Assembly: GCF_000021325.1 (NCBI RefSeq)
Contig: NC_011365.1
Coordinates: 2,136,001 to 2,200,000, forward strand
DNA: 64,000 bases
Reading direction: 5' to 3'
Source of the DNA: Gluconacetobacter diazotrophicus PA1 5
GTDB taxonomy: Bacteria > Pseudomonadota > Alphaproteobacteria > Acetobacterales > Acetobacteraceae
Shown here piece after piece: positions 1 to 64,000 of this stretch (positions are counted from its first letter, which is position 1; each line of letters starts with the position of its first letter). The notes under the pieces are model-generated. The model ran no database searches and was not told the DNA's origin. It was given only the letters and a program-made list of their open reading frames with translations. The translations under genes were made by a program, and so were the position numbers.

Positions 1-42
1 CCGGACGCTCAACCGGTCGGAGCTGAATACATGATCTGTCAT
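1..42 (-). CDS. 5' end of an unidentified CDS, cut by the window edge
   Basis: Reading leftward, an ATG at 42-40 opens a frame MTDHVFSSDRLSVR that runs off the edge. A strong Shine-Dalgarno AGGAGG ends five bases before the ATG, so translation starts here with fair confidence. Fourteen codons are too few to name the product. It lies downstream of hemJ in the same direction, separated by an inverted repeat (61-92) that may end or attenuate the haem transcript. Confidence 0.5.
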   Translation of the reverse strand, partial: MTDHVFSSDRLSVR

Positions 43-60
43 TCCATCCTCCTGCGTGGC

Positions 61-92
61 GTTCTCCCTTCTTTTTTCTGAAGAAGGAGAAC
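61..92. terminator. T-tract inverted repeat, terminator-like
   Basis: GTTCTCC (61-67) pairs with GGAGAAC (86-92); inside, TTCTT pairs with AAGAA around a T-rich centre. It sits between hemJ and the next minus-strand gene. The same theme (TTCTTTTT / AAAAAGAA, followed by CCCCTTCA) recurs at 16887, 48525, 48621 and 58558. Confidence 0.55.
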
Positions 93-96
93 CCCT

Positions 97-546
97 TCAA
101 AAGGGACGAACAATCACCATGATAACGACGACCATCATCAGCACGGTCGGAATTTCGTTAGCCGCACGGTAAAATTTTTCGGATCGCGTATTACGGTCCT
201 GCTCGAACCCCCGCCGCCAGCCGGCGCAGGCGCCATGAAAACCCGCCAGGCCCAGTACGGCGGCAATTTTGGTGTACCACCAGCCGGCATGCCAATCGAC
301 GGTACCCGGCGTCAGCGCCAGCAGGATGCCGAACAGGAAGGTGCAGAGCATGGCGGGCGTCATGATCTGTCGCAGCAGCTTGCGTTCCATCACCTTGAAG
401 CGGGCACTCTCGGCCGATGCAGGGTCCACCTGGCAGTGATAGACGAACAGGCGCGGCAGGTAGAACAGGCCGGCCATCCATGCGATCAGCGACATCACAT
501 GCAGCGCCTTGAACCATGCCAGCCAGGGCAGGAAACCCAGGATCAA
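97..546 (-). CDS. hemJ: HemJ-like protoporphyrinogen IX oxidase
   Basis: Inner-membrane haem-binding protein of about 149 aa that oxidises protoporphyrinogen IX to protoporphyrin IX, the penultimate step of haem synthesis. The N-terminal WLAWFKALHVMSLIAWMAGLF with its invariant His, the following LPRLFVYH, and three further hydrophobic segments match the HemJ/UPF0093 family. The frame stays open to 738, but that part overlaps the upstream HAD gene. A TTG at 546-544 overlaps the HAD stop (TTGA) and gives the usual HemJ length, so I take TTG as the start with translational coupling. It is the third gene of hemE-HAD-hemJ, which fits a haem operon. Confidence 0.85.
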   Translation of the reverse strand: MILGFLPWLAWFKALHVMSLIAWMAGLFYLPRLFVYHCQVDPASAESARFKVMERKLLRQIMTPAMLCTFLFGILLALTPGTVDWHAGWWYTKIAAVLGLAGFHGACAGWRRGFEQDRNTRSEKFYRAANEIPTVLMMVVVIMVIVRPF

Positions 547-1280
547 GACCGTGTTCCGCCTGATGCCTGCGCCGCCAGGATCCGTTCCAGCAACGGCGCG
601 AATTCGGACAGATGCGCGATACGGAACAGCCCCGGCCAGTCGGGCGCCGGCAGGTCCAGCGGGCGCAGCAGCACGCAGGCCATGCCGGCCGCCCGGGCGG
701 CGCTGGCGCCGGTGTCGGTATCTTCCAGGACGATGCATTCGTCCGGGGCAACGCCTTCGATTTCGGCGGCATGCAGGTAGACGGCCGGATCGGGCTTCGG
801 CTTGCCCATGTCGCGCGCCGAGTGAATCCGGTCGGCGACGAAGCGATCCAGCCCGGTCCGGGCGAATTTCACGTCCATCTCAGCGATCGAGGAGTTGGAA
901 CCGACCCGCACCGGCAGGTCGAGGCCGATCACCGCCGTCAGCATGCCGTGCGCGCCATCGATGACGCGGGCCTCCCGCTGCATCAGTTCGACCAGCTTCT
1001 GCTGCACCACCGCCGCCCAGTCATCGGGCAGCACGCGGCCGGTTTCGGCCTCCATTTCGGTCTTGATCCGCGTCAGGGCCCGTCCGGCCAGGCGTTCCAC
1101 CGCCGCTTCGTCATCCAGTTCGACGCCGATCTGGCGCAGTTCCCGTGCCACGACACGGCAGGACGGGCCCTCGCTGTCGATCAGCACGCCGTCGCAATCG
1201 AAGATGACCAGCCGCAGCCGGCCGTCCGGCCGGACCGACCGGGGCAGCGTCGCCGCGGGCCATGATGTTCCGGGCTCCAT
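543..1280 (-). CDS. HAD-superfamily phosphatase (subfamily IA, beta-phosphoglucomutase/phosphatase-like)
   Basis: A 245-aa haloacid-dehalogenase hydrolase. The motif I aspartates are in FDCDGVLIDS, motif II Ser/Thr in GSNSS, motif III Lys in GKPKPDP and motif IV acidic residues in VLEDTDTG, so all catalytic positions are present. The cap domain lies between motifs I and II, typical of small-metabolite phosphatases such as phosphoglycolate phosphatase or YfbT/YniC-like enzymes. The substrate cannot be told from sequence. Its ATG lies 2 bp after the hemE stop and its stop overlaps the hemJ start, so it is translated as part of the haem operon. A role in haem metabolism is only suggested by this position. 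Confidence 0.8.
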   Translation of the reverse strand: MEPGTSWPAATLPRSVRPDGRLRLVIFDCDGVLIDSEGPSCRVVARELRQIGVELDDEAAVERLAGRALTRIKTEMEAETGRVLPDDWAAVVQQKLVELMQREARVIDGAHGMLTAVIGLDLPVRVGSNSSIAEMDVKFARTGLDRFVADRIHSARDMGKPKPDPAVYLHAAEIEGVAPDECIVLEDTDTGASAARAAGMACVLLRPLDLPAPDWPGLFRIAHLSEFAPLLERILAAQASGGTRS

Positions 1281-1282
1281 GC

Positions 1283-2344
1283 TCAGACCTCCCTGACGGT
1301 GCGCACAAGATCACCGACATGTTCGGGCGGCGTCGGGGGCACCACGCCGTGGCCGAGATTGAAGACGTGCGGCCGCCCTTTCATCGCATCGCGAATGGCG
1401 CGGGCTTCCTGCGCCATGGCATCGCCGCCCGCCAGCAGCAGCAGCGGGTCCAGGTTGCCCTGCACCGTCATGCCGGGCGGCAGCAGGCCGGCCATCGCCG
1501 CCATGTCGGCGCCGGTATCCAGCGCCATGACACGCAGGCCGGTCTCGCGCGCATATTCCGCCGCCATGATCCCGGCCAGGCGCGGAAAGCCGATGACCGG
1601 CACGCCGGGGCGGCGGGCCTGGATCTCCTGCACGATGGCGCGGGTCGGGGCGATGACGTGGCGGCGGAACTGCGCCGGCGGCAGCAGGCCGGACCAGCTG
1701 TCGAACAGCATCACGGCCTCGGCCCCCGCGTCGATCTGCGCGACCAGCATGTCGGCGGTGGCCTGGGTCAGCGTCGCCATCAGCCGGTCGAACAGCAGCG
1801 GATCGGAATAGGCCATGCCGCGCGTGGCATCGAATTCACGCGAGCCATGGCCCTCGACCATGTAGCACGCCACGGTGAAGGGCGCGCCTGCGAAGCCCAG
1901 CAGGGTGACGCGCCCGCCCTGGGCCGCGCCGATCGGATCGGGCCCATCCAGAATCGCGCGCAGGCGGCTCAGGGTTTCCATCACCGGGGCCGTCGCGTCG
2001 GGCACGCGCTTCGGGTCCAGCCGCGCCAGGTCGGCCTCGCTGCGGATGGCGCCCAGGATGGGTCCCTTGCCGGCCACGAAATCCAGCGACTGGCCCATCG
2101 CCCATGGCAGGATCAAAATGTCGGAAAACAGGATCGCCCCGTCCATGGCGTAGCGCCGGATCGGTTGCAGCGTGATTTCCGTCGCCAGGTCGGGCGTCAT
2201 GCATCGGGTGATGAAATCGGCCTGGTCGCGCAGGGCACGGAATTCCGGCAGGTACCGTCCGGCCTGACGCATCAGCCAGATCGGCGGGGGCCATACGGCC
2301 TCGCCCTGAAGGACCCGCAGAAGGGGTTTGCCTGTATCCGTCAT
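1283..2344 (-). CDS. hemE: Uroporphyrinogen decarboxylase
   Basis: A cytosolic 353-aa enzyme that removes four acetate carboxyls from uroporphyrinogen III to give coproporphyrinogen III. The N-terminal signature PIWLMRQAGRYLPEFR (residues 21-36), with the two substrate-binding Arg, is intact, as are the ILFSDIL Asp region and the family C-terminal block FNLGHGVVP. Length is as expected and the ATG at 2344 gives the usual N-terminus. It is first in the operon hemE-HAD-hemJ. The 455-bp upstream gap must hold its promoter and is discussed separately because of its unusual GTAC content. Confidence 0.96.
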   Translation of the reverse strand: MTDTGKPLLRVLQGEAVWPPPIWLMRQAGRYLPEFRALRDQADFITRCMTPDLATEITLQPIRRYAMDGAILFSDILILPWAMGQSLDFVAGKGPILGAIRSEADLARLDPKRVPDATAPVMETLSRLRAILDGPDPIGAAQGGRVTLLGFAGAPFTVACYMVEGHGSREFDATRGMAYSDPLLFDRLMATLTQATADMLVAQIDAGAEAVMLFDSWSGLLPPAQFRRHVIAPTRAIVQEIQARRPGVPVIGFPRLAGIMAAEYARETGLRVMALDTGADMAAMAGLLPPGMTVQGNLDPLLLLAGGDAMAQEARAIRDAMKGRPHVFNLGHGVVPPTPPEHVGDLVRTVREV

Positions 2345-2799
2345 CGCCTGCCCGTCATCGTGGTTTCAGCCATGGTCGTTCGATCCCGTTCACTCACGGG
2401 AATATCCCGTACTTTCATCGAGGATGACAGGACCACGCGCCAAGGTCCGGTACGCCGTCACCGGATTTCGGGACCCACCTCTAAACATGAAATAAGAAGA
2501 AAGAAATCCTGGAGAGGGAGATAGGGCCTGTGGATGGCGGGGTACCCACGTTTCCAAAAACGTACCCCGTCTTTCCCACAGGGTGTACAGTTTCTATAAG
2601 CCTGATCTTCAACCGCTTATCGGAGTTATCCCGAAACTGCCGACAAGGGGCTGTGTACAACCCACCGTGTCGGCGTCCGGGGATGTTGTCCACGGTACTC
2701 GGTACGCTCAAGAAGTGTCTGGAGTACTATCCCCATGTACCCCAGTACTCGTTCGGGCCGGACACAGGGTTTCATTTTTCGAGTACGGAGAGCCAGCGC
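2345..2799. other. Divergent hemE/maf intergenic region; candidate origin-like or regulatory locus
   Basis: No gene is seen in these 455 bp. An A-rich stretch (2485-2510) is followed by several 7/9 matches to the DnaA box TTATCCACA: TGTGGATGG 2529-2537, TTTCCCACA 2572-2580, TTATCCCGA 2626-2634, TTGTCCACG 2686-2694 and TGTGTACAA 2652-2660 (reverse). GTAC occurs 12 times here and twice more inside maf. hemE flanks the origin in Caulobacter and other Alphaproteobacteria, and parAB/rsmG/mnmG/mnmE lie 10-16 kb away. Against an origin here, most genes to the right point towards it rather than away. Promoters for hemE and maf must also lie in this region. Confidence 0.35.
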
Positions 2800-2863
2800 A
2801 TGAGCGACTCGTCATTAGTACTACCGGGCGGACCTCTACAGGCCGAGTCGCCCCTGATAGTAC
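2409..2863. repeat. Cluster of 14 GTAC palindromes
   Basis: GTAC starts at 2409, 2450, 2542, 2562, 2585, 2655, 2695, 2702, 2724, 2737, 2745, 2783, 2818 and 2860. Four are AGTACT (near 2723, 2744, 2817, 2859). GGGGTAC (2539-2545) and GTACCCC (2562-2568) form an inverted repeat. One or two would be expected by chance in this length. The last two lie inside maf codons. Confidence 0.75.
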
Positions 2864-3438
2864 TGGCCAGCCAGTCCGCCACGCGCCGTATCCTGTTGGA
2901 ACAGGCGGGATTATGCGTCGAATGCCGCCCCGCCCGCGTGGATGAGGACGGGGTCCGGGAATCGGCCCGGGCGGCGGGCCTGTCGCCCGATTCCTGCGCC
3001 CTGCTGCTAGCCGAACTGAAGGGCGGGCGCATTCGCGATCCCGGCTGCGTGGTGATCGGGGCCGACCAGATCCTGTCCTGCGAGGGCGAATGGTTCGAAA
3101 AGCCGGCCGACCGCCAGGCCGCGCGGGCGCAGTTATGGCGGCTGCGCGGACGGATGCACGTGCTGCACAGCGCGGTCGTGGTCATGCGCGACGGGCAGGT
3201 GATCTGGCGCCACGTCGCGCGGCCCGAACTGACGATGCGCCCGTTTTCCGAAGCGTTCCTGGACGCGTATCTCGACATCGAGGGCGACGCGATCCTGTCC
3301 TCGGTCGGAGCCTATCGGTTGGAAGGATGCGGGGTTCACCTGTTCGACGGCATCGTGGGTGAGCACGCCGCCATTCTTGGCCTGCCTCTGCTGCCGCTGC
3401 TGGGGTTCCTGCGCCAGCATGGTGTTGTCCTTTCCTGA
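2800..3438 (+). CDS. maf: Maf/YhdE-like nucleotide pyrophosphatase
   Basis: Predicted cytosolic nucleoside-triphosphate pyrophosphatase of 212 aa that hydrolyses non-canonical or modified NTPs. It has the Maf signature LASQSATRR (residues 22-30; family LASxSPRR), the ARVDEDGVRE block, and VVIGADQIL with the catalytic Asp. In many Alphaproteobacteria a Maf gene lies near hemE, as here. The ATG at 2800 begins just before the conserved core; upstream frame continues without family similarity. The first 25 codons include TTA, GTA, CTA, CTA, ATA and GTA. These are unusual in this GC-rich genome, and two of the clusters spell AGTACT palindromes (see findings). Confidence 0.88.
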   Translation: MSDSSLVLPGGPLQAESPLIVLASQSATRRILLEQAGLCVECRPARVDEDGVRESARAAGLSPDSCALLLAELKGGRIRDPGCVVIGADQILSCEGEWFEKPADRQAARAQLWRLRGRMHVLHSAVVVMRDGQVIWRHVARPELTMRPFSEAFLDAYLDIEGDAILSSVGAYRLEGCGVHLFDGIVGEHAAILGLPLLPLLGFLRQHGVVLS

Positions 3439-3487
3439 GACAAGGACACAGCCTGACCTGCCCTTCCAAAAATATCACCCCCGGGGC

Positions 3488-3516
3488 TTGCCAAGCGTCC
3501 GACCCACGGTTATACC
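3488..3516 (+). promoter_or_regulatory. Putative sigma-70 promoter of tRNA-Ala
   Basis: A -35-like TTGCCA (3488-3493) and a -10-like TATACC (3511-3516) are separated by exactly 17 bp. The start would fall about 35 bp before the tRNA. The rest of 3439-3558 shows nothing else. Confidence 0.45.
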
Positions 3517-3558
3517 CCGCGCACTCGCACGGCGTCGGATGACGGCGCCAGTGCCGGC

Positions 3559-3634
3559 GGGGCCATAGCTCAGTTGGGAGAGCGCCTGAATGGCATTCAG
3601 GAGGTCGTCGGTTCGATTCCGATTGGCTCCACCA
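3559..3634 (+). tRNA. tRNA-Ala (anticodon GGC)
   Basis: A 76-nt cloverleaf. Acceptor GGGGCCA pairs with TGGCTCC with one G-T pair, discriminator is A, and CCA is encoded. The D-arm is TAGCTCAGTTGGGAGAGC, the anticodon stem CCTGA/TCAGG encloses ATGGCAT with anticodon GGC, and the T-arm carries GTTCGATTCC. It decodes GCC and GCU. Confidence 0.97.
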
Positions 3635-3714
3635 GTTCCTCCGCCTGTTTTCTTTCGGACATGGTGATCGCGGCATCGGCCGGTATCGGGACTCCCCGAT
3701 AGCGGCGTGCCGCA

Positions 3715-6273
3715 TTATGTGCTTCGTCCCCGCGTGCTGCGAACCGCCTGCCGCAAGGTGCGGCGCCAGACCACCATGCCGCACAGCGTCGTCACCAGCA
3801 GCGTTCCCGCCATCGTGCCGATCAGGGCCGTCCAGTCGGCGGTCCAGGGCATCTGCAGTACCGTGCGCGTCACCAGCCAGGCAATCAGCGTTCCCAGGAT
3901 CGTGGCGGCCAGGCCGGCCGTGAACCCCAGCAGGGTGAATTCGACCAGCCAGATCGTGCGGATCTGCCCCGAATCGGCACCCAGCGCGCGCAGGGTGGCG
4001 GCGGTGGTGACGCGCTGCCGCCACCCCGCCGCCAGCGTCGCCGCCAGCACCAGCCCGCCCGACATCAGGATGATCGAGGACGCGGCGGTCAGGGCGGCGG
4101 CCAGCCGGCCCACCAGCGTCCCCAGCTCGGCCAGCACGTCGGCCACCCGGATGCCGGTCACGCCGGGCAGCGCGTCGGTGATCGCGGCCAGCACGGCGGC
4201 GTCCCGATCCGCCCGGCCATCGGTGGCCAGCGTGGCGACGAAGGTATGCGGCGCATGGGACAACAGGCCCGGCGACACCACGAAGGCGAAGTTGAGTTGC
4301 AGGGACCGCCAGGCGACGCGGCGCAGATTGGCCACCCGGACGTCGATCGACCGGCCCAGCACGTTCAGCCGGATCACCGATCCGATCCGTACCCCCCACC
4401 CCTGAGCCAGCCCGGCATCCAGCGACAGCAGGGGCGGCCCGTCATAATCGGCCGGCCACCATGTGCCCTCGGCCAGTTGGGTGCCCGGCGGGGGCATTGC
4501 CGACAGCGTCAGTCCGTGGTCGCCCCGCAGCGCCCATTGCGTCTGTGGCGTCGCCGCGACCCGTTCGGCCGGCACGCCGTTGACCGCGACGATCCGGGTG
4601 CGCATCGACGGCACCTGCTGGATGGCGCGCACCGAAGGCTGGGACCGCGCCAGGGTATCGAACCGGTCCAGGTCGGCGGGCTGGATGTCGACGAAATAGA
4701 AGGCCGGGGCGTTGCGCGGCATCTGGTCGCGCAACTGGGCCATGATCGCGCCCTCGACCAGCGTGATGGTCGCCATGCCGGTCAGCCCGGCGCCCAGCGC
4801 CACCATCAAGCGCGCGGTCGGCGCACCCGGGCGGGCGAACAGGGCCAGGCCCAGCCGCAACACCCCGCGATCGGTGCCCATGCGGGGCAGCAGGGCCGCC
4901 ATGACGCGGCGCAGCGCCCCGCCCGCCAGTGCCAGGACCCCGCCCACCGCCAGCGCGATGGCGAGGAATCCCGCGACGAACAGGCGATCGCCGCCCAGCA
5001 GTCCCGCCAGCCCGCCCAGCAGGATCGCACACGCCGCCATGGCCAGTCCCGCACGAAGGCGCCCGCTCCGCCCCAGCGGCCGCTGCCGCCCCTGGTCATG
5101 GAACAGGGCGGCGGGCGGAATCGCGCTGGCCCGCGTCAGCGGCAGGATTACCGACAGCAGGGCGACCAGCACGCCGAACAGACCGGCCAGCAGCGCCGGA
5201 CGCACCGGCGGTGCCAGTGTCGCGGTCAGCGGCAGCAGGCCGGAGAGCGCATGAACGGCCAACGGCGGCAACAGCAGGGCGAGCACCATGCCGCCGCCGA
5301 TGCCGAGGATGCACAGAACCGCGATCTGCAGCCCGAAGGTCAGCGAGACCAGCGTGCTGGGTGCGCCGAGGCAGCGCAGGATGGCAATGGTTCCTCCCCG
5401 GCCTTCCAGCCATGATGTGACCCCCGCCGAAACCCCCAGCCCGCCCAGCAGCAGCGCGGTCAGGCCGATCAGTCGCAGGAAGCGCGCGATCTGGTCGATC
5501 GTCCGGGTCAGGGCCGGCGCCGCGTCGGCGGTGCCACGGATGCGCCATCCCTGGTCGGGAAAGCGGGCCGCGATTGCCCCGGCCAGGGCCTGTGCCCGGG
5601 CGGCGCGTCCTTGGTCCGGGCCATCCAGCGCAATGCGCAGCGCCCGGTTGACCAGCGCCCCCGGCTGCAACAGCCCGGCCGCGTCCAGGGCCGGCCGGGC
5701 GATCATCACGGCCGGCGCCAGCACCACCGTGGTCGCGCTGTCGGGGGTGTGGGCCAGCGTACCGGCCATGCGAAACTGGGCCGACCCGACCCGCACGGCG
5801 GCCCCCGGCGCCAGCCCCAGCCGCGCGATCACCAGCGGATCGGCCAGCAGCGCGGCCGGGACGGTCCCCGGGGCGGCCAGAGCGCGGTCCAGGGGGCCGG
5901 GCGGCGTGATCGTGACCGTGCCCACCAGCGGATAGGCCGCATCGACGGCCTGGAGTTCCACCAGCATCCGCCCGCCCGGCGCGTAGAGCATCGAGCGCAT
6001 GCGCAGGATTTCCGAGACCCGCGCGCCGTGGGCGGTGACGAAGGTGGCGAGCTCGGCGGGAAACGGATCGCTGCTTTCGATCGACAGATCGCCGCCCAGC
6101 AGGCTGCGTTGCTGGCCGGCGATGCCGTCATGGATCATGCCCTGCAGGCCGCCCACCGCGCCGATCGCCGCCACCCCCAGCGCCAGGCAGGCCAGCACGA
6201 TCCGCATGCCGCCGATTCCGCCCCGCAGGTCGCGCAGCGCCAGCCGGGCCGCCAGCCGCAGGGTGGCGAGCAT
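3715..6273 (-). CDS. ABC transporter permease, YbbP/FtsX-like, predicted ten membrane segments
   Basis: An inner-membrane permease of about 852 aa. An N-terminal membrane segment (LACLALGVAAIGAVGGLQGMI) precedes a large periplasmic MacB-like domain. Four-segment FtsX-type bundles follow in the middle and at the C-terminus (for example LTAASSIILMSGGLVLAATLAAGW and TILGTLIAWLVTRTVLQMPWTADW). Length and architecture match E. coli YbbP, which pairs with ATPase YbbA beside tesA, the same arrangement as here. The start is uncertain: GTG at 6309 overlaps the ATPase stop (GTGA), while ATG at 6273 gives a typical N-terminus and is used here. Substrate unknown; relatives are linked to export of lipids or hydrophobic compounds. 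Confidence 0.85.
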   Translation of the reverse strand: MLATLRLAARLALRDLRGGIGGMRIVLACLALGVAAIGAVGGLQGMIHDGIAGQQRSLLGGDLSIESSDPFPAELATFVTAHGARVSEILRMRSMLYAPGGRMLVELQAVDAAYPLVGTVTITPPGPLDRALAAPGTVPAALLADPLVIARLGLAPGAAVRVGSAQFRMAGTLAHTPDSATTVVLAPAVMIARPALDAAGLLQPGALVNRALRIALDGPDQGRAARAQALAGAIAARFPDQGWRIRGTADAAPALTRTIDQIARFLRLIGLTALLLGGLGVSAGVTSWLEGRGGTIAILRCLGAPSTLVSLTFGLQIAVLCILGIGGGMVLALLLPPLAVHALSGLLPLTATLAPPVRPALLAGLFGVLVALLSVILPLTRASAIPPAALFHDQGRQRPLGRSGRLRAGLAMAACAILLGGLAGLLGGDRLFVAGFLAIALAVGGVLALAGGALRRVMAALLPRMGTDRGVLRLGLALFARPGAPTARLMVALGAGLTGMATITLVEGAIMAQLRDQMPRNAPAFYFVDIQPADLDRFDTLARSQPSVRAIQQVPSMRTRIVAVNGVPAERVAATPQTQWALRGDHGLTLSAMPPPGTQLAEGTWWPADYDGPPLLSLDAGLAQGWGVRIGSVIRLNVLGRSIDVRVANLRRVAWRSLQLNFAFVVSPGLLSHAPHTFVATLATDGRADRDAAVLAAITDALPGVTGIRVADVLAELGTLVGRLAAALTAASSIILMSGGLVLAATLAAGWRQRVTTAATLRALGADSGQIRTIWLVEFTLLGFTAGLAATILGTLIAWLVTRTVLQMPWTADWTALIGTMAGTLLVTTLCGMVVWRRTLRQAVRSTRGRST

Positions 6274-6305
6274 GGCGGCGACGGGTTTCCGGTCGGGGTC
6301 CCGGA

Positions 6306-7082
<777 letters not shown>

Positions 7083-7140
7083 GCGCTATCCTTCCGACAT
7101 TGCGTGGTCCTGCGCCCGCTACGCTACATGGCGCGGCCGG

Positions 7141-7773
7141 ATGGCCCGAGCCCTTTTTCTGTGGCTGATCCTGCTGCCGGCGGCCGCGATGCCCGCCCGG
7201 GCCGCCGACCGGCCGATCCGGGTCCTGGCGCTGGGGGATTCGCTGACGGCCGGTTACGGCCTGGCGCACGCCGACAGCTTCGTGCCGCGCCTGCAGGCGG
7301 CGCTGGACGAAAAGGGGGGCGGCATCACTATCCTGGATGGTGGCGTGTCGGGCGATACCAGCGCGGATGCGCTGGCACGGCTGGACTGGGCGCTGGGCGA
7401 TGCGCCCGATGCCGCGATCGTGGAACTGGGCGGCAATGACGGGCTGCGGGGGCTGGAGCCCGCGCGGATGGAACGGAACCTGACCGCCATTCTCGACCGG
7501 TTGCGGCAGGCGCATGTGCCGGTGCTGCTGTCGGGCATGTACGCACCGCCGAACATGGGCGCGTCCTACGGCCAGTCCTTCCGCGCCGTGTTCGACCGGC
7601 TGTCGCACCGGCCCGGCATCATGTGGGACCCGTTCTTCCTGAAGGGCGTGGCGGCGCATCCCGAACTGGAGCAGCCGGACCACATCCACCCCAATCCGGC
7701 CGGTGTCGGCGTCATCGTGCAGCGCCTGGCCCCGTTGGTGGAACGTCTGGCGCAGGATGCGCGGCGGTCCTGA
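7141..7773 (+). CDS. tesA: Periplasmic arylesterase / lysophospholipase L1-type SGNH hydrolase (TesA-like)
   Basis: Exported SGNH esterase/thioesterase of 210 aa. From ATG 7141 the N-terminus ARALFLWLILLPAAAMPARA is a clear signal peptide. Catalytic blocks follow: GDSLTAGYG (Ser nucleophile), the Gly block, GGNDGLRG (Asn, oxyanion hole), and DHIHPN with the catalytic Asp and His. An upstream ATG (7081) would put 20 residues ahead of the signal peptide and overlap the divergent gene start, so I prefer 7141. The divergent YbbA/YbbP pair recapitulates the E. coli tesA-ybbAP neighbourhood. Confidence 0.9.
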   Translation: MARALFLWLILLPAAAMPARAADRPIRVLALGDSLTAGYGLAHADSFVPRLQAALDEKGGGITILDGGVSGDTSADALARLDWALGDAPDAAIVELGGNDGLRGLEPARMERNLTAILDRLRQAHVPVLLSGMYAPPNMGASYGQSFRAVFDRLSHRPGIMWDPFFLKGVAAHPELEQPDHIHPNPAGVGVIVQRLAPLVERLAQDARRS

Positions 7774-7802
7774 CGAGCGGGCTGCGAATCCTGTAAAATA
7801 AG

Positions 7803-7826
7803 GAAACGATGAGTTTACGTCGTTTC
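7803..7826. terminator. Hairpin after tesA
   Basis: GAAACGA (7803-7809) pairs with TCGTTTC (7820-7826) around a 10-nt loop, 30 bp after the tesA stop. There is no long T run, so it could instead be an operator for doxX downstream. Confidence 0.35.
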
Positions 7827-7939
7827 TATTTCTGTTGGCGGTCAGCATCGATACGGTTTCGAACAGACAGACGGACACACGGCGGCACGGCGTGCCAGGC
7901 CCGAGGTCCGGGTCCCGCGCTTATTGGAGAATCCTTGTC

Positions 7940-8353
7940 ATGTTCATGCTGAACGCGCAGATGCGCGACACGATGCTGCTGGCCGCCCGCATTCTGCTGT
8001 CCACCCTGTTCCTGATCATGGGCTGGGGGAAACTGACCGACTTTTCCGGCGCCGTTGCCTATATGGCCCAGACCCACGTCCCCTTTCCGGCCCTGGCGGC
8101 GGCGGTCGCGACGGTAACCGAACTGGGGCTGGGCCTTGCGGTCCTCGCCGGGGTGCTGACCGTGCCGATCGCACTGGTTCTGGCGGCCTATACGCTGGTA
8201 ACGGGCCTGATCGGCCATCCATTCTGGTCCATGTCCGGCATGATGCGCTACGACAACATGATCCATTTCTACAAGAATATCAGCATTATCGGCGGTCTTC
8301 TGGCCCTGGCGGCGGCAGGACCGGGACGGTTCGCGCTGCGTCCGGCCAATTGA
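7940..8353 (+). CDS. DoxX family membrane protein
   Basis: A small inner-membrane protein of 137 aa with four hydrophobic segments: LLAARILLSTLFLIMGWGKL, AVATVTELGLGLAVLAGVL, VPIALVLAAYTLVTGLIGH and ISIIGGLLALAAAG. The FIMGWGKLxDF, TELGLGL and HFYKNISIIGGLLAL blocks are typical of DoxX/SURF4-like proteins (E. coli YqjF/YphA type). These are often associated with quinone-linked oxidation or redox stress. The ATG at 7940 has GGAGA nine bases upstream; the frame stays open further back without family similarity. No operon partner is obvious. Confidence 0.85.
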   Translation: MFMLNAQMRDTMLLAARILLSTLFLIMGWGKLTDFSGAVAYMAQTHVPFPALAAAVATVTELGLGLAVLAGVLTVPIALVLAAYTLVTGLIGHPFWSMSGMMRYDNMIHFYKNISIIGGLLALAAAGPGRFALRPAN

Positions 8354-8445
8354 CGTGAAGCGACCTTTTGCTGTTGGCTAGGCTTCTATTACTGGCCTAC
8401 CCGGTTCGGCCTGTCGTAGAAACGATACGGAACCGGGAGACCGTC

Positions 8446-8637
8446 ATGAGAGACTATACCGACAATGACGATGGAGTGCGCACGCAACTCCAGGGCCTGA
8501 TTTCCGAATTGCAGACCGACATCGAAAAGGTGGCTGTCCTGCTGGATCAGACTCAGGCCAGCGACGATGTGAAGCACCTGATCGCCAGCATCGCGGATCG
8601 TCTCGACGGTGTCGCTGACCTGGCGGACCGCAGATAG
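8446..8637 (+). CDS. Small hypothetical protein, predicted coiled coil
   Basis: A 63-aa acidic protein starting at ATG 8446, with GGGAGA spaced six bases before it. The sequence VRTQLQGLISELQTDIEKVAVLLDQTQ, then DVKHLIASIADRLDGVADLA, has hydrophobic residues at heptad spacing, so two amphipathic helices are likely. There is no signal peptide or membrane segment. I do not recognise a family. It could be a small cytosolic regulator or an adaptor. Real translation is supported by the ribosome site and by a strong hairpin just after it (8691-8720). Confidence 0.6.
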   Translation: MRDYTDNDDGVRTQLQGLISELQTDIEKVAVLLDQTQASDDVKHLIASIADRLDGVADLADRR

Positions 8638-8690
8638 GTCGCGTCCGCGTCGATCCAGGGACAGTGCCCCGCGCCTGATGCCAACCGTCA

Positions 8691-8720
8691 TGGAAGCGGG
8701 CCCGTGCGAGCCCGCTTCCA
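8691..8720. terminator. Strong bidirectional hairpin
   Basis: TGGAAGCGGGC (8691-8701) pairs perfectly with GCCCGCTTCCA (8710-8720) over an 8-nt loop. It lies between the convergent ends of the 63-aa gene and the receptor gene, so it probably ends both transcripts, although no U tract follows. Confidence 0.55.
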
Positions 8721-8735
8721 CGCAGTGACAGACTG

Positions 8736-11312
8736 CTACAGCGTCAAATTGGCACGCAGGTAGTAATATCCGCCATTCATGTCGAGCTGCGACGTGCTCA
8801 TGTAGTATTGCGGCACGCCCAGATAGCGGTTCCCGTCCGGCACCCGGCTGGGCCGGGCGTCGAACAGGTTGTTCGCCCCCAGCGTGAACGACCAGTTGCG
8901 GTTGGCGCGATAGGTGATGTCCAGATTGGTGATGAATTTCGGTGTGTTCCGGAAGGGTAGGAACACCGTGCTGGAGAGCGAGCCCGTATTGGCCGCACCC
9001 GTATAATAGGTCAGTTGCGATGTCGTCTGGCCATAGCGGATCTCATGCACGCCGACCGTCCAGGCCCCGTGGGTAAAGCGCCCGCCGAAGATCATCTTGC
9101 TGCGCGGATAGGCCGTGGTGATGTAGGCAACGCTCTGTGCGGACAGGAGCGGCTGCCCCGTCGCGGCGTCCGTCTGATGGCTCAGGCGGGTCCGGTTGAG
9201 GTTGATGGCCACATCCCAGTCGATCCGCCCGACATCGCCCAGCCGCGTCGGATAGGTCGCCGTCAGGTCCAGCCCCTGCGTGCGCGTGCTTGCCACGTTC
9301 GCAAACCAGTTGGTCGACAGCGAGGCCGCCGTCCACTGATCCGATCCGGCAGGCAGCGTAAAGCCGTTCATCGTCAGGGCGGAACGCGCCGCATTGCCGG
9401 TAATGTTGCCGCCCGGCAGGATCTGGTCGCGCAGATTGATCTGATAGACATCGACCGTCACGTGCAGGTTCCGTACCGGCTCGACGATGATGCCGCCGGT
9501 GGCGTTGGTCGAGCGCTCGGGCTTCAGCGGCGCCGCGCCGTTGGCCAGCGCGCCGGGCGAATTGGCCGCGATCAGCCCGCGCGCGGCCGTGGGCGAGAGC
9601 GTCAGCGAACTGTAATGCTCCTGCGCCAGCGTCGGCGCATGGAACCCGTTCGAGATCGTGGCGCGGAACGCCAGCCACCTGAACGCATCATAGCGCGTGG
9701 ACACCTTGCCGGTCTCGGTGTCCCCCACATCGGTATAATGCTCGTAGCGCCCGGCCAGATCGAGTTGCCAGTTCTTCAGAAGATGCGTGGAGACATCGAC
9801 ATATCCGCCGACGACATCGCGGTTGAAATTGCCGGCATTGCCCGCATTGGTCCCGGCCAGCGCGTCCGACCCGCTGCCATAGGTCGAATCGGGCGATCCG
9901 GTGCCGACCGAGTAGCTTTCGTAGCGATAGGTCGCCCCGCCGGCGACGTTGATGCTGTGCGGCCAACCGGAGACATGAAACGCCCGGCTGATATCGAACG
10001 TGTTGCTCCACTGGGAATTGTTGAACCCCTGGGCCTGGATGACCGTCGGCGTGCGGCCGGTCGCGGCCGCGACCGCGAAATTCGCCGAATCCTTCAGCCC
10101 GATCGCGTCATAATCGCGGCCATAGACCGAGGACAGGTCCCAGTTCCATCCCCGCAGGACGCCCTTCACGCCCGCCGTGACCTCCCAGTCATCCTCATCG
10201 ATCGTCTCCAGCGGCGAATAGCCGTCCGGATAGATGGCGGCATAGAGCGGATAGGCTGCAAGCGAGCCGGGCAGGCGATAATTCTGGTATGCCTCGGCAT
10301 GCCGGTGGGCATAGGTCGCCAGCGCATAGGCCTGGATATCGTCCGTCAGGTCGTACCCGGCCTTGATCGCCAGGCTTTCGCGCGTCTGCTCGGGCCGGCC
10401 CTGGATCTTGTTGATCTTGGTCCCCGTCCGCAGGTCCGGCGCGCTGCGGAACGTGTGGTCCTCGTGCACGAAATCGCCGCTGACATGGACGAACCCGCGC
10501 GCCCCCAGCTTCGCGCCGCCATCCAGATACACACCTTGCTGGAACCCGTCCTTGGCAGCGGTGATGCCGGTGATCGACTCGGCATTGAAGCCATGGTCCT
10601 GCTTCTTGAGGATGATGTTCACCACCCCCGCCACGGCGTCGGACCCGTATTGCGCCGAAGCCCCGTCGCGCAGGATCTCCACATGGTCGATCGCCGCCAT
10701 GGGGATCATGTCGATATCGACCGGCGTGGTGCCCTGCTGCGGGCCGCCATCGGCATAGAGGTTGGCCGTGGTATGGCGCCGCTTGCCATCCACCAGTACC
10801 AGCGTCTCGTTGGGGCTGAGGCCGCGCAGGCTGAAGGCCGACGTCAGCGCGCCGGTATCGAAGCCGCCCGTCGGCAGCGTCAGCGACGGCAGCAACTGGC
10901 CCAGCGCCTCGCGTAGCGTCGGCTGCCCCGTCTGCGCAAGCTGCCGCGCCGATACGATATCGATCGGCGCCACGCTGTCGCGTGCCTTCTTCCCGATCTC
11001 ACGCGTGCCGGTCACGATGATGGCCTCGCCGGTATCGGCCGGCCGGGCGGCCTGCATCGGAACGGCAATTTGGGCCGCGCCGTCGGCCGCCTGCGCACGC
11101 TGGCGGCTGGAGGATGCGACGCGCTTCCTGGCGGTATCCTGCGAGGCCGTGGTTTCCGCCGTTTCGTCCGCCGCCATCGCCTGCGCGATCGGCAGCGCTG
11201 TCAGGATCGAGGCCGCCAGCAACGCATGCCGGGGGTGGAGACGATATCCTGCCAGAGGCGTTCTTCTGCCGGCAGGTGCGAAATCCGGAGCGAGGGAGCG
11301 GATGGAAGGCAC
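8736..11312 (-). CDS. TonB-dependent outer-membrane receptor (substrate unknown)
   Basis: An 858-aa outer-membrane receptor. An N-terminal extension is followed by signal-peptide-like LLAASILTALPIAQAMA. A TonB-box-like EAIIVTGTR precedes the plug domain (IDIVSARQLAQTGQPTLREAL, VDGKRRH, VEILRDGASAQYGSDAVAGVVNIILKK). A 22-strand barrel follows and ends in an aromatic/aliphatic C-terminus (YYYLRANLTL) typical of BAM substrates. Start is GTG at 11312 with GGAG eight bases upstream. No neighbouring transport gene reveals the ligand. The plug resembles the 'iron complex receptor' class, but many such receptors carry other compounds. The leader holds two perfect hairpins. Confidence 0.88.
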   Translation of the reverse strand: MPSIRSLAPDFAPAGRRTPLAGYRLHPRHALLAASILTALPIAQAMAADETAETTASQDTARKRVASSSRQRAQAADGAAQIAVPMQAARPADTGEAIIVTGTREIGKKARDSVAPIDIVSARQLAQTGQPTLREALGQLLPSLTLPTGGFDTGALTSAFSLRGLSPNETLVLVDGKRRHTTANLYADGGPQQGTTPVDIDMIPMAAIDHVEILRDGASAQYGSDAVAGVVNIILKKQDHGFNAESITGITAAKDGFQQGVYLDGGAKLGARGFVHVSGDFVHEDHTFRSAPDLRTGTKINKIQGRPEQTRESLAIKAGYDLTDDIQAYALATYAHRHAEAYQNYRLPGSLAAYPLYAAIYPDGYSPLETIDEDDWEVTAGVKGVLRGWNWDLSSVYGRDYDAIGLKDSANFAVAAATGRTPTVIQAQGFNNSQWSNTFDISRAFHVSGWPHSINVAGGATYRYESYSVGTGSPDSTYGSGSDALAGTNAGNAGNFNRDVVGGYVDVSTHLLKNWQLDLAGRYEHYTDVGDTETGKVSTRYDAFRWLAFRATISNGFHAPTLAQEHYSSLTLSPTAARGLIAANSPGALANGAAPLKPERSTNATGGIIVEPVRNLHVTVDVYQINLRDQILPGGNITGNAARSALTMNGFTLPAGSDQWTAASLSTNWFANVASTRTQGLDLTATYPTRLGDVGRIDWDVAINLNRTRLSHQTDAATGQPLLSAQSVAYITTAYPRSKMIFGGRFTHGAWTVGVHEIRYGQTTSQLTYYTGAANTGSLSSTVFLPFRNTPKFITNLDITYRANRNWSFTLGANNLFDARPSRVPDGNRYLGVPQYYMSTSQLDMNGGYYYLRANLTL

Positions 11313-11428
11313 GATGGGGGCTCCATTATACTATTTATTATAGTTGTTTATGGAAACAACGATTCGACTCCCGTGTATCATCTGCTCGATTAAATGTGAA
11401 TTTATCTTATAGGCATTTCGATGCCTAT
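11313..11428 (-). promoter_or_regulatory. Structured AT-rich leader/promoter region of the receptor gene
   Basis: Upstream of the receptor GTG the minus strand carries two overlapping TATAAT hexamers in the 20 bases before GGAG. A perfect hairpin GTTGTTT (11343-11349)/AAACAAC (11354-11360) with a 4-nt loop follows, then a second perfect hairpin ATAGGCAT (11409-11416)/ATGCCTAT (11421-11428) with a 4-nt loop. The rest of the gap to 11731 is GC-rich and shows nothing I can assign. Confidence 0.5.
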
Positions 11429-11731
11429 CCGCCTTATCTGTTGTAAAATTTAACACAGATTGCCGCCCAGGCAGGGGGTATCGATCCCGCATGTCGCGGC
11501 ACGCCTGCCCGGCAGGGCCGACGGCCAAACGGGCCCGGAGCGCGTGAAATTCAGGGAATGCGTGGCGGCAGCCCGGGTTCGCGCCGATTCCGGCGAACGC
11601 GACGCTCAGAGCAGGTCGCGATTGGGTCCAGGCGCTTCGATTATCCAGGCGGCAGAGCGATCCGGGCCGCTCCACCGCCATGTCCGGTGCCGAATTCGAG
11701 ACCGGCCGCTTTCAAGCGGCGTATTCGGTGC

Positions 11732-12109
11732 TCAGTGACCGGTGAAGAAGGTCTTGGTGTCCTTGGCGGTATCCGACCCCCAATGTCCGACCTTCCGGCC
11801 CGTGTTCTGTCCCCATTTGCCGATCTTGCCGCTGGTCTTTTCGCTCCACTTCGCCGTGTTGTGAGCGGCGTCGACGGACCCGTCGCGTACCGTGTTCCAG
11901 CTTTTCCTGCCCGCCTTTTCGCTCCACTGAGCCGTGTCGTGGGCGGCGTTGACCGTTCCGTTCTTCACGGTATGCCAGCTTTTTTCGGCAGTCTGGCAGG
12001 CGCCCGAGATGCATGAATTCGTGTCGTTCGCGATAGCTTGAGACATCGGCCCCAGCAGCATTCCCGCAATCGCCAGAATGCCAGCCTTACCGAAAAATCC
12101 GTTTCTCAT
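11732..12109 (-). CDS. Small exported protein with tandem Trp-containing repeats
   Basis: A 125-aa predicted secreted or periplasmic protein. From ATG 12109 (GGAG eight bases upstream) a signal peptide RNGFFGKAGILAIAGMLLGPMSQAIA is followed by NDTNSCISGACQ with two Cys. Then come about two and a half copies of a repeat of roughly 26 residues: KSWHTVKNGTVNAAHDTAQW, then KSWNTVRDGSVDAAHNTAKW, then a degenerate KIGKWGQNT / KVGHWGSDTAKDTK. The hydrophilic, Lys/Asp/Thr-rich amphipathic repeats recall stress-protective or LEA-like proteins, but I cannot assign a family. No operon partner. Confidence 0.75.
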   Translation of the reverse strand: MRNGFFGKAGILAIAGMLLGPMSQAIANDTNSCISGACQTAEKSWHTVKNGTVNAAHDTAQWSEKAGRKSWNTVRDGSVDAAHNTAKWSEKTSGKIGKWGQNTGRKVGHWGSDTAKDTKTFFTGH

Positions 12110-12469
12110 GCTGATAGCTCCTTGTTCTTCCTCACCTTCACGCCTGCTCCCCCAACCATTCTTCGCAATGAACTCCACCCCGGCGAATTCCAGGGCGGTG
12201 CGGATGGCGTGGATGGTAACGGGGATAGGGACAGCGGCCCGGCGTCTGGGATGACGCTTCAAGCTGACGCTGCGACCAGTTCAGCAAGGCGCCGCGGCGC
12301 AGCATTGTGCAGGCGTGACGTCCACAAAAGGGCAACCTTACATCAAGGATAAGGATCGCCCGTAAGGACGAGATGACACCATAGATGCGATGTGATGGTG
12401 CCGCAACATGACGGGGCGCGCACGATGATGATGTGCGGATGTTCGGCTGGAAGAAAACCCGGGGCTCCA
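12110..12469. other. Intergenic region with no recognised gene
   Basis: These 360 bp between the exported repeat protein and tRNA-Lys contain open frames on both strands without family similarity. The one running into the tRNA encodes MVEQLTLNQRVQGSSPCAP, a typical artefact of reading a tRNA. The promoter for the repeat protein must lie near 12110-12200. Confidence 0.4.
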
Positions 12470-12545
<76 letters not shown>

Positions 12546-12645
12546 ATGGAGTGGCCCTCTCGGGTGACGCGCTTCTAACAGCGCATCGGGAACAGGGCAA
12601 GCGGTTTATCGAAAAAAATTCCCTGTATTGTCATATCGGTCGGTC

Positions 12646-12669
12646 GGCATGGTTCCGAAGGACCATGCC
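12646..12669 (-). terminator. Hairpin after parB
   Basis: GGCATGGT (12646-12653) pairs with ACCATGCC (12662-12669) with an 8-nt loop, 7 bp beyond the parB stop. A T run follows about 25 bases later on the minus strand. It probably ends the mnmG-rsmG-parAB transcript. Confidence 0.5.
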
Positions 12670-12675
12670 TCGACC

Positions 12676-13566
12676 TCACCCGTTCAGCCGCGCCAGGACC
12701 GTATCGAACTGATCCAGCGAATGGTACAGGATACGGATCGACCCGCCCCGCCCGTCAAAGGCGATCTGCACCTTCAGCCCCAATCGCGCGGACAGGTCGC
12801 GTTCCAGGACCTGGATTTCCGGGTCCTTGCGTTCGGCGGCCTTGGCGGGGGCCTGCTGCTGCTGGCGGGTGGCCTTCTGGATCAGGGCCTCGGTCTGGCG
12901 GACGTTCAGCCCCTGCTCCAGCACGATTTTCAGGGCCGCGACCGGGTCGGGATGGCCCAGCAGCGCGCGGGCATGGCCCGCCGTCAGCTTGCCGTCGCGC
13001 AGTGCCGCGCGCACCGGCGGCGGCAGGTTCAGCAGCCGGACCATATTCGCGACGTGCGAGCGCGACTTGCCCAGCGCGCCGGCCAGTTCTTCCTGCGTCA
13101 GGCTGTAATCCTGCAGCAGGCGCTGCAGGCCCTCGGCTTCCTCGATCGCGTTCAGGTCGGCGCGTTGCAGGTTTTCGACCAGGGCCGCGGCCATGGCGTC
13201 CCCGTCATCCAGGGCGCGGATATGGACCGGGACCTCGTGCAGGGATGCCATCTGGGCCGCGCGCCAGCGGCGTTCGCCGGCAATGATCTGGTAGCGATCG
13301 GCGTGGTCGGGGTGCGGCCGCACGAGGATCGGCTGCAGGATGCCGCGCGTGCGGATCGAATCCGCCAGTTCCGCCAGGGCATCGGGTTCCATGACCTGGC
13401 GCGGCTGGAACGGTCCGGGTTCCAGCAGGTCGACCGGCAGCGTGCCCGCGCGGTCCTGTTCTGTGCGGCCCGAAACGCGGGCGATGGCGGTGGGCGCCTG
13501 ATCGCCCAGCAATGCCGCCAGGCCCCGGCCCAGGCGCGGACGGGCCTGATCCTTCTTCGTGCTCAT
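12676..13566 (-). CDS. parB: Chromosome-partitioning protein ParB
   Basis: A 296-aa ParB/Spo0J CTPase clamp that loads at parS and spreads along DNA to organise the origin region. The order is an N-terminal ParA-interacting segment ([13 protein letters not shown]), the CTP-binding fold with [24 protein letters not shown] (GERRxRA motif), the helix-turn-helix [40 protein letters not shown], and a C-terminal dimerisation domain. Its ATG overlaps the parA stop (ATGA). Two parS sites in this window lie 1.4 and 3.8 kb upstream of it. Confidence 0.97.
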
Positions 13567-14405
13567 GCCCGGACCGCCTTCCCTTTCGGTTTCGCCAGCT
13601 TCATGCGGGCGATCAGTTCCTTGGCCATCGCCTGATAGGCCATGGCACCGCTGGATTTCGCATCATAGGCCATGACCGAGCGGCCATGGCTCTGGGCCTC
13701 GGAAATGCGGATGTTGCGCGGGATCAGGGTGTCCATCACCTGATCGCCGAAGAAGCCGCGCGCATCGGCGGCGACCAGTTCCGACAGATTGTTGCGCCGG
13801 TCGTACATCGTCAGCACGATGCCCGCGACATGCAGGTCGGAATTGAAGGCGCGGCGCACGCGGTCGATCGTGCGCACCAGTTGGCTGATCCCTTCCAGCG
13901 CGAAGAATTCGCACTGCAGGGGCACGACGACCCCGTCCGACGCCACCAGCGCGTTCAGCGTCAGCAGGCCGAGGCTGGGCGGGCAGTCGATCAGGATCAC
14001 GTCGTACCCGCTGCCCACGCGGGCTATGGCATCGCGCAGGCGGAATTCGCGCCGGTCCTGCATGACCAGTTCCAGTTCCGCGCCGGCCAGTTCGGTATCG
14101 GCGGCGATGATCGCCAGGTTCGGGATTTCGGTGGCCTGGACCAGGTCGGCGGCTGCGGCGTCGTCCATCAGCAGGGCATAGGTGCCCAGGCGACGCGCGT
14201 CGTAGCCGACGCCCAGGCCGGTCGAGGCATTGCCCTGCGGGTCGAGGTCGATCAGCAGGACGGAAAGACCCTGCGCCGCCAGGCCGGCGGCGAGGTTGAT
14301 GGCCGTGGTCGTCTTGCCGACGCCGCCCTTCTGGTTGGCCAGGGCAAGAATGCGAGGCACGCGCGCGGCGTCAGCGACCCGGCGCGCGTTCTGAGTGTCT
14401 GACAC
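13563..14405 (-). CDS. parA: Chromosome-partitioning ATPase ParA
   Basis: A 280-aa deviant-Walker ATPase that moves ParB-parS complexes to segregate the origin. The deviant Walker [15 protein letters not shown] includes the signature Lys, Walker A' is [13 protein letters not shown] and Walker B is [11 protein letters not shown]. Start is one of two GTG codons (14417 or 14405). I prefer 14405 (SDTQNARRV...), and either overlaps the end of rsmG. Coupled to parB by an ATGA overlap. Confidence 0.96.
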
Positions 14406-15003
14406 GCCTGATATCACCCAGTCTGAGAATGGTGCCGTCCGCGTTGGTGCGGCTTGGCAATCGGGATACCGCCATGTGCCAGTCGGCGGCGGCAGCGGTC
14501 AACTCATCCTCGACATTTCGGCCCTTCAGGAACAGACAAAATCCATCCGGGGCCAGGAAATGGCTGCTCCATTCCAGCAATTGAGGCAGGGCGGCCAGGG
14601 CGCGGGCGGTGACGACCTGCACGGGCGGTATGTCCGCGTCCTCGATCCGGCGGGCGATGATGGTGACGCGTGCGCCCACCGCGCGCGCGGCCTCGCGCAG
14701 GAAGGCGGCCTTGCGCTGGTCGGATTCGATCAGGGTCACGTCCGCGTCGGTGGCCATCGCGATGATCAGCCCGGGAAAGCCCCCGCCCGACCCCATGTCG
14801 GCCAGCCGCACGCCGGGCGGGATCAGCGACGCCAGTTGCAGGCAGTCCGCGATATGCCGGTCCCACAGATGTGCCAGGTCCCGGGGCGAGACCAGGTTGA
14901 TGCGGCTGTTCCAGCGGGTCAGGATTTCGGCGAACCGGTCCAGCTTCGCCCGCAGCGCATCCGGCACGCCATTGCCCCCCTGTGGTTTCACGTGAAACAT
15001 CAT
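14371..15003 (-). CDS. rsmG: 16S rRNA (guanine527-N7)-methyltransferase
   Basis: A 210-aa SAM-dependent methyltransferase (formerly GidB) that methylates N7 of G527 in 16S rRNA; loss gives low-level streptomycin resistance in other bacteria. The SAM-binding glycine motif is [13 protein letters not shown], followed by [17 protein letters not shown] and the [15 protein letters not shown] motif. Its ATG overlaps the mnmG stop (ATGA) and its 3' end overlaps parA by about 35 bp. Codons 2-7 (MFHVKP) are formed by a parS site, so the N-terminal peptide sequence is partly dictated by the centromere element. Confidence 0.95.
14984..14999. promoter_or_regulatory. parS: parS centromere-like site 1
   Basis: GGTTTCACGTGAAACA matches the conserved bacterial parS TGTTTCACGTGAAACA at 15 of 16 positions, with the palindromic core TTTCACGTGAAA complete. 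It overlaps the first codons of rsmG, 1.4 kb upstream of parB. Confidence 0.9.
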
Positions 15004-16862
15004 GCCACCTGCCGCACATGCGACAGCAGTGCCATCAGTGCCGAGGGCGTGATCCCCGGCACCCGCTGCGCCGCGCTGAAGCTGGCGGGGCGGGCGGCGG
15101 CCAGGCGTTCCTGCATCTCGCTGCTCAGCCCGCCGATGCGCCGGTAATCCAGGTCGGCCGGCAGGGTGATGCGCGTTTCGGCCTCCAGTTGCCGGATCTC
15201 GCGCGCCTGGCGGACCAGATAGCCGCTATACCGGGCTTCGGTTTCGACATGGCGGCTGACGCGCGACGGCAGGGCGGCGAACCACGGGGCGATGCGCGCG
15301 ATCGCATCCGGGGTCGCGGCCGTGGCCAGCACGTCCAGCAGGGTGCGGCGGCGCCCGTCGGCGGATACCGTGATCCCGGCCTGCTGCAATGCGTCGGGCA
15401 GGAAGCTTTCGGCCCCCGCACGCTGCATCGCCGTGTCGATGGCGTCACGTTCCGCCGTGAACAGGTGCGCGCGCGCACTGCCCACGCAGCCCCACCCGAT
15501 CCCCTGCCCGGTCAGGCGCAAATCGGCATTGTCCGCCCGCAGGCTCAGCCGATATTCGGCGCGTGAGGTGAACATGCGGTACGGTTCGGACACGCCCTGC
15601 GTCGTCAGGTCGTCGATCATCACCCCCAGATAGGCGGCGCCGCGATCGATCGCGATCCCCTCGCCGCCCCCGGCCCGCCGCGCGGCGTTCAGGCCGGCCA
15701 GCAGCCCCTGGGCGCCGGCTTCCTCATACCCCGTCGTGCCGTTGATCTGCCCGGCCAGGAACAGGCGCGGCAGCGCGGTCAGCTCCAGCGTCGGCGCCAG
15801 CGCGCGCGGATCGACATAATCATATTCCACCGCATAGCCGGGCCGGACGATCCTGCAGCGTTCCAGTCCCGGAATGGAATGGATGAGCTGTTCCTGAATA
15901 TCGGCCGGCAGGCTGGTGGAAATGCCGTTGGGATAGACCAGGTCGCCGCCCGCGTTCCCCGGCAGGGCCTCGGGTTCCAGGAAGATCTGGTGGCTGTCGC
16001 GTTCGGCGAAGCGCACCACCTTGTCTTCGATCGACGGACAATAGCGCGGGCCGCGCCCGGCGATCGCCCCGCCATAGACCGCCGACAGATGCAGGTGTTC
16101 GCGGATCAGCGCATGGGTCCGCGGCGTGGTGGCGGTGATCCGGCAGGATAGTTGCGGGTTGTCGATCGCCTGCGTCAGGCGGCTGAAGGGTTCGGGCACC
16201 GCGTCGCCCCGGTCCTCGGCCAGGCTGTCCCAGTCGATGCTTGTACGGTCCAGGCGGGCCGGGGTGCCGGTCTTCAGCCGCCCCATCGGCAGGCCCAGCG
16301 CCTGGAGCCGCTCGCCCAGCGCGTGGGCCGGTGGTTCCCCCACCCGGCCGGCCGGATGGCTGTCATGGCCGATATGGATCACGCCGCGCAAGAAGGTGCC
16401 GGCGGTCAGTACCACCGCCCCGGCGCGGAACTGTCGCCCGTCCTCGCACACCACGCCGGCGGCCTGGCCGGCATCGTCCACGATCAGGTCGCCGGCTGCC
16501 CCTTCCGCGATGTCCAGGTTCGCGGTTTCGGCCAGCAGATCCTGGATCGCGCGGCGGTACAGCGACCGGTCGGCCTGCGCGCGGGGGCCATGCACCGCCG
16601 GCCCCTTGGAGCGGTTCAGCAGCTTGAAATGAATTCCCGCCCGGTCGGCGGCCCGTGCCATCAACCCGTCCAGCGCATCGATTTCGCGCACCAGGTGGCC
16701 CTTGCCGATGCCGCCGATGGCCGGGTTGCACGACATGGCGCCGATCGTGTCCCGCCGATGGGTCAGCAGCAGGGTGCGCGCGCCGCACCGGGCCGCCGCC
16801 GCCGCGGCCTCGCACCCTGCGTGGCCTCCGCCTATGACGATGACATCGTACTCGGTCGTCAC
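15000..16862 (-). CDS. mnmG: tRNA uridine-5-carboxymethylaminomethyl modification enzyme MnmG
   Basis: A 620-aa FAD-dependent enzyme (GidA) that with MnmE adds carboxymethylaminomethyl to U34 of certain tRNAs. The N-terminal dinucleotide-binding fold is [16 protein letters not shown], followed by the hallmark [20 protein letters not shown]. The family C-terminal domain includes the [10 protein letters not shown] block. The GTG at 16862 gives the normal N-terminus; a longer open frame would run through the T-tract hairpin at 16887-16908. It is upstream of rsmG with overlapping stop/start and downstream of mnmE, its functional partner. Confidence 0.96.
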
Positions 16863-16886
16863 GTTTGCCTGCCCCCGTTTAAGTGC

Positions 16887-16908
16887 TTCTTTTTCTGAAG
16901 AAAAAGAA
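16887..16908. terminator. T-tract inverted repeat between mnmE and mnmG
   Basis: TTCTTTTTC (16887-16895) and GAAAAAGAA (16900-16908) form a 9-bp stem with loop TGAA, followed by a CCCCTTCA motif. It is the same family as the element at 61-92. Placed between two same-direction genes, it may attenuate read-through. Confidence 0.55.
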
Positions 16909-16915
16909 CACCCCT

Positions 16916-18223
16916 TCACTTCCCGATACAGAACTGCCCGAACACCGTATCGAGCAGATCCTCCACCCCTACCGCCCCGGTCAGGCGCCCCAGGGCGCGC
17001 ATGGCCAGGCGCATTTCCTCGCCCCGCATCTCTGGCCAGTGCATATCCAACGCGGCGGCCAGATGGCCAGCGGTTTCTTCGATCGCCGCCCGATGGCGGG
17101 CCCGCGTCAGCGGCGGGCCGGCCGCTGACGCGGTCAGCGCCCGGGCGCGTTCGGCCAGCGCCGTGCGCAGCGCGTCCATGCCCGTGCCCTGCCGGACGCT
17201 GATCCCGATCGCATCCGCCCCGGCGGGCACCGGTGCCAGGTCGACCTTGTTCCGCACCCTGATCGCATCCGCCGGAATATCGTCGGGCACCGTCTCGCCG
17301 TCGAACATCGCGATCACGCAGTCGGCATGTTTCACGTGAAACAGGGCCCGCCTTACGCCCTCGGCCTCGATTTCGTCCTGTGTCTCGCGCAGGCCGGCGG
17401 TGTCGATCAGGGTCACGGGCACATCGCCCAGCACCACGCGGATTTCGATGGCATCGCGCGTGGTCCCCGCAATGGCCGAAACAATGGCCGCGTCCCGCCC
17501 GGCCAGCGCGTTCAGCAGGCTGGACTTGCCGACATTGGGCGCCCCGACAATGGTGAAGACCAGCCCCCTGCGCAGCTTCTCGCCCCGGCCGCCATCGTCC
17601 AGGTGGGCCTGCATCTCGGACCGCAGCGCCGTCAGGTCATCCAGCAGCGCCTGTTCCACACCGGGCGGCAGGTCCTCGTCCGGGAAGTCGATCAGTGCCT
17701 CCTGATGTGCCAGCAGGGTCCGCAGCCGGGCCGCCCAGCCGTCATAGATCCGGCTCAGCGTCCCGTCCGCCTGGTCCAGGGCCTGCCGCCGCTGCGCTTC
17801 GGTCTCGGCATCGATCAGGTCGGCGATGCCCTCGGCCTCGATCAGGTCCAGTCGGCCATGGGCGAAGGCACGGCGGGTGAATTCGCCCGGCTCCGCCGGC
17901 CGTGCGCCCAGTGCCACCAGCGCGTCGGCCACGCCCGCGATCACCGCCGGGCCGGCATGCAGGTGCAGCTCCGCGCTGTCCTCGCCGGTATAGCTGCGCG
18001 GACCGGGGAACCACAGCACCAGCGCCCGGTCCAGCAGCACCGGCGCCGCCGCCGCGTCACGCCGCCACAGGCCACGCAGGGATGCCTGGCGCGGCGGCGG
18101 CAGCGGGCCGCACAGCCGTTGCAGCATGTCGCCGCATCCCGCCCCGGTCAGGCGCATGACGGCGATGGCCGCGCGTCCCGCCCCGGTCGCCAGCGCGAAG
18201 ATCGGCATCTGTTCGGTCGGCAT
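16916..18223 (-). CDS. mnmE: tRNA modification GTPase MnmE
   Basis: A 435-aa GTPase partner of MnmG for U34 modification. The order is an N-terminal folate-binding domain ([20 protein letters not shown]), a helical domain, and a G domain with G1 [13 protein letters not shown]2 GTTRD, G3 DTAGLRET and G4 NKVD. It ends in FCIGK, with the catalytic Cys motif C(I/L)GK. Start ATG 18223 ([10 protein letters not shown]) gives the normal length; ATG 18208 is an alternative. Just after the G3 region a FHVKH stretch is encoded by a perfect parS site, so this loop sequence may reflect DNA rather than protein constraint. Confidence 0.95.
17328..17343. promoter_or_regulatory. parS: parS centromere site 2 (perfect consensus)
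   Basis: TGTTTCACGTGAAACA is a 16/16 match to the conserved parS. It lies inside the mnmE coding region, 3.8 kb from parB and 2.3 kb from site 1. Confidence 0.95.
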
Positions 18224-18356
18224 CTGTCCTGTCCCCGTTGTCCCGGCGTGTGCGTGATCCCTCTTGCATGTCGCATCCTGCGGCGGAAGAGTACAGAATA
18301 CGCGACCGAACCGATATGCGCGTTCCGCACCGTGGCGGATGACCTGGGATACGACG

Positions 18357-18830
18357 ATGCCGCAGCTTTCCATGCACTCGCCCATCGGCGACCTGACCCT
18401 GACCGAGGAAGACGGGGCGATCATCGCGCTGGACTGGGGATGGGGCCGCGACCAGGACGAAAACCCCCTGCTGCGCCACGCCTGCGATCGGCTGGACGCC
18501 TATTTCGACGGCGCGCCGGACCCGTTCGCCGACCTGGTCCTGGCACCGCACGGCACCGCCTACCAGCGCACGGTATGGCAGGCGGTGCGCGCCATACCCC
18601 TGGGCCAGACCCGGACCTATCGGCAGATCGCGCAGATCGCCGGCGGTTCGCCCCGATCGGTCGGGAACGCCAACAGCGTCAATCCCATTCCCATCCTGAT
18701 TCCCTGCCATCGCGTCGTCTCCGTCCAGGGCCTGGGCGGCTATTCCGGCGATGGCGGGTTGACCGACAAGCTCTATCTTCTGGGCCTGGAACGCGCCCCC
18801 ATTCCAGCCCACGCGCACGAGACGGCCTGA
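18357..18830 (+). CDS. ogt: Methylated-DNA-protein cysteine methyltransferase (Ogt/MGMT)
   Basis: A 157-aa suicide repair enzyme that removes methyl from O6-methylguanine in DNA. The C-terminal active-site domain has [46 protein letters not shown], with acceptor Cys in PCHRVV and the recognition-helix Tyr/Arg region. A short N-terminal domain ([10 protein letters not shown]) makes it Ogt-type rather than Ada. ATG 18357 gives the family N-terminus. It is divergent from mnmE across about 130 bp that carry no clear operator. Confidence 0.93.
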
Positions 18831-18858
18831 CACAGCCACCACGGAAAGGAAGAGAGCG

Positions 18859-19830
18859 ATGTACAGGGCGATTCGCATCCATGATTACGGCGGGCCCGAA
18901 GTCCTGAAGCTGGAAACGCTGCCCAGCCCCGTGCCCGGACGGGGGGAAATCCTGATCCGGCAGGAGGCGATCGGCGTCAATTTCATCGACATCTATTTTC
19001 GCACCGGGCTGTACAAGCTGCCCACCCTGCCCGCCATCCCGGGGATGGAAGGGGCCGGAACCGTGCTCGCCGTGGGCGAGGACGTGGCCGACCTGGTTCC
19101 CGGCGACCGGGTGGCCTATCCCACCGCCCTGGGCGGCTATGCCGAATGCCGCACCATCGCGGCCGATCGCGTCGTGCCCCTGCCGCCCGACATTTCGTCC
19201 GAAGTCGCGGCCGCCTGCATGCTGCGCGGCCTGACGGTGCATATGCTGCTGCGCGAGGTCCATGCGGTACAACCGGGCGAGACGATCCTGGTCCATGCGG
19301 CGGCGGGCGGTGTCGGCCTGCTGATGTGCCAGTGGGCGCGGTATCTGGGCGTGCGGATGATCGGCGTGGTGTCGACCGAGGAAAAGGGCGAACTGGCCCG
19401 GCAGAACGGGGCGTCCGACATCCTGGTCGGGTACGACAACCTGGCCGCGCGCGTGCGCAAGCTGACGGATGGCGCCATGGTGCCCGTCGTCTATGACAGT
19501 ATCGGCAAGGACACGTTCGTCGCCAGCCTGGATTGCCTGGCACCGCGCGGACTGATGGTCAGCTACGGCAACGCGTCGGGCGAGATCACGGGCATTTCGG
19601 TGGGCATGCTGGCCACGCGCGGCAGCCTGTATCTGACCCGGCCGGGGCTGACGACCTATATCGCCCAGCGTCCGGCGCTGCTGGCAGGCGCCGCGGAACT
19701 GTTCGGGCTGATCGCGCAGGGTGTGCTTTCGGTGCGGATCGGCCAGCGCTTCGCCCTGGCCGACGCGGCGGAAGCCCAGCGGGCGCTGGAGGCGCGGACG
19801 ACGGTAGGGAGTACGATCCTGGTGCCGTGA
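18859..19830 (+). CDS. NADPH:quinone oxidoreductase (zinc-independent MDR family)
   Basis: A 323-aa medium-chain dehydrogenase/reductase of the quinone oxidoreductase (QOR/CryZ) group, which reduces quinones with NADPH in the cytosol. The QOR blocks EAIGVNFIDIYFRTGLYK, PGMEGAGTV and the Rossmann motif VHAAAGGVGLLMCQWARYLG are present. The zinc-binding Cys/His set of alcohol dehydrogenases is absent. The ATG has GGAAAGGAAGAGAG upstream, a good ribosome site. It lies 28 bp after ogt on the same strand, and the two may be co-transcribed. Confidence 0.92.
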   Translation: MYRAIRIHDYGGPEVLKLETLPSPVPGRGEILIRQEAIGVNFIDIYFRTGLYKLPTLPAIPGMEGAGTVLAVGEDVADLVPGDRVAYPTALGGYAECRTIAADRVVPLPPDISSEVAAACMLRGLTVHMLLREVHAVQPGETILVHAAAGGVGLLMCQWARYLGVRMIGVVSTEEKGELARQNGASDILVGYDNLAARVRKLTDGAMVPVVYDSIGKDTFVASLDCLAPRGLMVSYGNASGEITGISVGMLATRGSLYLTRPGLTTYIAQRPALLAGAAELFGLIAQGVLSVRIGQRFALADAAEAQRALEARTTVGSTILVP

Positions 19831-19835
19831 TAGAT

Positions 19836-19879
19836 ATGGGGCTCTGCCCCATGCCCCGCCAAAGGCCGGGGGCCTTTGG
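19836..19879. repeat. Double-hairpin intergenic element (terminator-like)
   Basis: Two adjacent perfect stems: ATGGGGC (19836-19842)/GCCCCAT (19846-19852) with a 3-nt loop, then CCAAAGGCC (19859-19867)/GGCCTTTGG (19871-19879) with a 3-nt loop. It lies between the convergent ends of qor and the SDR gene. I recall similar GGGGCTCTGCCCC...CCAAAGG...CCTTTGG elements recurring in acetic acid bacterial genomes. Confidence 0.65.
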
Positions 19880-19897
19880 AAACCGATTCCGGCTTCC

Positions 19898-20860
19898 CTA
19901 CGACAGCGCCACCCCGGTCAGCCGCTCGGACACCGCCCACAGGCGGCGCGCCACGGGCAGGTTGCGGGCCTGCGCCGGGACGCGCGCATCCGTCACCCGG
20001 CCCCGCCGTTCGCCCCGTCCCCCGGGGCCGTAATACCCGCCATCCACGGCCTCGGCCCCCGCTGCCGCAAACAGGATCGGCCGCGCCCCGGCCGCGGCCG
20101 ACTGGCCCAGCGTCCGGAACGCGACCTCCGTCAGGCAGCGCAGCAGGCGTTCCGCCACGCCCTGCCGCGCTGCCGAGCGGCTGATGGCCAGGTCGGTCTG
20201 CGACCAGCCCGGATGGGCGGCGATGGAATGCAGCTTCCAGCCCCCGGACTGTGCCAGCCGGTCCAGTTCCAGCGCGAAGATCAGGTTGGCCAGCTTGCTC
20301 TGCTGGTAGGCCCCGAAGGGGCTGTAGCGATGCCGTGCCTGCAGATCGTCGAACGTGATGTGCCCCTGCCGGGCCGCCAGGCTGGCGACGGTGACGACCC
20401 GCGCCCCGCCCGGGGCCCGGACCAGCAGCGGCCGCAGCCGCCCGGTCAGGGCGAAATGGCCCAGGTAATTGGTGCCGAACTGCAGTTCGAACCCGTCTTC
20501 GGTTTCCTGTCGCCGGGGCGGGGCCATCACGCCCGCATTGTTCACCAGGATGTCCACCGCCCCCGGTCCCTGCCCCTTCAGCCGCTCGGTCAGGTCGCCC
20601 GCGAAATCGGCGATCGACCGCAGGCTGGCCAGGTCCAGCACCATGAATTCGGCGCGCGCATCCGCAACTCGCGTCCGCAGCCCCGCCAGGGCGGCGGCGC
20701 CGCGATCGGCATTGCGCCCGGTCAGGATGACCGTGGCCCCGCGCGACGCCAGGCCGCATGCGGTCTCGTACCCTAGCCCGCCGGTCGCCCCCGTCACCAC
20801 GGCGACGCGGCCGGTCAGGTCGGGGGCACGGTCGATCGTCCATTTCAGGGGTACGCTCAT
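19898..20860 (-). CDS. Short-chain dehydrogenase/reductase (retinol-dehydrogenase-like)
   Basis: A 320-aa SDR. The cofactor motif is TGATGGLGYETA, typical of NADP-binding classical SDRs, with structural NNAGVM, a Ser block VVTVASLAA and the catalytic YQQSK (Tyr-x3-Lys). Length over 300 with a C-terminal extension and the 'NYLGHFALTGRL' block place it with the retinol dehydrogenase/WW-oxidoreductase-like group of unknown bacterial substrate. ATG 20860 overlaps the dedA stop (ATGA), so the two are translationally coupled. Confidence 0.88.
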   Translation of the reverse strand: MSVPLKWTIDRAPDLTGRVAVVTGATGGLGYETACGLASRGATVILTGRNADRGAAALAGLRTRVADARAEFMVLDLASLRSIADFAGDLTERLKGQGPGAVDILVNNAGVMAPPRRQETEDGFELQFGTNYLGHFALTGRLRPLLVRAPGGARVVTVASLAARQGHITFDDLQARHRYSPFGAYQQSKLANLIFALELDRLAQSGGWKLHSIAAHPGWSQTDLAISRSAARQGVAERLLRCLTEVAFRTLGQSAAAGARPILFAAAGAEAVDGGYYGPGGRGERRGRVTDARVPAQARNLPVARRLWAVSERLTGVALS

Positions 20861-21564
20861 CGCGCAGGCTCCTTCTGCTGTTCCCGTTCGGCCTCCCGGG
20901 TCGCTTCCTCGGTCAGGCGCCGTTCGTTCTTCTTCAGGAAGACGAAACTGCCGCCGATGACCAGCGTCGCGAGCACGCCCAGGGCGACCCCGACGGGACC
21001 CGAAATGCTCAGCACCTGATGGCCCAGGAAATAGGCACCATAGGCGTATCCACCCGCCCAGCCGATGCCGCCCAGCGCGTTGAACAGCAAAAACGTGTGC
21101 CATGGCATGTGGTTCGCGCCCGCCAGCAGGGCCACGAAGACCCGCAGGATGGCGATGAATCGGCCGAAGAAGACCACCTTGCCGCCATGGCGGCGGAACA
21201 GGTAGCGTCCCAGCATCAGGCGCTGAGACGTCAGGTAGACTTTCGACCCGTGCCGTTCCAGCAGGCGATAGCCGTATGTGCGCCCGATCAGATAGCCGAA
21301 ATTGTCCCCCATGATGGCACCCAGGACGGCCGCCACCGCGACCCAGCCGATATCCAGCCGGTGCGTGGCCGCGCAATACAGGGCGGACGATATGATCAGC
21401 GTTTCGGCCGGCAGCGGCAGGCCCATGCTTTCCAGCATGACGATCACGCCGATCACGCCGTATCCGTACTGGATGAAGAGGGATTCGAACTGATGAACCA
21501 GCGGACCGGACCTGACCTGTTGCGAAGAACAGGCTGAGGAACCGTCTGGCCGGCTCCGTGTCAA
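20857..21564 (-). CDS. DedA family membrane protein
   Basis: An inner-membrane DedA/VTT-domain protein of about 235 aa. DedA proteins act in membrane homeostasis, and several are undecaprenyl-phosphate or lipid flippases. Seen are MLESMGLPLPAETLIISSA (the E-x-GLPLPAE re-entrant motif), GDNFGYLIGRTYGYRLLERHG (GDxxGYxxGR), and GKVVFFGRFIAILRVFVALLAGANHM (FxGRF-x3-R-x6-AG). The start is unclear: TTG 21564 avoids overlap with the divergent peptidase, while ATG 21606 would overlap its start codon. A hydrophilic charged C-tail (KKNERRLTEEATREAEREQQK) follows the last membrane segment. Confidence 0.85.
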   Translation of the reverse strand: MTRSRPDGSSACSSQQVRSGPLVHQFESLFIQYGYGVIGVIVMLESMGLPLPAETLIISSALYCAATHRLDIGWVAVAAVLGAIMGDNFGYLIGRTYGYRLLERHGSKVYLTSQRLMLGRYLFRRHGGKVVFFGRFIAILRVFVALLAGANHMPWHTFLLFNALGGIGWAGGYAYGAYFLGHQVLSISGPVGVALGVLATLVIGGSFVFLKKNERRLTEEATREAEREQQKEPAR

Positions 21565-21604
21565 GTCAATACGACGAACGGAACAGCGGAACAGGAGTAC
21601 ACAC

Positions 21605-23593
21605 ATGACAGATCCGACCGTCGCGAAGGGGGCGTCCGTCCTGACGCAGCCCTTTGGCACCTGGCCGTCCGCCGTCACCACCGCCCTGGTCGCGGGCAGG
21701 ACGGTGGGGCTGTCGGCGGTGCAGGCCGATGGCGATGCGATCCTCTGGCTGGAAACCCGCCCCTCGGAAGCCGGGCGGACGGTGCTGGTCCGCTGGACGG
21801 CAGGCACCGGCGCGGTCGACCTGACGCCGCCGCCGCTGGATGTCGGCACGCGGGTGCACGAATATGGGGGCGGGGCCTATGCCGTATCCGGCGGCCGCAT
21901 CGCCTTCAGCCACCGCCCCGACGGCAGCGTCTGGGTGATCGAGGCCGACGGACCCGCGCGGGCGATCAGCACGGTGGCCGGCCTGCGCTTCGCCGATTTC
22001 ACCTTCGATCCCGCCGGCGCACGGCTGTTCTGCGTGCGCGAGGACCACCGTGCGGGCGGCGAGCCGGTCTCGGCGCTGGTCGCACTTCCCCTGGCGGGCG
22101 GCGACCCGGCCACGCAGGCGGGGCAGGTCCTGGTGTCCGGCCCCGATTTCGTCAGCTCGCCTCGCCCGTCGCCCGATGGCGCCCATCTGGCCTGGATCGA
22201 GTGGAACCATCCCGCCATGCCGTGGGATGCGACACGCCTGCGCGTGGGCCGTCTGGAGCGGGACGGCACCCTGGCCGGCGCGCGCACCCTGGCGGGCGAC
22301 GGCGATCCTGAATCGGTCATCGAACCCGCCTGGGCCGGCCCACGGGCCCTGTACGCGGCGTCGGACCGCAGCGGCTGGTGGAATTTGTGGCGCTTCACCC
22401 TGCCGGGCGGCGGCCCCGAACCCGTCGCCCCGATGGCGGCCGAGATCGGCCTGCCGCACTGGGTGTTCGGCCAATGCAGCTACCGTCCGCTGCCGGACGG
22501 ATCGATCCTGGCCATCGCGATCGACCATGGCGAGGCGCGGACGATCCGGATCAAGGACGATCCGGACCCGTCCATGAGGGTCCATGCCGTGGCATTCGGC
22601 CATCCGGCACAATGCCCGGCCCCGCTGGCGGACGGATCGCTGGCGTGGATCGACACCCCGCCGGACGGCCCTCCGGCGGTGGTGCACGGCCGCGTGGGCG
22701 CGCCGCCGGATACCCTGCGGGCCGCCGCGGTCCTGGACCTGGCCCCCGGCGACATCGCCCGGGCCGAGACGATTCGTTTCCCGCTGCCCGACGCGCCGGG
22801 CGGGGTGCAGCGGGGCCATGCGTTCTTCTACCCCCCGGCCAGCAGCCGCTTTCGCGGCCCGGCGGACGAAAAGCCGCCCCTGATCGTGATGGCCCATGGC
22901 GGCCCGACCGGCCGGGCGAGCGAGGCGTTTTCCTTCAAGGTGCAATGGTGGACCAGTCGCGGCTTCGCCGTGGTGGACGTCAATTACGGCGGATCGACCG
23001 GCTTCGGCCGTGCCTATCGCCGTCGGCTGGAGGGGAAGTGGGGCGAAATCGACGTGGCGGACTGCATCGCCGCCTGCCGCTTCCTGATCGAGCACGGCCG
23101 CGTCGACCCCCATCGCATCGCCATTCGCGGCAGCAGCGCCGGGGGGCTGACGGTGCTGCTGGCGCTGGCGCGGTCCAGCCTGTTCGCCGCCGGGGCCAGC
23201 CTGTACGGCGTCACCGACCTGCGCGCCCTGGCGCAGGAAACCCACAAGTTCGAATCCCGCTATCTGGACAGCCTGGTGGGCCCCTATCCGGCGGCCGAGG
23301 CCACCTACCTGGCCCGCTCGCCCCTGACGCAGGCCACGGGAATCCAGGTCCCGGTACTGTTCCTGCACGGGCTGGACGACGCCGTCGTTCCGCCCGGACA
23401 GGCCCGCGCCATGGCAACGGCCCTGTCCGGCAACGCCGTGCCCCATGCCCACTATGAATTTCCCGGCGAAAGCCACGGCTTCCGGCGCGAGGCCACCATA
23501 CGCCGCGCGCTGGACCTGGAACTGGATTTCTATGGACAGGTGTTCGGCTTCACGGTTCCGGATGTCAGCGAACGGGTGGTCATGCGGTCCTGA
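21605..23593 (+). CDS. S9 family serine peptidase (acylaminoacyl/prolyl-oligopeptidase type)
   Basis: A 662-aa cytosolic peptidase: an N-terminal beta-propeller (residues about 1-400; blocks such as GGGAYAVSGGRIAFS, FVSSPRPSPDGAHLAWIEW) followed by an alpha/beta-hydrolase domain. The catalytic triad is visible: Ser511 in GSSAGG, Asp592 in HGLDDAVVP and His624 in GESHGF. The GGSTGFGRAYRRRL block before the nucleophile is typical of S9C/dipeptidyl-aminopeptidase-like enzymes. No signal peptide. ATG 21605 has AGGAG eight bases upstream. Likely a housekeeping peptide-degrading enzyme. Confidence 0.92.
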   Translation: MTDPTVAKGASVLTQPFGTWPSAVTTALVAGRTVGLSAVQADGDAILWLETRPSEAGRTVLVRWTAGTGAVDLTPPPLDVGTRVHEYGGGAYAVSGGRIAFSHRPDGSVWVIEADGPARAISTVAGLRFADFTFDPAGARLFCVREDHRAGGEPVSALVALPLAGGDPATQAGQVLVSGPDFVSSPRPSPDGAHLAWIEWNHPAMPWDATRLRVGRLERDGTLAGARTLAGDGDPESVIEPAWAGPRALYAASDRSGWWNLWRFTLPGGGPEPVAPMAAEIGLPHWVFGQCSYRPLPDGSILAIAIDHGEARTIRIKDDPDPSMRVHAVAFGHPAQCPAPLADGSLAWIDTPPDGPPAVVHGRVGAPPDTLRAAAVLDLAPGDIARAETIRFPLPDAPGGVQRGHAFFYPPASSRFRGPADEKPPLIVMAHGGPTGRASEAFSFKVQWWTSRGFAVVDVNYGGSTGFGRAYRRRLEGKWGEIDVADCIAACRFLIEHGRVDPHRIAIRGSSAGGLTVLLALARSSLFAAGASLYGVTDLRALAQETHKFESRYLDSLVGPYPAAEATYLARSPLTQATGIQVPVLFLHGLDDAVVPPGQARAMATALSGNAVPHAHYEFPGESHGFRREATIRRALDLELDFYGQVFGFTVPDVSERVVMRS

Positions 23594-23605
23594 TGGTCTG
23601 CATCG

Positions 23606-24268
23606 TCAGACCTTTCCGTACCGGCTGACCTCCTCGTCCCGGACGCCCAGCCTTTCCCCCAGGCGGACCAGGTCGGCCAGGGAATCGGCGCCCATCTTCC
23701 TCATGACGCCGGAGCGATGGGCCTTGATCGCGACGACGCTCAGGGAAAGACGGGCCGCGATCTGCTTGTTCATCAGGCCCGCGACGACCAGGGCCATGAC
23801 TTCGCGCTCGCGCGCCGACAGGGTGGCGTAACGCTGCCGGGCGTCGGCCGCGCCCTGGTCCTGGCGCCATTGCCGCCACCATGTCTCCACCGCGTCCGAG
23901 ACAGCCGACAGCATCGCCTGGTCGCCGAACGGCTTGGCCAGGAAATCGATCGCCCCCGTCCGCATGCCCCGGACGGCCATCGGAATGTCCCCATGACCGG
24001 TCATGATGATGGTCGGGATGCGGAGTCCCGCGTCGACGATCGCCTCGTGGAAGTCGAGGCCGTCGATCCGGCCCAGCTTCACGTCCAGTACCAGGCAGCA
24101 CGGCCCCTGTGGCACGCCGGCCTTCAGGAAGGCGTGCGGGTCGGCAAACAGGGTCACGGTGAAGCCGGCGGAACGGAACAGGCTGTCCAGCGACGCGCGC
24201 ACCCCGGCATCGTCATCGACGACGACGACATGCGGCCGGGGCCGGTCTTCCGGTGCCTGCCCGCTCAT
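23606..24268 (-). CDS. Response regulator, FixJ/NarL-like (receiver + LuxR-type HTH)
   Basis: A 220-aa transcription regulator. Receiver domain residues about 13-130 have the acidic pocket VVVVDDD, phospho-acceptor Asp62 in LDVKLG, the Thr in IIMTGHGD and Lys in LAKPF. The C-terminal LuxR/FixJ helix-turn-helix includes LSAREREVMALVVAGLMNKQIAARLSLSVVAIKAHRSGVMRKMGADS. The FixJ type fits the family of oxygen- or quinone-responsive regulators. ATG 24268 overlaps the kinase stop (ATGA). It lies opposite an iron-receptor operon, so regulation of that operon is possible but not shown. Confidence 0.92.
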   Translation of the reverse strand: MSGQAPEDRPRPHVVVVDDDAGVRASLDSLFRSAGFTVTLFADPHAFLKAGVPQGPCCLVLDVKLGRIDGLDFHEAIVDAGLRIPTIIMTGHGDIPMAVRGMRTGAIDFLAKPFGDQAMLSAVSDAVETWWRQWRQDQGAADARQRYATLSAREREVMALVVAGLMNKQIAARLSLSVVAIKAHRSGVMRKMGADSLADLVRLGERLGVRDEEVSRYGKV

Positions 24269-25374
24269 GCCGCTGCCGCCGCCGTGGCGTGCGCGGCGGG
24301 CAGCCTGACCGTTATGACGGCGCCGGAGGGCGTGCCGTTTGCGGCCGTGATCGCACCGCCATGCGACCGGACGATGTTCCGGCAGATCGCCAGTCCCATT
24401 CCCATCCCGTCCGGCCTGGTGGTGACGAAAGGCTCGAACAGCGCATTCGGGTCCGGTTGGGAAAATCCGGGCCCGGTATCCCGGATTTCCATTTCGATGG
24501 CGCCGGGACGGGATCTGTCCGCCCGCAGGGAAACGGTGATCGTCCTGCGCCGTCCGGCCACCGGTTCCAGCGCCTGTACCGCATTCATCATCAGATTCAC
24601 GACGACCTGCTGAATTTCGATCCTGTCCGCGTGGATCATGGGAAGGTCGTTTTGAAAGATTTTCTGCACCACGACCCGGCGCGCCGTCGTCTCGGACTGG
24701 AGAAGGGCGATCGTATCCTCGACGATCCGTCTCAGGTCCAGCGGGCACCGCGCGACCGGCGCCTTGCGGGTCAGTTCGCGCACATGCCCGACGATGTCGG
24801 CGGCCCGCCTGCCGTTGGCCTCGATCTGGCGGAAACAGGACAGGGCCTCGTCGAGATCGGGACGTGTCCGGTCCAGCCATCGGCCGCCGGAGAAGGCCAG
24901 GGTCGTCATCGCCGACAGGGGCTGGTTGACCTCGTGGGCGATCGACAGCGCCAGATGCCCGAGCGTGGCAATGCGATCCGCATGCGTCAGCGCCCGGGCG
25001 TGGCGCGCCAGATCGTCCCTGGCCCGTTTATTGCGAATGGTCAGGATCGTCACGACAATCGTCGCGGTGATGCTCAGGGCAAGCCGCGCATAGGCGCCGT
25101 CGAAGGAGCCGCCATGATGGACGATCGAGAAGGCCGCGCATTCCAGCACGACGCAGGCCGCGCCGATCATCTGCAGCATCCGCATGGTCGCGCGATCGGC
25201 GGCGAGCACGATGACCAGCACGTACAGAACGCCGAAGGCGTCATGGGACGGAAACAATGTGATACCGAACACCAGCACGGCAATCAGCGTCGTCGCGCAC
25301 CACAACCAGCCCCGCATCGGCCTCGCGCTTTCCTCTCTTTCGACCGCAACCTCCTGTTTCATGTGGTGAAACAA
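24265..25374 (-). CDS. Membrane sensor histidine kinase, FixL-like
   Basis: A 369-aa kinase. About four hydrophobic segments between residues 22 and 113 form the sensor. There is no PAS domain, unlike FixL. HisKA follows with phospho-acceptor His147 in SIAHEVNQPLSAM. The HATPase domain has an N box VVNLMMNAVQAL, G1 DTGPGF, and G2 GMGMGLAICRNIVRSHGG. The HExNQPL motif is the HPK4 group that pairs with FixJ-type regulators, as here. ATG 25374 overlaps a degenerate parS-like palindrome. The ligand cannot be inferred. Confidence 0.9.
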   Translation of the reverse strand: MFHHMKQEVAVEREESARPMRGWLWCATTLIAVLVFGITLFPSHDAFGVLYVLVIVLAADRATMRMLQMIGAACVVLECAAFSIVHHGGSFDGAYARLALSITATIVVTILTIRNKRARDDLARHARALTHADRIATLGHLALSIAHEVNQPLSAMTTLAFSGGRWLDRTRPDLDEALSCFRQIEANGRRAADIVGHVRELTRKAPVARCPLDLRRIVEDTIALLQSETTARRVVVQKIFQNDLPMIHADRIEIQQVVVNLMMNAVQALEPVAGRRRTITVSLRADRSRPGAIEMEIRDTGPGFSQPDPNALFEPFVTTRPDGMGMGLAICRNIVRSHGGAITAANGTPSGAVITVRLPAAHATAAAAA

Positions 25375-25504
25375 GACAGTCGCGCCCCCTATTCTGTTCC
25401 TGGATAAGACCGTTCCAAATAGTGAATTAAAACGGTCATATTAGAAAACGTTAACCCACCAGCAACATATACTTAAGGATACCCCACCCCGACACATTTT
25501 GCAA

Positions 25505-25524
25505 TTGTGAGTAATTCGCATTTG
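25505..25524 (+). promoter_or_regulatory. Fur-box-like sequence upstream of the iron receptor operon
   Basis: TTGTGAGTAATTCGCATTTG resembles Fur sites of the GAGAATnATTCnCATT kind, 45 bp upstream of the receptor ATG, in an AT-rich stretch. Iron repression of receptor-PiuC-Sel1 is a reasonable inference. Confidence 0.4.
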
Positions 25525-25568
25525 TGGTTTTAACGAAGCCACCTATCCGTGGTTGTGAGAACGACAGA

Positions 25569-28016
25569 ATGCCGCCTTCCCTGATCCGCCGTCGTATTTA
25601 TCCCGCCCCGTTCATGGCGGGCCTGGCGCTGCTCTATTCCGGGATTCACGTCCATGCCGCCGACGCGGCAACCGACACCAAGACATCCAAGCCCAAGCAT
25701 CATCGCCACGCCGCCGGCAAGGCGGCTGCTGCGGGAAAGGCGGCGGCGCATAATCCGGCGAAGGCCGCCCCTGCCCCGGCCGTCGCCGCGACCGGCACGA
25801 CGGCCGCCCGGCCGCTCTATGCCCCGCCGGGGACGACAAGCACCATTACCCCGACGGAAGAAAACCTGACTGTCGTTGGCAGTCCGATGAACATCCTGCA
25901 TCAGGATATCGGTCTCAGCCGCATGCCGCAGGATGTCATGCACACGCCGCAGACCGTCAATGTCGTGCCGCAGGTGCTGATGGAACAGCAGAACGTGAAA
26001 ACCCTCGACGAGGCGCTGAGAAACGTGCCCGGCATTACCGCATCGGTCGGTGAGGGCGAAGGCGGGATGAGCGGCGACCAGTTCCTGATCCGCGGCTTCC
26101 AGGCGCAGAACGATATCTATGAAGATGGCCTGCGCGACTATGGCGTCTATAGCCGCGACAGTTTCGATTATGACCATATTTCGGTCATCAAGGGACCGTC
26201 GTCCGAGGTCTTCGGAAACGGCACCACCGGTGGCGCCATCAACATGGTCACCAAGATGCCCCATCTGGGGAACAGCTATAGCGGCCAGTTTTCCGGCGGC
26301 TCGGCGGACTATTACCGCGGGACGCTGGACGTGAACCAGCAGATCGGCGAATCCACGGCCATCCGCATCGCCGGCATGGGCAATGAAAATGACGAGGTCG
26401 GGCGTGACGACGTCTATTCCCATCGCTGGGGTATCGCGCCGTCCATCGCCTTCGGCCTGGGCAAGCCCACGACGCTGACGATTGAATATTTCCATCAGAC
26501 CGATAACCGCATTCCCGATTACGGCGTGCCGCTGCTGACCAAGCCCGGCACGACCATCGCCCGTCCGGCCACCGAATTCGGCGTGAATCGCAACAACTGG
26601 TACGGCACGCAGTACGACCAGGACGATTCGAACGTCGATATGCTGTCGGCGCATCTCAAGCACGAATTCAACAGCCATATCACCTTCTATGACGACCTGC
26701 GGGGGGGGATGTACCAGCGTTATTTCTCCGCGTCGTGGGAAGGGTGTAATGCCACGTGTAACGCGGCATATTTCGGAAACGATCCCGCCAGCGCGCTTGT
26801 CGATCGCCGTGGCCATCTGGGTGGTCCGGAACCCTACCAGCAGAACGACTGGTCGGTGCAGAACGTCGCGTCAGCGATTGCGAAATTCAATACCGGCATG
26901 CTGAAGCACCAGATCATCGCCGGGTGGGACGTGGCCCATGTCTATGACCGTCGTACGAATTACGCCTACAACTACAATGGCCTGAATGGAACGCAGACCG
27001 ACACGACCGGCCTCGTCAATCCGACCAATTTCGTGCCAGGACTCCTGCTTGGGAATGTCGGCCAATACAGCAGCAACCTTGTGAATATCAGCGGTGTCGG
27101 ACGCGCGCTTCACAAAACCGGCGTTGCGACCGATGTCGGGGCTTTCTTCTCGGATCAGGTCTGGTTCGCACCGTGGTTCTCGGCCCGCGCCGGTTTCCGC
27201 TGGGACCATTGGGACAGCCATTATTCCGCCAACGAGGGAATGGTCGGCACGGGCGTTTCCTACGGCCAGAACCAGGATACCTACAATCCGACCGTCAACC
27301 TGATGTACACGCCCAATGATGACACCATGGTCTATTTCAACTGGGCACAGTCGACCACACCTCTCGGCCTGTATGTCACCAACAGTTCCGAACCGCTCCG
27401 GGCGACGAATGAAGGATACGCGCCGGAACGCAGCAGCCTTTACGAAATCGGCGCGAAATACAATGCTTTCCACGGTCGTATGGGCTTTACCGTATCCGCC
27501 TTCAGGCTGGAAAAAGGCAATTCCCTTCTGACCGATCCGACCACCGGTGACGTCACGCCGTCGAGCGACCGCCAGCGGAACCAGGGATTCGAATTGAGCG
27601 CATCCGGCGAAATCCTGAAGAACTGGAACGTGATTGCGACCTACGCATATTATGATGCGAAAACGATCGCGTCCGCCACGGCGGCGGATGTCGGCAAGCG
27701 CATTCAATATGCGCCGAAGAATTCGGCGACATTCTGGTCGACCTATACGATCGCACCGGCCACTCCATGGAACGTCACGTTCGGCGGCGGCCTGACCTGG
27801 CGGCAGAGCGTCTGGCTCGACCCCGCCAATACGGCGAAGGTACCGGATACCGTTGAATGGGATGCGATGATTTCGCACAGCTTCCTCAAGCATTGGAAAG
27901 TGGCCATGAACGGCTACAACCTTGCCAACAGGCTCAATTATTCGAACCTGTTCAGCGACCGCGTGACGCCGTCGACCGGCCGGGCTTTCCTGTTCAACAT
28001 CTCGGCCACCTATTAA
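25569..28016 (+). CDS. TonB-dependent siderophore receptor (Fiu/PiuA-like)
   Basis: An 815-aa outer-membrane receptor. A signal peptide ([21 protein letters not shown]) is followed by a Lys/Ala/Pro-rich linker ([20 protein letters not shown]...). The plug is of the siderophore-receptor type: [41 protein letters not shown], then [21 protein letters not shown], then [24 protein letters not shown]. The barrel ends in FLFNISATY, a typical C-terminus. The PiuC and Sel1 genes directly behind place it with catecholate receptors of the Fiu/PiuA group. ATG 25569 is chosen over an upstream GTG (25524). The gene looks less GC-rich than its neighbours. Confidence 0.93.
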
Positions 28017-28026
28017 GGTTTTCACG

Positions 28027-28710
28027 ATGCTGATCCATATTCCCTCGGTCCTGACGGTGGAGGAGGTCGCGCATTGCCGCCAGATCATGGCCGGCGCGGA
28101 ATGGGTGGACGGCCGGGTCACGGCCGGCCCCCAGTCCGCCATGGTCAAGAACAACCTGCAGATCCCGCTTTCGTCCGATGCGCACAGGGAAATGCGCGAT
28201 ATCGTCCTGCGCGCACTGGGCCGCAATCCGACCTACAACAGCGCGGCCCTGCCGCTGCGGGTCGTGCCGCCGCTGTTCAACCGGTACGATGCCGGAATGT
28301 CGTTCGCGGCCCATGTCGACAACGCCATCCGCCCGATCCATGAAACCGGGGCGCGCGTTCGCACCGACCTGTCATCGACCCTGTTCCTGTCGGAACCCGA
28401 TGAATATGACGGCGGCGAACTGGTGCTGCACGAGCCCGGCAGCACGCAGGAGCTCAAGCTGCCCGCCGGGGACATGGTCCTCTATCCGACCACGGCCCTG
28501 CACAGCGTCAACGAGGTGACGCGCGGTTCCCGCCTTGCCTCGTTCTTCTGGACGCAATCCATGATCGCGGATGAAGCGCGGCGCCGGATCATGTTCGAAC
28601 TGGACAGGACCATCATGGACCTGAGGACGCGCCTGCCCGATGACGACCTGGCGGTGCTGAACCTGACGAACTGCTACCACAACCTGATGAGGCAGTGGTG
28701 CGTGCTCTAG
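28027..28710 (+). CDS. piuC: PKHD-type Fe(II)/2-oxoglutarate hydroxylase PiuC/YbiX
   Basis: A 227-aa Fe(II)- and 2-oxoglutarate-dependent dioxygenase co-encoded with Fiu-type receptors and linked to handling of catechol siderophores and iron uptake. The double-stranded beta-helix motif HVDNAIRP supplies His-x-Asp. The distal His is in [18 protein letters not shown], followed by the 2-oxoglutarate-binding Arg. The N-terminus [21 protein letters not shown] and C-terminal [14 protein letters not shown]-like block match the family. It starts 10 bp after the receptor stop; its end overlaps the Sel1 gene. Confidence 0.94.
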
Positions 28711-29435
28711 CCCGCCTGCGCCGCCGTCAGCCCCGGTCCCAGCCCAGGGCGCCGCTCCCTGCCGAGATCGAGGCGATCCGGCAGCAGGCGGAGAAAGGCC
28801 ATACGCTGGAACAGGTGCTGTGGGGCAAGATCCTGCTGAACAGTGTCTATGTTCCCAGCGACCCGGAAGCGGCCCGGACCTGGTTCACCATCGCGGCCAA
28901 CGCCCAGTACGGGCCCGGCCACAACATGCTGGGGCGCTGTTTCCATTTCGGCTGGGGCTGCCGGCAGGATTTCCAGCAGGCGGCCCGATGCTACGCCCGG
29001 GCCGCCGAACTGGGGGATGAGTGGGGGCGGTACAATCTGGGCATATTGACCATGCGCGGCCTGGGCGTCACGCAGGACCTTGCCACGGCCCTGGCCTGTT
29101 TCCGGCAGGCCGCCCATGCGGGGCATGCGAAATCCATGAACCTCTACGCCCGCTTCCTGGAAGAAGGCTGGACCATCCCGCGGGACAGGCAGGCCGCCCT
29201 GTCGTGGTATCGGCGCTCGGCCGAAGGGGGCGATTATCGCGGCCAGCACAATTACGCCACGTTCCTGCTGGAAGCCGGCAAGCCCGACCAGGCCCTGCAT
29301 TTGTGGGAACAGGCCGCCCGGACGGCAACCCCGGACATCCTGCAGGCCATGGCCCGCACCCTGGCCGGCATGGACAGGCCCGAGGCCGCGACACTACGCG
29401 AAACCGTCGAGACGCGCCTGAAGGCCATCCTGTAG
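28695..29435 (+). CDS. Sel1/TPR-repeat protein of the PiuC operon
   Basis: A 246-aa protein with about four Sel1-like repeats: [87 protein letters not shown] and [29 protein letters not shown]. No signal peptide is seen. Start is GTG 28695 (GATGAGG upstream), overlapping the end of piuC by 16 bp. A Sel1 protein next to piuC is also found in Pseudomonas iron loci, so it likely serves as a protein-interaction partner in the same pathway; its exact role is unknown. Confidence 0.88.
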
Positions 29436-29443
29436 CCCGGCCG

Positions 29444-30625
29444 TCACGGCCGCTGGAACACCGCCGCGATCCCCTGCCCGCCGCCGATACACAGGCTGAC
29501 CAGCCCGGTGCGCCCGCCGATGCGGGCCAGTTCATGGACCAGGCGCACGGTGGCGATGGCGCCGCTGGCCCCGATCGGGTGGCCCAGCGAGATACCGCTG
29601 CCGTTCGGATTGACCCGTGCGGGGTCCAGTTCCAGCACCCGGCTGACGGCGCAGGCCTGGGCGGCGAAGGCTTCGTTCATTTCCAGCAGGTCGAGGTCCG
29701 CGATGCCCAGGCCGGCGCGATCCAGCGCGCGACGGGTGGCGGGGACCGGGCCCATGCCCATCTGCGACGGTTCCACCCCCGCGTGCCCATAGGCGACCAG
29801 TCGCGCCAGCGGCGTCAGGTCCAGCCGCCGCACCGCGTCCCCGGACGCCAGCACGACCATGCCGGCGCCGTCATTGATCCCTGACGCATTGCCGGCCGTG
29901 ATCGTGCCGCCATCCTTGCGGAAGGCCGGGCGCAGGGCATCGAAATCCGCCCGGACGGCGTCGTGGCGCACATGCTCGTCCCGGTCGAACAGCGTGGCGC
30001 GGCCATTGGCGCGGATTTCGATCGGGACGATCTGGCCGTCGAACCGGCCGGCGCGGATGGCCGCCGACGCCCGGCGGTGGCTTTCGAACGCCAGGTCGTC
30101 CTGCATGGCGCGGGTGATGCCGTGGGTGGTGGCGACGTTTTCCGCCGTGACGCCCATATGCACGTGGTCGAACGGGTCCGTCAGCGCGCCGACCAGCAGG
30201 TCCAGCAGGGTCTGGTTGCCCAGCCGCCCGCCGAAACGGGCATCGGTCGCCAGGTAGGGCGCGCGGCTCATGATTTCGACACCGCCGGCGACGGCGATAT
30301 CGGCATCGCCCAGGCGGATGGCCTGCGCGGCCGATATGATCGCCTGCAGGCCGGAACCGCAGATCCGGTTGACGTTCATCGCCACCGTCTCGACCGGCAG
30401 GCCCGCCCGCAGCGCAGCGTGGCGCGCGAGGTACAGATCGGCCGGTTCGGTCGGGATCACCTGTCCCAGCACCACCTGCCCCACCGCATCCGCCGGCAGC
30501 CCGGCCCGGTCCACGGCGGCCGCGATCAGCCGCGCCGCCAGCACCGAAGGGGCGGTACCGCGCAGGGCGCCCCCGAAACCGCCGATCGCGCTGCGTACGG
30601 CCGAGACGACGAAGATGCTGGTCAT
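29444..30625 (-). CDS. Acetyl-CoA C-acetyltransferase (thiolase)
   Basis: A 393-aa cytosolic thiolase that condenses two acetyl-CoA to acetoacetyl-CoA or cleaves it. The acyl-carrying Cys is in NRICGSGLQAI, the His in the GHPIGASGA block and the second catalytic Cys in SLCIGGGQGIA, plus NEAFAAQ; all are intact. Start ATG 30625 gives the usual TSIFVVSAVRSAIGGFGG N-terminus. No phaB/phaC or fatty-acid genes follow, so the pathway is open. It could be biosynthetic (PhaA-like) or degradative. Confidence 0.93.
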   Translation of the reverse strand: MTSIFVVSAVRSAIGGFGGALRGTAPSVLAARLIAAAVDRAGLPADAVGQVVLGQVIPTEPADLYLARHAALRAGLPVETVAMNVNRICGSGLQAIISAAQAIRLGDADIAVAGGVEIMSRAPYLATDARFGGRLGNQTLLDLLVGALTDPFDHVHMGVTAENVATTHGITRAMQDDLAFESHRRASAAIRAGRFDGQIVPIEIRANGRATLFDRDEHVRHDAVRADFDALRPAFRKDGGTITAGNASGINDGAGMVVLASGDAVRRLDLTPLARLVAYGHAGVEPSQMGMGPVPATRRALDRAGLGIADLDLLEMNEAFAAQACAVSRVLELDPARVNPNGSGISLGHPIGASGAIATVRLVHELARIGGRTGLVSLCIGGGQGIAAVFQRP

Positions 30626-30723
30626 GGCCGAGGGTTCCGGGCGGTGTGCTGTTCCTGTCGGCGGCATGATGGCATGTTTCATGCCGCCGCTCTACACGGA
30701 CGCCGCCCCGTCCGGGCCGGGTG

Positions 30724-32172
30724 TCAGGTCTCGACGATCGCGGTATGGCCCCTGGTGGGCCGGAAGCGCCCCTCATGCAGGGCGGTTTCGATGTCTTCCA
30801 GTGATGCACCGCGCGTCTCTGGCACCAGGAAGTAGATGAACGCGACCGACGCCAGATTGACCCCGGCATAGAACCACATCGTCCCGCCCAGCGAGATCAG
30901 GTTGACCAGCGTCAGCGCCGTGCTGGTCACCAGCAGGTCGCTGCCCCACAGGGTCGCGGCGTGCAGGCTGGTGGCGGTGCCGCGCATCGACAGCGGGAAC
31001 ATTTCCGCCCCCAGCAGCCAGCCGACGACCTGGATGCCGCCGGAATTGAACGCCATGAACATCAGCAGGAACACGATGATCATCCAGCTTCCGACGCTGC
31101 CCTTGTCGGGATGGATGGCGAACATCAGCCCCAGCCCCAGCAGGCTGGCCACCGATCCCGGCCCCATGATCAGCATCAGGCGGCGCCGGCCGACATGATC
31201 GACGATCGCCGAGCCCAGCATCGTCATGACCAGATAGACCATCGAGACCCCCAGGCTGGCCAGCAGCGCCGAGGAATGGCCGAAGCCCGCGTCCGACAGG
31301 AAGGTCGGGGCGTAATAGATCATCATCTCCAGCCCGCCGCACTGGGTGAAGAAGGCCACCCCCAGCGCCGCGACCAGCGCCGGGCGCACCCAGGGCTGCA
31401 TCAGGCCGCGCCAGCCGCGATGCGCGTCATCGACGTCTTCCGCGGCTTCGTGGATCCTGCGGATTTCCTTGCGGACTTCCTTGCGCGACGTCCGCACGCG
31501 CGCCAGATGCGTGACCGCGGAATCCAGTCCCTCGTTTTCCGCCGTCCAGCGGGGGCTCTTGGGCAGGAAGAACATGGACACGAATACCAGTGCCGCCGGC
31601 AGGGCCGCGACCGCGATCATCGGCCGCCAGCCCCAGGCGTCGCGCGCGGCGAAACCGATGATGTTGGCGACGAAGATGCCGATCCCGATCGCGACGTTGA
31701 ACAGCGTGACCAGCTTGCCGCGCCGGGCCGCCGGCGCCAGTTCCGAGATATACATCGGAACCACCTGGGTCGATCCGCCGACCCCCAGCCCCAGATAGAC
31801 GCGTGCCGCGATCAGCATGTCCACATCCGGGGCGGCGGCGCAGGCCAGCGCGCCGGTCACGAACACGGCGGTGACGATCATGACCGACGTCCGGCGGCCG
31901 AACCGTTCCGACAGCCAGCCGGTGCCGACGGCGCCCAGCACCGCCCCCGCCAGGATCGCGGAGGCGACCAGTTCCTGATACAGGCTGCCCAGATGGAAAT
32001 CCCGGGTAATCAGAAGCAACGCACCCGAAATGATACCGGTGTCGTAGCCGTAGAGGCCGCCACAGATGGCGGCCACGGCGGCTGCGAGCCAGAGCGTCCG
32101 CCCCGCATTGTCCGAAACCTCGAAATCGGACAGGGCGGGAACCGAAGGGGCCTGCGGTGAAAAATTCTGCAT
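30724..32172 (-). CDS. Sugar porter family MFS transporter
   Basis: A 482-aa inner-membrane H+/sugar symporter-type protein with 12 predicted membrane segments. Family signatures: GGLYGYDTGIISGALL in TM1, GWLSERFGRRTS after TM2, RVYLGLGVGGSTQVVPMYISELAPAARRG, PKSPRW before the central loop, and PETRG after TM12. The central loop (residues about 210-260) carries charged helices. ATG 32172 sits 12 bases after GGAGAAC. Substrate is probably a hexose or pentose. The selO gene is immediately upstream in the same direction. Confidence 0.93.
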   Translation of the reverse strand: MQNFSPQAPSVPALSDFEVSDNAGRTLWLAAAVAAICGGLYGYDTGIISGALLLITRDFHLGSLYQELVASAILAGAVLGAVGTGWLSERFGRRTSVMIVTAVFVTGALACAAAPDVDMLIAARVYLGLGVGGSTQVVPMYISELAPAARRGKLVTLFNVAIGIGIFVANIIGFAARDAWGWRPMIAVAALPAALVFVSMFFLPKSPRWTAENEGLDSAVTHLARVRTSRKEVRKEIRRIHEAAEDVDDAHRGWRGLMQPWVRPALVAALGVAFFTQCGGLEMMIYYAPTFLSDAGFGHSSALLASLGVSMVYLVMTMLGSAIVDHVGRRRLMLIMGPGSVASLLGLGLMFAIHPDKGSVGSWMIIVFLLMFMAFNSGGIQVVGWLLGAEMFPLSMRGTATSLHAATLWGSDLLVTSTALTLVNLISLGGTMWFYAGVNLASVAFIYFLVPETRGASLEDIETALHEGRFRPTRGHTAIVET

Positions 32173-32236
32173 CCTGTTCTCCTTGCTCGGAAAGAGGCTC
32201 ACTTTCCTGCCACACCCCTTGCCACGGTACATGGCT

Positions 32237-33670
32237 TCATGCGGGTGATCCCGGCGGTGGCCCGGACAGCGCCGCCTTCATCTGTGCGATCGTGTCCAGC
32301 ATGGTGTGCAACGTGCCCCAGTCGTCATCGGTTGCAATCGGCTGCCATATGCTCTCCACGGTATCGACCAGCATCGTGCAGGGCGTGGCCCGGGAAAAAT
32401 AGGGATCGGAAAGATCCAGGCCCGGCCGGGCAGGATGGGATTCGATCTGCCGAAGCAATGGTTCGAAATCCGCACCCTCGTAGAGGCGGGCATTGGGGCC
32501 GTTCGCGGCACGGTGCCTGCTGTCCGTTCCACCATACCAGTCGAAGAACAAAGATTCAAATCCAATGGCCGATCGTTCCAGAAAGCGCCATGCCGCGGCC
32601 GCCAGCGCGCGGTCATCGGCTTCGGAAAGTGATGACAGGCCAAGGCGTTTCACGATCACGCCGTTCATCTCTTTTCCATAACGATCTGGGAAATCGTCGA
32701 AAATCTTCTGCAGGCCGTCAACGTTCGTCAGCGGAAGCAGGCATTCGGCCAGCCGCGCCAGGTTCCACAGCAGGGCCTCCGGCTGGCGGCCGAAGGCGTA
32801 CAGGCCGGAGTGGTCGAAATAGGCGGCGGTAAAGCCGGGATCGTAGCGGGGCAGGAAGCGCCACGGGCCGTAATCGAAGCTTTCGCCCGTGACGTTGATA
32901 TTGTCGGTGTTCAGGACCCCGTGGACGAACCCCGCCCCCATCCATTGCGCGCCCAGGCGCGCGACGCGGGCGCAGACGATGTCGAACAGCGCCAGCGCCG
33001 GATCGCCCGCGCCGGCCCGGTCGGGGAAGTAGGTGTCCATCACATAGGCCACCAGGTGCGCCAGGCTGGCCTGGTCGTCCAGGGCCGCCAGGCGCTGGAA
33101 CGTGCCGATGCGGATATGCGAATGGCTCAGCCGCGCCAGCACGCATGACCGGGTGGGCGAGGGCTCGTCCCCCCGATGCAGCGCCTCGCCGGTTTCGATC
33201 ACGCTCAGGCTGCGCGAGGTCTCGACCCCCAGCGCGTCAAGCATTTCCGTCGCCAGGATCTCGCGCACCCCGCCCTTCAGCGTCAGCCGCCCGTCGCCGC
33301 CGCGCGACCAGGGCGTGCGGCCGCTGCCCTTGGTGCCGATATCCAGCAGCCGTCCGTCCCGCACATCGCGCACCTGCGCGAACAGGAACCCCCGCCCGTC
33401 GCCCAGGTCGGGGTTGTACGCCCGGAACTGATGCCCGTGATAACGCAGGGCCAGCGGTGTCGGCAGGTTGTCCGGCAGCGGGACGAACCGGCCGAAATGA
33501 TCGATCCATTCCGCGTCGGTCAGGCCGTCCAGCCCGACCTGCGCCGCGGCCTCCTGGTTGCGGAAGCGCAGGATATGGGCGGGAAAATCCGCCGCCGCCA
33601 CCGGGTCGTAGAACGCATCGCCCAGGGTCAGGTGATTGCGGGCGGGGCGGTAGGTGGGTGAAAGGGGCAT
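32237..33670 (-). CDS. selO: Protein adenylyltransferase SelO (YdiU)
   Basis: A 477-aa pseudokinase-fold enzyme that transfers AMP from ATP to Ser/Thr/Tyr of target proteins, linked to redox stress. Hallmarks: ALRYHGHQFRAYNPDLGDGRGFLFAQ, the nucleotide-binding KGSGRTPWSRGGDGRLTLKGGVRE, SHSHIRIGTFQ, and the inverted active-site block FVHGVLNTDNINVTGESFDYGPWRFL with metal-binding Asn/Asp. Length matches E. coli YdiU, but the C-terminal Cys motif of the redox switch is not seen (it ends ...LSGPPPGSPA). Confidence 0.93.
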   Translation of the reverse strand: MPLSPTYRPARNHLTLGDAFYDPVAAADFPAHILRFRNQEAAAQVGLDGLTDAEWIDHFGRFVPLPDNLPTPLALRYHGHQFRAYNPDLGDGRGFLFAQVRDVRDGRLLDIGTKGSGRTPWSRGGDGRLTLKGGVREILATEMLDALGVETSRSLSVIETGEALHRGDEPSPTRSCVLARLSHSHIRIGTFQRLAALDDQASLAHLVAYVMDTYFPDRAGAGDPALALFDIVCARVARLGAQWMGAGFVHGVLNTDNINVTGESFDYGPWRFLPRYDPGFTAAYFDHSGLYAFGRQPEALLWNLARLAECLLPLTNVDGLQKIFDDFPDRYGKEMNGVIVKRLGLSSLSEADDRALAAAAWRFLERSAIGFESLFFDWYGGTDSRHRAANGPNARLYEGADFEPLLRQIESHPARPGLDLSDPYFSRATPCTMLVDTVESIWQPIATDDDWGTLHTMLDTIAQMKAALSGPPPGSPA

Positions 33671-33699
33671 CTTGTGTCACCAAAAACTCTTGAGACGAG

Positions 33700-34749
33700 T
33701 CAGGAAAAGATCGGCAGGTCCAACGAGTCCGCTCGTGGGGCGAAGAACGCCTCGATCGCCGCATCGCTCCATGCCGCCTTGTCCATCCAGCGCGGGGCGT
33801 TGTCCTTGTCCACGATCTTGGCCCGCACGCCCTCGGCGAAATCGGGCTGCTCCAGCAGGCTGGCGATCAGCCGGTATTCCTGTTCCAGCACCGTATCCAG
33901 GTCCGGCAGCCGCCGCGCGGCATGAAACGCGCGGAACGTCACGCGCAGCGACAGCGGCGATGCCTGCCGCAACGCCGCGCGGTCCGCCTCGGCCCAGGGG
34001 GCGCCGTGGCGGTCCAGGCGGTCGATGATCGTCGCCACGTCCGGCGCGTCGTACAGCGTATTGATCGCCGCATGGTCGGGACACGCCCCGTCCCGTGGCG
34101 CGGCGGGGGCCATGTCCACGACCTGGCCGGCCGGCCGGCGGGCCAGGCCTTCGGCCAGGGCCGGCAGGTCCGCCGCCGCCAGCATCCGGTCGGCGAAGCC
34201 CGCCGCCACGGCCTCGCCGCCCTGCATCCGGCCGCCGGTCAGGGCCAGGCGCAGGCCGGACAGGCCCGGCGCGCGCGACAGGATATACGACCCGCCCGCG
34301 TCCGGCGTCAGGCCGATGGCGGTCTCGGGCATGGCGACCACCGCCCGTTCGGTGACGATGCGGTGCCGCACATGGCCGCCCAGTCCCACCCCGCCGCCCA
34401 TCGTGATCCCGTCCATGAACGAGACCACGGCCTTGGGATACCCCGCCAGGACCGATACCAGCCGGTAGCCGTCGCGGAAGATCGACGCCGCCGCCGCCGG
34501 ACCGGCGGCGCCCAGCGTGGCATGGATGGCCCGCAGGTCCCCCCCGGCGCAGAAGGCGCGCGGGCTGGAACTGTCGATCAGCACGGTTTCGACCGACGGG
34601 TCCTCCCGCCAGTCCGCCAGGCAGGCGGCGATGCGCGCGAACAGCGTCCTGTCCAGCGCATTCAGCGCCTTCGGCCGGTTCAGCGTCATCCGCCCCAGGC
34701 GGCCCTGGCGGGTGATCAGCAGCGTGTCGGCGTCCATGGCGGCATCCAT
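33700..34749 (-). CDS. Enoyl-CoA hydratase/isomerase family, 3-hydroxyisobutyryl-CoA hydrolase-like
   Basis: A 349-aa crotonase-fold protein. The oxyanion-hole segments are SSSPRAFCAGGDLRAIH and ITMGGGVGLGGH. Catalytic PETAIGLTPDAGGSYILSR includes the Glu and Asp typical of 3-hydroxyisobutyryl-CoA hydrolase. The roughly 100-residue C-terminal extension (SLRVTFRAFHAARRLPDLDTVLEQEYRL) distinguishes this group from simple hydratases. Function would be in valine breakdown. ATG 34749 follows GGAGG by about ten bases. No other valine-catabolic genes are adjacent. Confidence 0.88.
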   Translation of the reverse strand: MDAAMDADTLLITRQGRLGRMTLNRPKALNALDRTLFARIAACLADWREDPSVETVLIDSSSPRAFCAGGDLRAIHATLGAAGPAAAASIFRDGYRLVSVLAGYPKAVVSFMDGITMGGGVGLGGHVRHRIVTERAVVAMPETAIGLTPDAGGSYILSRAPGLSGLRLALTGGRMQGGEAVAAGFADRMLAAADLPALAEGLARRPAGQVVDMAPAAPRDGACPDHAAINTLYDAPDVATIIDRLDRHGAPWAEADRAALRQASPLSLRVTFRAFHAARRLPDLDTVLEQEYRLIASLLEQPDFAEGVRAKIVDKDNAPRWMDKAAWSDAAIEAFFAPRADSLDLPIFS

Positions 34750-34861
34750 GATGGTGGTTTCCTCCTGTTTTCCCTTGCGCGATAATATGACAGAAGATGC
34801 GGCGTTGGTGTGTCGCCCCGTCGAAACGGACCAGACGGACACGGACGACGGCAGGAAGGGC

Positions 34862-35365
34862 ATGGACATGACGGTGGATTCCCAGACCTATCGGGACGCG
34901 ATGGCGCGGCTGGGCGCGGCCGTGAACGTGGTGACGACCGGCACGCTGGACGATCCGGTGGGGTTCACCGCCTCCGCCGTCTGTTCCGTCACCGACGCGC
35001 CCCCCACCCTGCTGGTCTGCATGAACCGTTCGGCCCGTGCGCGTACCGCCTTCCACACCGGCGGGGCGATGTGCATCAACGTCCTTTCGGCCGGGCAGCG
35101 GGACATTTCCGGCACCTTCGCCGGGCCGATGGACATGTACGAACGCTTCACCGTCGGCCACTGGACGACGATGACGAGCGGCGCTCCGGCTCTGGAAGAG
35201 GCGATGGCGTCGTTCGACTGCCGGATCGACCGGATTGTCGAGGTCGGAACCCACAGCGTCATGTTCGGGGTGGTCGATGCCATCCGCCTGGGGGCGGCAC
35301 TCGGCGGGCTGGTCTATTTCAACCGCACCTATCACGTCCTGCCCCACGGCGGCCACGACCTCTGA
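34862..35365 (+). CDS. Flavin reductase domain protein (HpaC/RutF-like)
   Basis: A 167-aa flavin reductase-like protein that would supply reduced FMN/FAD to a partner monooxygenase. Core: RDAMARLGAAVNVVTTGTLDDPVGFTASAVCSVTDAPPTLLVCMNRSARARTAF, then INVLSAGQRDISGTFAG, and the C-terminal LVYFNRTYHVL. These are the flavin- and NAD(P)H-binding features of the family. AGGAAGG precedes ATG 34862. No obvious monooxygenase neighbour is present. It is divergent from the enoyl-CoA hydratase family gene. Confidence 0.9.
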   Translation: MDMTVDSQTYRDAMARLGAAVNVVTTGTLDDPVGFTASAVCSVTDAPPTLLVCMNRSARARTAFHTGGAMCINVLSAGQRDISGTFAGPMDMYERFTVGHWTTMTSGAPALEEAMASFDCRIDRIVEVGTHSVMFGVVDAIRLGAALGGLVYFNRTYHVLPHGGHDL

Positions 35366-35408
35366 CCGCCTGTCTGCCTATGCGCGCCGGTGACGGCCCG
35401 ACGCGCGT

Positions 35409-36203
35409 TTACTGACGGACGCGGCTGCGCGCGTAGGCGGCCAGATAGGCCCCGGTACTCAGCACGCTGATCCAGAACGATGTCGGGCAGTCGGTCCACC
35501 AGGACAGTGCCAGCCCGCCCCAGCCCTCGGCCACCGCCAGCAGAACCGAAAGCACGATCCCCCAGCCCGGCGTGGCCGTCAGGCGCTGCGCCGTGGCGGC
35601 GGGCCCCACCATCAGGGCGAAGACCAGCAGCACGCCGGTGATCTGCACGCATTCCGCCGTCGCGACCGCGACGATGGCCAGGAAGATGGTGGAGACCGCG
35701 CGCATCGGCACGCCCCGCGCCTCGGCGGTTTCGGGCTGCAGGCTGGCGAACAGCAGCGGCCGTGACAGCACGGCCATCGCGGCGACGCACCCTGCCCCCA
35801 GCAGCGCCAGCCATCCCAGCATGGCCCGGTCCACCCCCAGCACGTTGCCGAACAGCAGCGCGGTGGCCCGCGTGGCCGATGTCGTCAGGAAATGCAGGAA
35901 CAGCAGGCCGCACCCCAGCGTGCAGGACAGGACCAGCCCGATCGCGACGTCGCGCCCCTGCGTGGTGCCGCGCCCGCCCAGCCCCATCGCCACGCCGGCC
36001 GTCACCGTCAGGGTCATCAGCCCCCACAGCGGCGGCACCCCCAGCAGGATCGCCCCGGTGGCGCCGGCGAAGCCGACATGCGACAGCGCATGGCCGGCAA
36101 AGCTCTCGCCCCGCAGCACCATGAAATAGCCGACCAGCCCGGCGAGGACGGCGACGATCCCCGTGGCCGCGAAGGCGTGGCGCATGAATTCGAAGGCGAA
36201 CAT
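35409..36203 (-). CDS. znuB: Zinc ABC transporter permease ZnuB
   Basis: A 264-aa inner-membrane permease of the ABC-3 (metal) family with 7-8 hydrophobic segments. The start EFMRHAFAATGIVAVLAGLVGYFMVLRGESFAGHALSHVGFAGATGAILLG matches the family block YFVVLRGxSFxGHALSHxGxxGAxxA. ITGVLLVFALMVGPAATAQRL is the conserved coupling region. ATG 36203 lies 5 bp after the znuC stop, so both are in one operon. It works with ZnuC and the periplasmic ZnuA for Zn(II) import. Confidence 0.93.
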   Translation of the reverse strand: MFAFEFMRHAFAATGIVAVLAGLVGYFMVLRGESFAGHALSHVGFAGATGAILLGVPPLWGLMTLTVTAGVAMGLGGRGTTQGRDVAIGLVLSCTLGCGLLFLHFLTTSATRATALLFGNVLGVDRAMLGWLALLGAGCVAAMAVLSRPLLFASLQPETAEARGVPMRAVSTIFLAIVAVATAECVQITGVLLVFALMVGPAATAQRLTATPGWGIVLSVLLAVAEGWGGLALSWWTDCPTSFWISVLSTGAYLAAYARSRVRQ

Positions 36204-36208
36204 GGATG

Positions 36209-37054
36209 CTACCGCCCCGGCTCGAAGATCGAAAAGTCGCTGGCCTGCGCGTCCGCGCCGTCGGCGACGACGAAGATGCGCCCGCCCGCGCGGATCACCT
36301 CGACCGGCGTGCCGTACAGGGCGCTCAGGACCGGGCCGGTCACGACCTCGTCCACCGGCCCCAGCCGCGCCGCGCCGCGCCCGACATACAGCACCATGTC
36401 CATCACCCCCAGCAGCGGGTTCAGGTCGTGGGTGGAAAACAGTACCGCGATGCCCAGCCGGCGGCGGATGCGGTCCACCAGCGCCACCACGTCCCGCGCG
36501 CGATGGGGGTCCAGGCTGGCCAGCGGTTCGTCCAGCAGCAGCAGGCGGGGCCGCCCCAGCAGGGCCTGCGCCAGCAGCAGGCGCTGGCGCTCGCCGCCCG
36601 ACAGATGGTCGATCGGCCGGCGGGCCAGGTGCGTCGCCCCGACCAGGTCCAGCACCCGGTCGATTTCCGCCGCATCGCGCCGGCGGTGGCGCCCCGGGCG
36701 CCAGTCGCAGGGCAGGCCCCAGCGCTCGCCATGCAGGGCGGCGGCGATGAAGCTGCGGCCGTCCAGGCGCGGGGCTGGCCGGGCCTGGAATTGCGGCATG
36801 TAGCCGATATCGTGGTTGCCCCGCCCCACCGGGCGGCCGAAAACCGAAATCCGCCCGTCCGGCACCGGCACGATGCCCAGGATCGCCCGCATCAGGCTGC
36901 TCTTGCCCGCCCCGTTCGGTCCCAGCACGCCCACGAACGCCCCTGCCGGCACCGTCAGGCTGGCATCGGACAGGATGGTGCGCTCCCCGATGCGCAACGT
37001 GGCGCGGTCGAACCGGACCGGCGGCGCGTCGCCGGGGCTGGCGATTCCGCTCAT
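36209..37054 (-). CDS. znuC: Zinc ABC transporter ATP-binding protein ZnuC
   Basis: A 281-aa ATPase: Walker A GPNGAGKSS, Q-loop IGYMPQFQ, signature LSGGERQRLLLAQA, Walker B LLLLDEPLASLD and switch His in LFSTHDLNPLL. The C-terminal segment (VVTGPVLSALYGTPVEVIRAGGRIFVV) is the usual regulatory tail of metal importers. Its ATG overlaps the znuA stop (ATGA), making znuA-znuC-znuB a tightly coupled operon. Confidence 0.94.
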   Translation of the reverse strand: MSGIASPGDAPPVRFDRATLRIGERTILSDASLTVPAGAFVGVLGPNGAGKSSLMRAILGIVPVPDGRISVFGRPVGRGNHDIGYMPQFQARPAPRLDGRSFIAAALHGERWGLPCDWRPGRHRRRDAAEIDRVLDLVGATHLARRPIDHLSGGERQRLLLAQALLGRPRLLLLDEPLASLDPHRARDVVALVDRIRRRLGIAVLFSTHDLNPLLGVMDMVLYVGRGAARLGPVDEVVTGPVLSALYGTPVEVIRAGGRIFVVADGADAQASDFSIFEPGR

Positions 37055-37944
37055 GCCGGCTTCCGGGCCAGGGCTTGCCCCAGGCGGTCCAGCACGTCGG
37101 CGATCCAGTCCTGGTAGCGCATGCCCGGCGGCAGGCTCTCGCCCACGCGCAGGACCGGAATGCCCGCATCGCGGGCCAGTTGGTCCAGCCGGTCGGTCGC
37201 CGGCCCCGCCGTCTGGTCGTTCAGGATCAGCACGCGCACCCGCCGTGCCGTCAGGTCGTCCTCGACCCGCGCGACGTCCGACGGCGCGGGATCGGTGCCG
37301 TTCATCACGGCGTGCTGGAAGGATTCGTCGCGCATCGCCAGGCCCGTGACGCGCGCCATCAGGCCGAAGATCGGCTCCGACGCCGCGACCGGCGTGCCGC
37401 CATACCGGCCCCGCATGCCGTCGATCCGTGCCTGCAACGGCGCCAGCGTGTCTAGGAACTGGTGCAGCCGCGCCTGCAGCGCCGTGCGATGGTCGGGCAG
37501 GATGTCGCCGCATGCGGCGGCGAAGGCGGTGGCGAAGGTCCGCACGTCGGACAGGTCATACCAGAAATGCGTATTGTCGCCGTCCCGCCATCCGGCCAGC
37601 CCCGCCACCGTCAGCAGCACGGGACGCGCGCCGTTCGCGGCGGGGCCGGCACCGTCCGTCAGCCGGTCGATCCACCCGTCATACCCCCCGCCATTGGCGA
37701 TCACGATCTGTGCCGCCCCGACCCGCCGCCCGTCGGACGGGCTGGCCTCGAACAGATGCGGGTCGGTGGCCGGGTTGTTCAGGATCGTGGTCACGGCCAC
37801 GTCCGGGCCGCCGACCTGCCGCGCGATGTCGCCCCACACCGCCTCCGCCGCCACCACCGCGATCGGCCCCGCCGCGCGCGCGGGCCCGCAGGCCCCCGCC
37901 AGCGCCCACGACAGCAGGACGGCCAGGGTGGCGACGCGGAGCAT
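37051..37944 (-). CDS. znuA: Metal ABC transporter substrate-binding protein ZnuA
   Basis: A 297-aa periplasmic cluster A-I metal-binding protein. Signal peptide LRVATLAVLLSWALAGACGPARA is followed by the mature domain IAVVAAEAVWGDIARQVGG. His63 (ATDPHLFEASP) and His126 (NTHFWYDL) fit metal ligands 1 and 2. The His-rich loop of many ZnuAs is absent, and the usual third-His region reads VAASEPIFGLMARVTGL without His, so coordination may differ. ATG 37944 is chosen for the signal peptide; upstream frame passes through the Zur-box region. Confidence 0.85.
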   Translation of the reverse strand: MLRVATLAVLLSWALAGACGPARAAGPIAVVAAEAVWGDIARQVGGPDVAVTTILNNPATDPHLFEASPSDGRRVGAAQIVIANGGGYDGWIDRLTDGAGPAANGARPVLLTVAGLAGWRDGDNTHFWYDLSDVRTFATAFAAACGDILPDHRTALQARLHQFLDTLAPLQARIDGMRGRYGGTPVAASEPIFGLMARVTGLAMRDESFQHAVMNGTDPAPSDVARVEDDLTARRVRVLILNDQTAGPATDRLDQLARDAGIPVLRVGESLPPGMRYQDWIADVLDRLGQALARKPA

Positions 37945-38000
37945 GGCGGAAAATCCGGAACGGAAAAGGGAGGGGGGACAAGCTGGCACGGGACAGACTA

Positions 38001-38015
38001 TGTTATAATGTAACA
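38001..38015. promoter_or_regulatory. Zur-box-like palindrome between znuA and zur
   Basis: TGTTATAATGTAACA is an imperfect palindrome like known Zur boxes (GTTATAnnATAAC). It contains a TATAAT hexamer at 38004-38009. It lies 56 bp upstream of znuA and 86 bp upstream of zur, so it could govern both. Confidence 0.6.
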
Positions 38016-38101
38016 AATATCGAGCCTTCATATAGCGTGCTTTCCGGCGTATGGAAACCGGGCAGGGGACACAGCATGAAGGGGGCGCGTCGCGAGCCGG
38101 C

Positions 38102-38587
38102 ATGACAGGACTTAGCTTCGCCGACAGGACCGAGACCTGGCTGGATAACGCCGAACGGCTGTGCGCGGCGCGTGGGTCCCGGCTGACCGACTTGCGGCGG
38201 CAGGTGCTGGGCCTGGTCCTGGATGCCGGCCGGCCGGTCGGGGCCTACGACCTGCTGGACGGGTTGCGCACCGACAAGAAGAGCGCGGCCCCCCCCACCG
38301 TCTATCGCGCGCTGGATTTCCTGCTGGAACAGGGGCTGATCCACAAGATCGAACGCCTGTCCGCCTTCGTGGGCTGCACCCATGCGCTGGATGGAACCCG
38401 GGCCTGCGGCGACCATCCGCATGCGGCGCAATTCCTGATCTGTACCGGCTGCGGCCAGGTGACCGAACTGGACGATCACGGCATCCTGCACGCGCTGGTC
38501 GACGCCACGCGCACCATCGGCTTCACGGTGCGGCATTCGACCGTCGAGGCCGAAGGGCTGTGCGCCGCCTGCAGGGACGCGGCGTAG
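38102..38587 (+). CDS. zur: Fur-family zinc uptake regulator Zur
   Basis: A 161-aa Fur-family repressor. A winged-helix DNA-binding part (RLTDLRRQVLGLVLDAGRPVGAYDLLDGL, APPTVYRALDFLLEQGLIHKIE) is followed by a dimerisation domain with ligand residues ACGDHPHAAQFLICTGCG and a second Cys pair in GLCAAC. The two CxxC pairs form the structural zinc site. The divergent znuABC and intervening Zur-like palindrome support Zur over Fur or Mur. An upstream ATG (38051) is possible; 38102 gives the usual length. Confidence 0.9.
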   Translation: MTGLSFADRTETWLDNAERLCAARGSRLTDLRRQVLGLVLDAGRPVGAYDLLDGLRTDKKSAAPPTVYRALDFLLEQGLIHKIERLSAFVGCTHALDGTRACGDHPHAAQFLICTGCGQVTELDDHGILHALVDATRTIGFTVRHSTVEAEGLCAACRDAA

Positions 38588-38604
38588 GGCGGTTTCCCGT
38601 TGCC

Positions 38605-39435
38605 ATGGATGACGTTACAATCGAGGGCATGGTGAAGAACGGTTACAGGGTCCGGCCGACCGGGCTGAGGGCCCGCGATACGGGGCGCATGATCTTCCGG
38701 ATCGACGACGCGCGGGGCCGTCCGGTGGCGCGGATCGCGGCATCGGACGCCATGCGCGCGCTGGCCCTGTTCTGGCGCCGGCGCGGCGGCCAGACCCTGG
38801 CGGACATCCTGCCGCGCCCCGGGCCGCATCACAGCCTGGGCGCCACGCTGCGACGGAGCATCGACATGGCGCGCATCCGCGCGGGCACCGGCGAATTGCC
38901 GCTGCCCGCCATCGAGACACCCGAAGCGCGCCGCAAGCCGCCCCGCGCCCGCGCCGTGCCAGCCGCCCCGCGCGCGGCGGCCGAGATCGGCCAGGACGAC
39001 CTGTTCACCCGGCCTCCTGCCGCCATCCCCGAACCCGTTGCGCCGGAACCGGTTGCCCCGGCCCCGCCCCGGCGCCGGGCCGAGCATCTGGACGCCGAGT
39101 CCGTCCAACTGGCGCGCGTGCATTATCGCGGGCTGCAATCCTCGGACCCGGCCGACAGCTATCTCTACCATATCGCAACCGGGCGGGACGCCGAGGCGAT
39201 GCTGCGCGACGGCCTGGCGCCCAGTCGCCGCAACCCGCTGCTGCTGACGGAACGCGGCGGCGTGCCGTACTGGCTGGCCGTCCTGGCCGACGACGCCGAC
39301 ATGGTCGGGGACGAGGCCGCGGATATCGCCGTCCTGCGCATGAAGCGCTTCATGATCGACGACCTGATCGAGGACGATCCGGACTCGACCCGCAGCTCGG
39401 GCAGCCCGTGCTATTTCCTGACCGGCAACGTGTAA
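38605..39435 (+). CDS. Hypothetical protein; possible ADP-ribosyltransferase-like C-terminal domain
   Basis: A 276-aa protein 17 bp after zur on the same strand. Residues about 1-80 form a small basic domain (RDTGRMIFRIDDARGRPVARIAASDAMRALALFWRRRGG). A Pro/Ala-rich linker (PEPVAPEPVAPAPP) follows, then a conserved-looking domain DSYLYHIATGRDAEAMLRDGLAPSRRNPLLLTERGGVPYWLAVLADD. The pattern YHIAT...ML..GL......LLTERGGV..WL resembles the core of KptA/ART-like folds (His-xxT, GL, xLT), but this is weak and unverified. I do not recognise a named family. No signal peptide. Confidence 0.65.
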   Translation: MDDVTIEGMVKNGYRVRPTGLRARDTGRMIFRIDDARGRPVARIAASDAMRALALFWRRRGGQTLADILPRPGPHHSLGATLRRSIDMARIRAGTGELPLPAIETPEARRKPPRARAVPAAPRAAAEIGQDDLFTRPPAAIPEPVAPEPVAPAPPRRRAEHLDAESVQLARVHYRGLQSSDPADSYLYHIATGRDAEAMLRDGLAPSRRNPLLLTERGGVPYWLAVLADDADMVGDEAADIAVLRMKRFMIDDLIEDDPDSTRSSGSPCYFLTGNV

Positions 39436-39455
39436 CCCAGACCAAGGATACTCCC

Positions 39456-40472
39456 ATGGAATCAGCCATCGCCGAGATCGAGCGCGGCGGGCGCGTGGAA
39501 TCGCGCCATGCCGGCACTGCCGTGGTGGTGGACGCGGCCGGCAAGGTGGTGTTTTCGCTGGGCGATATCGACCGCCCGACCTATCCGCGTTCGGCCGTCA
39601 AGGCGTTCCTGGCCCTGCCGCTGGTCGAAAGCGGCGCCGCCGGCCGGCTGGGGCTGGAGGACGAGGAACTGGCCCTGGCCTGTGCCTCGCATACCGGCGA
39701 GGCCGCGCATGTCGCCGTCGCGGCGCGGATGCTGGCGCGCACCGGGCATGACGCCGCCTGCCTGGAATGCGGCACGCACTGGCCGGTCGATGCCGATGCC
39801 GCCCATGCGCTGGCCCGCGCGGGCGGCGCGCCCTCGGCCCTGCATAACAATTGCTCGGGCAAGCATGCCGGCTTCGTCTGCCTGGCCTGCGACCAGGACC
39901 AGAAGCTGGGCGGTTACATTCATCCCGACCACCCGGTGATGCGCGAGGTCACGGCGGCGCTGGCCGACGTGACGGGGGCCGCGCACGGCCCGGACAACAT
40001 GGGCATCGACGGCTGTTCGATCCCGACCTACGCCATTCCGCTGCGCGCGCTGGCGCACGGCTTCGCCCGGTTCGGCACCGGGCACGGGCTGGGCCCAGAA
40101 CGGGCACGGGCGGCGGCACGCCTGCGCGCCGCCGTGGCCGCGGCGCCCTTCATGGTCGGCGGCACCGGTCGCTTCGACAGTGTGCTGATGCAGGAAATGG
40201 GCCCCGCCGTGTTCAGCAAGATGGGGGCCGAGGGCATCATGGCCGCCAGCCTGCCGGACCAGGGGCTGGGCATCGCGGTGAAATGCCATGACGGCGCCCC
40301 CCGCGCGGCCGAGGTCGCGATGGCCGCCCTGCTGATGCGCTTCCTCGGGCCCGACGCCCGCGACAATCCGGTGCTGCGGGGCCTGGCGCAGCATGACCTG
40401 CGCAACTGGAACGGCATCACGGTCGGACGGGTCCGCGCCGCCGGCCCGATGCATCCGGACCATCGTCCCTGA
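39456..40472 (+). CDS. L-asparaginase II (Rhizobium-type family)
   Basis: A 338-aa amidohydrolase that converts L-asparagine to aspartate and ammonia. It belongs to the separate asparaginase II family (not the E. coli AnsB fold). Signatures: YPRSAVKAFLALPLVESGAA, CASHTGEAAHVAVAARML, LHNNCSGKHAGFVCLA with the presumed catalytic Ser-Gly-Lys, and GxDGCSIPTYAIPL. ATG 39456 follows the stop of the unknown gene by 20 bp, so zur, the unknown gene and this may form one transcript. Confidence 0.9.
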   Translation: MESAIAEIERGGRVESRHAGTAVVVDAAGKVVFSLGDIDRPTYPRSAVKAFLALPLVESGAAGRLGLEDEELALACASHTGEAAHVAVAARMLARTGHDAACLECGTHWPVDADAAHALARAGGAPSALHNNCSGKHAGFVCLACDQDQKLGGYIHPDHPVMREVTAALADVTGAAHGPDNMGIDGCSIPTYAIPLRALAHGFARFGTGHGLGPERARAAARLRAAVAAAPFMVGGTGRFDSVLMQEMGPAVFSKMGAEGIMAASLPDQGLGIAVKCHDGAPRAAEVAMAALLMRFLGPDARDNPVLRGLAQHDLRNWNGITVGRVRAAGPMHPDHRP

Positions 40473-40477
40473 ACGGA

Positions 40478-41434
40478 TCAGGACACCCCGAACGTCCCCG
40501 CATACAACGCCAGGACACCCGCGACATCCACGTCCACCGCCACGGCCCGCGCCGGAAACGCGTCCCACGCGGCGGTGGGGGGGCAGGGAAAACCGTCGGG
40601 CTTCTGAATGGTCTGGCCGTCCGCCAGTCCCCCGCAGACCACCCGGACCGGTCCGTGGCGCAGGGTGAACAGGTGCGGCGCCATGGCATGGATCACCGCC
40701 AGGCTGTCATGCGCGAAGATCCCCGCCAGCCCGCGCGAACGCTCATGGAACGCCTGGTAGAAGCGTGACACCCCACGCAGGAAGGCACCGTCCGCCCCGC
40801 CCTGCGCGCCCAGCCGGTCCAGGTAGGCCGCGTCCATCACCACCTGCTGCGTCACGTCCAGCCCCAGGATCGACACCGGCCAGGGCGCGGTCATGACCTG
40901 ATCCGCGGCTTCGGGGTCGGACAGGATATTGGCCTCTGCCACCGGGGACATGTTGCCGGTATGGCCGTGCATGCCGAACGCCCCGCCCATCAGGCTGACG
41001 CCGGCCACCAGTCCGGCAATGGCGGGGTCATGCCGCAGTGCCAGCGCCAGGTTGGTCAGCGGCCCGACCGCGATCAGCGTGACCTGGTGGGGGTGGGCGC
41101 GCACCAGGTCGACGATGACCTGCCAGGCGGGGCGGGGATCGGCGGTACGGTCCAGCGGGTCGGGCAGGGTCAGGTCGCCCAGCCCGCCCGCGCCATGCAC
41201 ATGCGGCGCGCCCCGGCCCGCGTCCCGGCAGAGCGGCGCCTCCGCCCCGCGTGCCACCGGCACGGACAGCCCCATCCAGCCGGCCAGCCACAGCGCGTTG
41301 CGGGTGACGGTATCGACGTCCAGGTTGCCGTGCACCGTGGTGATGGCCAGCAGTTCGAATTCCGGCCGGCGGGTCAGGAACCGCAGCGCCATGGCGTCGT
41401 CCACGCCGGGGTCGGTGTCGAAGATGACCTTCAT
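40478..41434 (-). CDS. Nucleoside hydrolase (inosine/uridine-preferring type)
   Basis: A 318-aa ribonucleoside hydrolase that cleaves nucleosides to ribose and base. The N-terminal calcium-binding cluster DTDPGVDDA is complete, with TTVHGNLDVDTVTRNALWLAG, the VGPLTNLALAL block, and C-terminal FAHDSLAVIHAM with the Asp-containing signature. Substrate preference cannot be told. ATG 41434 lies 10 bp after the folC stop, making it the last gene of trpBA-accD-folC-hydrolase. The convergent asparaginase ends 5 bp away. Confidence 0.92.
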   Translation of the reverse strand: MKVIFDTDPGVDDAMALRFLTRRPEFELLAITTVHGNLDVDTVTRNALWLAGWMGLSVPVARGAEAPLCRDAGRGAPHVHGAGGLGDLTLPDPLDRTADPRPAWQVIVDLVRAHPHQVTLIAVGPLTNLALALRHDPAIAGLVAGVSLMGGAFGMHGHTGNMSPVAEANILSDPEAADQVMTAPWPVSILGLDVTQQVVMDAAYLDRLGAQGGADGAFLRGVSRFYQAFHERSRGLAGIFAHDSLAVIHAMAPHLFTLRHGPVRVVCGGLADGQTIQKPDGFPCPPTAAWDAFPARAVAVDVDVAGVLALYAGTFGVS

Positions 41435-41444
41435 GGTGGTGGCC

Positions 41445-42743
41445 TTAACCCGCCCGCCACCCATCCTGTTCCAGCGCCACCCCCGCCAGATACAGGCTGC
41501 CGCAGATCACCACCCGCGCCGGCTCGCCCGTCAGCCGTCCCAGCGCCGCGCGCAGGGTGGGGCCGGGCGTGGCCCGCCCGGACGACGCGGCGATGATGGC
41601 CTCGACCGGCAGGGCCAGATGCTGGCCCGCCTCGGCCACCGCCTGCACGCTGGCGGCATGGGGCAGCATGGGGGAGAGGAAGCCGGCGGCGTCCTTGGTC
41701 TGCTTCATGCCGACCACCAGATGCACCGGCCGGTCGGACCAGCCGGCCAGCACGTCCGCCAGGGCCTGCCCGGCGCCGGGATTGTGCCCGCCATCCAGCC
41801 ATAATTCCCACTCCGGCGGCAGCAGACCGGCCAGCGCCCCGCCCAGGCGCTGCATGCGCGCCGGCCACACGGTATGGGCAATCCCGGCCCACGCCGAATC
41901 GGGCACCTCCAGCCCGCTGGCACGCAGCGCCGCCACGGCCAGCCCGGCATTGTCGATCTGGTGCGCCCCCGGCAGGCCGGGCAGCGGCAGGTCCAGGGCG
42001 CCCCGCGCGTCGGTATAGCGCAGGCCGCCCGGCGTGGCGGCAATGTCCCAGTCCTCGCCCCGGACCCGCAGGGGCGCGCCGCATTGCGCGGCCTGCGCCC
42101 GCAGGACCGCCATCGCGGCCTCCGCCTGGCGGCCGGTTACGACAGGTACGCCGGGCTTCATGATCCCGGCCTTCTCGGCGGCGATGGCGGCCAGGCTGTC
42201 GCCCAGAAAGGCCTCGTGATCCATGGAAATCGACGTGATCGCGCAGGCGGCGGGCTTTTCCAGCACGTTGGTGGCATCGAAGCGGCCGCCCAGCCCGACC
42301 TCGATGATCGCCAGGCGCGCGGGATGGCGGGCGAACAGCAGGAAGCCGGCGGCGGTCAGGACCTCGAACACCGTGATCGGCGCTCCGTCATTGACGCGCT
42401 CGATCTCCTCCAGCACCGCGACTAGCGCGTCGGTGGACACGATGTGGCCGGCCACGCGGAAGCGCTCGGTGACGTCCACCAGGTGCGGCGAGGTCATGAC
42501 GTGAACCGGCCAGCCCGCCTGTTCGCCGATGGCGCGCAGGGTGGCGCAGGTGCTGCCCTTGCCGTTGGTGCCGGCGACATGGATCACCGGCGGCAGGTGG
42601 CGTTCCGGGTGGCCCAGCCGCGCCAGCAGCGCCTGCAGCCGTCCCAGCGACAGATCGATCAGGGCGGGGTACAGCCGGTTCAGCCGCTCCAGCACCGCGC
42701 CGGCGCGCCCGACGAATTCCGGCCCCAGCGAGGTGGCGGGCAT
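41445..42743 (-). CDS. folC: Folylpolyglutamate/dihydrofolate synthase
   Basis: A 432-aa bifunctional ligase that adds glutamate to dihydropteroate and folates. The ATP-binding loop is VAGTNGKGSTCATLRAIGE, the conserved MTSPHLVDVTERFRV and EVGLGGRFDATNV are present, with ITSISMDHEAFLGDSLAAIAAEKAGIMKPG and C-terminal DGGHNPGA. Start ATG 42743 follows the accD stop by 9 bp. accD-folC adjacency is a classic arrangement. Confidence 0.95.
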   Translation of the reverse strand: MPATSLGPEFVGRAGAVLERLNRLYPALIDLSLGRLQALLARLGHPERHLPPVIHVAGTNGKGSTCATLRAIGEQAGWPVHVMTSPHLVDVTERFRVAGHIVSTDALVAVLEEIERVNDGAPITVFEVLTAAGFLLFARHPARLAIIEVGLGGRFDATNVLEKPAACAITSISMDHEAFLGDSLAAIAAEKAGIMKPGVPVVTGRQAEAAMAVLRAQAAQCGAPLRVRGEDWDIAATPGGLRYTDARGALDLPLPGLPGAHQIDNAGLAVAALRASGLEVPDSAWAGIAHTVWPARMQRLGGALAGLLPPEWELWLDGGHNPGAGQALADVLAGWSDRPVHLVVGMKQTKDAAGFLSPMLPHAASVQAVAEAGQHLALPVEAIIAASSGRATPGPTLRAALGRLTGEPARVVICGSLYLAGVALEQDGWRAG

Positions 42744-42752
42744 CGGCGCGGA

Positions 42753-43655
42753 TCAGGCCGCCGGCCGAACCGGCGCGGCCCCGCCCAGCGCGGCTCCCGG
42801 GGCGTTGACATGCCGATGGTTCATCAGGCCGATCAGCCGCCCCAGCATCTCCGGCAGGGCGGGGCGCTTGACCACCATGTCGATCATGCCGTGATCCAGC
42901 AGATATTCCGCACGCTGGAAGCCCTCGGGCAGTTTCTCGCGCACCGTGTCCTCGATCACCCGCTGGCCGGCGAAACCGATCAGGGCGTTGGGCTCGCTGA
43001 TCTGGACGTCGCCCAGCATGGCGAACGAAGCGGTGACGCCGCCGGTGGTGGGGTTGGTCAGCACGACGATATAGGGCAGGCCGGCATCCCGCAGCATCTG
43101 CACCGCCACCGTGGTGCGCGGCATCTGCATCAGGCTGACCATGCCTTCCTGCATGCGCGCGCCGCCCGATGCGGTGAACACGACCAGCGGCGCCTTCTGC
43201 AGGATCGCCAGCCGCGCCGCGGCCAGGAAGGCCTCGCCCAGCGCCGCGCCCATCGTGCCGGCGATGAATTCGAACGCCATCACCGCCACCACGGCGTCGT
43301 GCCCGCCGATCCTGCCGTGCGCCACGGCCATGGATTCATCCAGTTGCGACTTGGACCGTTCGTCCTTCAGCCGCTCGGTGTAGCGCTTGCGGTCGCGGAA
43401 CGACAGCGGATCGACGGGGACCTTGGGCAGTTCGATGCGCGTGAACGTCCCCTCGTCGAACGTCCAGCCGAAGCGCTCGGCCACCGACGCCCGCATGTGA
43501 TGGCCGCAATGCGGGCAGACATTCATCGCCTTCTGCAGGTCCTTGACCAGGATCATCTGGCTGCAGGATTCGCAGTTGGTCCACAGATTGTCCGGCACTT
43601 CGCGCTTGAGCAGACCGCGGATCTTGGGGCGGACGTACTCGGTCAGCCAGCTCAT
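42753..43655 (-). CDS. accD: Acetyl-CoA carboxylase carboxyltransferase subunit beta
   Basis: A 300-aa beta subunit of carboxyltransferase, the step that makes malonyl-CoA for fatty-acid synthesis together with AccA. An N-terminal zinc ribbon CESC-x15-CPHC is followed by the crotonase-fold carboxyltransferase domain (FAFEFIAGTMGAALGEAFL, FTASGGARMQEGMVSLMQM, TNPTTGGVTASFAMLGD, GFAGQRVIEDTV). ATG 43655 has GGAGAG upstream. A long inverted repeat separates it from trpA. Confidence 0.96.
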   Translation of the reverse strand: MSWLTEYVRPKIRGLLKREVPDNLWTNCESCSQMILVKDLQKAMNVCPHCGHHMRASVAERFGWTFDEGTFTRIELPKVPVDPLSFRDRKRYTERLKDERSKSQLDESMAVAHGRIGGHDAVVAVMAFEFIAGTMGAALGEAFLAAARLAILQKAPLVVFTASGGARMQEGMVSLMQMPRTTVAVQMLRDAGLPYIVVLTNPTTGGVTASFAMLGDVQISEPNALIGFAGQRVIEDTVREKLPEGFQRAEYLLDHGMIDMVVKRPALPEMLGRLIGLMNHRHVNAPGAALGGAAPVRPAA

Positions 43656-43706
43656 TCCATCTCTCCATGACGCAGGGCGCATGACGGCCCCGGAAACCTG
43701 CCTCCT

Positions 43707-43744
43707 TACAAGCTGGTGCCGGGAAATGCCAGAACCAGCTTGTA
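43707..43744 (-). terminator. Perfect 11-bp inverted repeat between trpA and accD
   Basis: TACAAGCTGGT (43707-43717) and ACCAGCTTGTA (43734-43744) with a 16-nt spacer. It lies 15 bp after the trpA stop and 50 bp before accD. It may be a terminator/attenuator or a palindromic protein site; no U tract follows. Confidence 0.5.
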
Positions 43745-43758
43745 CGGGGGCTTTCGGT

Positions 43759-44583
43759 TCAGGTGCGGGCGTTTCGTACCGCCCGCCCCAGGGCTTCGAG
43801 CTGCGCGAGCACGCGCTTCAGCGTGTCCGGTCCGGCGCGGCCCTCGGCGTCCAGCGAGTCCTCCAGCGTGGCGATCAGCGCCGACGCCACCACGGCCGCG
43901 TCGGCGACGCGTACGGCGGCCGCCGCCTGTTCGGGCGTGCGGATGCCGAAGCCGATGGCCACCGGCAGGTCGGTCGCGGCCCGCAGGCGCGGCAGCGCCT
44001 GGGCCAGTTCGTCGGCGCTGGCGGTGCGCGTGCCAGTCACCCCGGTGATGCTGACGTAGTAGATGAAGCCCGAGGCATGGCGGCAGACCAGCGGCAGGCG
44101 CGTATCGTCGGTGGTGGGCGCCACCAGCCGGATGATGTCCAGCCCGTGGTCCGCCGCCGGGCCTTCCAGCAGGTCGGCCTCCTCGGGCGGCAGGTCGACG
44201 ACGATCAGCCCGTCCACCCCAGCCCGGGCGGCATCGGCGCAGAAGCGCGCGGGCCCATAGGCCTCGATCGGGTTCAGGTAGCCCATCAGCACGATCGGCG
44301 TGTCGGCATCGCCCTCGCGGAAGCGGGTGACCATCTCCAGCACGCGCGCCATGGTGGCGCCGGCCGCCAGCCCGCGCCGGGCGGCGGCCTGGATGGTGGG
44401 GCCGTCGGCGCTGGGGTCGCTGAAGGGCACGCCGATCTCGATCAGGTCGGCCCCGGCCCCGGGCATGGCACGCAGCAGCGCCAGCGAGGTCTCGTAATCC
44501 GGATCGCAGGCCTGCAGGTAGGGAATCAGGGCGCCACGGTCCTGCGCCTTCAGGGCCGCGAAACGGCGGGCGATGCGGCTCAC
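43759..44583 (-). CDS. trpA: Tryptophan synthase alpha chain
   Basis: A 274-aa alpha subunit that cleaves indole-3-glycerol phosphate to indole. [22 protein letters not shown] and [21 protein letters not shown] hold the catalytic Glu and the substrate-site Asp. [13 protein letters not shown] contains the second catalytic Asp, and the phosphate-binding [12 protein letters not shown] is present. Its ATG overlaps the trpB stop (ATGT...TGA region, 44583/44580), so the two subunits are coupled. trpF, often just upstream of trpB in this group, is not here. Confidence 0.96.
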
Positions 44584-45815
44584 AATGTCACTCCCAGATG
44601 TGCTGCGACGGTGAAGATGTCCTTGTCACCCCGGCCGGAGACGTTCAGGACGACCAGGGTCTCCGGGTCCAGGGTGGGCGCGATCTTCGCCACATGCGCC
44701 AGCCCGTGCGCGCATTCCAGGGCCGGGATGATGCCTTCGGTCCGGGTGCAGAGCTGGAAGGCCGCCAGGGCCTCGTCATCCGTGGCGCCCACATATTCGG
44801 CCCGGCCGATATCGTTCAGCCAGGAATGTTCCGGGCCGATGCCGGGATAATCCAGCCCGGCGCTGATCGAATGGGCCTCGTCGATCTGGCCGTCCGCGTC
44901 CTGCAGCAGATAGGTGCGGTTGCCGTGCAGCACGCCCGGCCGCCCGCGCAGGATCGAGGCCGCCGTCTCGCCGCTGTCCAGCCCCCGCCCGGCGGCCTCG
45001 ACGCCGATCAGGCGCACCGAAGGATCGTCCAGGAACGGGTGGAAGATGCCCATGGCGTTCGAACCGCCGCCGATGGCCGCGACGATGATATCCGGCAGCC
45101 GTCCCTCGGCCTCCTGCATCTGCACCTTCGTCTCCTCGCCGATCACCGACTGGAAATCGCGGACCATCTGCGGATAGGGGTGCGGGCCGGCCACCGTGCC
45201 GACCAGGAAATAGGTGTCGCGGACATTGGTCACCCAGTCGCGCATCGCCTCGTTCATCGCGTCCTTCAGCGTGCCGGCACCCGACGTCACGGGCACGACC
45301 TCGGCGCCCAGCAGGCGCATGCGGAACACGTTGGGCTTCTGCCGCTCGACGTCGGTGGCGCCCATGTAGATCACGCATTTCAGGCCGAACAGCGCGCAGA
45401 CCGTGGCGGTGGCGACGCCGTGCTGGCCCGCCCCGGTTTCGGCGACGATGCGGGTGCGGCCCATGCGGCGCGCCAGCAGGATCTGCCCCATGACGTTGTT
45501 GAGCTTGTGCGAACCGGTATGGTTCAGCTCCTCGCGCTTCATGTAGATCTTCGCCCCGCCCAGTTCCCGGGTCAGGCGGCGGGCGAACCACAGCGGGCTG
45601 GGGCGGCCCACGTAATCCTTCAGGTAGTAATCCAGCTCGCGGCGGAAGGCCGGATCGGCCTTGGCCTGCGCGTAGGCGGCATCCAGCTCCAGCACCAGCG
45701 GCATCAGGGTCTCGGCCACGAACTGGCCGCCGAAGATGCCGAACCGGCCGCGCAGGTCCGGGCCGGCGCGCAGGCTGTTGGCCCCGGGCGGCAGGAATCT
45801 GTCTGTTGCGCTCAC
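44580..45815 (-). CDS. trpB: Tryptophan synthase beta chain
   Basis: A 411-aa PLP enzyme that condenses indole with serine. [17 protein letters not shown] starts the family core. The PLP Lys is in [15 protein letters not shown], the substrate loop in [19 protein letters not shown], and the phosphate-binding GGGSNAMG is present. Start GTG 45815 with GGAGAAC eight bases upstream gives [17 protein letters not shown]. corA is divergent, so trpB is first in trpB-trpA-accD-folC-hydrolase. Confidence 0.97.
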
Positions 45816-45973
45816 GTCAGTTCTCCAGAACCCTTGGATGCAGGATGTCGGGTGTTCTGGACCGCATGGCGCAAAATTACCAGACTCCTCTTGCCCCGCG
45901 CCTGCGGGCGCGGCCGGATTTGACAGGCCGCACAACCCACCCGATACGGAATGCACGCTGCAGCCTCTTAAGG

Positions 45974-46960
45974 ATGACGGACAGCATGTTTCTCGCCCAC
46001 CGGCCCGGCAAGCCGGCCCAGACCGTCACCGGCGATGCCGATATTGCCGGCGCTCCCTGGCTGGACCTTGTGGACCCCACGCCCGCCGAGCAGGCCCTGG
46101 CCGCGAAGCTGACCGCCCAGCGCATCCCGACCCGCGAGGACCTGGAGGAAATCGAAAGTTCCTCGCGCCTGTTCATGGAAGACGACGCCGTCTATCTCTC
46201 CACCCCGCTGGTCCGGCGCATGCAGGACGATTTCTTCATCTCGCCGGTGGGCTTCGTGCTGAAGCGCAACCGGCTGCTGACGGTGCGGTTCACGGCATTT
46301 TCCGCATTCGACGTGGTCGCGAAGCAGATCGCCGGCCGCACCGACGCCCTCAGCGGGGACGAAGTGTCGGTCCTGCTGATGGAGGCGGTGGTGGACCGCC
46401 TGGCCGATATCCTGGAACATCTGGGCCAGGCGCTGGATACCCTCTCGCGCGAGGTGTTCCAGTCCGACCAGCCGCGCCGCGCCGTGCAGGCCGACCGGAC
46501 GCTGCGTTCGCTGCTGCAGCGGGTGGGGCGCTCGGGGGACCTGGCCTCGTCCGTGCGGGACAGCCTGCTGGGCATGGAGCGGATCGCGATCTTCGTCAGC
46601 GAGAACAAGAAGCACGACCTGTCGGAACGGCTGCGCGGGCGGCTGGCCACGGTGGCGCGCGATATCGGGTCACTGAACGATTTCGTGTCCCAGACCTCGA
46701 ACAAGGTGCAGTTCCTGCTGGACGCCACGCTGGGCTTCATCAGTATCGAACAGAATAACGGCATGAAGATCCTGACCGTCGTCAGCTTCATCGGCGTGGC
46801 GCCGACCCTGGTCGCGGGGATCTACGGCATGAATTTCCACGATATTCCCGAACTGAACTGGCGGTACGGCTACTGGTATTCGCTGGCGCTGATGGCCGCG
46901 ACGATCGTGCTGCCGCTGCTGTGGTTCTGGCACCGGGGCTGGCTGAACAGGGGACGATGA
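45974..46960 (+). CDS. corA: CorA-type magnesium transport protein
   Basis: A 328-aa inner-membrane Mg2+/Co2+ channel. A large cytosolic N-domain has the conserved [18 protein letters not shown] and a long stalk helix. Two C-terminal membrane helices are joined by the signature [11 protein letters not shown] (GMN motif): [24 protein letters not shown] and [23 protein letters not shown] lysine-poor basic tail ends the protein. Start is ATG 45974 or ATG 45986 (MFLAHRPG), the latter better spaced from AAGGA. Confidence 0.93.
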
Positions 46961-46970
46961 CGGGACGGCC

Positions 46971-46999
46971 TTGACCTTTTCCGGCGGCATCCCTATCGT
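46971..46999 (+). promoter_or_regulatory. Putative sigma-70 promoter upstream of rho
   Basis: TTGACC (46971-46976) and TATCGT (46994-46999) are separated by 17 bp, about 180 bp upstream of the rho ATG. The leader in between (47000-47179) has no obvious leader peptide; rho leaders often carry autoregulatory Rho sites, which I cannot confirm. Confidence 0.45.
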
Positions 47000-47179
47000 A
47001 ACGCGCACCGCTGACGGGCCTCGTCCGTCACGCGCCCCCTCCGTGCTGGAACGATGTTGGCCGGTTTCCGGTTTGCCCGGTCTGAATGGCACCCGGTCTT
47101 TCGGCAAGCGCCTCATGCGCCAAGTGCCTGGTCAACCTGTTCCCTCCCCCATGTGACCTGCCCATTCAAGGCATCGTGA

Positions 47180-48487
47180 ATGCATCTCGCCGAACTCAAG
47201 GCCAAAACCCCCGCGGACCTTCTGGCGTACGCCGAAAGCCTGCAGATCGAGAACGCGTCGTCCCTGCGCAAGCAGGACATGATGTTCGCCATCCTCAAGA
47301 CCCTCGCCGACAATGATCAGGCGATCCATGGCGAGGGAACGCTGGAAATCCTGCCCGACGGGTTCGGCTTCCTGCGCTCGCCCGAGGCCAATTACCTGCC
47401 CGGGCCGGACGATATCTATATCTCGCCCAGCCAGGTGCGGCGCTTCGGCCTGCGCACCGGCGACACGGTCGAGGGCCAGATCCGCGCCCCGCGCGACGGC
47501 GAGCGCTATTTCGCGCTGCTGAAGGTCAACACGATCAATTTCGAGCCGCCCGAGGCCGTCCGTCACCGGATCAATTTCGACAACCTGACGCCCCTCTACC
47601 CCGAGCGCCGGCTGAAGATGGAAGTCGAGGCCAACGCCGTGGGCGGCGAGCCCGAGAAGGTCGAGAAGGGCAAGGGCGCCAAGTCCCAGCCCAAGGATTT
47701 CACCCCCCGCGTGATCGACCTGGTCTCGCCGATCGGCATGGGGCAGCGCGCGCTGATCGTCGCCCCGCCGCGCACCGGCAAGACCGTGATGCTGCAGAGC
47801 ATCGCCTCGTCGATTTCCGCCAACCACCCCGAAGTCTTCCTGATCGTCCTGCTGATCGACGAGCGCCCGGAAGAAGTCACCGACATGGCCCGCTCCGTCC
47901 GGGGCGAGGTCGTGTCCTCGACCTTCGACGAGCCGGCGACCCGCCACGTCCAGGTGACGGAAATGGTGCTGGAGAAGGCCAAGCGGCTGGTCGAGCACAA
48001 GCGCGACGTCGTCATCCTGCTGGATTCCATCACCCGCCTGGCCCGCGCCTACAACACCGTGGTGCCGTCATCGGGCAAGGTGCTGACCGGCGGCGTGGAT
48101 GCCAATGCCCTGCAGCGCCCCAAGCGCTTCTTCGGCGCCGCGCGCAATATCGAGGAAGGCGGATCGCTGACCATCATCGCCACCGCGCTGATCGATACCG
48201 GCAGCCGCATGGACGAGGTGATTTTCGAGGAATTCAAGGGCACCGGCAACTCGGAACTCATCCTCGACCGCAAGCTGGCCGACAAGCGCACCTTCCCGGC
48301 GATCGACATCACCAAGAGCGGCACCCGCAAGGAAGAATTGCTGGTCGAACGCTCCGAACTGTCGAAGATGTGGGTCCTGCGCCGCATCCTGGCGCCGATG
48401 GGCACGATGGACGCGATGGACTTTCTGCTGGACAAGCTGAAATACAGCAAGACCAACCGGGATTTCTTCGACGCGATGAATACCTGA
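47180..48487 (+). CDS. rho: Transcription termination factor Rho
   Basis: A 435-aa hexameric RNA helicase. N-terminal helix bundle [24 protein letters not shown] domain [46 protein letters not shown], and ATPase domain with [21 protein letters not shown] (Walker A) and the Walker [12 protein letters not shown] block. The secondary channel Q-loop [15 protein letters not shown] and the R-loop [23 protein letters not shown] are conserved. ATG 47180 overlaps an upstream GTG and gives the family start. Confidence 0.97.
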
Positions 48488-48524
48488 CAGAAGGGAGCGT
48501 GATCGGGCGGAAACGCCTGGTCAC

Positions 48525-48546
48525 GTTCTTTTTTGAAAAAAAGAAC
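48525..48546. terminator. Rho terminal hairpin 1 (T-tract inverted repeat)
   Basis: GTTCTTTTTT (48525-48534) pairs with AAAAAAGAAC (48537-48546) with a 2-nt centre, 38 bp beyond the rho stop. Fits a rho terminator on the plus strand. Confidence 0.6.
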
Positions 48547-48620
48547 CAAAAAACTTCTGATCTATTCAGAAATTTTGTGCCGAGTACATACGGCGGACCA
48601 AACGAATAAAAGTCTTTTTG

Positions 48621-48644
48621 CTTCTTTTTCTTCAGAAAAAGAAG
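48621..48644. terminator. Convergent hairpin 2 (T-tract inverted repeat)
   Basis: CTTCTTTTTCT (48621-48631) and AGAAAAAGAAG (48634-48644) form a perfect 11-bp stem with a 2-nt centre, just beyond the trmB stop. It can terminate the minus-strand transcript. Confidence 0.6.
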
Positions 48645-48648
48645 ACTC

Positions 48649-49374
48649 TTACTTCCTTACAAACGTCCAATACAAAGGCTGCCGCCCCGCAAGCAGCGCC
48701 TTGGCCTCATAGCGCGTCGGCGGCCACCCTTCGGGCCGGACGGTGGCGGGCGGTGCGGTGGCGAACAGATCCTGCGCGCCCATCACCTCGCTCACCCAGG
48801 TCTGATAGGTCGGGTCGTCGCTGGCAACACGCCAGATGGCGCCGGGCTTCAACACGCGGGCGACCAGCGCGATCGTCGCGGGATGGACGAAGCGGCGCTT
48901 GGCATGCCGGGCCTTGGGCCACGGGTCGGGAAACATCAGGAACATCCGGTCGATCGACCGTTCGGGCAGGGCGCGCAGCAGGATGCGCGCATCCTCGTCC
49001 CATATCCGCAGCAGGTCGGGCACCGGGGCGGTACCCTCCTGCCCGTCGGGCACCAGGCGCGACAGCAGCGAGCACAGCCCGTTTTCGAAGACTTCGCTGG
49101 CGATATAACCCACGTCGGGATGGGCCGCGTGCTGGGCCAGCGAATGCTCGCCACCGCCGAACCCGACCTCCAGCCAGATTTCGGACGGCACGCGGCCGAA
49201 ACCGCGTGCCGGGTCATCCAGAACCGACGGGTCCAGCCGCAGTCGCGGCAGCGTCAGGTCCAGCAGGCGCTGCTGGCGCGGGCGCAGCGGATGGCCGCGC
49301 TGACGGCCATACAGCCGGTCAGGCGAAGCCTTGACCCCCGATACCGTACCGTCAGGTGCCTGCGGGACCGTCAT
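48649..49374 (-). CDS. trmB: tRNA (guanine-N7-)-methyltransferase TrmB
   Basis: A 241-aa SAM-dependent enzyme that makes m7G46 in tRNAs. Motif I SEIWLEVGFGGGEHS (family EIGFGxGE), the RIWDEDARILLRAL motif, MFLMFPDPWPKARHAKRR (motif for catalytic Asp) and the final RYEAKALLAGRQPLYW are present. ATG 49374 lies 19 bp after the metK stop on the same strand, so metK-trmB look like one transcript. Confidence 0.94.
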   Translation of the reverse strand: MTVPQAPDGTVSGVKASPDRLYGRQRGHPLRPRQQRLLDLTLPRLRLDPSVLDDPARGFGRVPSEIWLEVGFGGGEHSLAQHAAHPDVGYIASEVFENGLCSLLSRLVPDGQEGTAPVPDLLRIWDEDARILLRALPERSIDRMFLMFPDPWPKARHAKRRFVHPATIALVARVLKPGAIWRVASDDPTYQTWVSEVMGAQDLFATAPPATVRPEGWPPTRYEAKALLAGRQPLYWTFVRK

Positions 49375-49393
49375 ACGACCTTGGCTGCCGCGA

Positions 49394-50581
49394 TCAGCGG
49401 TTGAACGCGCCGCGCAGCGCGTCCACCAGGTCGGTCTTCTCCCACGTGAAATTGTCGCGGGCTTCATCCGGCGTGCGGCCGAAATGGCCATAGGCCGAGG
49501 TCTCGGTATAGATCGGACGGTTCAGGCGCAGATGCTGGCGGATGCCGCGCGGCGTCAGGTTCATGACTTCGCGCAGGACGCTGCCCAGCTTCGCCTCGTC
49601 CACGTCCTTGCCGGTGCCGTCCAGGTCCACATAGACCGACAGCGGATGCGACACGCCGATGGCGTAGGAGATCTGCAGCGTACAGCGATCGGCCAGGCCG
49701 GCCGCAACCACGTTCTTGGCTAGGTAGCGGCAGGCATAGGCCGCCGAACGGTCGACCTTGGTCGGGTCCTTGCCCGAGAATGCGCCGCCGCCATGCGGGG
49801 CCGCGCCGCCGTAGGTGTCGACGATGATCTTGCGCCCGGTCAGACCGCAATCGCCGTCCGGACCGCCGATGACGAACACGCCGGTCGGGTTGGCGTAGAA
49901 TTCGTCTTCCGGGCACATCCAGCCTTCGGGCAGCACGTCCTGCACCACGTCGCGCAGGGCCTCGCGGATCGCGGCCTGGCTGGCGCCCTCGTCGTGCTGG
50001 GTGGAAATGACGACCGAGGTCGCGCCGACCGGGCGGCCGTCGACATAGCGCAGCGTGACCTGGCTCTTGGCGTCGGGCTGCAGCATGGCCACGCGCGCGT
50101 CGCCCGCTTTGCGCAGGTCGCGGATGCGATGCAGGATGCCGTGGGCATAGAACAGCGGCGCGGGCATCAGCGTTTCGGTCTCGCGCGTCGCGAAGCCGAA
50201 CATGATGCCCTGGTCGCCCGCACCCTCGTCCTTCTCGCCGGCGCTGTCGACGCCGACGGCGATATCGGCGGACTGCGCGTGCAGGTAGGATTCGATCTGG
50301 GCGTTCTTCCACGAGAAGCCGGCCTGGTCATAGCCGATGTCGCGGATCGCGGCGCGCGCGCCCTCGATCAGCGCCTCGGGGGTGACGGAGGACGGGCCGC
50401 GAACTTCGCCCGCCAGGACCACGCGGTTCGTCGTCACCAGTGTTTCGCAGGCGACGCGGGATTCACCATCGGCCGCCAGGTAGGCGTCCAGGACCGTATC
50501 GCTGATCCGGTCGGCAACCTTGTCGGGGTGGCCTTCGGATACCGATTCCGACGTGAACAGAAAATCGCCTTTGTTACGCAT
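49394..50581 (-). CDS. metK: S-adenosylmethionine synthetase
   Basis: A 395-aa enzyme that makes SAM from methionine and [21 protein letters not shown] (ATP binding), [12 protein letters not shown]-type [32 protein letters not shown] (P-loop-like) and the C-terminal domain are intact. ATG 50581 starts just before the conserved core. It sits upstream of trmB, a SAM user. The leader (50582-50748) has a TTGACG hexamer on the minus strand but no riboswitch I can recognise. Confidence 0.96.
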
Positions 50582-50748
50582 GATGGTCCTGTCTATCTCG
50601 AACGAAGGAAAGGGTGACGCCGCCACGCATGCGCGGTCCGGGCGGGTCCGTTTGACCCAATACCCCCAGAGCGTCAAGTATTTTCACGGGATACCACAGT
50701 CCCGCTGGGGAGATTGCGAGGCAGCCGGCGGGGACGCGGCAAGCGCCG

Positions 50749-51519
50749 TCAATCCAGCCCCAGTACATCTTCCATGTCATACAGACCCGACGCCTGTCCG
50801 CGCAGCCACAGCGCCGCCCGCACCGCGCCGGTGGCATAGATGCGGCGGTCGAACGACCGGTGGGTCAGGGCGATCTGCTCGGTGGCCGAGGTGAAGGACA
50901 CCGTATGCTCGCCCACGATCTGGCCGCCGCGCAGCACGGCGAAGCCGATCGCGTCGGCGCGGCGCGGGCCGGTATGGCCGGTGCGTCCGTCCTCGATATG
51001 GCTGGCCAGGTCGATGCCGCGCCCGTCGGCCACCGCCTGGCCGATCGCCAGCGCCGTGCCGGATGGCGCATCGACCTTCTGCCGGTGATGCATTTCCAGG
51101 ATTTCGGCATCGTACGTGGCCGAGGGCAGGGCGGCCGCCATCTGCCGGGCCAGGCGCGTGACCAGCGTGACGCCGGGGGAATAGTTCGCCGCATGCACCA
51201 CGGGAATGCGGCCGGCCGCCGTACGGACGGCCTCCAGGTCTGCGGCCGACAGGCCGGTGGTGCCCAGCACCCACGCCACCCCGGCCCGGGCCAGGATATC
51301 AGCGTGGGTCCGCACCGTCGCGGCATGGGTGAAATCGATCACCACGTCGCAGCGCGGGGCCAGTGCGTCCAGGGTGGCAAAGACATCGGATGCCGGCGCG
51401 GCGTCGCGCGCCGTGCCACCGGACAGGATGCCGCCGCCGGTCGTCACTTCCTCGCGCAGCAGGCGGCCGACCCGCCCGTTGATGCCGGCGATGCCGATCC
51501 GTACGCCCTGTGTCGTCAT
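50749..51519 (-). CDS. dapB: 4-hydroxy-tetrahydrodipicolinate reductase
   Basis: A 256-aa NAD(P)H-dependent enzyme of lysine/meso-diaminopimelate synthesis. The N-terminal Rossmann motif is RIGIAGINGRVGRLL, followed by DFTHAATVRTH, LGTTGLSAADL, and the signature EILEMHHRQKVDAPSGTAL with catalytic His and Lys. ATG 51519 is the family start. Neighbours metK and dnaJ are on the same strand, with 167 and 145 bp gaps, so it may have its own promoter. Confidence 0.95.
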   Translation of the reverse strand: MTTQGVRIGIAGINGRVGRLLREEVTTGGGILSGGTARDAAPASDVFATLDALAPRCDVVIDFTHAATVRTHADILARAGVAWVLGTTGLSAADLEAVRTAAGRIPVVHAANYSPGVTLVTRLARQMAAALPSATYDAEILEMHHRQKVDAPSGTALAIGQAVADGRGIDLASHIEDGRTGHTGPRRADAIGFAVLRGGQIVGEHTVSFTSATEQIALTHRSFDRRIYATGAVRAALWLRGQASGLYDMEDVLGLD

Positions 51520-51664
51520 GTCATGGCCCCTGAAACGGGTGGCGGCGCGACCGGGGGATCGCGCCGCCTGGAATATCCACGGTGCGAGTGGGGGGATCAC
51601 CATGGATAGTCGTTTTCTATCCCTAACCCCGGCCCCTTTCAACAGCGGCCGGGAGCCGAGCCCC

Positions 51665-52789
51665 TTAGAGTTTTCCCTCGAAGAAATCCCGGACCTTGCT
51701 GAAGAACCCGGTGCTCTCGGGGTTGGCGCGCTCGTGGTCGCCGGCCTCGGCTTCGAACTCTTCCAGCAGCTCGCGCTGGCGCTTGGTCAGGTGGCGCGGC
51801 GTCTCGACGGACACCTGGATATACATATCTCCCCGCGCCGAGGACCGCAGGACCGAGAACCCCTTGCCGCGCAGGCGGAAATTCTCGCCGGTCTGGGTAC
51901 CGGCCGGGACCTTGACCTTGGTGCGGGACCCGTCGACGACCGGGACCTCGATCTCGGTGCCCAGCGCGGCCAGGCTCATGCGCAGGGGCACGCGGCAATA
52001 GATGTTCGCGCCGTCGCGCTGGAAGATCGGGTGGGGCTCGACCGCGACATGGATATACAGGTCGCCCGGTGCCGCGCCCTTGCCCCCGGCCTCGCCCTCG
52101 CCGGACAGGCGGATGCGCGTGCCGTCCTCGACCCCGGCCGGGATCGCGACTTCCAGCGTGCGCTCGCGCTCGACAGTGCCGGCGCCGTGGCAGGCGGCGC
52201 AGGGGTTGCGCACCACCTTGCCCGCGCCATGGCAGGTCGGGCAGGCGCGCTCGACCAGGAAGAAGCCCTGCTGCGCGCGGACCTTGCCCGCGCCGTGACA
52301 GGTCGGGCAGGTCTCAGCCCCCTGGTCACGGTCGGCCGATCCGGTGCCCTCGCAGGATTCGCAGGTCACGCGGGTGGGCACGGTGATCGGCTTCTTGACG
52401 CCGGTGAACGCCTCGGTGAAGGAAATCGACACCTGGATCTGGATGTCGCTGCCCGACCGGCGGCCGCCGCGCCGGCCGCCCATCATGTCGCCGAACATCT
52501 GTTCGAAGATGTCGCCCAGGCCGCCGCCGAAATCGAACCCGCCGGCGCCGGGGCCCCCGCCCTCGAATGCCGCATGGCCGAACCGGTCATAGGCCGCGCG
52601 CTTCTGTTCGTCCTTCAGGATGTCGTAGGCCTCGTTGATCTCCTTGAACCGCGCCTCGGCCGAGGCATCGCCGGGGTTGCGGTCGGGATGGTACTGCATG
52701 GCCAGCCTGCGATACGCCTTCTTCAGCTCGTCCCCGTTCGCATCGCGGGTGACTTCGAGTACGGCGTAGTAATCAAGCTTGGTGGCCAT
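51665..52789 (-). CDS. dnaJ: Chaperone protein DnaJ
   Basis: A 374-aa type I J-protein. J-domain with YHPDRNPGD (HPD), Gly/Phe-rich linker ([29 protein letters not shown]), four zinc-binding CxxCxGxG motifs ([16 protein letters not shown] twice, CAACHGAG), then two substrate-binding beta domains. It stimulates DnaK ATPase and delivers clients. It lies 191 bp after dnaK, with a terminator-like hairpin in the gap, so it may be partly separated from dnaK expression. ATG 52789 is preferred over 52801. Confidence 0.96.
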
Positions 52790-52889
52790 CGTGGTCCTCA
52801 CTGGCGGGGCCGTGCCGGAGCGGTCGCTCCGGCATCGGGGCCGTCATGGGGCGACGCCCATGGCGGTGCGGCAGCCCAGTCATTTATGG

Positions 52890-52919
52890 AAAAGCGCCCG
52901 CCTTCGCAGAAGGGGGCGC
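52890..52919 (-). terminator. Terminator between dnaK and dnaJ
   Basis: On the minus strand GCGCCC...GGGCGC arms (52914-52919 with 52894-52899; inner CTTC/GAAG) form a hairpin followed by TTTT (52893-52890). A second perfect GC stem, GGCGCCGGCC (52937-52946)/GGCCGGCGCC (52951-52960), lies just before it. It probably lowers dnaJ relative to dnaK. Confidence 0.6.
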
Positions 52920-52980
52920 CATCGGTCGGTAGAAGCGGCGCCGGCCGCGGGGCCGGCGCCTTGGCGATACCGTCGGCCGA

Positions 52981-54897
<1,917 letters not shown>

Positions 54898-55023
54898 ATA
54901 TCTTCTCCTGTCAGCGGTCCGGACCGGCCCGAAGCACCGGAAGGGACCCTAGAACTCTTGTCGTTCTGGCGGGTCGCGCGGACTGTTTCACCACATCCGC
55001 CCACATCGCCGAACCTGTTTCGC

Positions 55024-55052
55024 ATGTATTCAGCCCCGGCGTTCGTTTCAAG
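55024..55052 (-). promoter_or_regulatory. Heat-shock (sigma-32-like) promoter of dnaK
   Basis: On the minus strand CTTGAA (55052-55047) is followed, 17 bp on, by ATACAT (55029-55024). This resembles the alphaproteobacterial heat-shock pattern CTTGAA-N-CCnATnT. Confidence is limited by the weak -10 half. Confidence 0.4.
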
Positions 55053-55103
55053 GGGCCATCCTGCGGAACAGGGGCGGGCGGGCACGTTCCGGCGGTCGCC
55101 GGG

Positions 55104-55793
55104 TCAGCCGTCGGCCTTGTTGCCGTATGTCGGGTCGCTGTACGTCCCGGATTCCGTCGCCTGGGCGGCGGCCGGCTGGGTCCCTGCCGCCGCGCCCTTG
55201 GACACGACGACCATCGCGGGCTTCAGCAGGCGGCCATGCAGCGTCCAGGCGGGCGTCCAGGCCTGGATCACGGTGCCGTGGGGGTGTTCGTCGCTATGCT
55301 GCTCGGCCATCGCCTGGTGGTGGTTGGCGTCGAACGGCGTGCCGGCCGGGTCGGCGGCGGAAATGCCATGGCGTTCCAGGATGCCCATGAACGAACGCTC
55401 GGTGCTCTCGATCCCCTCGCGCATGCGGGCGATCAGCCTGTCCTCGCCTTCGGTCGCGTGCGGCAGGCTGGCCAGCGCGCGCTTCAGGTTCTCGGCGGCC
55501 TCGACCACGTCGCGGGCGAATTTCTGCGTCGCATATTGCCGCGCGTCCTCCAGTTCGCGCTTGGTGCGCGTGCGCAGGTTCTGCATCTCGGCTTCCGAGC
55601 GCAGCCATTTCTCGCGCATTTCCTCCAGCGCGGCTTCCAGCTCCTGGATGCGCGGGTGGCCGGCACCGGCCGGATCACTCGCCCCGGCGTGGGCCGTATC
55701 CTGGTCGTGGCCGGACGACGGGCCGGGAGGGGACATGCCGGCCTCTCCGCTCGGAGAGTCGGCGACGGGGGTGGGGTCTGTATCGTGGCTCAT
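55104..55793 (-). CDS. grpE: Nucleotide exchange factor GrpE
   Basis: A 229-aa homodimeric ADP-release factor for DnaK. Long N-terminal disordered acidic region (DTDPTPVADSPSGEAGMSPPGPSSGHDQDT), then the coiled coil IQELEAALEEMREKWLRSEAEMQNLRTRTKRELEDA. The conserved wing block GVIxPxxGxxFDPxxHxAM is represented by GISAADPAGTPFDANHHQAMAEQHSDEHPHGTVIQAWTPAWTLHGRLLKPAMVVVSKG. It is longer than E. coli GrpE because of the disordered N-terminus. It is on the same strand upstream of dnaK with a 206-bp gap. Confidence 0.95.
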   Translation of the reverse strand: MSHDTDPTPVADSPSGEAGMSPPGPSSGHDQDTAHAGASDPAGAGHPRIQELEAALEEMREKWLRSEAEMQNLRTRTKRELEDARQYATQKFARDVVEAAENLKRALASLPHATEGEDRLIARMREGIESTERSFMGILERHGISAADPAGTPFDANHHQAMAEQHSDEHPHGTVIQAWTPAWTLHGRLLKPAMVVVSKGAAAGTQPAAAQATESGTYSDPTYGNKADG

Positions 55794-56015
55794 GCCCTTT
55801 GAAGTAGGTGAGCGCGCGCCGTTGGACAAGGCGTCACGGCCATCGCCGATATGACGTTTGTGCGGGTTTCCCCCGCCATGCGGGTGGAACGGGACGCGGT
55901 CCCGGCCGGAACATGGATGGATGGTCATGGGCTGCGGCCATGACAGCGTGATCCGGCTGGCGCTATGCTGGGGCGAAGGCCGCCCCCGGCCAGGCAAGGA
56001 GCGAGAAACGCCGCG

Positions 56016-56726
56016 ATGGAGCCGACGAAACATACGATCGCCCTGGTGGATGACGACCGGAATATCCTGACGTCGGTCCAGATGACGCTGGAGGCCGAGG
56101 GCTTCAACGTCCGCACCTATACCGACGGCGAAAGCGCGCTGCACGGATTGATGACCCGCCCGGTCGACTTGGCGGTGCTGGACATCAAGATGCCGCGCAT
56201 GGACGGGATGGAACTGCTGCAGCGCCTGCGCACCCGCTCGCACCTGCCGGTCATCTTCCTGTCCTCGAAGGACGAGGAGGTGGACCAGTTGATGGGCCTG
56301 CGCCTGGGCGCGGACGATTACATCACCAAGCCGTTCTCGCAGCGGCTGCTGCTGGAACGCATCCGCGCCCTGCTGCGCCGGAACGAGGCCACCCGGGGCG
56401 AGCCGGGCGGTCAGGCGGCCGCCGGCAGCCTGGTGCGCGGCGACCTGTCGCTGGACGAAACCCGCCACCAATGCCTGTGGCGCGGCAAGGACATCCAGCT
56501 GACGGTCACGGAATTCCTGCTGGTCAAGGCGCTGGCGGCGCGGCCGGGCCTGGTCAAGTCCCGCGACCAGCTGATCGATGCTGCCTATGGCGAGAATATC
56601 TATGTCGATGACCGCACCATCGACAGCCACATCAAGCGCGTGCGCAAGAAGTTCCGCCAGGTGGACGACGATTTCAACCAGATCGAGACGCTGTACGGGA
56701 TCGGCTACCGCTACAAGGAGGAATAA
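56016..56726 (+). CDS. chvI: Response regulator, ChvI-like (OmpR family)
   Basis: A 236-aa OmpR/PhoB-type regulator. Receiver domain: acidic IALVDDDRN, phospho-acceptor Asp56 in [15 protein letters not shown], Thr/Ser in [16 protein letters not shown] and Lys in ITKPFSQ. The winged-helix output domain includes [52 protein letters not shown]. The phrases '[10 protein letters not shown]' and '[23 protein letters not shown]' are typical of ChvI, the acid- and envelope-stress regulator of Alphaproteobacteria. AAGGAG precedes ATG 56016. Confidence 0.93.
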
Positions 56727-56728
56727 GG

Positions 56729-58507
56729 TTGCGCATCGGCAACAGGGTCCTGCCCCTGCCCGATCCTGTTGCCTGGGTTCGCGGACTGCTGGCGCCGGCT
56801 GCCGAAATCCGCACCCACGACGCGGCGTCGGCCTATCACGAATACCGCACGCGCCTCGTCTCGCCGCTGATGCGGCGGATTTTGCTGGTCAACGCCCTGC
56901 CGCTGATGCTGCTGGCCCTGACGCTGCTGTATCTGAACCAGTTCCAGAACAGCCTGCTGGAGGCCGAGGTCACCGCCCTGCGCGAACAGGCGCGCATCTA
57001 TGCCGGCGCGCTGGGGCAGAGCGCCGTGGTGTCCGGCCGGGGCAGCGACCCGATCCTGGACGCCCCGCTGGCGCGGCCGCTGCTGCTGCGCCTGACCGAG
57101 CCCAGCCCCGCCGCCCATGCCCGCCTGTTCGCACCCGACGGCCAGCTTGTGGCCGACAGCCGGGTGGAACAGGCCGCGGTCCTGCATCGCGGCACGCGCG
57201 GACAGATCGAAAGCCAGCCCCTGCCCTCGCCCGTCGCGGCCGATGACGGCGACGACCGCGCCGCCGGGGCCATGGCGAATGCCGGCTTCGCCGAACGGTT
57301 CTATGACCGCCTGCTGTCGCTGCTGCCGACGCTGTCGGGTGCGCGGATCGTGACGCTGGATACGCCGGATACCGATCCCAGCGTCCAGCCGGTCATGGGG
57401 GCCGACGGGCAGTCGACGCCGGAAATGCCCCCCTATATCCGCCGGACCGCCAACCGCCACCTGATCGTCACGGTGGCCGAACCGGTGATGCATGACGGGC
57501 AGACCATCGGCATCATCCAGTTGACGCGCCAGGCCCGCGATGTCGATCGCTCGCTGTTCGCGGTGCGCTCGTCGATCCTGTCGCTGGTGCTGATCGCGCT
57601 GGCCATCACCGTGCTGCTGTCGTGGTACCTGTCGCTGACCATCGCGCGGCCGCTGCTGCGGCTGGCGGCGTCGGCCCACGTCATCCGCGAATCCCACGGC
57701 CGGTCCGACACGGTGCCGCCGCGCCTGCTGGCACGGCGCGACGAAATCGGCGAGGTCGCGCGCGCCCTGCAGGACAGCGCCCGCGCCCTGTGGGCGCGCA
57801 TGGATGCGATCGAGCGGTTCGCCGCCGATGTCAGCCACGAGATCAAGAACCCGCTGTCGTCCATCCGCTCGGCGATCGAAACCCTGGTGCGGATCGAGGA
57901 TTTGAACCGCCAGCGGCGGCTGCTGTCCATCATCAATGACGACGTGCGCCGGCTGGACCGGCTGATCACCGACATTTCGGACGCCAGCCGTGTCGATGCC
58001 GAACTGTCGCGGACGCGCACCGAACCGGTGGGGGTGGTGCCGATCCTGTCGGTGCTGGCGGAAATCCATCAGGCCACGCGCGCACCCGGCCAGCCGATCC
58101 TGGCGATCAGCGTCACGGCCGCCGACCGGTCGCTGACGGTGCAGGCGGTCGAGGACCGTCTGGTCCAGGTGCTGCGCAACCTGATCGGCAACGCGATCTC
58201 GTTCTCGCCGCCCGACGGGCGCATCACGCTCAGCGCCGTGCCCGCCGCCGGGGGCATGGTGGACATCGCGGTGGCGGACGAGGGCCCGGGCATTCCCGCC
58301 GCCAAGCTGAACAGCATCTTCGACCGTTTCTATTCCGAACGGCCGACCACCGAGAATTTCGGCCAGCATTCCGGGCTGGGCCTGTCCATCAGCCGCCAGA
58401 TCGTCGAGGCCCTGAAGGGTACCATCCGCGCCGAAAACAGGGTGGGAACGGACGGCCGCGTGGTGGGTGCGCGCTTTGTGGTGACGCTGCCGCGCGTCGT
58501 GGGGTAA
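56729..58507 (+). CDS. chvG: Sensor histidine kinase, ChvG-like
   Basis: A 592-aa membrane kinase that starts 2 bp after chvI with TTG (GGAGGAATAAGG before it). N-terminal cytosolic tail, TM1 (LMRRILLVNALPLMLLALTLLYLNQF), a 200-residue periplasmic sensor, TM2 (ILSLVLIALAITVLLSWYLSLTIARPL), HAMP, HisKA with ADVSHEIKNPLSSIRSAIETLVRI and HATPase with N box LRNLIGNAISFS and GPGIP. It acts with ChvI; in related species the pair senses acid or cell-wall stress, relevant for an acid-producing organism. The usual hprK/PTS genes do not follow. Confidence 0.92.
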   Translation: MRIGNRVLPLPDPVAWVRGLLAPAAEIRTHDAASAYHEYRTRLVSPLMRRILLVNALPLMLLALTLLYLNQFQNSLLEAEVTALREQARIYAGALGQSAVVSGRGSDPILDAPLARPLLLRLTEPSPAAHARLFAPDGQLVADSRVEQAAVLHRGTRGQIESQPLPSPVAADDGDDRAAGAMANAGFAERFYDRLLSLLPTLSGARIVTLDTPDTDPSVQPVMGADGQSTPEMPPYIRRTANRHLIVTVAEPVMHDGQTIGIIQLTRQARDVDRSLFAVRSSILSLVLIALAITVLLSWYLSLTIARPLLRLAASAHVIRESHGRSDTVPPRLLARRDEIGEVARALQDSARALWARMDAIERFAADVSHEIKNPLSSIRSAIETLVRIEDLNRQRRLLSIINDDVRRLDRLITDISDASRVDAELSRTRTEPVGVVPILSVLAEIHQATRAPGQPILAISVTAADRSLTVQAVEDRLVQVLRNLIGNAISFSPPDGRITLSAVPAAGGMVDIAVADEGPGIPAAKLNSIFDRFYSERPTTENFGQHSGLGLSISRQIVEALKGTIRAENRVGTDGRVVGARFVVTLPRVVG

Positions 58508-58557
58508 AGACCCCGAATGTCCCCGCACACAGCCCCCAAATGAACAGAAGTCTGTCG

Positions 58558-58579
58558 GTTCTTTTTTTCAGGAAAGAAC
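58558..58579. terminator. T-tract inverted repeat after chvG
   Basis: GTTCTTT (58558-58564) pairs with AAAGAAC (58573-58579) around a T-rich centre. It is followed by the receptor gene on the same strand, so it could be the chvG terminator or a leader element of the receptor. Confidence 0.5.
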
Positions 58580-58602
58580 GAATCTCCTGCGCAACGCGTC
58601 AG

Positions 58603-60852
58603 ATGATGGCTGGAGCCTCCGCCATAGTGCTGGCTTGCGCGCCCGCCTTGGCCGACCCCGCGAAGCCGGACACCAAGGCGACGGCCAAACCCGCGCCGCG
58701 CAAGGCCCTGCCCGCGCCGGAACTGATCGAGGCCAGCGGCATCCGCCGCGCCTTCACCCACGCCAGCGCCCAGCATCTGCCGGATTCCGACACGCGGGTA
58801 TCCGCCGAGCGGCTGACCGAGCGGGGGGTGGTGGACCTGCGCGGCCTGGAATATGTGGCGCCGAACCTGACGGTGCAGAGCATCAACGGCACGGCCTCGA
58901 CCAATTTCTACCTGCGCGGCCTGGGCTTCAACGACTTTACCCAGAACAACATGGGCCCGGTCGTGACCTATGTGGACGATGTGGCCTATCCCTATTCGAC
59001 CATGGCGTCCGGGCTGATGTTCGACATGGCGGACGTGACCGTCACCCCCGGCCCGGTCGGCACCGAGCACGGCCAGTCGACCACCGGCGGCGAGGTGAAG
59101 CTGCGCACCAACGACCCGACCGACAGTTTCCATTTCGGCGCCAGCCAGGACATGGCCTCCTACGCCCGCAGCCGCAGCGAGGCCTATGTCTCCGGCCCGA
59201 TCGCGCGGGGGTTCAGCTTCCGTGTCGCCGCGCAGGTGAACCAGGGCGGCGGCTGGCAGACCGATCCGCTGAATGGCGCCCATCTGGGCGACGCCGATAG
59301 CTGGGCCCTGCGCGCCAAGCTGAAATGGACGCCGGATTCCCGCACCACGGTTCTGCTGTCCGGCCACGTGGTGCGTGACGAGAGCGAGGTGGTGGGCGGC
59401 GTCCCGATCGCCCGCCTGATCGGCTCCACGCCGATCCCAGCCGTGGGCTGGACGCAGACGGAATGGTCGGCGAAGAACGCCTTCACGAACCTGATCGGGC
59501 GCAATGCCGGGCTGAAGCCCAGCGAGGACAACTGGTTCTGGGGCGCCGACCTGCATGTCGCGCATGATTTCGGCCCCGTGACCCTGACCTCGGTCAGCGC
59601 CTTCGAGACCGAGCGCGAGGGCGAGTATACCGACCAGGACGCCACCGCCGCCGCCCAGGCGGACGCCTACCGCACGATCGCCGCCAACAGTTTCACGCAG
59701 GAACTGCGCCTGTCGAACACGAACGCCCAGGACCGGCTGCAATGGGTGCTGGGTGCCTATTACCAGCGTTCGCGCATGAACCAGAGCTTCTATTTCGACT
59801 ATACGGACTACCTGCCGGCGCGCGGCTACATGCAGGATTCCAGTTTCGGCCTGAACCAGGAAGCGACCTCGGAATTCGGCCATGTCAGCTACCGCCTGCC
59901 GGGGAACGTGACGCTGTTCACCGGGCTTCTGCACGAAATCGACGACCGCGCGATCACCGGGCTGACGTCGCGGATCTATGGCGGCCGCACGCTGGATTTC
60001 CACGGCGAGAGCACGGCGGCGGCGCAGTTCGCGGGCCAGGTCGGCGTATCGTGGCAGGCGACGAAGAGCGTCCTGCTCTATTACAAGATGAGCAAGGGCT
60101 TCAAACCCGGCGGCTTCACGGCCAACAACACCCAGGTCCAGGCGCAGCTCGCGCCGTTCAAGCCCGAGAGCGTGCTGACCTATGAACTGGGGCTGAAAAG
60201 CGACCCGATTCCCAACGTGCTGCGGATCAATGCCGCCGCCTTCTACAACGATTTCCATAACCAGCAGATCCTCGGTACGATCCTGATCCCCGATTACGGG
60301 CCGTTGAGCCAACTGACCAATGTGCCGAAATCCGAAAGCTGGGGGTTCGAGGGGACGATCGACCTGCACCCGCTCCGCCATGTGTTCGTCACGCAGAATT
60401 TCGGCTGGCAGCGCGGCACGTTCCAGGACTTCCCGACCGTCAATCGCGCCAAGACGAACGCCTATTACGCGCAGCATGGCGTGTGGAAGGCGATCAACGA
60501 CAATTTCTCGGGCGTGGATAACGGCCAGCCGAAACTGACGCTCAACGGCCAGCTCGACTGGCGCCAGGCCGTCAACCCGCGCTACGCCGTGGAATTCGGG
60601 CCCAACTGGGTCTATCGCGGCGCCCAGGCCATGACACCGGGCGGAACGGGGTTCTACCGCCTGCCGCCCTATTTCCTGCTGGGCGCGCATGTGACGCTCC
60701 GCCCGGCCTCGGACCGCTGGCAGGTCACGCTCTATGCGTCGAACATCCTGAACCGGCAGTATTACACCTCGGGCGGTCAGGCGACGACGACCTATCTCTA
60801 TATTCCCGGCGCGCCGCGCTTCATTGGGGGGCGGGTGTCCTGTAACCTTTGA
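58603..60852 (+). CDS. TonB-dependent outer-membrane receptor next to pqq operon
   Basis: A receptor of about 749 aa. From ATG 58603 a signal peptide MAGASAIVLACAPALA is visible; ATG 58540 upstream would extend through the T-tract repeat. The plug domain includes RLTERGVVDLRGLEYVAPNLTVQSINGTASTNFYLRGLGFNDFTQNNMGPVVTYVDDVAYPYSTMASGLMFDMADVTVTPGPVGTEHGQSTTGGEVKLRTNDP. This is the 'iron complex/other' class. The barrel ends in FIGGRVSCNL. It converges on pqqE. A role in taking up PQQ or another redox cofactor is speculative but encouraged by position and by PqqU of E. coli. Confidence 0.88.
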   Translation: MMAGASAIVLACAPALADPAKPDTKATAKPAPRKALPAPELIEASGIRRAFTHASAQHLPDSDTRVSAERLTERGVVDLRGLEYVAPNLTVQSINGTASTNFYLRGLGFNDFTQNNMGPVVTYVDDVAYPYSTMASGLMFDMADVTVTPGPVGTEHGQSTTGGEVKLRTNDPTDSFHFGASQDMASYARSRSEAYVSGPIARGFSFRVAAQVNQGGGWQTDPLNGAHLGDADSWALRAKLKWTPDSRTTVLLSGHVVRDESEVVGGVPIARLIGSTPIPAVGWTQTEWSAKNAFTNLIGRNAGLKPSEDNWFWGADLHVAHDFGPVTLTSVSAFETEREGEYTDQDATAAAQADAYRTIAANSFTQELRLSNTNAQDRLQWVLGAYYQRSRMNQSFYFDYTDYLPARGYMQDSSFGLNQEATSEFGHVSYRLPGNVTLFTGLLHEIDDRAITGLTSRIYGGRTLDFHGESTAAAQFAGQVGVSWQATKSVLLYYKMSKGFKPGGFTANNTQVQAQLAPFKPESVLTYELGLKSDPIPNVLRINAAAFYNDFHNQQILGTILIPDYGPLSQLTNVPKSESWGFEGTIDLHPLRHVFVTQNFGWQRGTFQDFPTVNRAKTNAYYAQHGVWKAINDNFSGVDNGQPKLTLNGQLDWRQAVNPRYAVEFGPNWVYRGAQAMTPGGTGFYRLPPYFLLGAHVTLRPASDRWQVTLYASNILNRQYYTSGGQATTTYLYIPGAPRFIGGRVSCNL

Positions 60853-60862
60853 CGGGAATGGT

Positions 60863-60887
60863 TTCTGTTCCTTTTCGGAAGACAGAA
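60863..60887. terminator. Convergent hairpin between receptor and pqqE
   Basis: TTCTGT (60863-60868) pairs with ACAGAA (60882-60887), with a TCC/GGA inner pairing around TTTTC. It lies between the convergent ends of the receptor gene and pqqE. Confidence 0.45.
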
Positions 60888-60894
60888 GACGATA

Positions 60895-62013
60895 TCAGAC
60901 CGGGGTATTGCCGAAGCGGCGATAGACCAGCTGCGGCGGGGTGTCCGGCAGGCTGTCCAGGATTTCGGTGATCCGCGCATGGGCCGGTGATCTGGCGCAG
61001 ACCGGATCGGTCGCCGCCGCGTCGCCCAGCAGGGCCAGCGCCTGGCAGCGGCAGCCGCCCCAGTCCTGCTCGCGCAGGTCGCAGCCGCGACAGGGTTCGG
61101 GCATCCAGTCCGTGCCGCGGAACAGGCGGAACAGCGGCGCGTCGGCCCAGATCTCGCCCAGGCCGGCAGCGCGGATGTCGGGCATGGGCACGCCCTTGAT
61201 CGTCTCGGCGGCATGGCAGGGCAGGACCCGCCCGGCGGGCGAGACATTGACGAAGCGTCGCCCCCACCCGCCCATGCACGGCTTGGGCTGGTCGGCATAG
61301 TAATCCGGGGTGACATAATCAATGGCCAGCGCCGGGCCCAGCCGCGCCCGCGCATCCTCGACCGCGCGGGTGGCCTCGTCCAACTGCGCGCGGGTGGGCA
61401 TCAGGGCGCCCCGGTTTACCAGCCCCCAGCCGTAATATTGCGTATGCGCGATTTCCACCCGCCGGGCGCCCAGCGTCACCGCCAGGTCCAGCATGCGGGG
61501 AATGCGCGCGGCATTGCCGCGATGGATGACGAAATTCAGCGTCAGCGGCATGCCGTCCGCCACGACGATGCGCGCGGCGGCCAGCTTCTTCGCCTGCGCG
61601 CCTTTCATGCCGCCGATCGTCTCGGCCGGCGCGGCATCGACGTCCTGGAACGAAAGCTGGACATGGTCCAGTCCCGCGTCGGCCAGCGCACGGAACGTCG
61701 CTTCGGTCAGCAGAACGCCGGATGTGATCAGGTTGGTATACAGCCCGCGCCCGGCGGCATGACGCACCAGGTCCGGCAGGTCGGCGCGCGCCATCGGCTC
61801 GCCGCCCGAAAAATGCACCTGCAGCACGCCCAGTTCCGCCGCCTGGTCCAGGACGCGACGCCACTCGGCGGTCGAAAGCTCGCCCTCGCGCCCATCCAGT
61901 GCCAGCGGGTTCGAGCAGTACGGGCATTGCAGCGGACAGCGATGCGTCAGCTCGGCCAGCAGGCTCATCGGCGGGGGAACGGCAGGGCGGGCGGCGGCAG
62001 GCATGGCCGTCAT
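60895..62013 (-). CDS. pqqE: PQQ biosynthesis radical SAM enzyme PqqE
   Basis: A 372-aa radical SAM protein that crosslinks Glu and Tyr of the PqqA peptide, the first step of PQQ synthesis, with PqqD as chaperone. The radical SAM cluster motif CPLQCPYC is followed by [18 protein letters not shown]-type auxiliary clusters are seen in C-terminal [25 protein letters not shown] and [22 protein letters not shown] 62013 overlaps the pqqD stop. PQQ feeds periplasmic alcohol and glucose dehydrogenases in acetic acid bacteria. Confidence 0.96.
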
Positions 62014-62306
62014 GTGGTCAGCACCTGCCGGTCGGTCAACTCGGCGATCAGCGCCAGCACGTCGCGGGCGATGACGGGACGGGGCGCATCGAACCGGGCG
62101 GCCAGATCGTCGATGATGGCGGACACCGGCCGCTGCCCGTCCACCAGGCGCAGGATTTCGGTCGCCACCGGATCGGCGATGAAGGCGCGCTCCGGTGCCT
62201 GGATCACCCACTGGTCGCGCACCCGGTCATGCTGCAGGCGCGTGCCGCGCATGAAGCGCATCACCGCCTGCTCGGCATTCCGATCCCGGGGGGGCGCGTC
62301 GGTCAC
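62010..62306 (-). CDS. pqqD: PQQ biosynthesis peptide chaperone PqqD
   Basis: A 98-aa chaperone that binds PqqA and presents it to Pqq[60 protein letters not shown] shows the PqqD winged-helix fold (WVxxxPE, ADxxAxEIL). Start GTG 62306 overlaps the pqqC stop (GTGA); the longer frame would overlap pqqC. Its stop overlaps pqqE (ATGA). Confidence 0.95.
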
Positions 62307-63052
62307 GCCGGCAGGGGCCGGAAGGCGCCGGGCGGGATGCGCCCGGGCGAGACATAGGCGTAATCCAGCGCATCCAGCATGGACCACAGTACGTCGCATT
62401 TGAAGGTCAGCGCGTCCAGCACGGCCTGCTGCTCCTGCACCGTGCGGGCATGGTCGCGGACATAGGCCAGGGCGAAATCGGAATCGCGGGGCGCCTGGGT
62501 CAGCCGGGGCTGGAAATAGGCCAGGGTCTCCGGCGTCACGAAATCATAGTGGCGCAGCATGCCCGCCACGCGCTCGCTGATGATGGTGGGCGAGAACAGT
62601 TCGGTCAGCGAGGAGGCGATCGCTTCCAGTATCGAGCGGTCGCGCACGAAGTCGACATAGGCGTCGACCGCGAAGCGGGTGGCGGGCAGCAGCCCCTTCA
62701 GCGATTCGACTTCGGCACGTTCCAGCCCCAGCCCGTCGGTCAGCTTCAGCCAGCGGGCCACGCCGCCGGTGCCCGGCGCGTCGCCGTCATGGTCCACCAG
62801 CCGCCGCCGCCATTCCCGGCGCAGTTCCGCCGTCGGCAGCCGCGCCAGCAGGGTGGCGTCCTTGGCCGGGATGCGGCTCTGGTAATAATAGCGGTTCAGC
62901 GCCCAGGCCTGCACCTGCGCGCGGTTCAGCCTGCCGTCATGCAGGGCGCGGTGGAAAGGATGCAGGTTGTGATAGCGCGCGGCACCGATGGCCCGCAACG
63001 CCGCCTCCAGTTCGTCCGGGGACAGGGGCGGGGACAGGGGCGAGCCAGTCAT
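62303..63052 (-). CDS. pqqC: Pyrroloquinoline-quinone synthase PqqC
   Basis: A 249-aa cofactor-less oxidase that performs the last ring closure and oxidation to PQQ. TENA-like helical fold: YHNLHPFHRALHDGRLNRAQVQAWALNRYYYQSRIPAKDA, RRRLVDHDGD, ELFSPTIISERVAGMLRHYDFVTPETLAYF (catalytic His/Tyr/Arg region), and C-terminal ALTFKCDVLWSMLDALDYAY. ATG 63052 overlaps the pqqB stop (ATGA). Confidence 0.97.
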   Translation of the reverse strand: MTGSPLSPPLSPDELEAALRAIGAARYHNLHPFHRALHDGRLNRAQVQAWALNRYYYQSRIPAKDATLLARLPTAELRREWRRRLVDHDGDAPGTGGVARWLKLTDGLGLERAEVESLKGLLPATRFAVDAYVDFVRDRSILEAIASSLTELFSPTIISERVAGMLRHYDFVTPETLAYFQPRLTQAPRDSDFALAYVRDHARTVQEQQAVLDALTFKCDVLWSMLDALDYAYVSPGRIPPGAFRPLPA

Positions 63053-63972
63053 GTCGTGATCCTCATGCCGTCGAATGAAACCTCCCACCCCGCCTGGTGC
63101 GCGACCTGGCGCTCCGGGCTGTCGGCCAGCAGGAGGGGATTGGAATTGTTGATATGGATCAGCACCTTGCGCCGGACGTCGAGGTCCGCGAACGCATCGA
63201 TGGTCCCGCCGTCACCGCTGACCGACATATGGCCCATGCGCTGTCCGGTCTTCTGTCCCACGCCGGCGCGCAGCATCTCGTCATCGGTCCACAGCGTGCC
63301 GTCGAAGAAGACCAGGTCCGCGCCGCGCAGGCGCGCCCGCAGGGGGCCGGTCATGCGCGCGCAGCCGGGAATGAAATAGGCGTGGCGCACGCCGTCGGTC
63401 ATCGCCAGCCCGATCGTCTCGCCGTTCTCGACGATGGCGGCGGGATCGGGCCCGCTCTCGGCATAGAGCGGCACCTTGCCCGGAACCGCGAAGGGGGTGA
63501 TCGTCAGCCCGGCGGGCGTGCCGTCGGGCAGCGCCAGGGCGAAGGGCTGGTCCAGCGCCAGGGGCACGCGCGGGACGATGCTGCGGTCCAGCGCCTCGAA
63601 AATCGGATTGGCGTCCAGCAGGTCCAGCACCGGCGGCGTCGCCAGCAGGGTGAAGGGCTGGCGTTCGCGCAGGGTCAGCAGCCCGGTGACGGTATCGACC
63701 TCGCCTCCGGTCAGGATCACGCCGGCAATGGGGGTCGAGCGCAGGCCGTGCCTTGGATGCAGCGCCGGGGTCTGGCCGATCTGCGCCCGCAGGTCGGGCG
63801 AGGCGTTGACGACGAACCAGTGCGCGCCGTCCCCGCTGACGGCGATCGAAGCCTGGGTGCGGGACGGCGCCGCCGGATCGTCCGCCCGGGCGCGCCGGCA
63901 TGCCGGGGCGTTGGAATTCCATTGTGGGAAACCGCCGCCCGCCGCGGCGCCGAGAACGATGAGGTCGATCAT
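63049..63972 (-). CDS. pqqB: PQQ biosynthesis hydroxylase PqqB
   Basis: A 307-aa metallo-beta-lactamase-fold protein that oxidises the tyrosine ring of the crosslinked precursor. VLGAAAGGGFPQWNSNAPACRRAR (the PqqB start block), SPDLRAQIGQTPALHPRHG, VILTGGEVDTVTGLLTLRERQPF, FFDGTLWTDDEMLRAGVG, GQRMGHMSVSGDGGTIDAF and KVLIHINNSNPLL are all present. It is first in the pqqB-C-D-E run in this window. The 28 bp beyond its start do not contain pqqA, which would be upstream outside the window. Confidence 0.96.
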   Translation of the reverse strand: MIDLIVLGAAAGGGFPQWNSNAPACRRARADDPAAPSRTQASIAVSGDGAHWFVVNASPDLRAQIGQTPALHPRHGLRSTPIAGVILTGGEVDTVTGLLTLRERQPFTLLATPPVLDLLDANPIFEALDRSIVPRVPLALDQPFALALPDGTPAGLTITPFAVPGKVPLYAESGPDPAAIVENGETIGLAMTDGVRHAYFIPGCARMTGPLRARLRGADLVFFDGTLWTDDEMLRAGVGQKTGQRMGHMSVSGDGGTIDAFADLDVRRKVLIHINNSNPLLLADSPERQVAHQAGWEVSFDGMRITT

Positions 63973-64000
63973 GGCGGAGAAGTCCAGAGCATATCGCGAC

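Follow-up and report, generated by a model that had tools for sequence, protein, structure and literature searches.

A conserved array of GTAC palindromes marks the predicted chromosomal origin of acetic acid bacteria and accompanies an orphan M.RsaI-like methyltransferase

The gap between hemE and maf in Gluconacetobacter diazotrophicus carries a dense array of GTAC palindromes that recurs in most of its named relatives and which, with the support of GC skew, we read as marking the chromosomal origin of replication (oriC) of acetic acid bacteria. On the account that we favour, and consider reasonably probable, the array would be the functional core of oriC, its GTACs the target of a conserved orphan methyltransferase resembling M.RsaI, and their hemimethylated state a modulator of initiation.

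Results

Fourteen GTACs lie between positions 2409 and 2863 of the 64-kb stretch of DNA analysed here in full (hereafter the window), at 2409, 2450, 2542, 2562, 2585, 2655, 2695, 2702, 2724, 2737, 2745, 2783, 2818 and 2860; as a palindromic feature, the array is given no strand. This packing had been claimed in an earlier note on the same DNA, and it stands: 2000 dinucleotide shuffles of 2401-2870 gave a mean of 2.91 GTACs (sd 1.45) and a maximum of 8, 0.65 would be predicted from the remainder of the window, and none of the other palindromic tetramers at 2401-2870 is in comparable excess (GATC, for instance, occurs once against the 14 GTACs). The four AGTACTs reported alongside are equally real, being the only ones in the 64 kb and all falling within the array. 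Nor does the genome show an equal density elsewhere: GTAC triplets with gaps of at most 30 are rare outside the array region, with 18 in the whole 3.9 Mb, of which five lie in the first 3 kb of the window and four of those five in the array itself. At two other places (L163, 1457-2578; L164, 2120-2172), a short upstream stretch with three GTACs is common to a mobile-element-like methyltransferase gene and a duplicated toxin-antitoxin-like pair; we judged these triplets to be unrelated to the array.

The gap (2345-2799, without strand) is bounded on the left by hemE, encoding URO-D on the minus strand (1283-2344; Pfam PF01208), and on the right by maf on the plus strand (2800-3438; PF02545). 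We assign it to the chromosomal origin region on the grounds of its GC content (0.55, against 0.68 for the window), the array in the gap of relatives, GC skew, and the DnaA boxes of one relative, G066. Two of the GTACs fall inside maf (2818-2863, plus strand), where they are spelled by codons 6-8 (TTA GTA CTA) and 20-22 (ATA GTA CTG), and are retained in 62 and 34 of 94 origin sequences, respectively. The proposal that this rare-codon spelling was due to the GTACs holds in part. The codons are indeed scarce, with TTA at 0.5, CTA at 0.6, ATA at 0.9 and GTA at 2.0 per 1000 in 19 ORFs of the window, but maf has four further rare codons of the same set away from the GTACs (codons 13, 38, 70 and 112), and therefore GTAC alone does not explain its rare codons. 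Of the four TTA codons and the five CTA codons in those 19 ORFs, maf accounts for three each, several of them not at GTACs. GANTC, the CcrM site, occurs at 2806 and 2845 of the window, and in loci L005-L077 it reaches 6.09 per kb upstream of hemE against 1.45 on the hemE side. The origin-proximal region also holds genes for tRNA-Ala(GGC) and tRNA-Lys(CTT), at 3559-3634 and 12470-12545.

When the hemE-maf gap of related Acetobacteraceae was checked for GTAC, as the earlier note had proposed, enrichment was found in 75 of 80 named relatives: over the 750 bp upstream of hemE these have 6-16 GTACs, where the remainder of each locus would predict 0.2-1.7, at gap GC contents that span 34-69%. The array is absent upstream of hemE in the other five (L078-L081 and L084), namely three Bombella, Parasaccharibacter apium and 'Acetobacteraceae bacterium B3987'. 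Across ten Gluconacetobacter, the window included, all 14 sites align. For a wider comparison of origins, 114 sequences were tried, of which 103 had a strict core, defined as GGGTACCC-N14-GTACCC, and 94 were distinct; the 11 without the core were dropped. A core of nine GTACs with fixed spacing (2542-2748 in the window, without strand; offsets 0, 20, 43, 113, 153, 160, 182, 195 and 203) runs through these sequences, each site being retained in 82-94 of the 94, the first two by construction since the sequences were picked by the core. Further GTACs are lineage-specific, for example at -17, 95, 137/138, 143, 215, 238, 266, 296 and 318. When 1036 sites were pooled without dereplication, their flanks showed little sequence preference apart from a shortage of C next to GTAC; GTNAC, which we take to be an EbfC-like site, is not enriched at the array loci and was set aside. 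The mix of fixed and lineage-specific sites, the weak flanks and the lack of GTNAC enrichment together point to selection on the tetramer. That selection acts on the DNA, as had been suspected from the window alone, is further supported by the conservation of the array in relatives and by its separation from hemE in two genomes, G118 and G032.

The strict core occurs in 91 of 397 Acetobacteraceae genomes, in one copy each, where a reversed control matches 24. In the class, it was found in three of 385 genomes, two of these again Acetobacteraceae, and 26 hemE loci outside the family have at most four GTACs in any 500 bp. Among 40 further Acetobacteraceae, the 800 bp upstream of hemE hold 0-3 GTACs in 36 cases, eight in L213 and L232, five in L226 and six in L241. 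Many array-less Acetobacteraceae in this set (L206-L245) have a single GTAC after the first DnaA box (CTGTGGAT..GGGGTACC), about 60-155 bp from hemE, and this is likely to be the ancestral site. No paper among the literature matches listed describes a GTAC array at the origin of acetic acid bacteria.

The two relocated arrays lie 25 kb (G118) and 26 kb (G032) from hemE with their spacing intact. Cumulative GC-skew minima were located within stretches of 80-150 kb (140 kb for G118, in 2-kb steps) in five genomes, and coincide with the array in two of them. For G118 the local minimum (888.0 kb) falls by the array (887.2 kb) and away from hemE (912 kb), an arrangement which argues that oriC goes with the array; the corresponding positions in G070 are 902 kb for the minimum and 902.9 kb for the array. 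The minimum is off the array by 14 kb in G136, by 30 kb in G025 and by about 60 kb in G. diazotrophicus, in whose genome the skew is weak. The position of dnaA in both G. diazotrophicus and G025 is toward the point where the skew turns from positive to negative. Two perfect matches to what we presume to be the parS motif (14985-14998 and 17329-17342, plus strand) are found close to parB (12676-13566) and to a gene for a ParA-type ATPase (13563-14417), at 12-15 kb from the array.

Within the gap, a conserved AT- and purine-rich block picked out by alignment (2479-2506, plus strand; 75% AT) is a candidate unwinding element. Six DnaA-box-like sequences accompany it, each with two mismatches, and no box in the gap is better than this. 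Five of the six touch or adjoin a GTAC: CCATCCACA (2529-2537, minus strand) adjoins the one at 2542 and TTTCCCACA (2572-2580, plus) that at 2585, TTGTACACA (2652-2660, minus) has the GTAC at 2655 inside it, TTGTCCACG (2686-2694, plus) abuts 2695, and CTATCCCCA (2727-2735, plus) overlaps 2724, with the sixth, TTATCCCGA (2626-2634, plus), lying 20 bp from its nearest GTAC. Over the 94 origin sequences, boxes with at most two mismatches number 5.7 per 470 bp, against 1.1 in mononucleotide shuffles. The dnaA gene itself is distant from the array, and the dnaA promoters of 27 genomes have 0-1 GTAC each in the stretch available, some with little upstream sequence. The DnaA recognition helix reads NRDHTT in 25 of 27 sequences, from array-positive and array-negative genomes alike (G029 and G116 have ERDHTT), and it takes this standard form in the array genomes that were aligned, which speaks against an altered DnaA specificity. 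Genome papers on A. pasteurianus 386B and A. cerevisiae KSO5 put oriC close to dnaA, the one on KSO5 choosing the GC-skew maximum (PMC3751514, PMC13209655); strains of both species have the array at hemE, with 15 GTACs in A. pasteurianus LMG 1262 (L041) and 12 in A. cerevisiae LMG 1625 (L053).

Nature has also provided losses. G066 and G029 group together (98/93) within the array clade when HemE is placed on a tree of 76 rows. Between hemE and maf, G066 (L136) shows no GTAC and 14 perfect copies of the DnaA box TTATCCACA over some 270 bp, and G029 one GTAC and two perfect boxes; among the 73 genomes surveyed, perfect boxes occur in 1 of 33 with the array versus 14 of 40 others. The association with an origin that the earlier note had entertained is thus strengthened on four counts, namely conservation, the displacement in G118 and G032, the skew minimum in two of five genomes, and the replacement of the array by DnaA boxes in G066. 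A further genome inside the array clade, G101 (L110), is sister to G118 and G032 and has the methyltransferase described below; its hemE locus shows scattered GTACs only and no array.

Which enzyme could write on these sites? The candidate is an orphan N4/N6 DNA methyltransferase (PF01555), encoded in G. diazotrophicus at C1:315906-316718. Besides a CcrM-like gene, at least one full-length PF01555 methyltransferase of about 280 aa was found in each of 15 genomes searched, 14 of which have the array or core shown, the other, G126, being congeneric with the array-bearing G046. Orthologues (E at most 1e-30) are present in 171 of 397 family genomes, including all 91 with the strict core, and are matched in neither G066 nor G029. 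In a survey of 73 genomes, in which at least five GTACs in 500 bp counted as an array, the gene was present in 33 of 33 genomes with the array and 12 of 40 without, G101 being one of these 12. In 11 of the 12 orthologue loci examined (the exception being L297), an MltA-like gene precedes it, often with overlapping start and stop; the pair has a Tim44-like gene before it and sometimes an Smr gene behind, these neighbours having been identified by Pfam on examples and otherwise by inspection. The enzyme has the motif TSPPYN, which we take to fit N4-cytosine or N6-adenine enzymes, and its best PDB relatives are N4-cytosine enzymes. Other candidates were set aside: a Dam-like D12 enzyme (PF02086) has no match in G. 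diazotrophicus and matches in 12 of 30 genomes searched, C5 enzymes (PF00145) occur in 7 of 15 searched, and the other PF01555 genes of G. diazotrophicus look like mobile-element paralogues. The CcrM-like gene (N6_N4_Mtase plus RAMA domain) is present in G. diazotrophicus as well.

The likely target emerges from phage relatives of the orphan enzyme. At 43-44% identity (Syn19, ACG-2014j), these lie directly behind a gene annotated 'R.RsaI endonuclease', and in Syn2 that same endonuclease-like gene is annotated 'hypothetical'; no RsaI-like endonuclease is annotated alongside the ACG-2014f relative (45%) or next to the Paracoccus plasmid relatives. The 'R.RsaI' protein, whose name is that of the phage annotation, has no Pfam or NCBIfam family that we could find. 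With a profile built from it, such an ORF was located immediately ahead of the methyltransferase gene in 22 of the 80 viral relatives (L399-L478, cyanophages among those named), that is, in 21 of the 48 with at least 40% identity and in one of the 32 below, the contigs not being dereplicated; 27 of the 48 closer relatives are without the ORF before the gene (three are without room upstream). No RsaI-like ORF lies near the orphan methyltransferase in L293-L312. In the methylome of R. blasticus 28/5, m4C at GTAC is assigned to M.RsaI, with 87.65% of motifs modified (PMC6256690). Other GTAC enzymes (H. pylori M.Hpy99XII, M.PabI and M.CviQI) are reported to make m6A, so that m4C is the likely mark rather than a proven one. 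Judged through its phage relatives, then, the orphan enzyme is probably related to M.RsaI and probably acts on GTAC, where its mark would probably be N4-methylcytosine (m4C). The literature matches listed include no GTAC methylome of acetic acid bacteria.

Corrected for descent, the enzyme and GTAC could be compared in only six pairs, of which about 2.3 agree, 1.0 opposes and 2.7 show no difference, and the enzyme and the array in only four, with 2.0 in agreement and 0 opposed; the association is not significant once descent is allowed for. Among array-less genomes, the lone GTAC next to the first DnaA box ('site 1') was found by script in 10 of 12 with the enzyme versus 5 of 28 without, for which the Fisher p of 0.00017 ignores descent and concerns a pattern chosen after viewing the data; by eye, the site is also present in G053 (enzyme-positive) and in G027 and G092 (enzyme-negative), bringing the latter group to 7 of 28. 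Genome-wide observed/expected GTAC ratios do not differ between 20 genomes with the enzyme and 20 without, sampled at 20 kb each (p 0.60), and give no sign of a GTAC depletion that methylation might have left.

Discussion

How might such an array work? We posit that the orphan methyltransferase methylates the GTACs of the origin array, which lie against or across weak DnaA boxes, probably as N4-methylcytosine, and that the departure of the forks would leave many of them hemimethylated. Hemimethylated GTACs could be read by DnaA directly or by another protein, and may modulate DnaA binding and re-initiation, either delaying or licensing the loading of DnaA. No reader protein of the array was found. 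In a more ambitious version, to which we lend a shade less than even credence, this would be an independent methylation-timed origin, in which the M.RsaI-like enzyme writes m4C, the array has replaced strong DnaA boxes and hemimethylation gates re-initiation, the lineage of G066 and G029 having dismantled the system and G066 having reverted to consensus boxes.

The earlier note took the GTACs for a binding array of an unknown regulator or origin-associated protein. The link to the origin survives; as for binding, the weak flanks and the co-occurring M.RsaI-like methyltransferase make methylation sites the likelier first reading, and a reader protein may act in addition to methylation. Could GTAC instead be the bare site of a sequence-specific origin-binding protein, playing the part that CtrA has at the Caulobacter Cori, with methylation not involved and the enzyme a marker of the clade? 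Nine sites at fixed spacing would suit such a protein, as would the single GTAC beside the first DnaA box in five of 28 enzyme-less genomes and the divided outcome of the six descent-corrected pairs (2.3 with, 1.0 against, 2.7 without difference). We nonetheless consider this rather improbable: a protein site would not usually have flanks so weak beyond 4 bp, the tetramer seems sufficient by itself, judging by the lineage-specific GTACs at new positions, and the closer viral relatives of the enzyme are often paired with RsaI-like endonucleases.

It is more doubtful still, and in our view quite unlikely, that the GTACs are parts of diverged DnaA boxes read by the DnaA of this clade. A GTAC does touch or adjoin five of the six DnaA-like boxes, one of which has it inside; on the other hand, contact or adjacency with such a box is seen for only five of the 14 GTACs, the NRDHTT helix is common to array-positive and array-negative genomes (25 of 27 sequences), and G066, nested in the clade, has consensus boxes. 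Control of hemE or maf transcription, with the proximity to the origin being incidental, would fit an array that lies between two divergent genes and extends into maf, yet is very hard to reconcile with the arrays of G118 and G032, found 25-26 kb from hemE with spacing intact and, in G118, at the skew minimum. A chance or compositional artefact, for which the AT-richer gap might be invoked, is already refuted by the shuffles (0 of 2000 above 8) and by conservation in 75 of 80 relatives at 34-69% gap GC.

Methylation at GTAC, the reading that we prefer, invites comparison with E. coli, where oriC has a GATC array, methylated by Dam and subject to sequestration by SeqA. Methylation-timed initiation is known mainly from this system in the gammaproteobacteria, to which SeqA is, to our knowledge, confined. 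In common with it, the GTAC system has a 4-bp palindrome densely repeated at oriC, beside or over weak DnaA boxes, and a conserved orphan methyltransferase. Different are the motif and the enzyme, M.RsaI-like and of PF01555 with TSPPYN (probably making m4C), where Dam is of the D12 class; we found no reader, and observed the GTAC system only in Acetobacteraceae. As both motif and enzyme class differ, it falls outside the GATC/Dam/SeqA family.

The Caulobacter Cori also lies at hemE and has CtrA and DnaA sites, binding of CtrA repressing initiation (PMC1914354). Both origins interleave multiple regulatory sites with DnaA boxes on the hemE side; the array origins have GTAC, and none of the 94 contains the CtrA site TTAA-N7-TTAA. 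The CcrM/GANTC system likewise relies on an orphan PF01555 methyltransferase, and a CcrM-like gene is present here with GANTC enriched in the gap, but enzyme, motif and probably base are different, and GTAC forms one dense array at the origin. With RsaI restriction-modification (PMC6256690), finally, the system has in common the GTAC target and, judged via phage relatives, the same apparent methyltransferase subfamily; unlike it, the Acetobacteraceae enzyme is without an adjacent RsaI-like ORF in the loci examined, and is a conserved operon gene.

For the industrially used acetic acid bacteria, our results place the origin at hemE/maf, unlike the near-dnaA placement in two genome papers, and since the array has moved or been lost in some natural lineages, the idea lends itself to direct tests. 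If true, it would give N4-methylcytosine a role in the cell cycle. It would also add a second, independent methylation-timed origin, with another motif, another enzyme family and probably another base, and the strategy of timing initiation by methylation would then be a convergent one.
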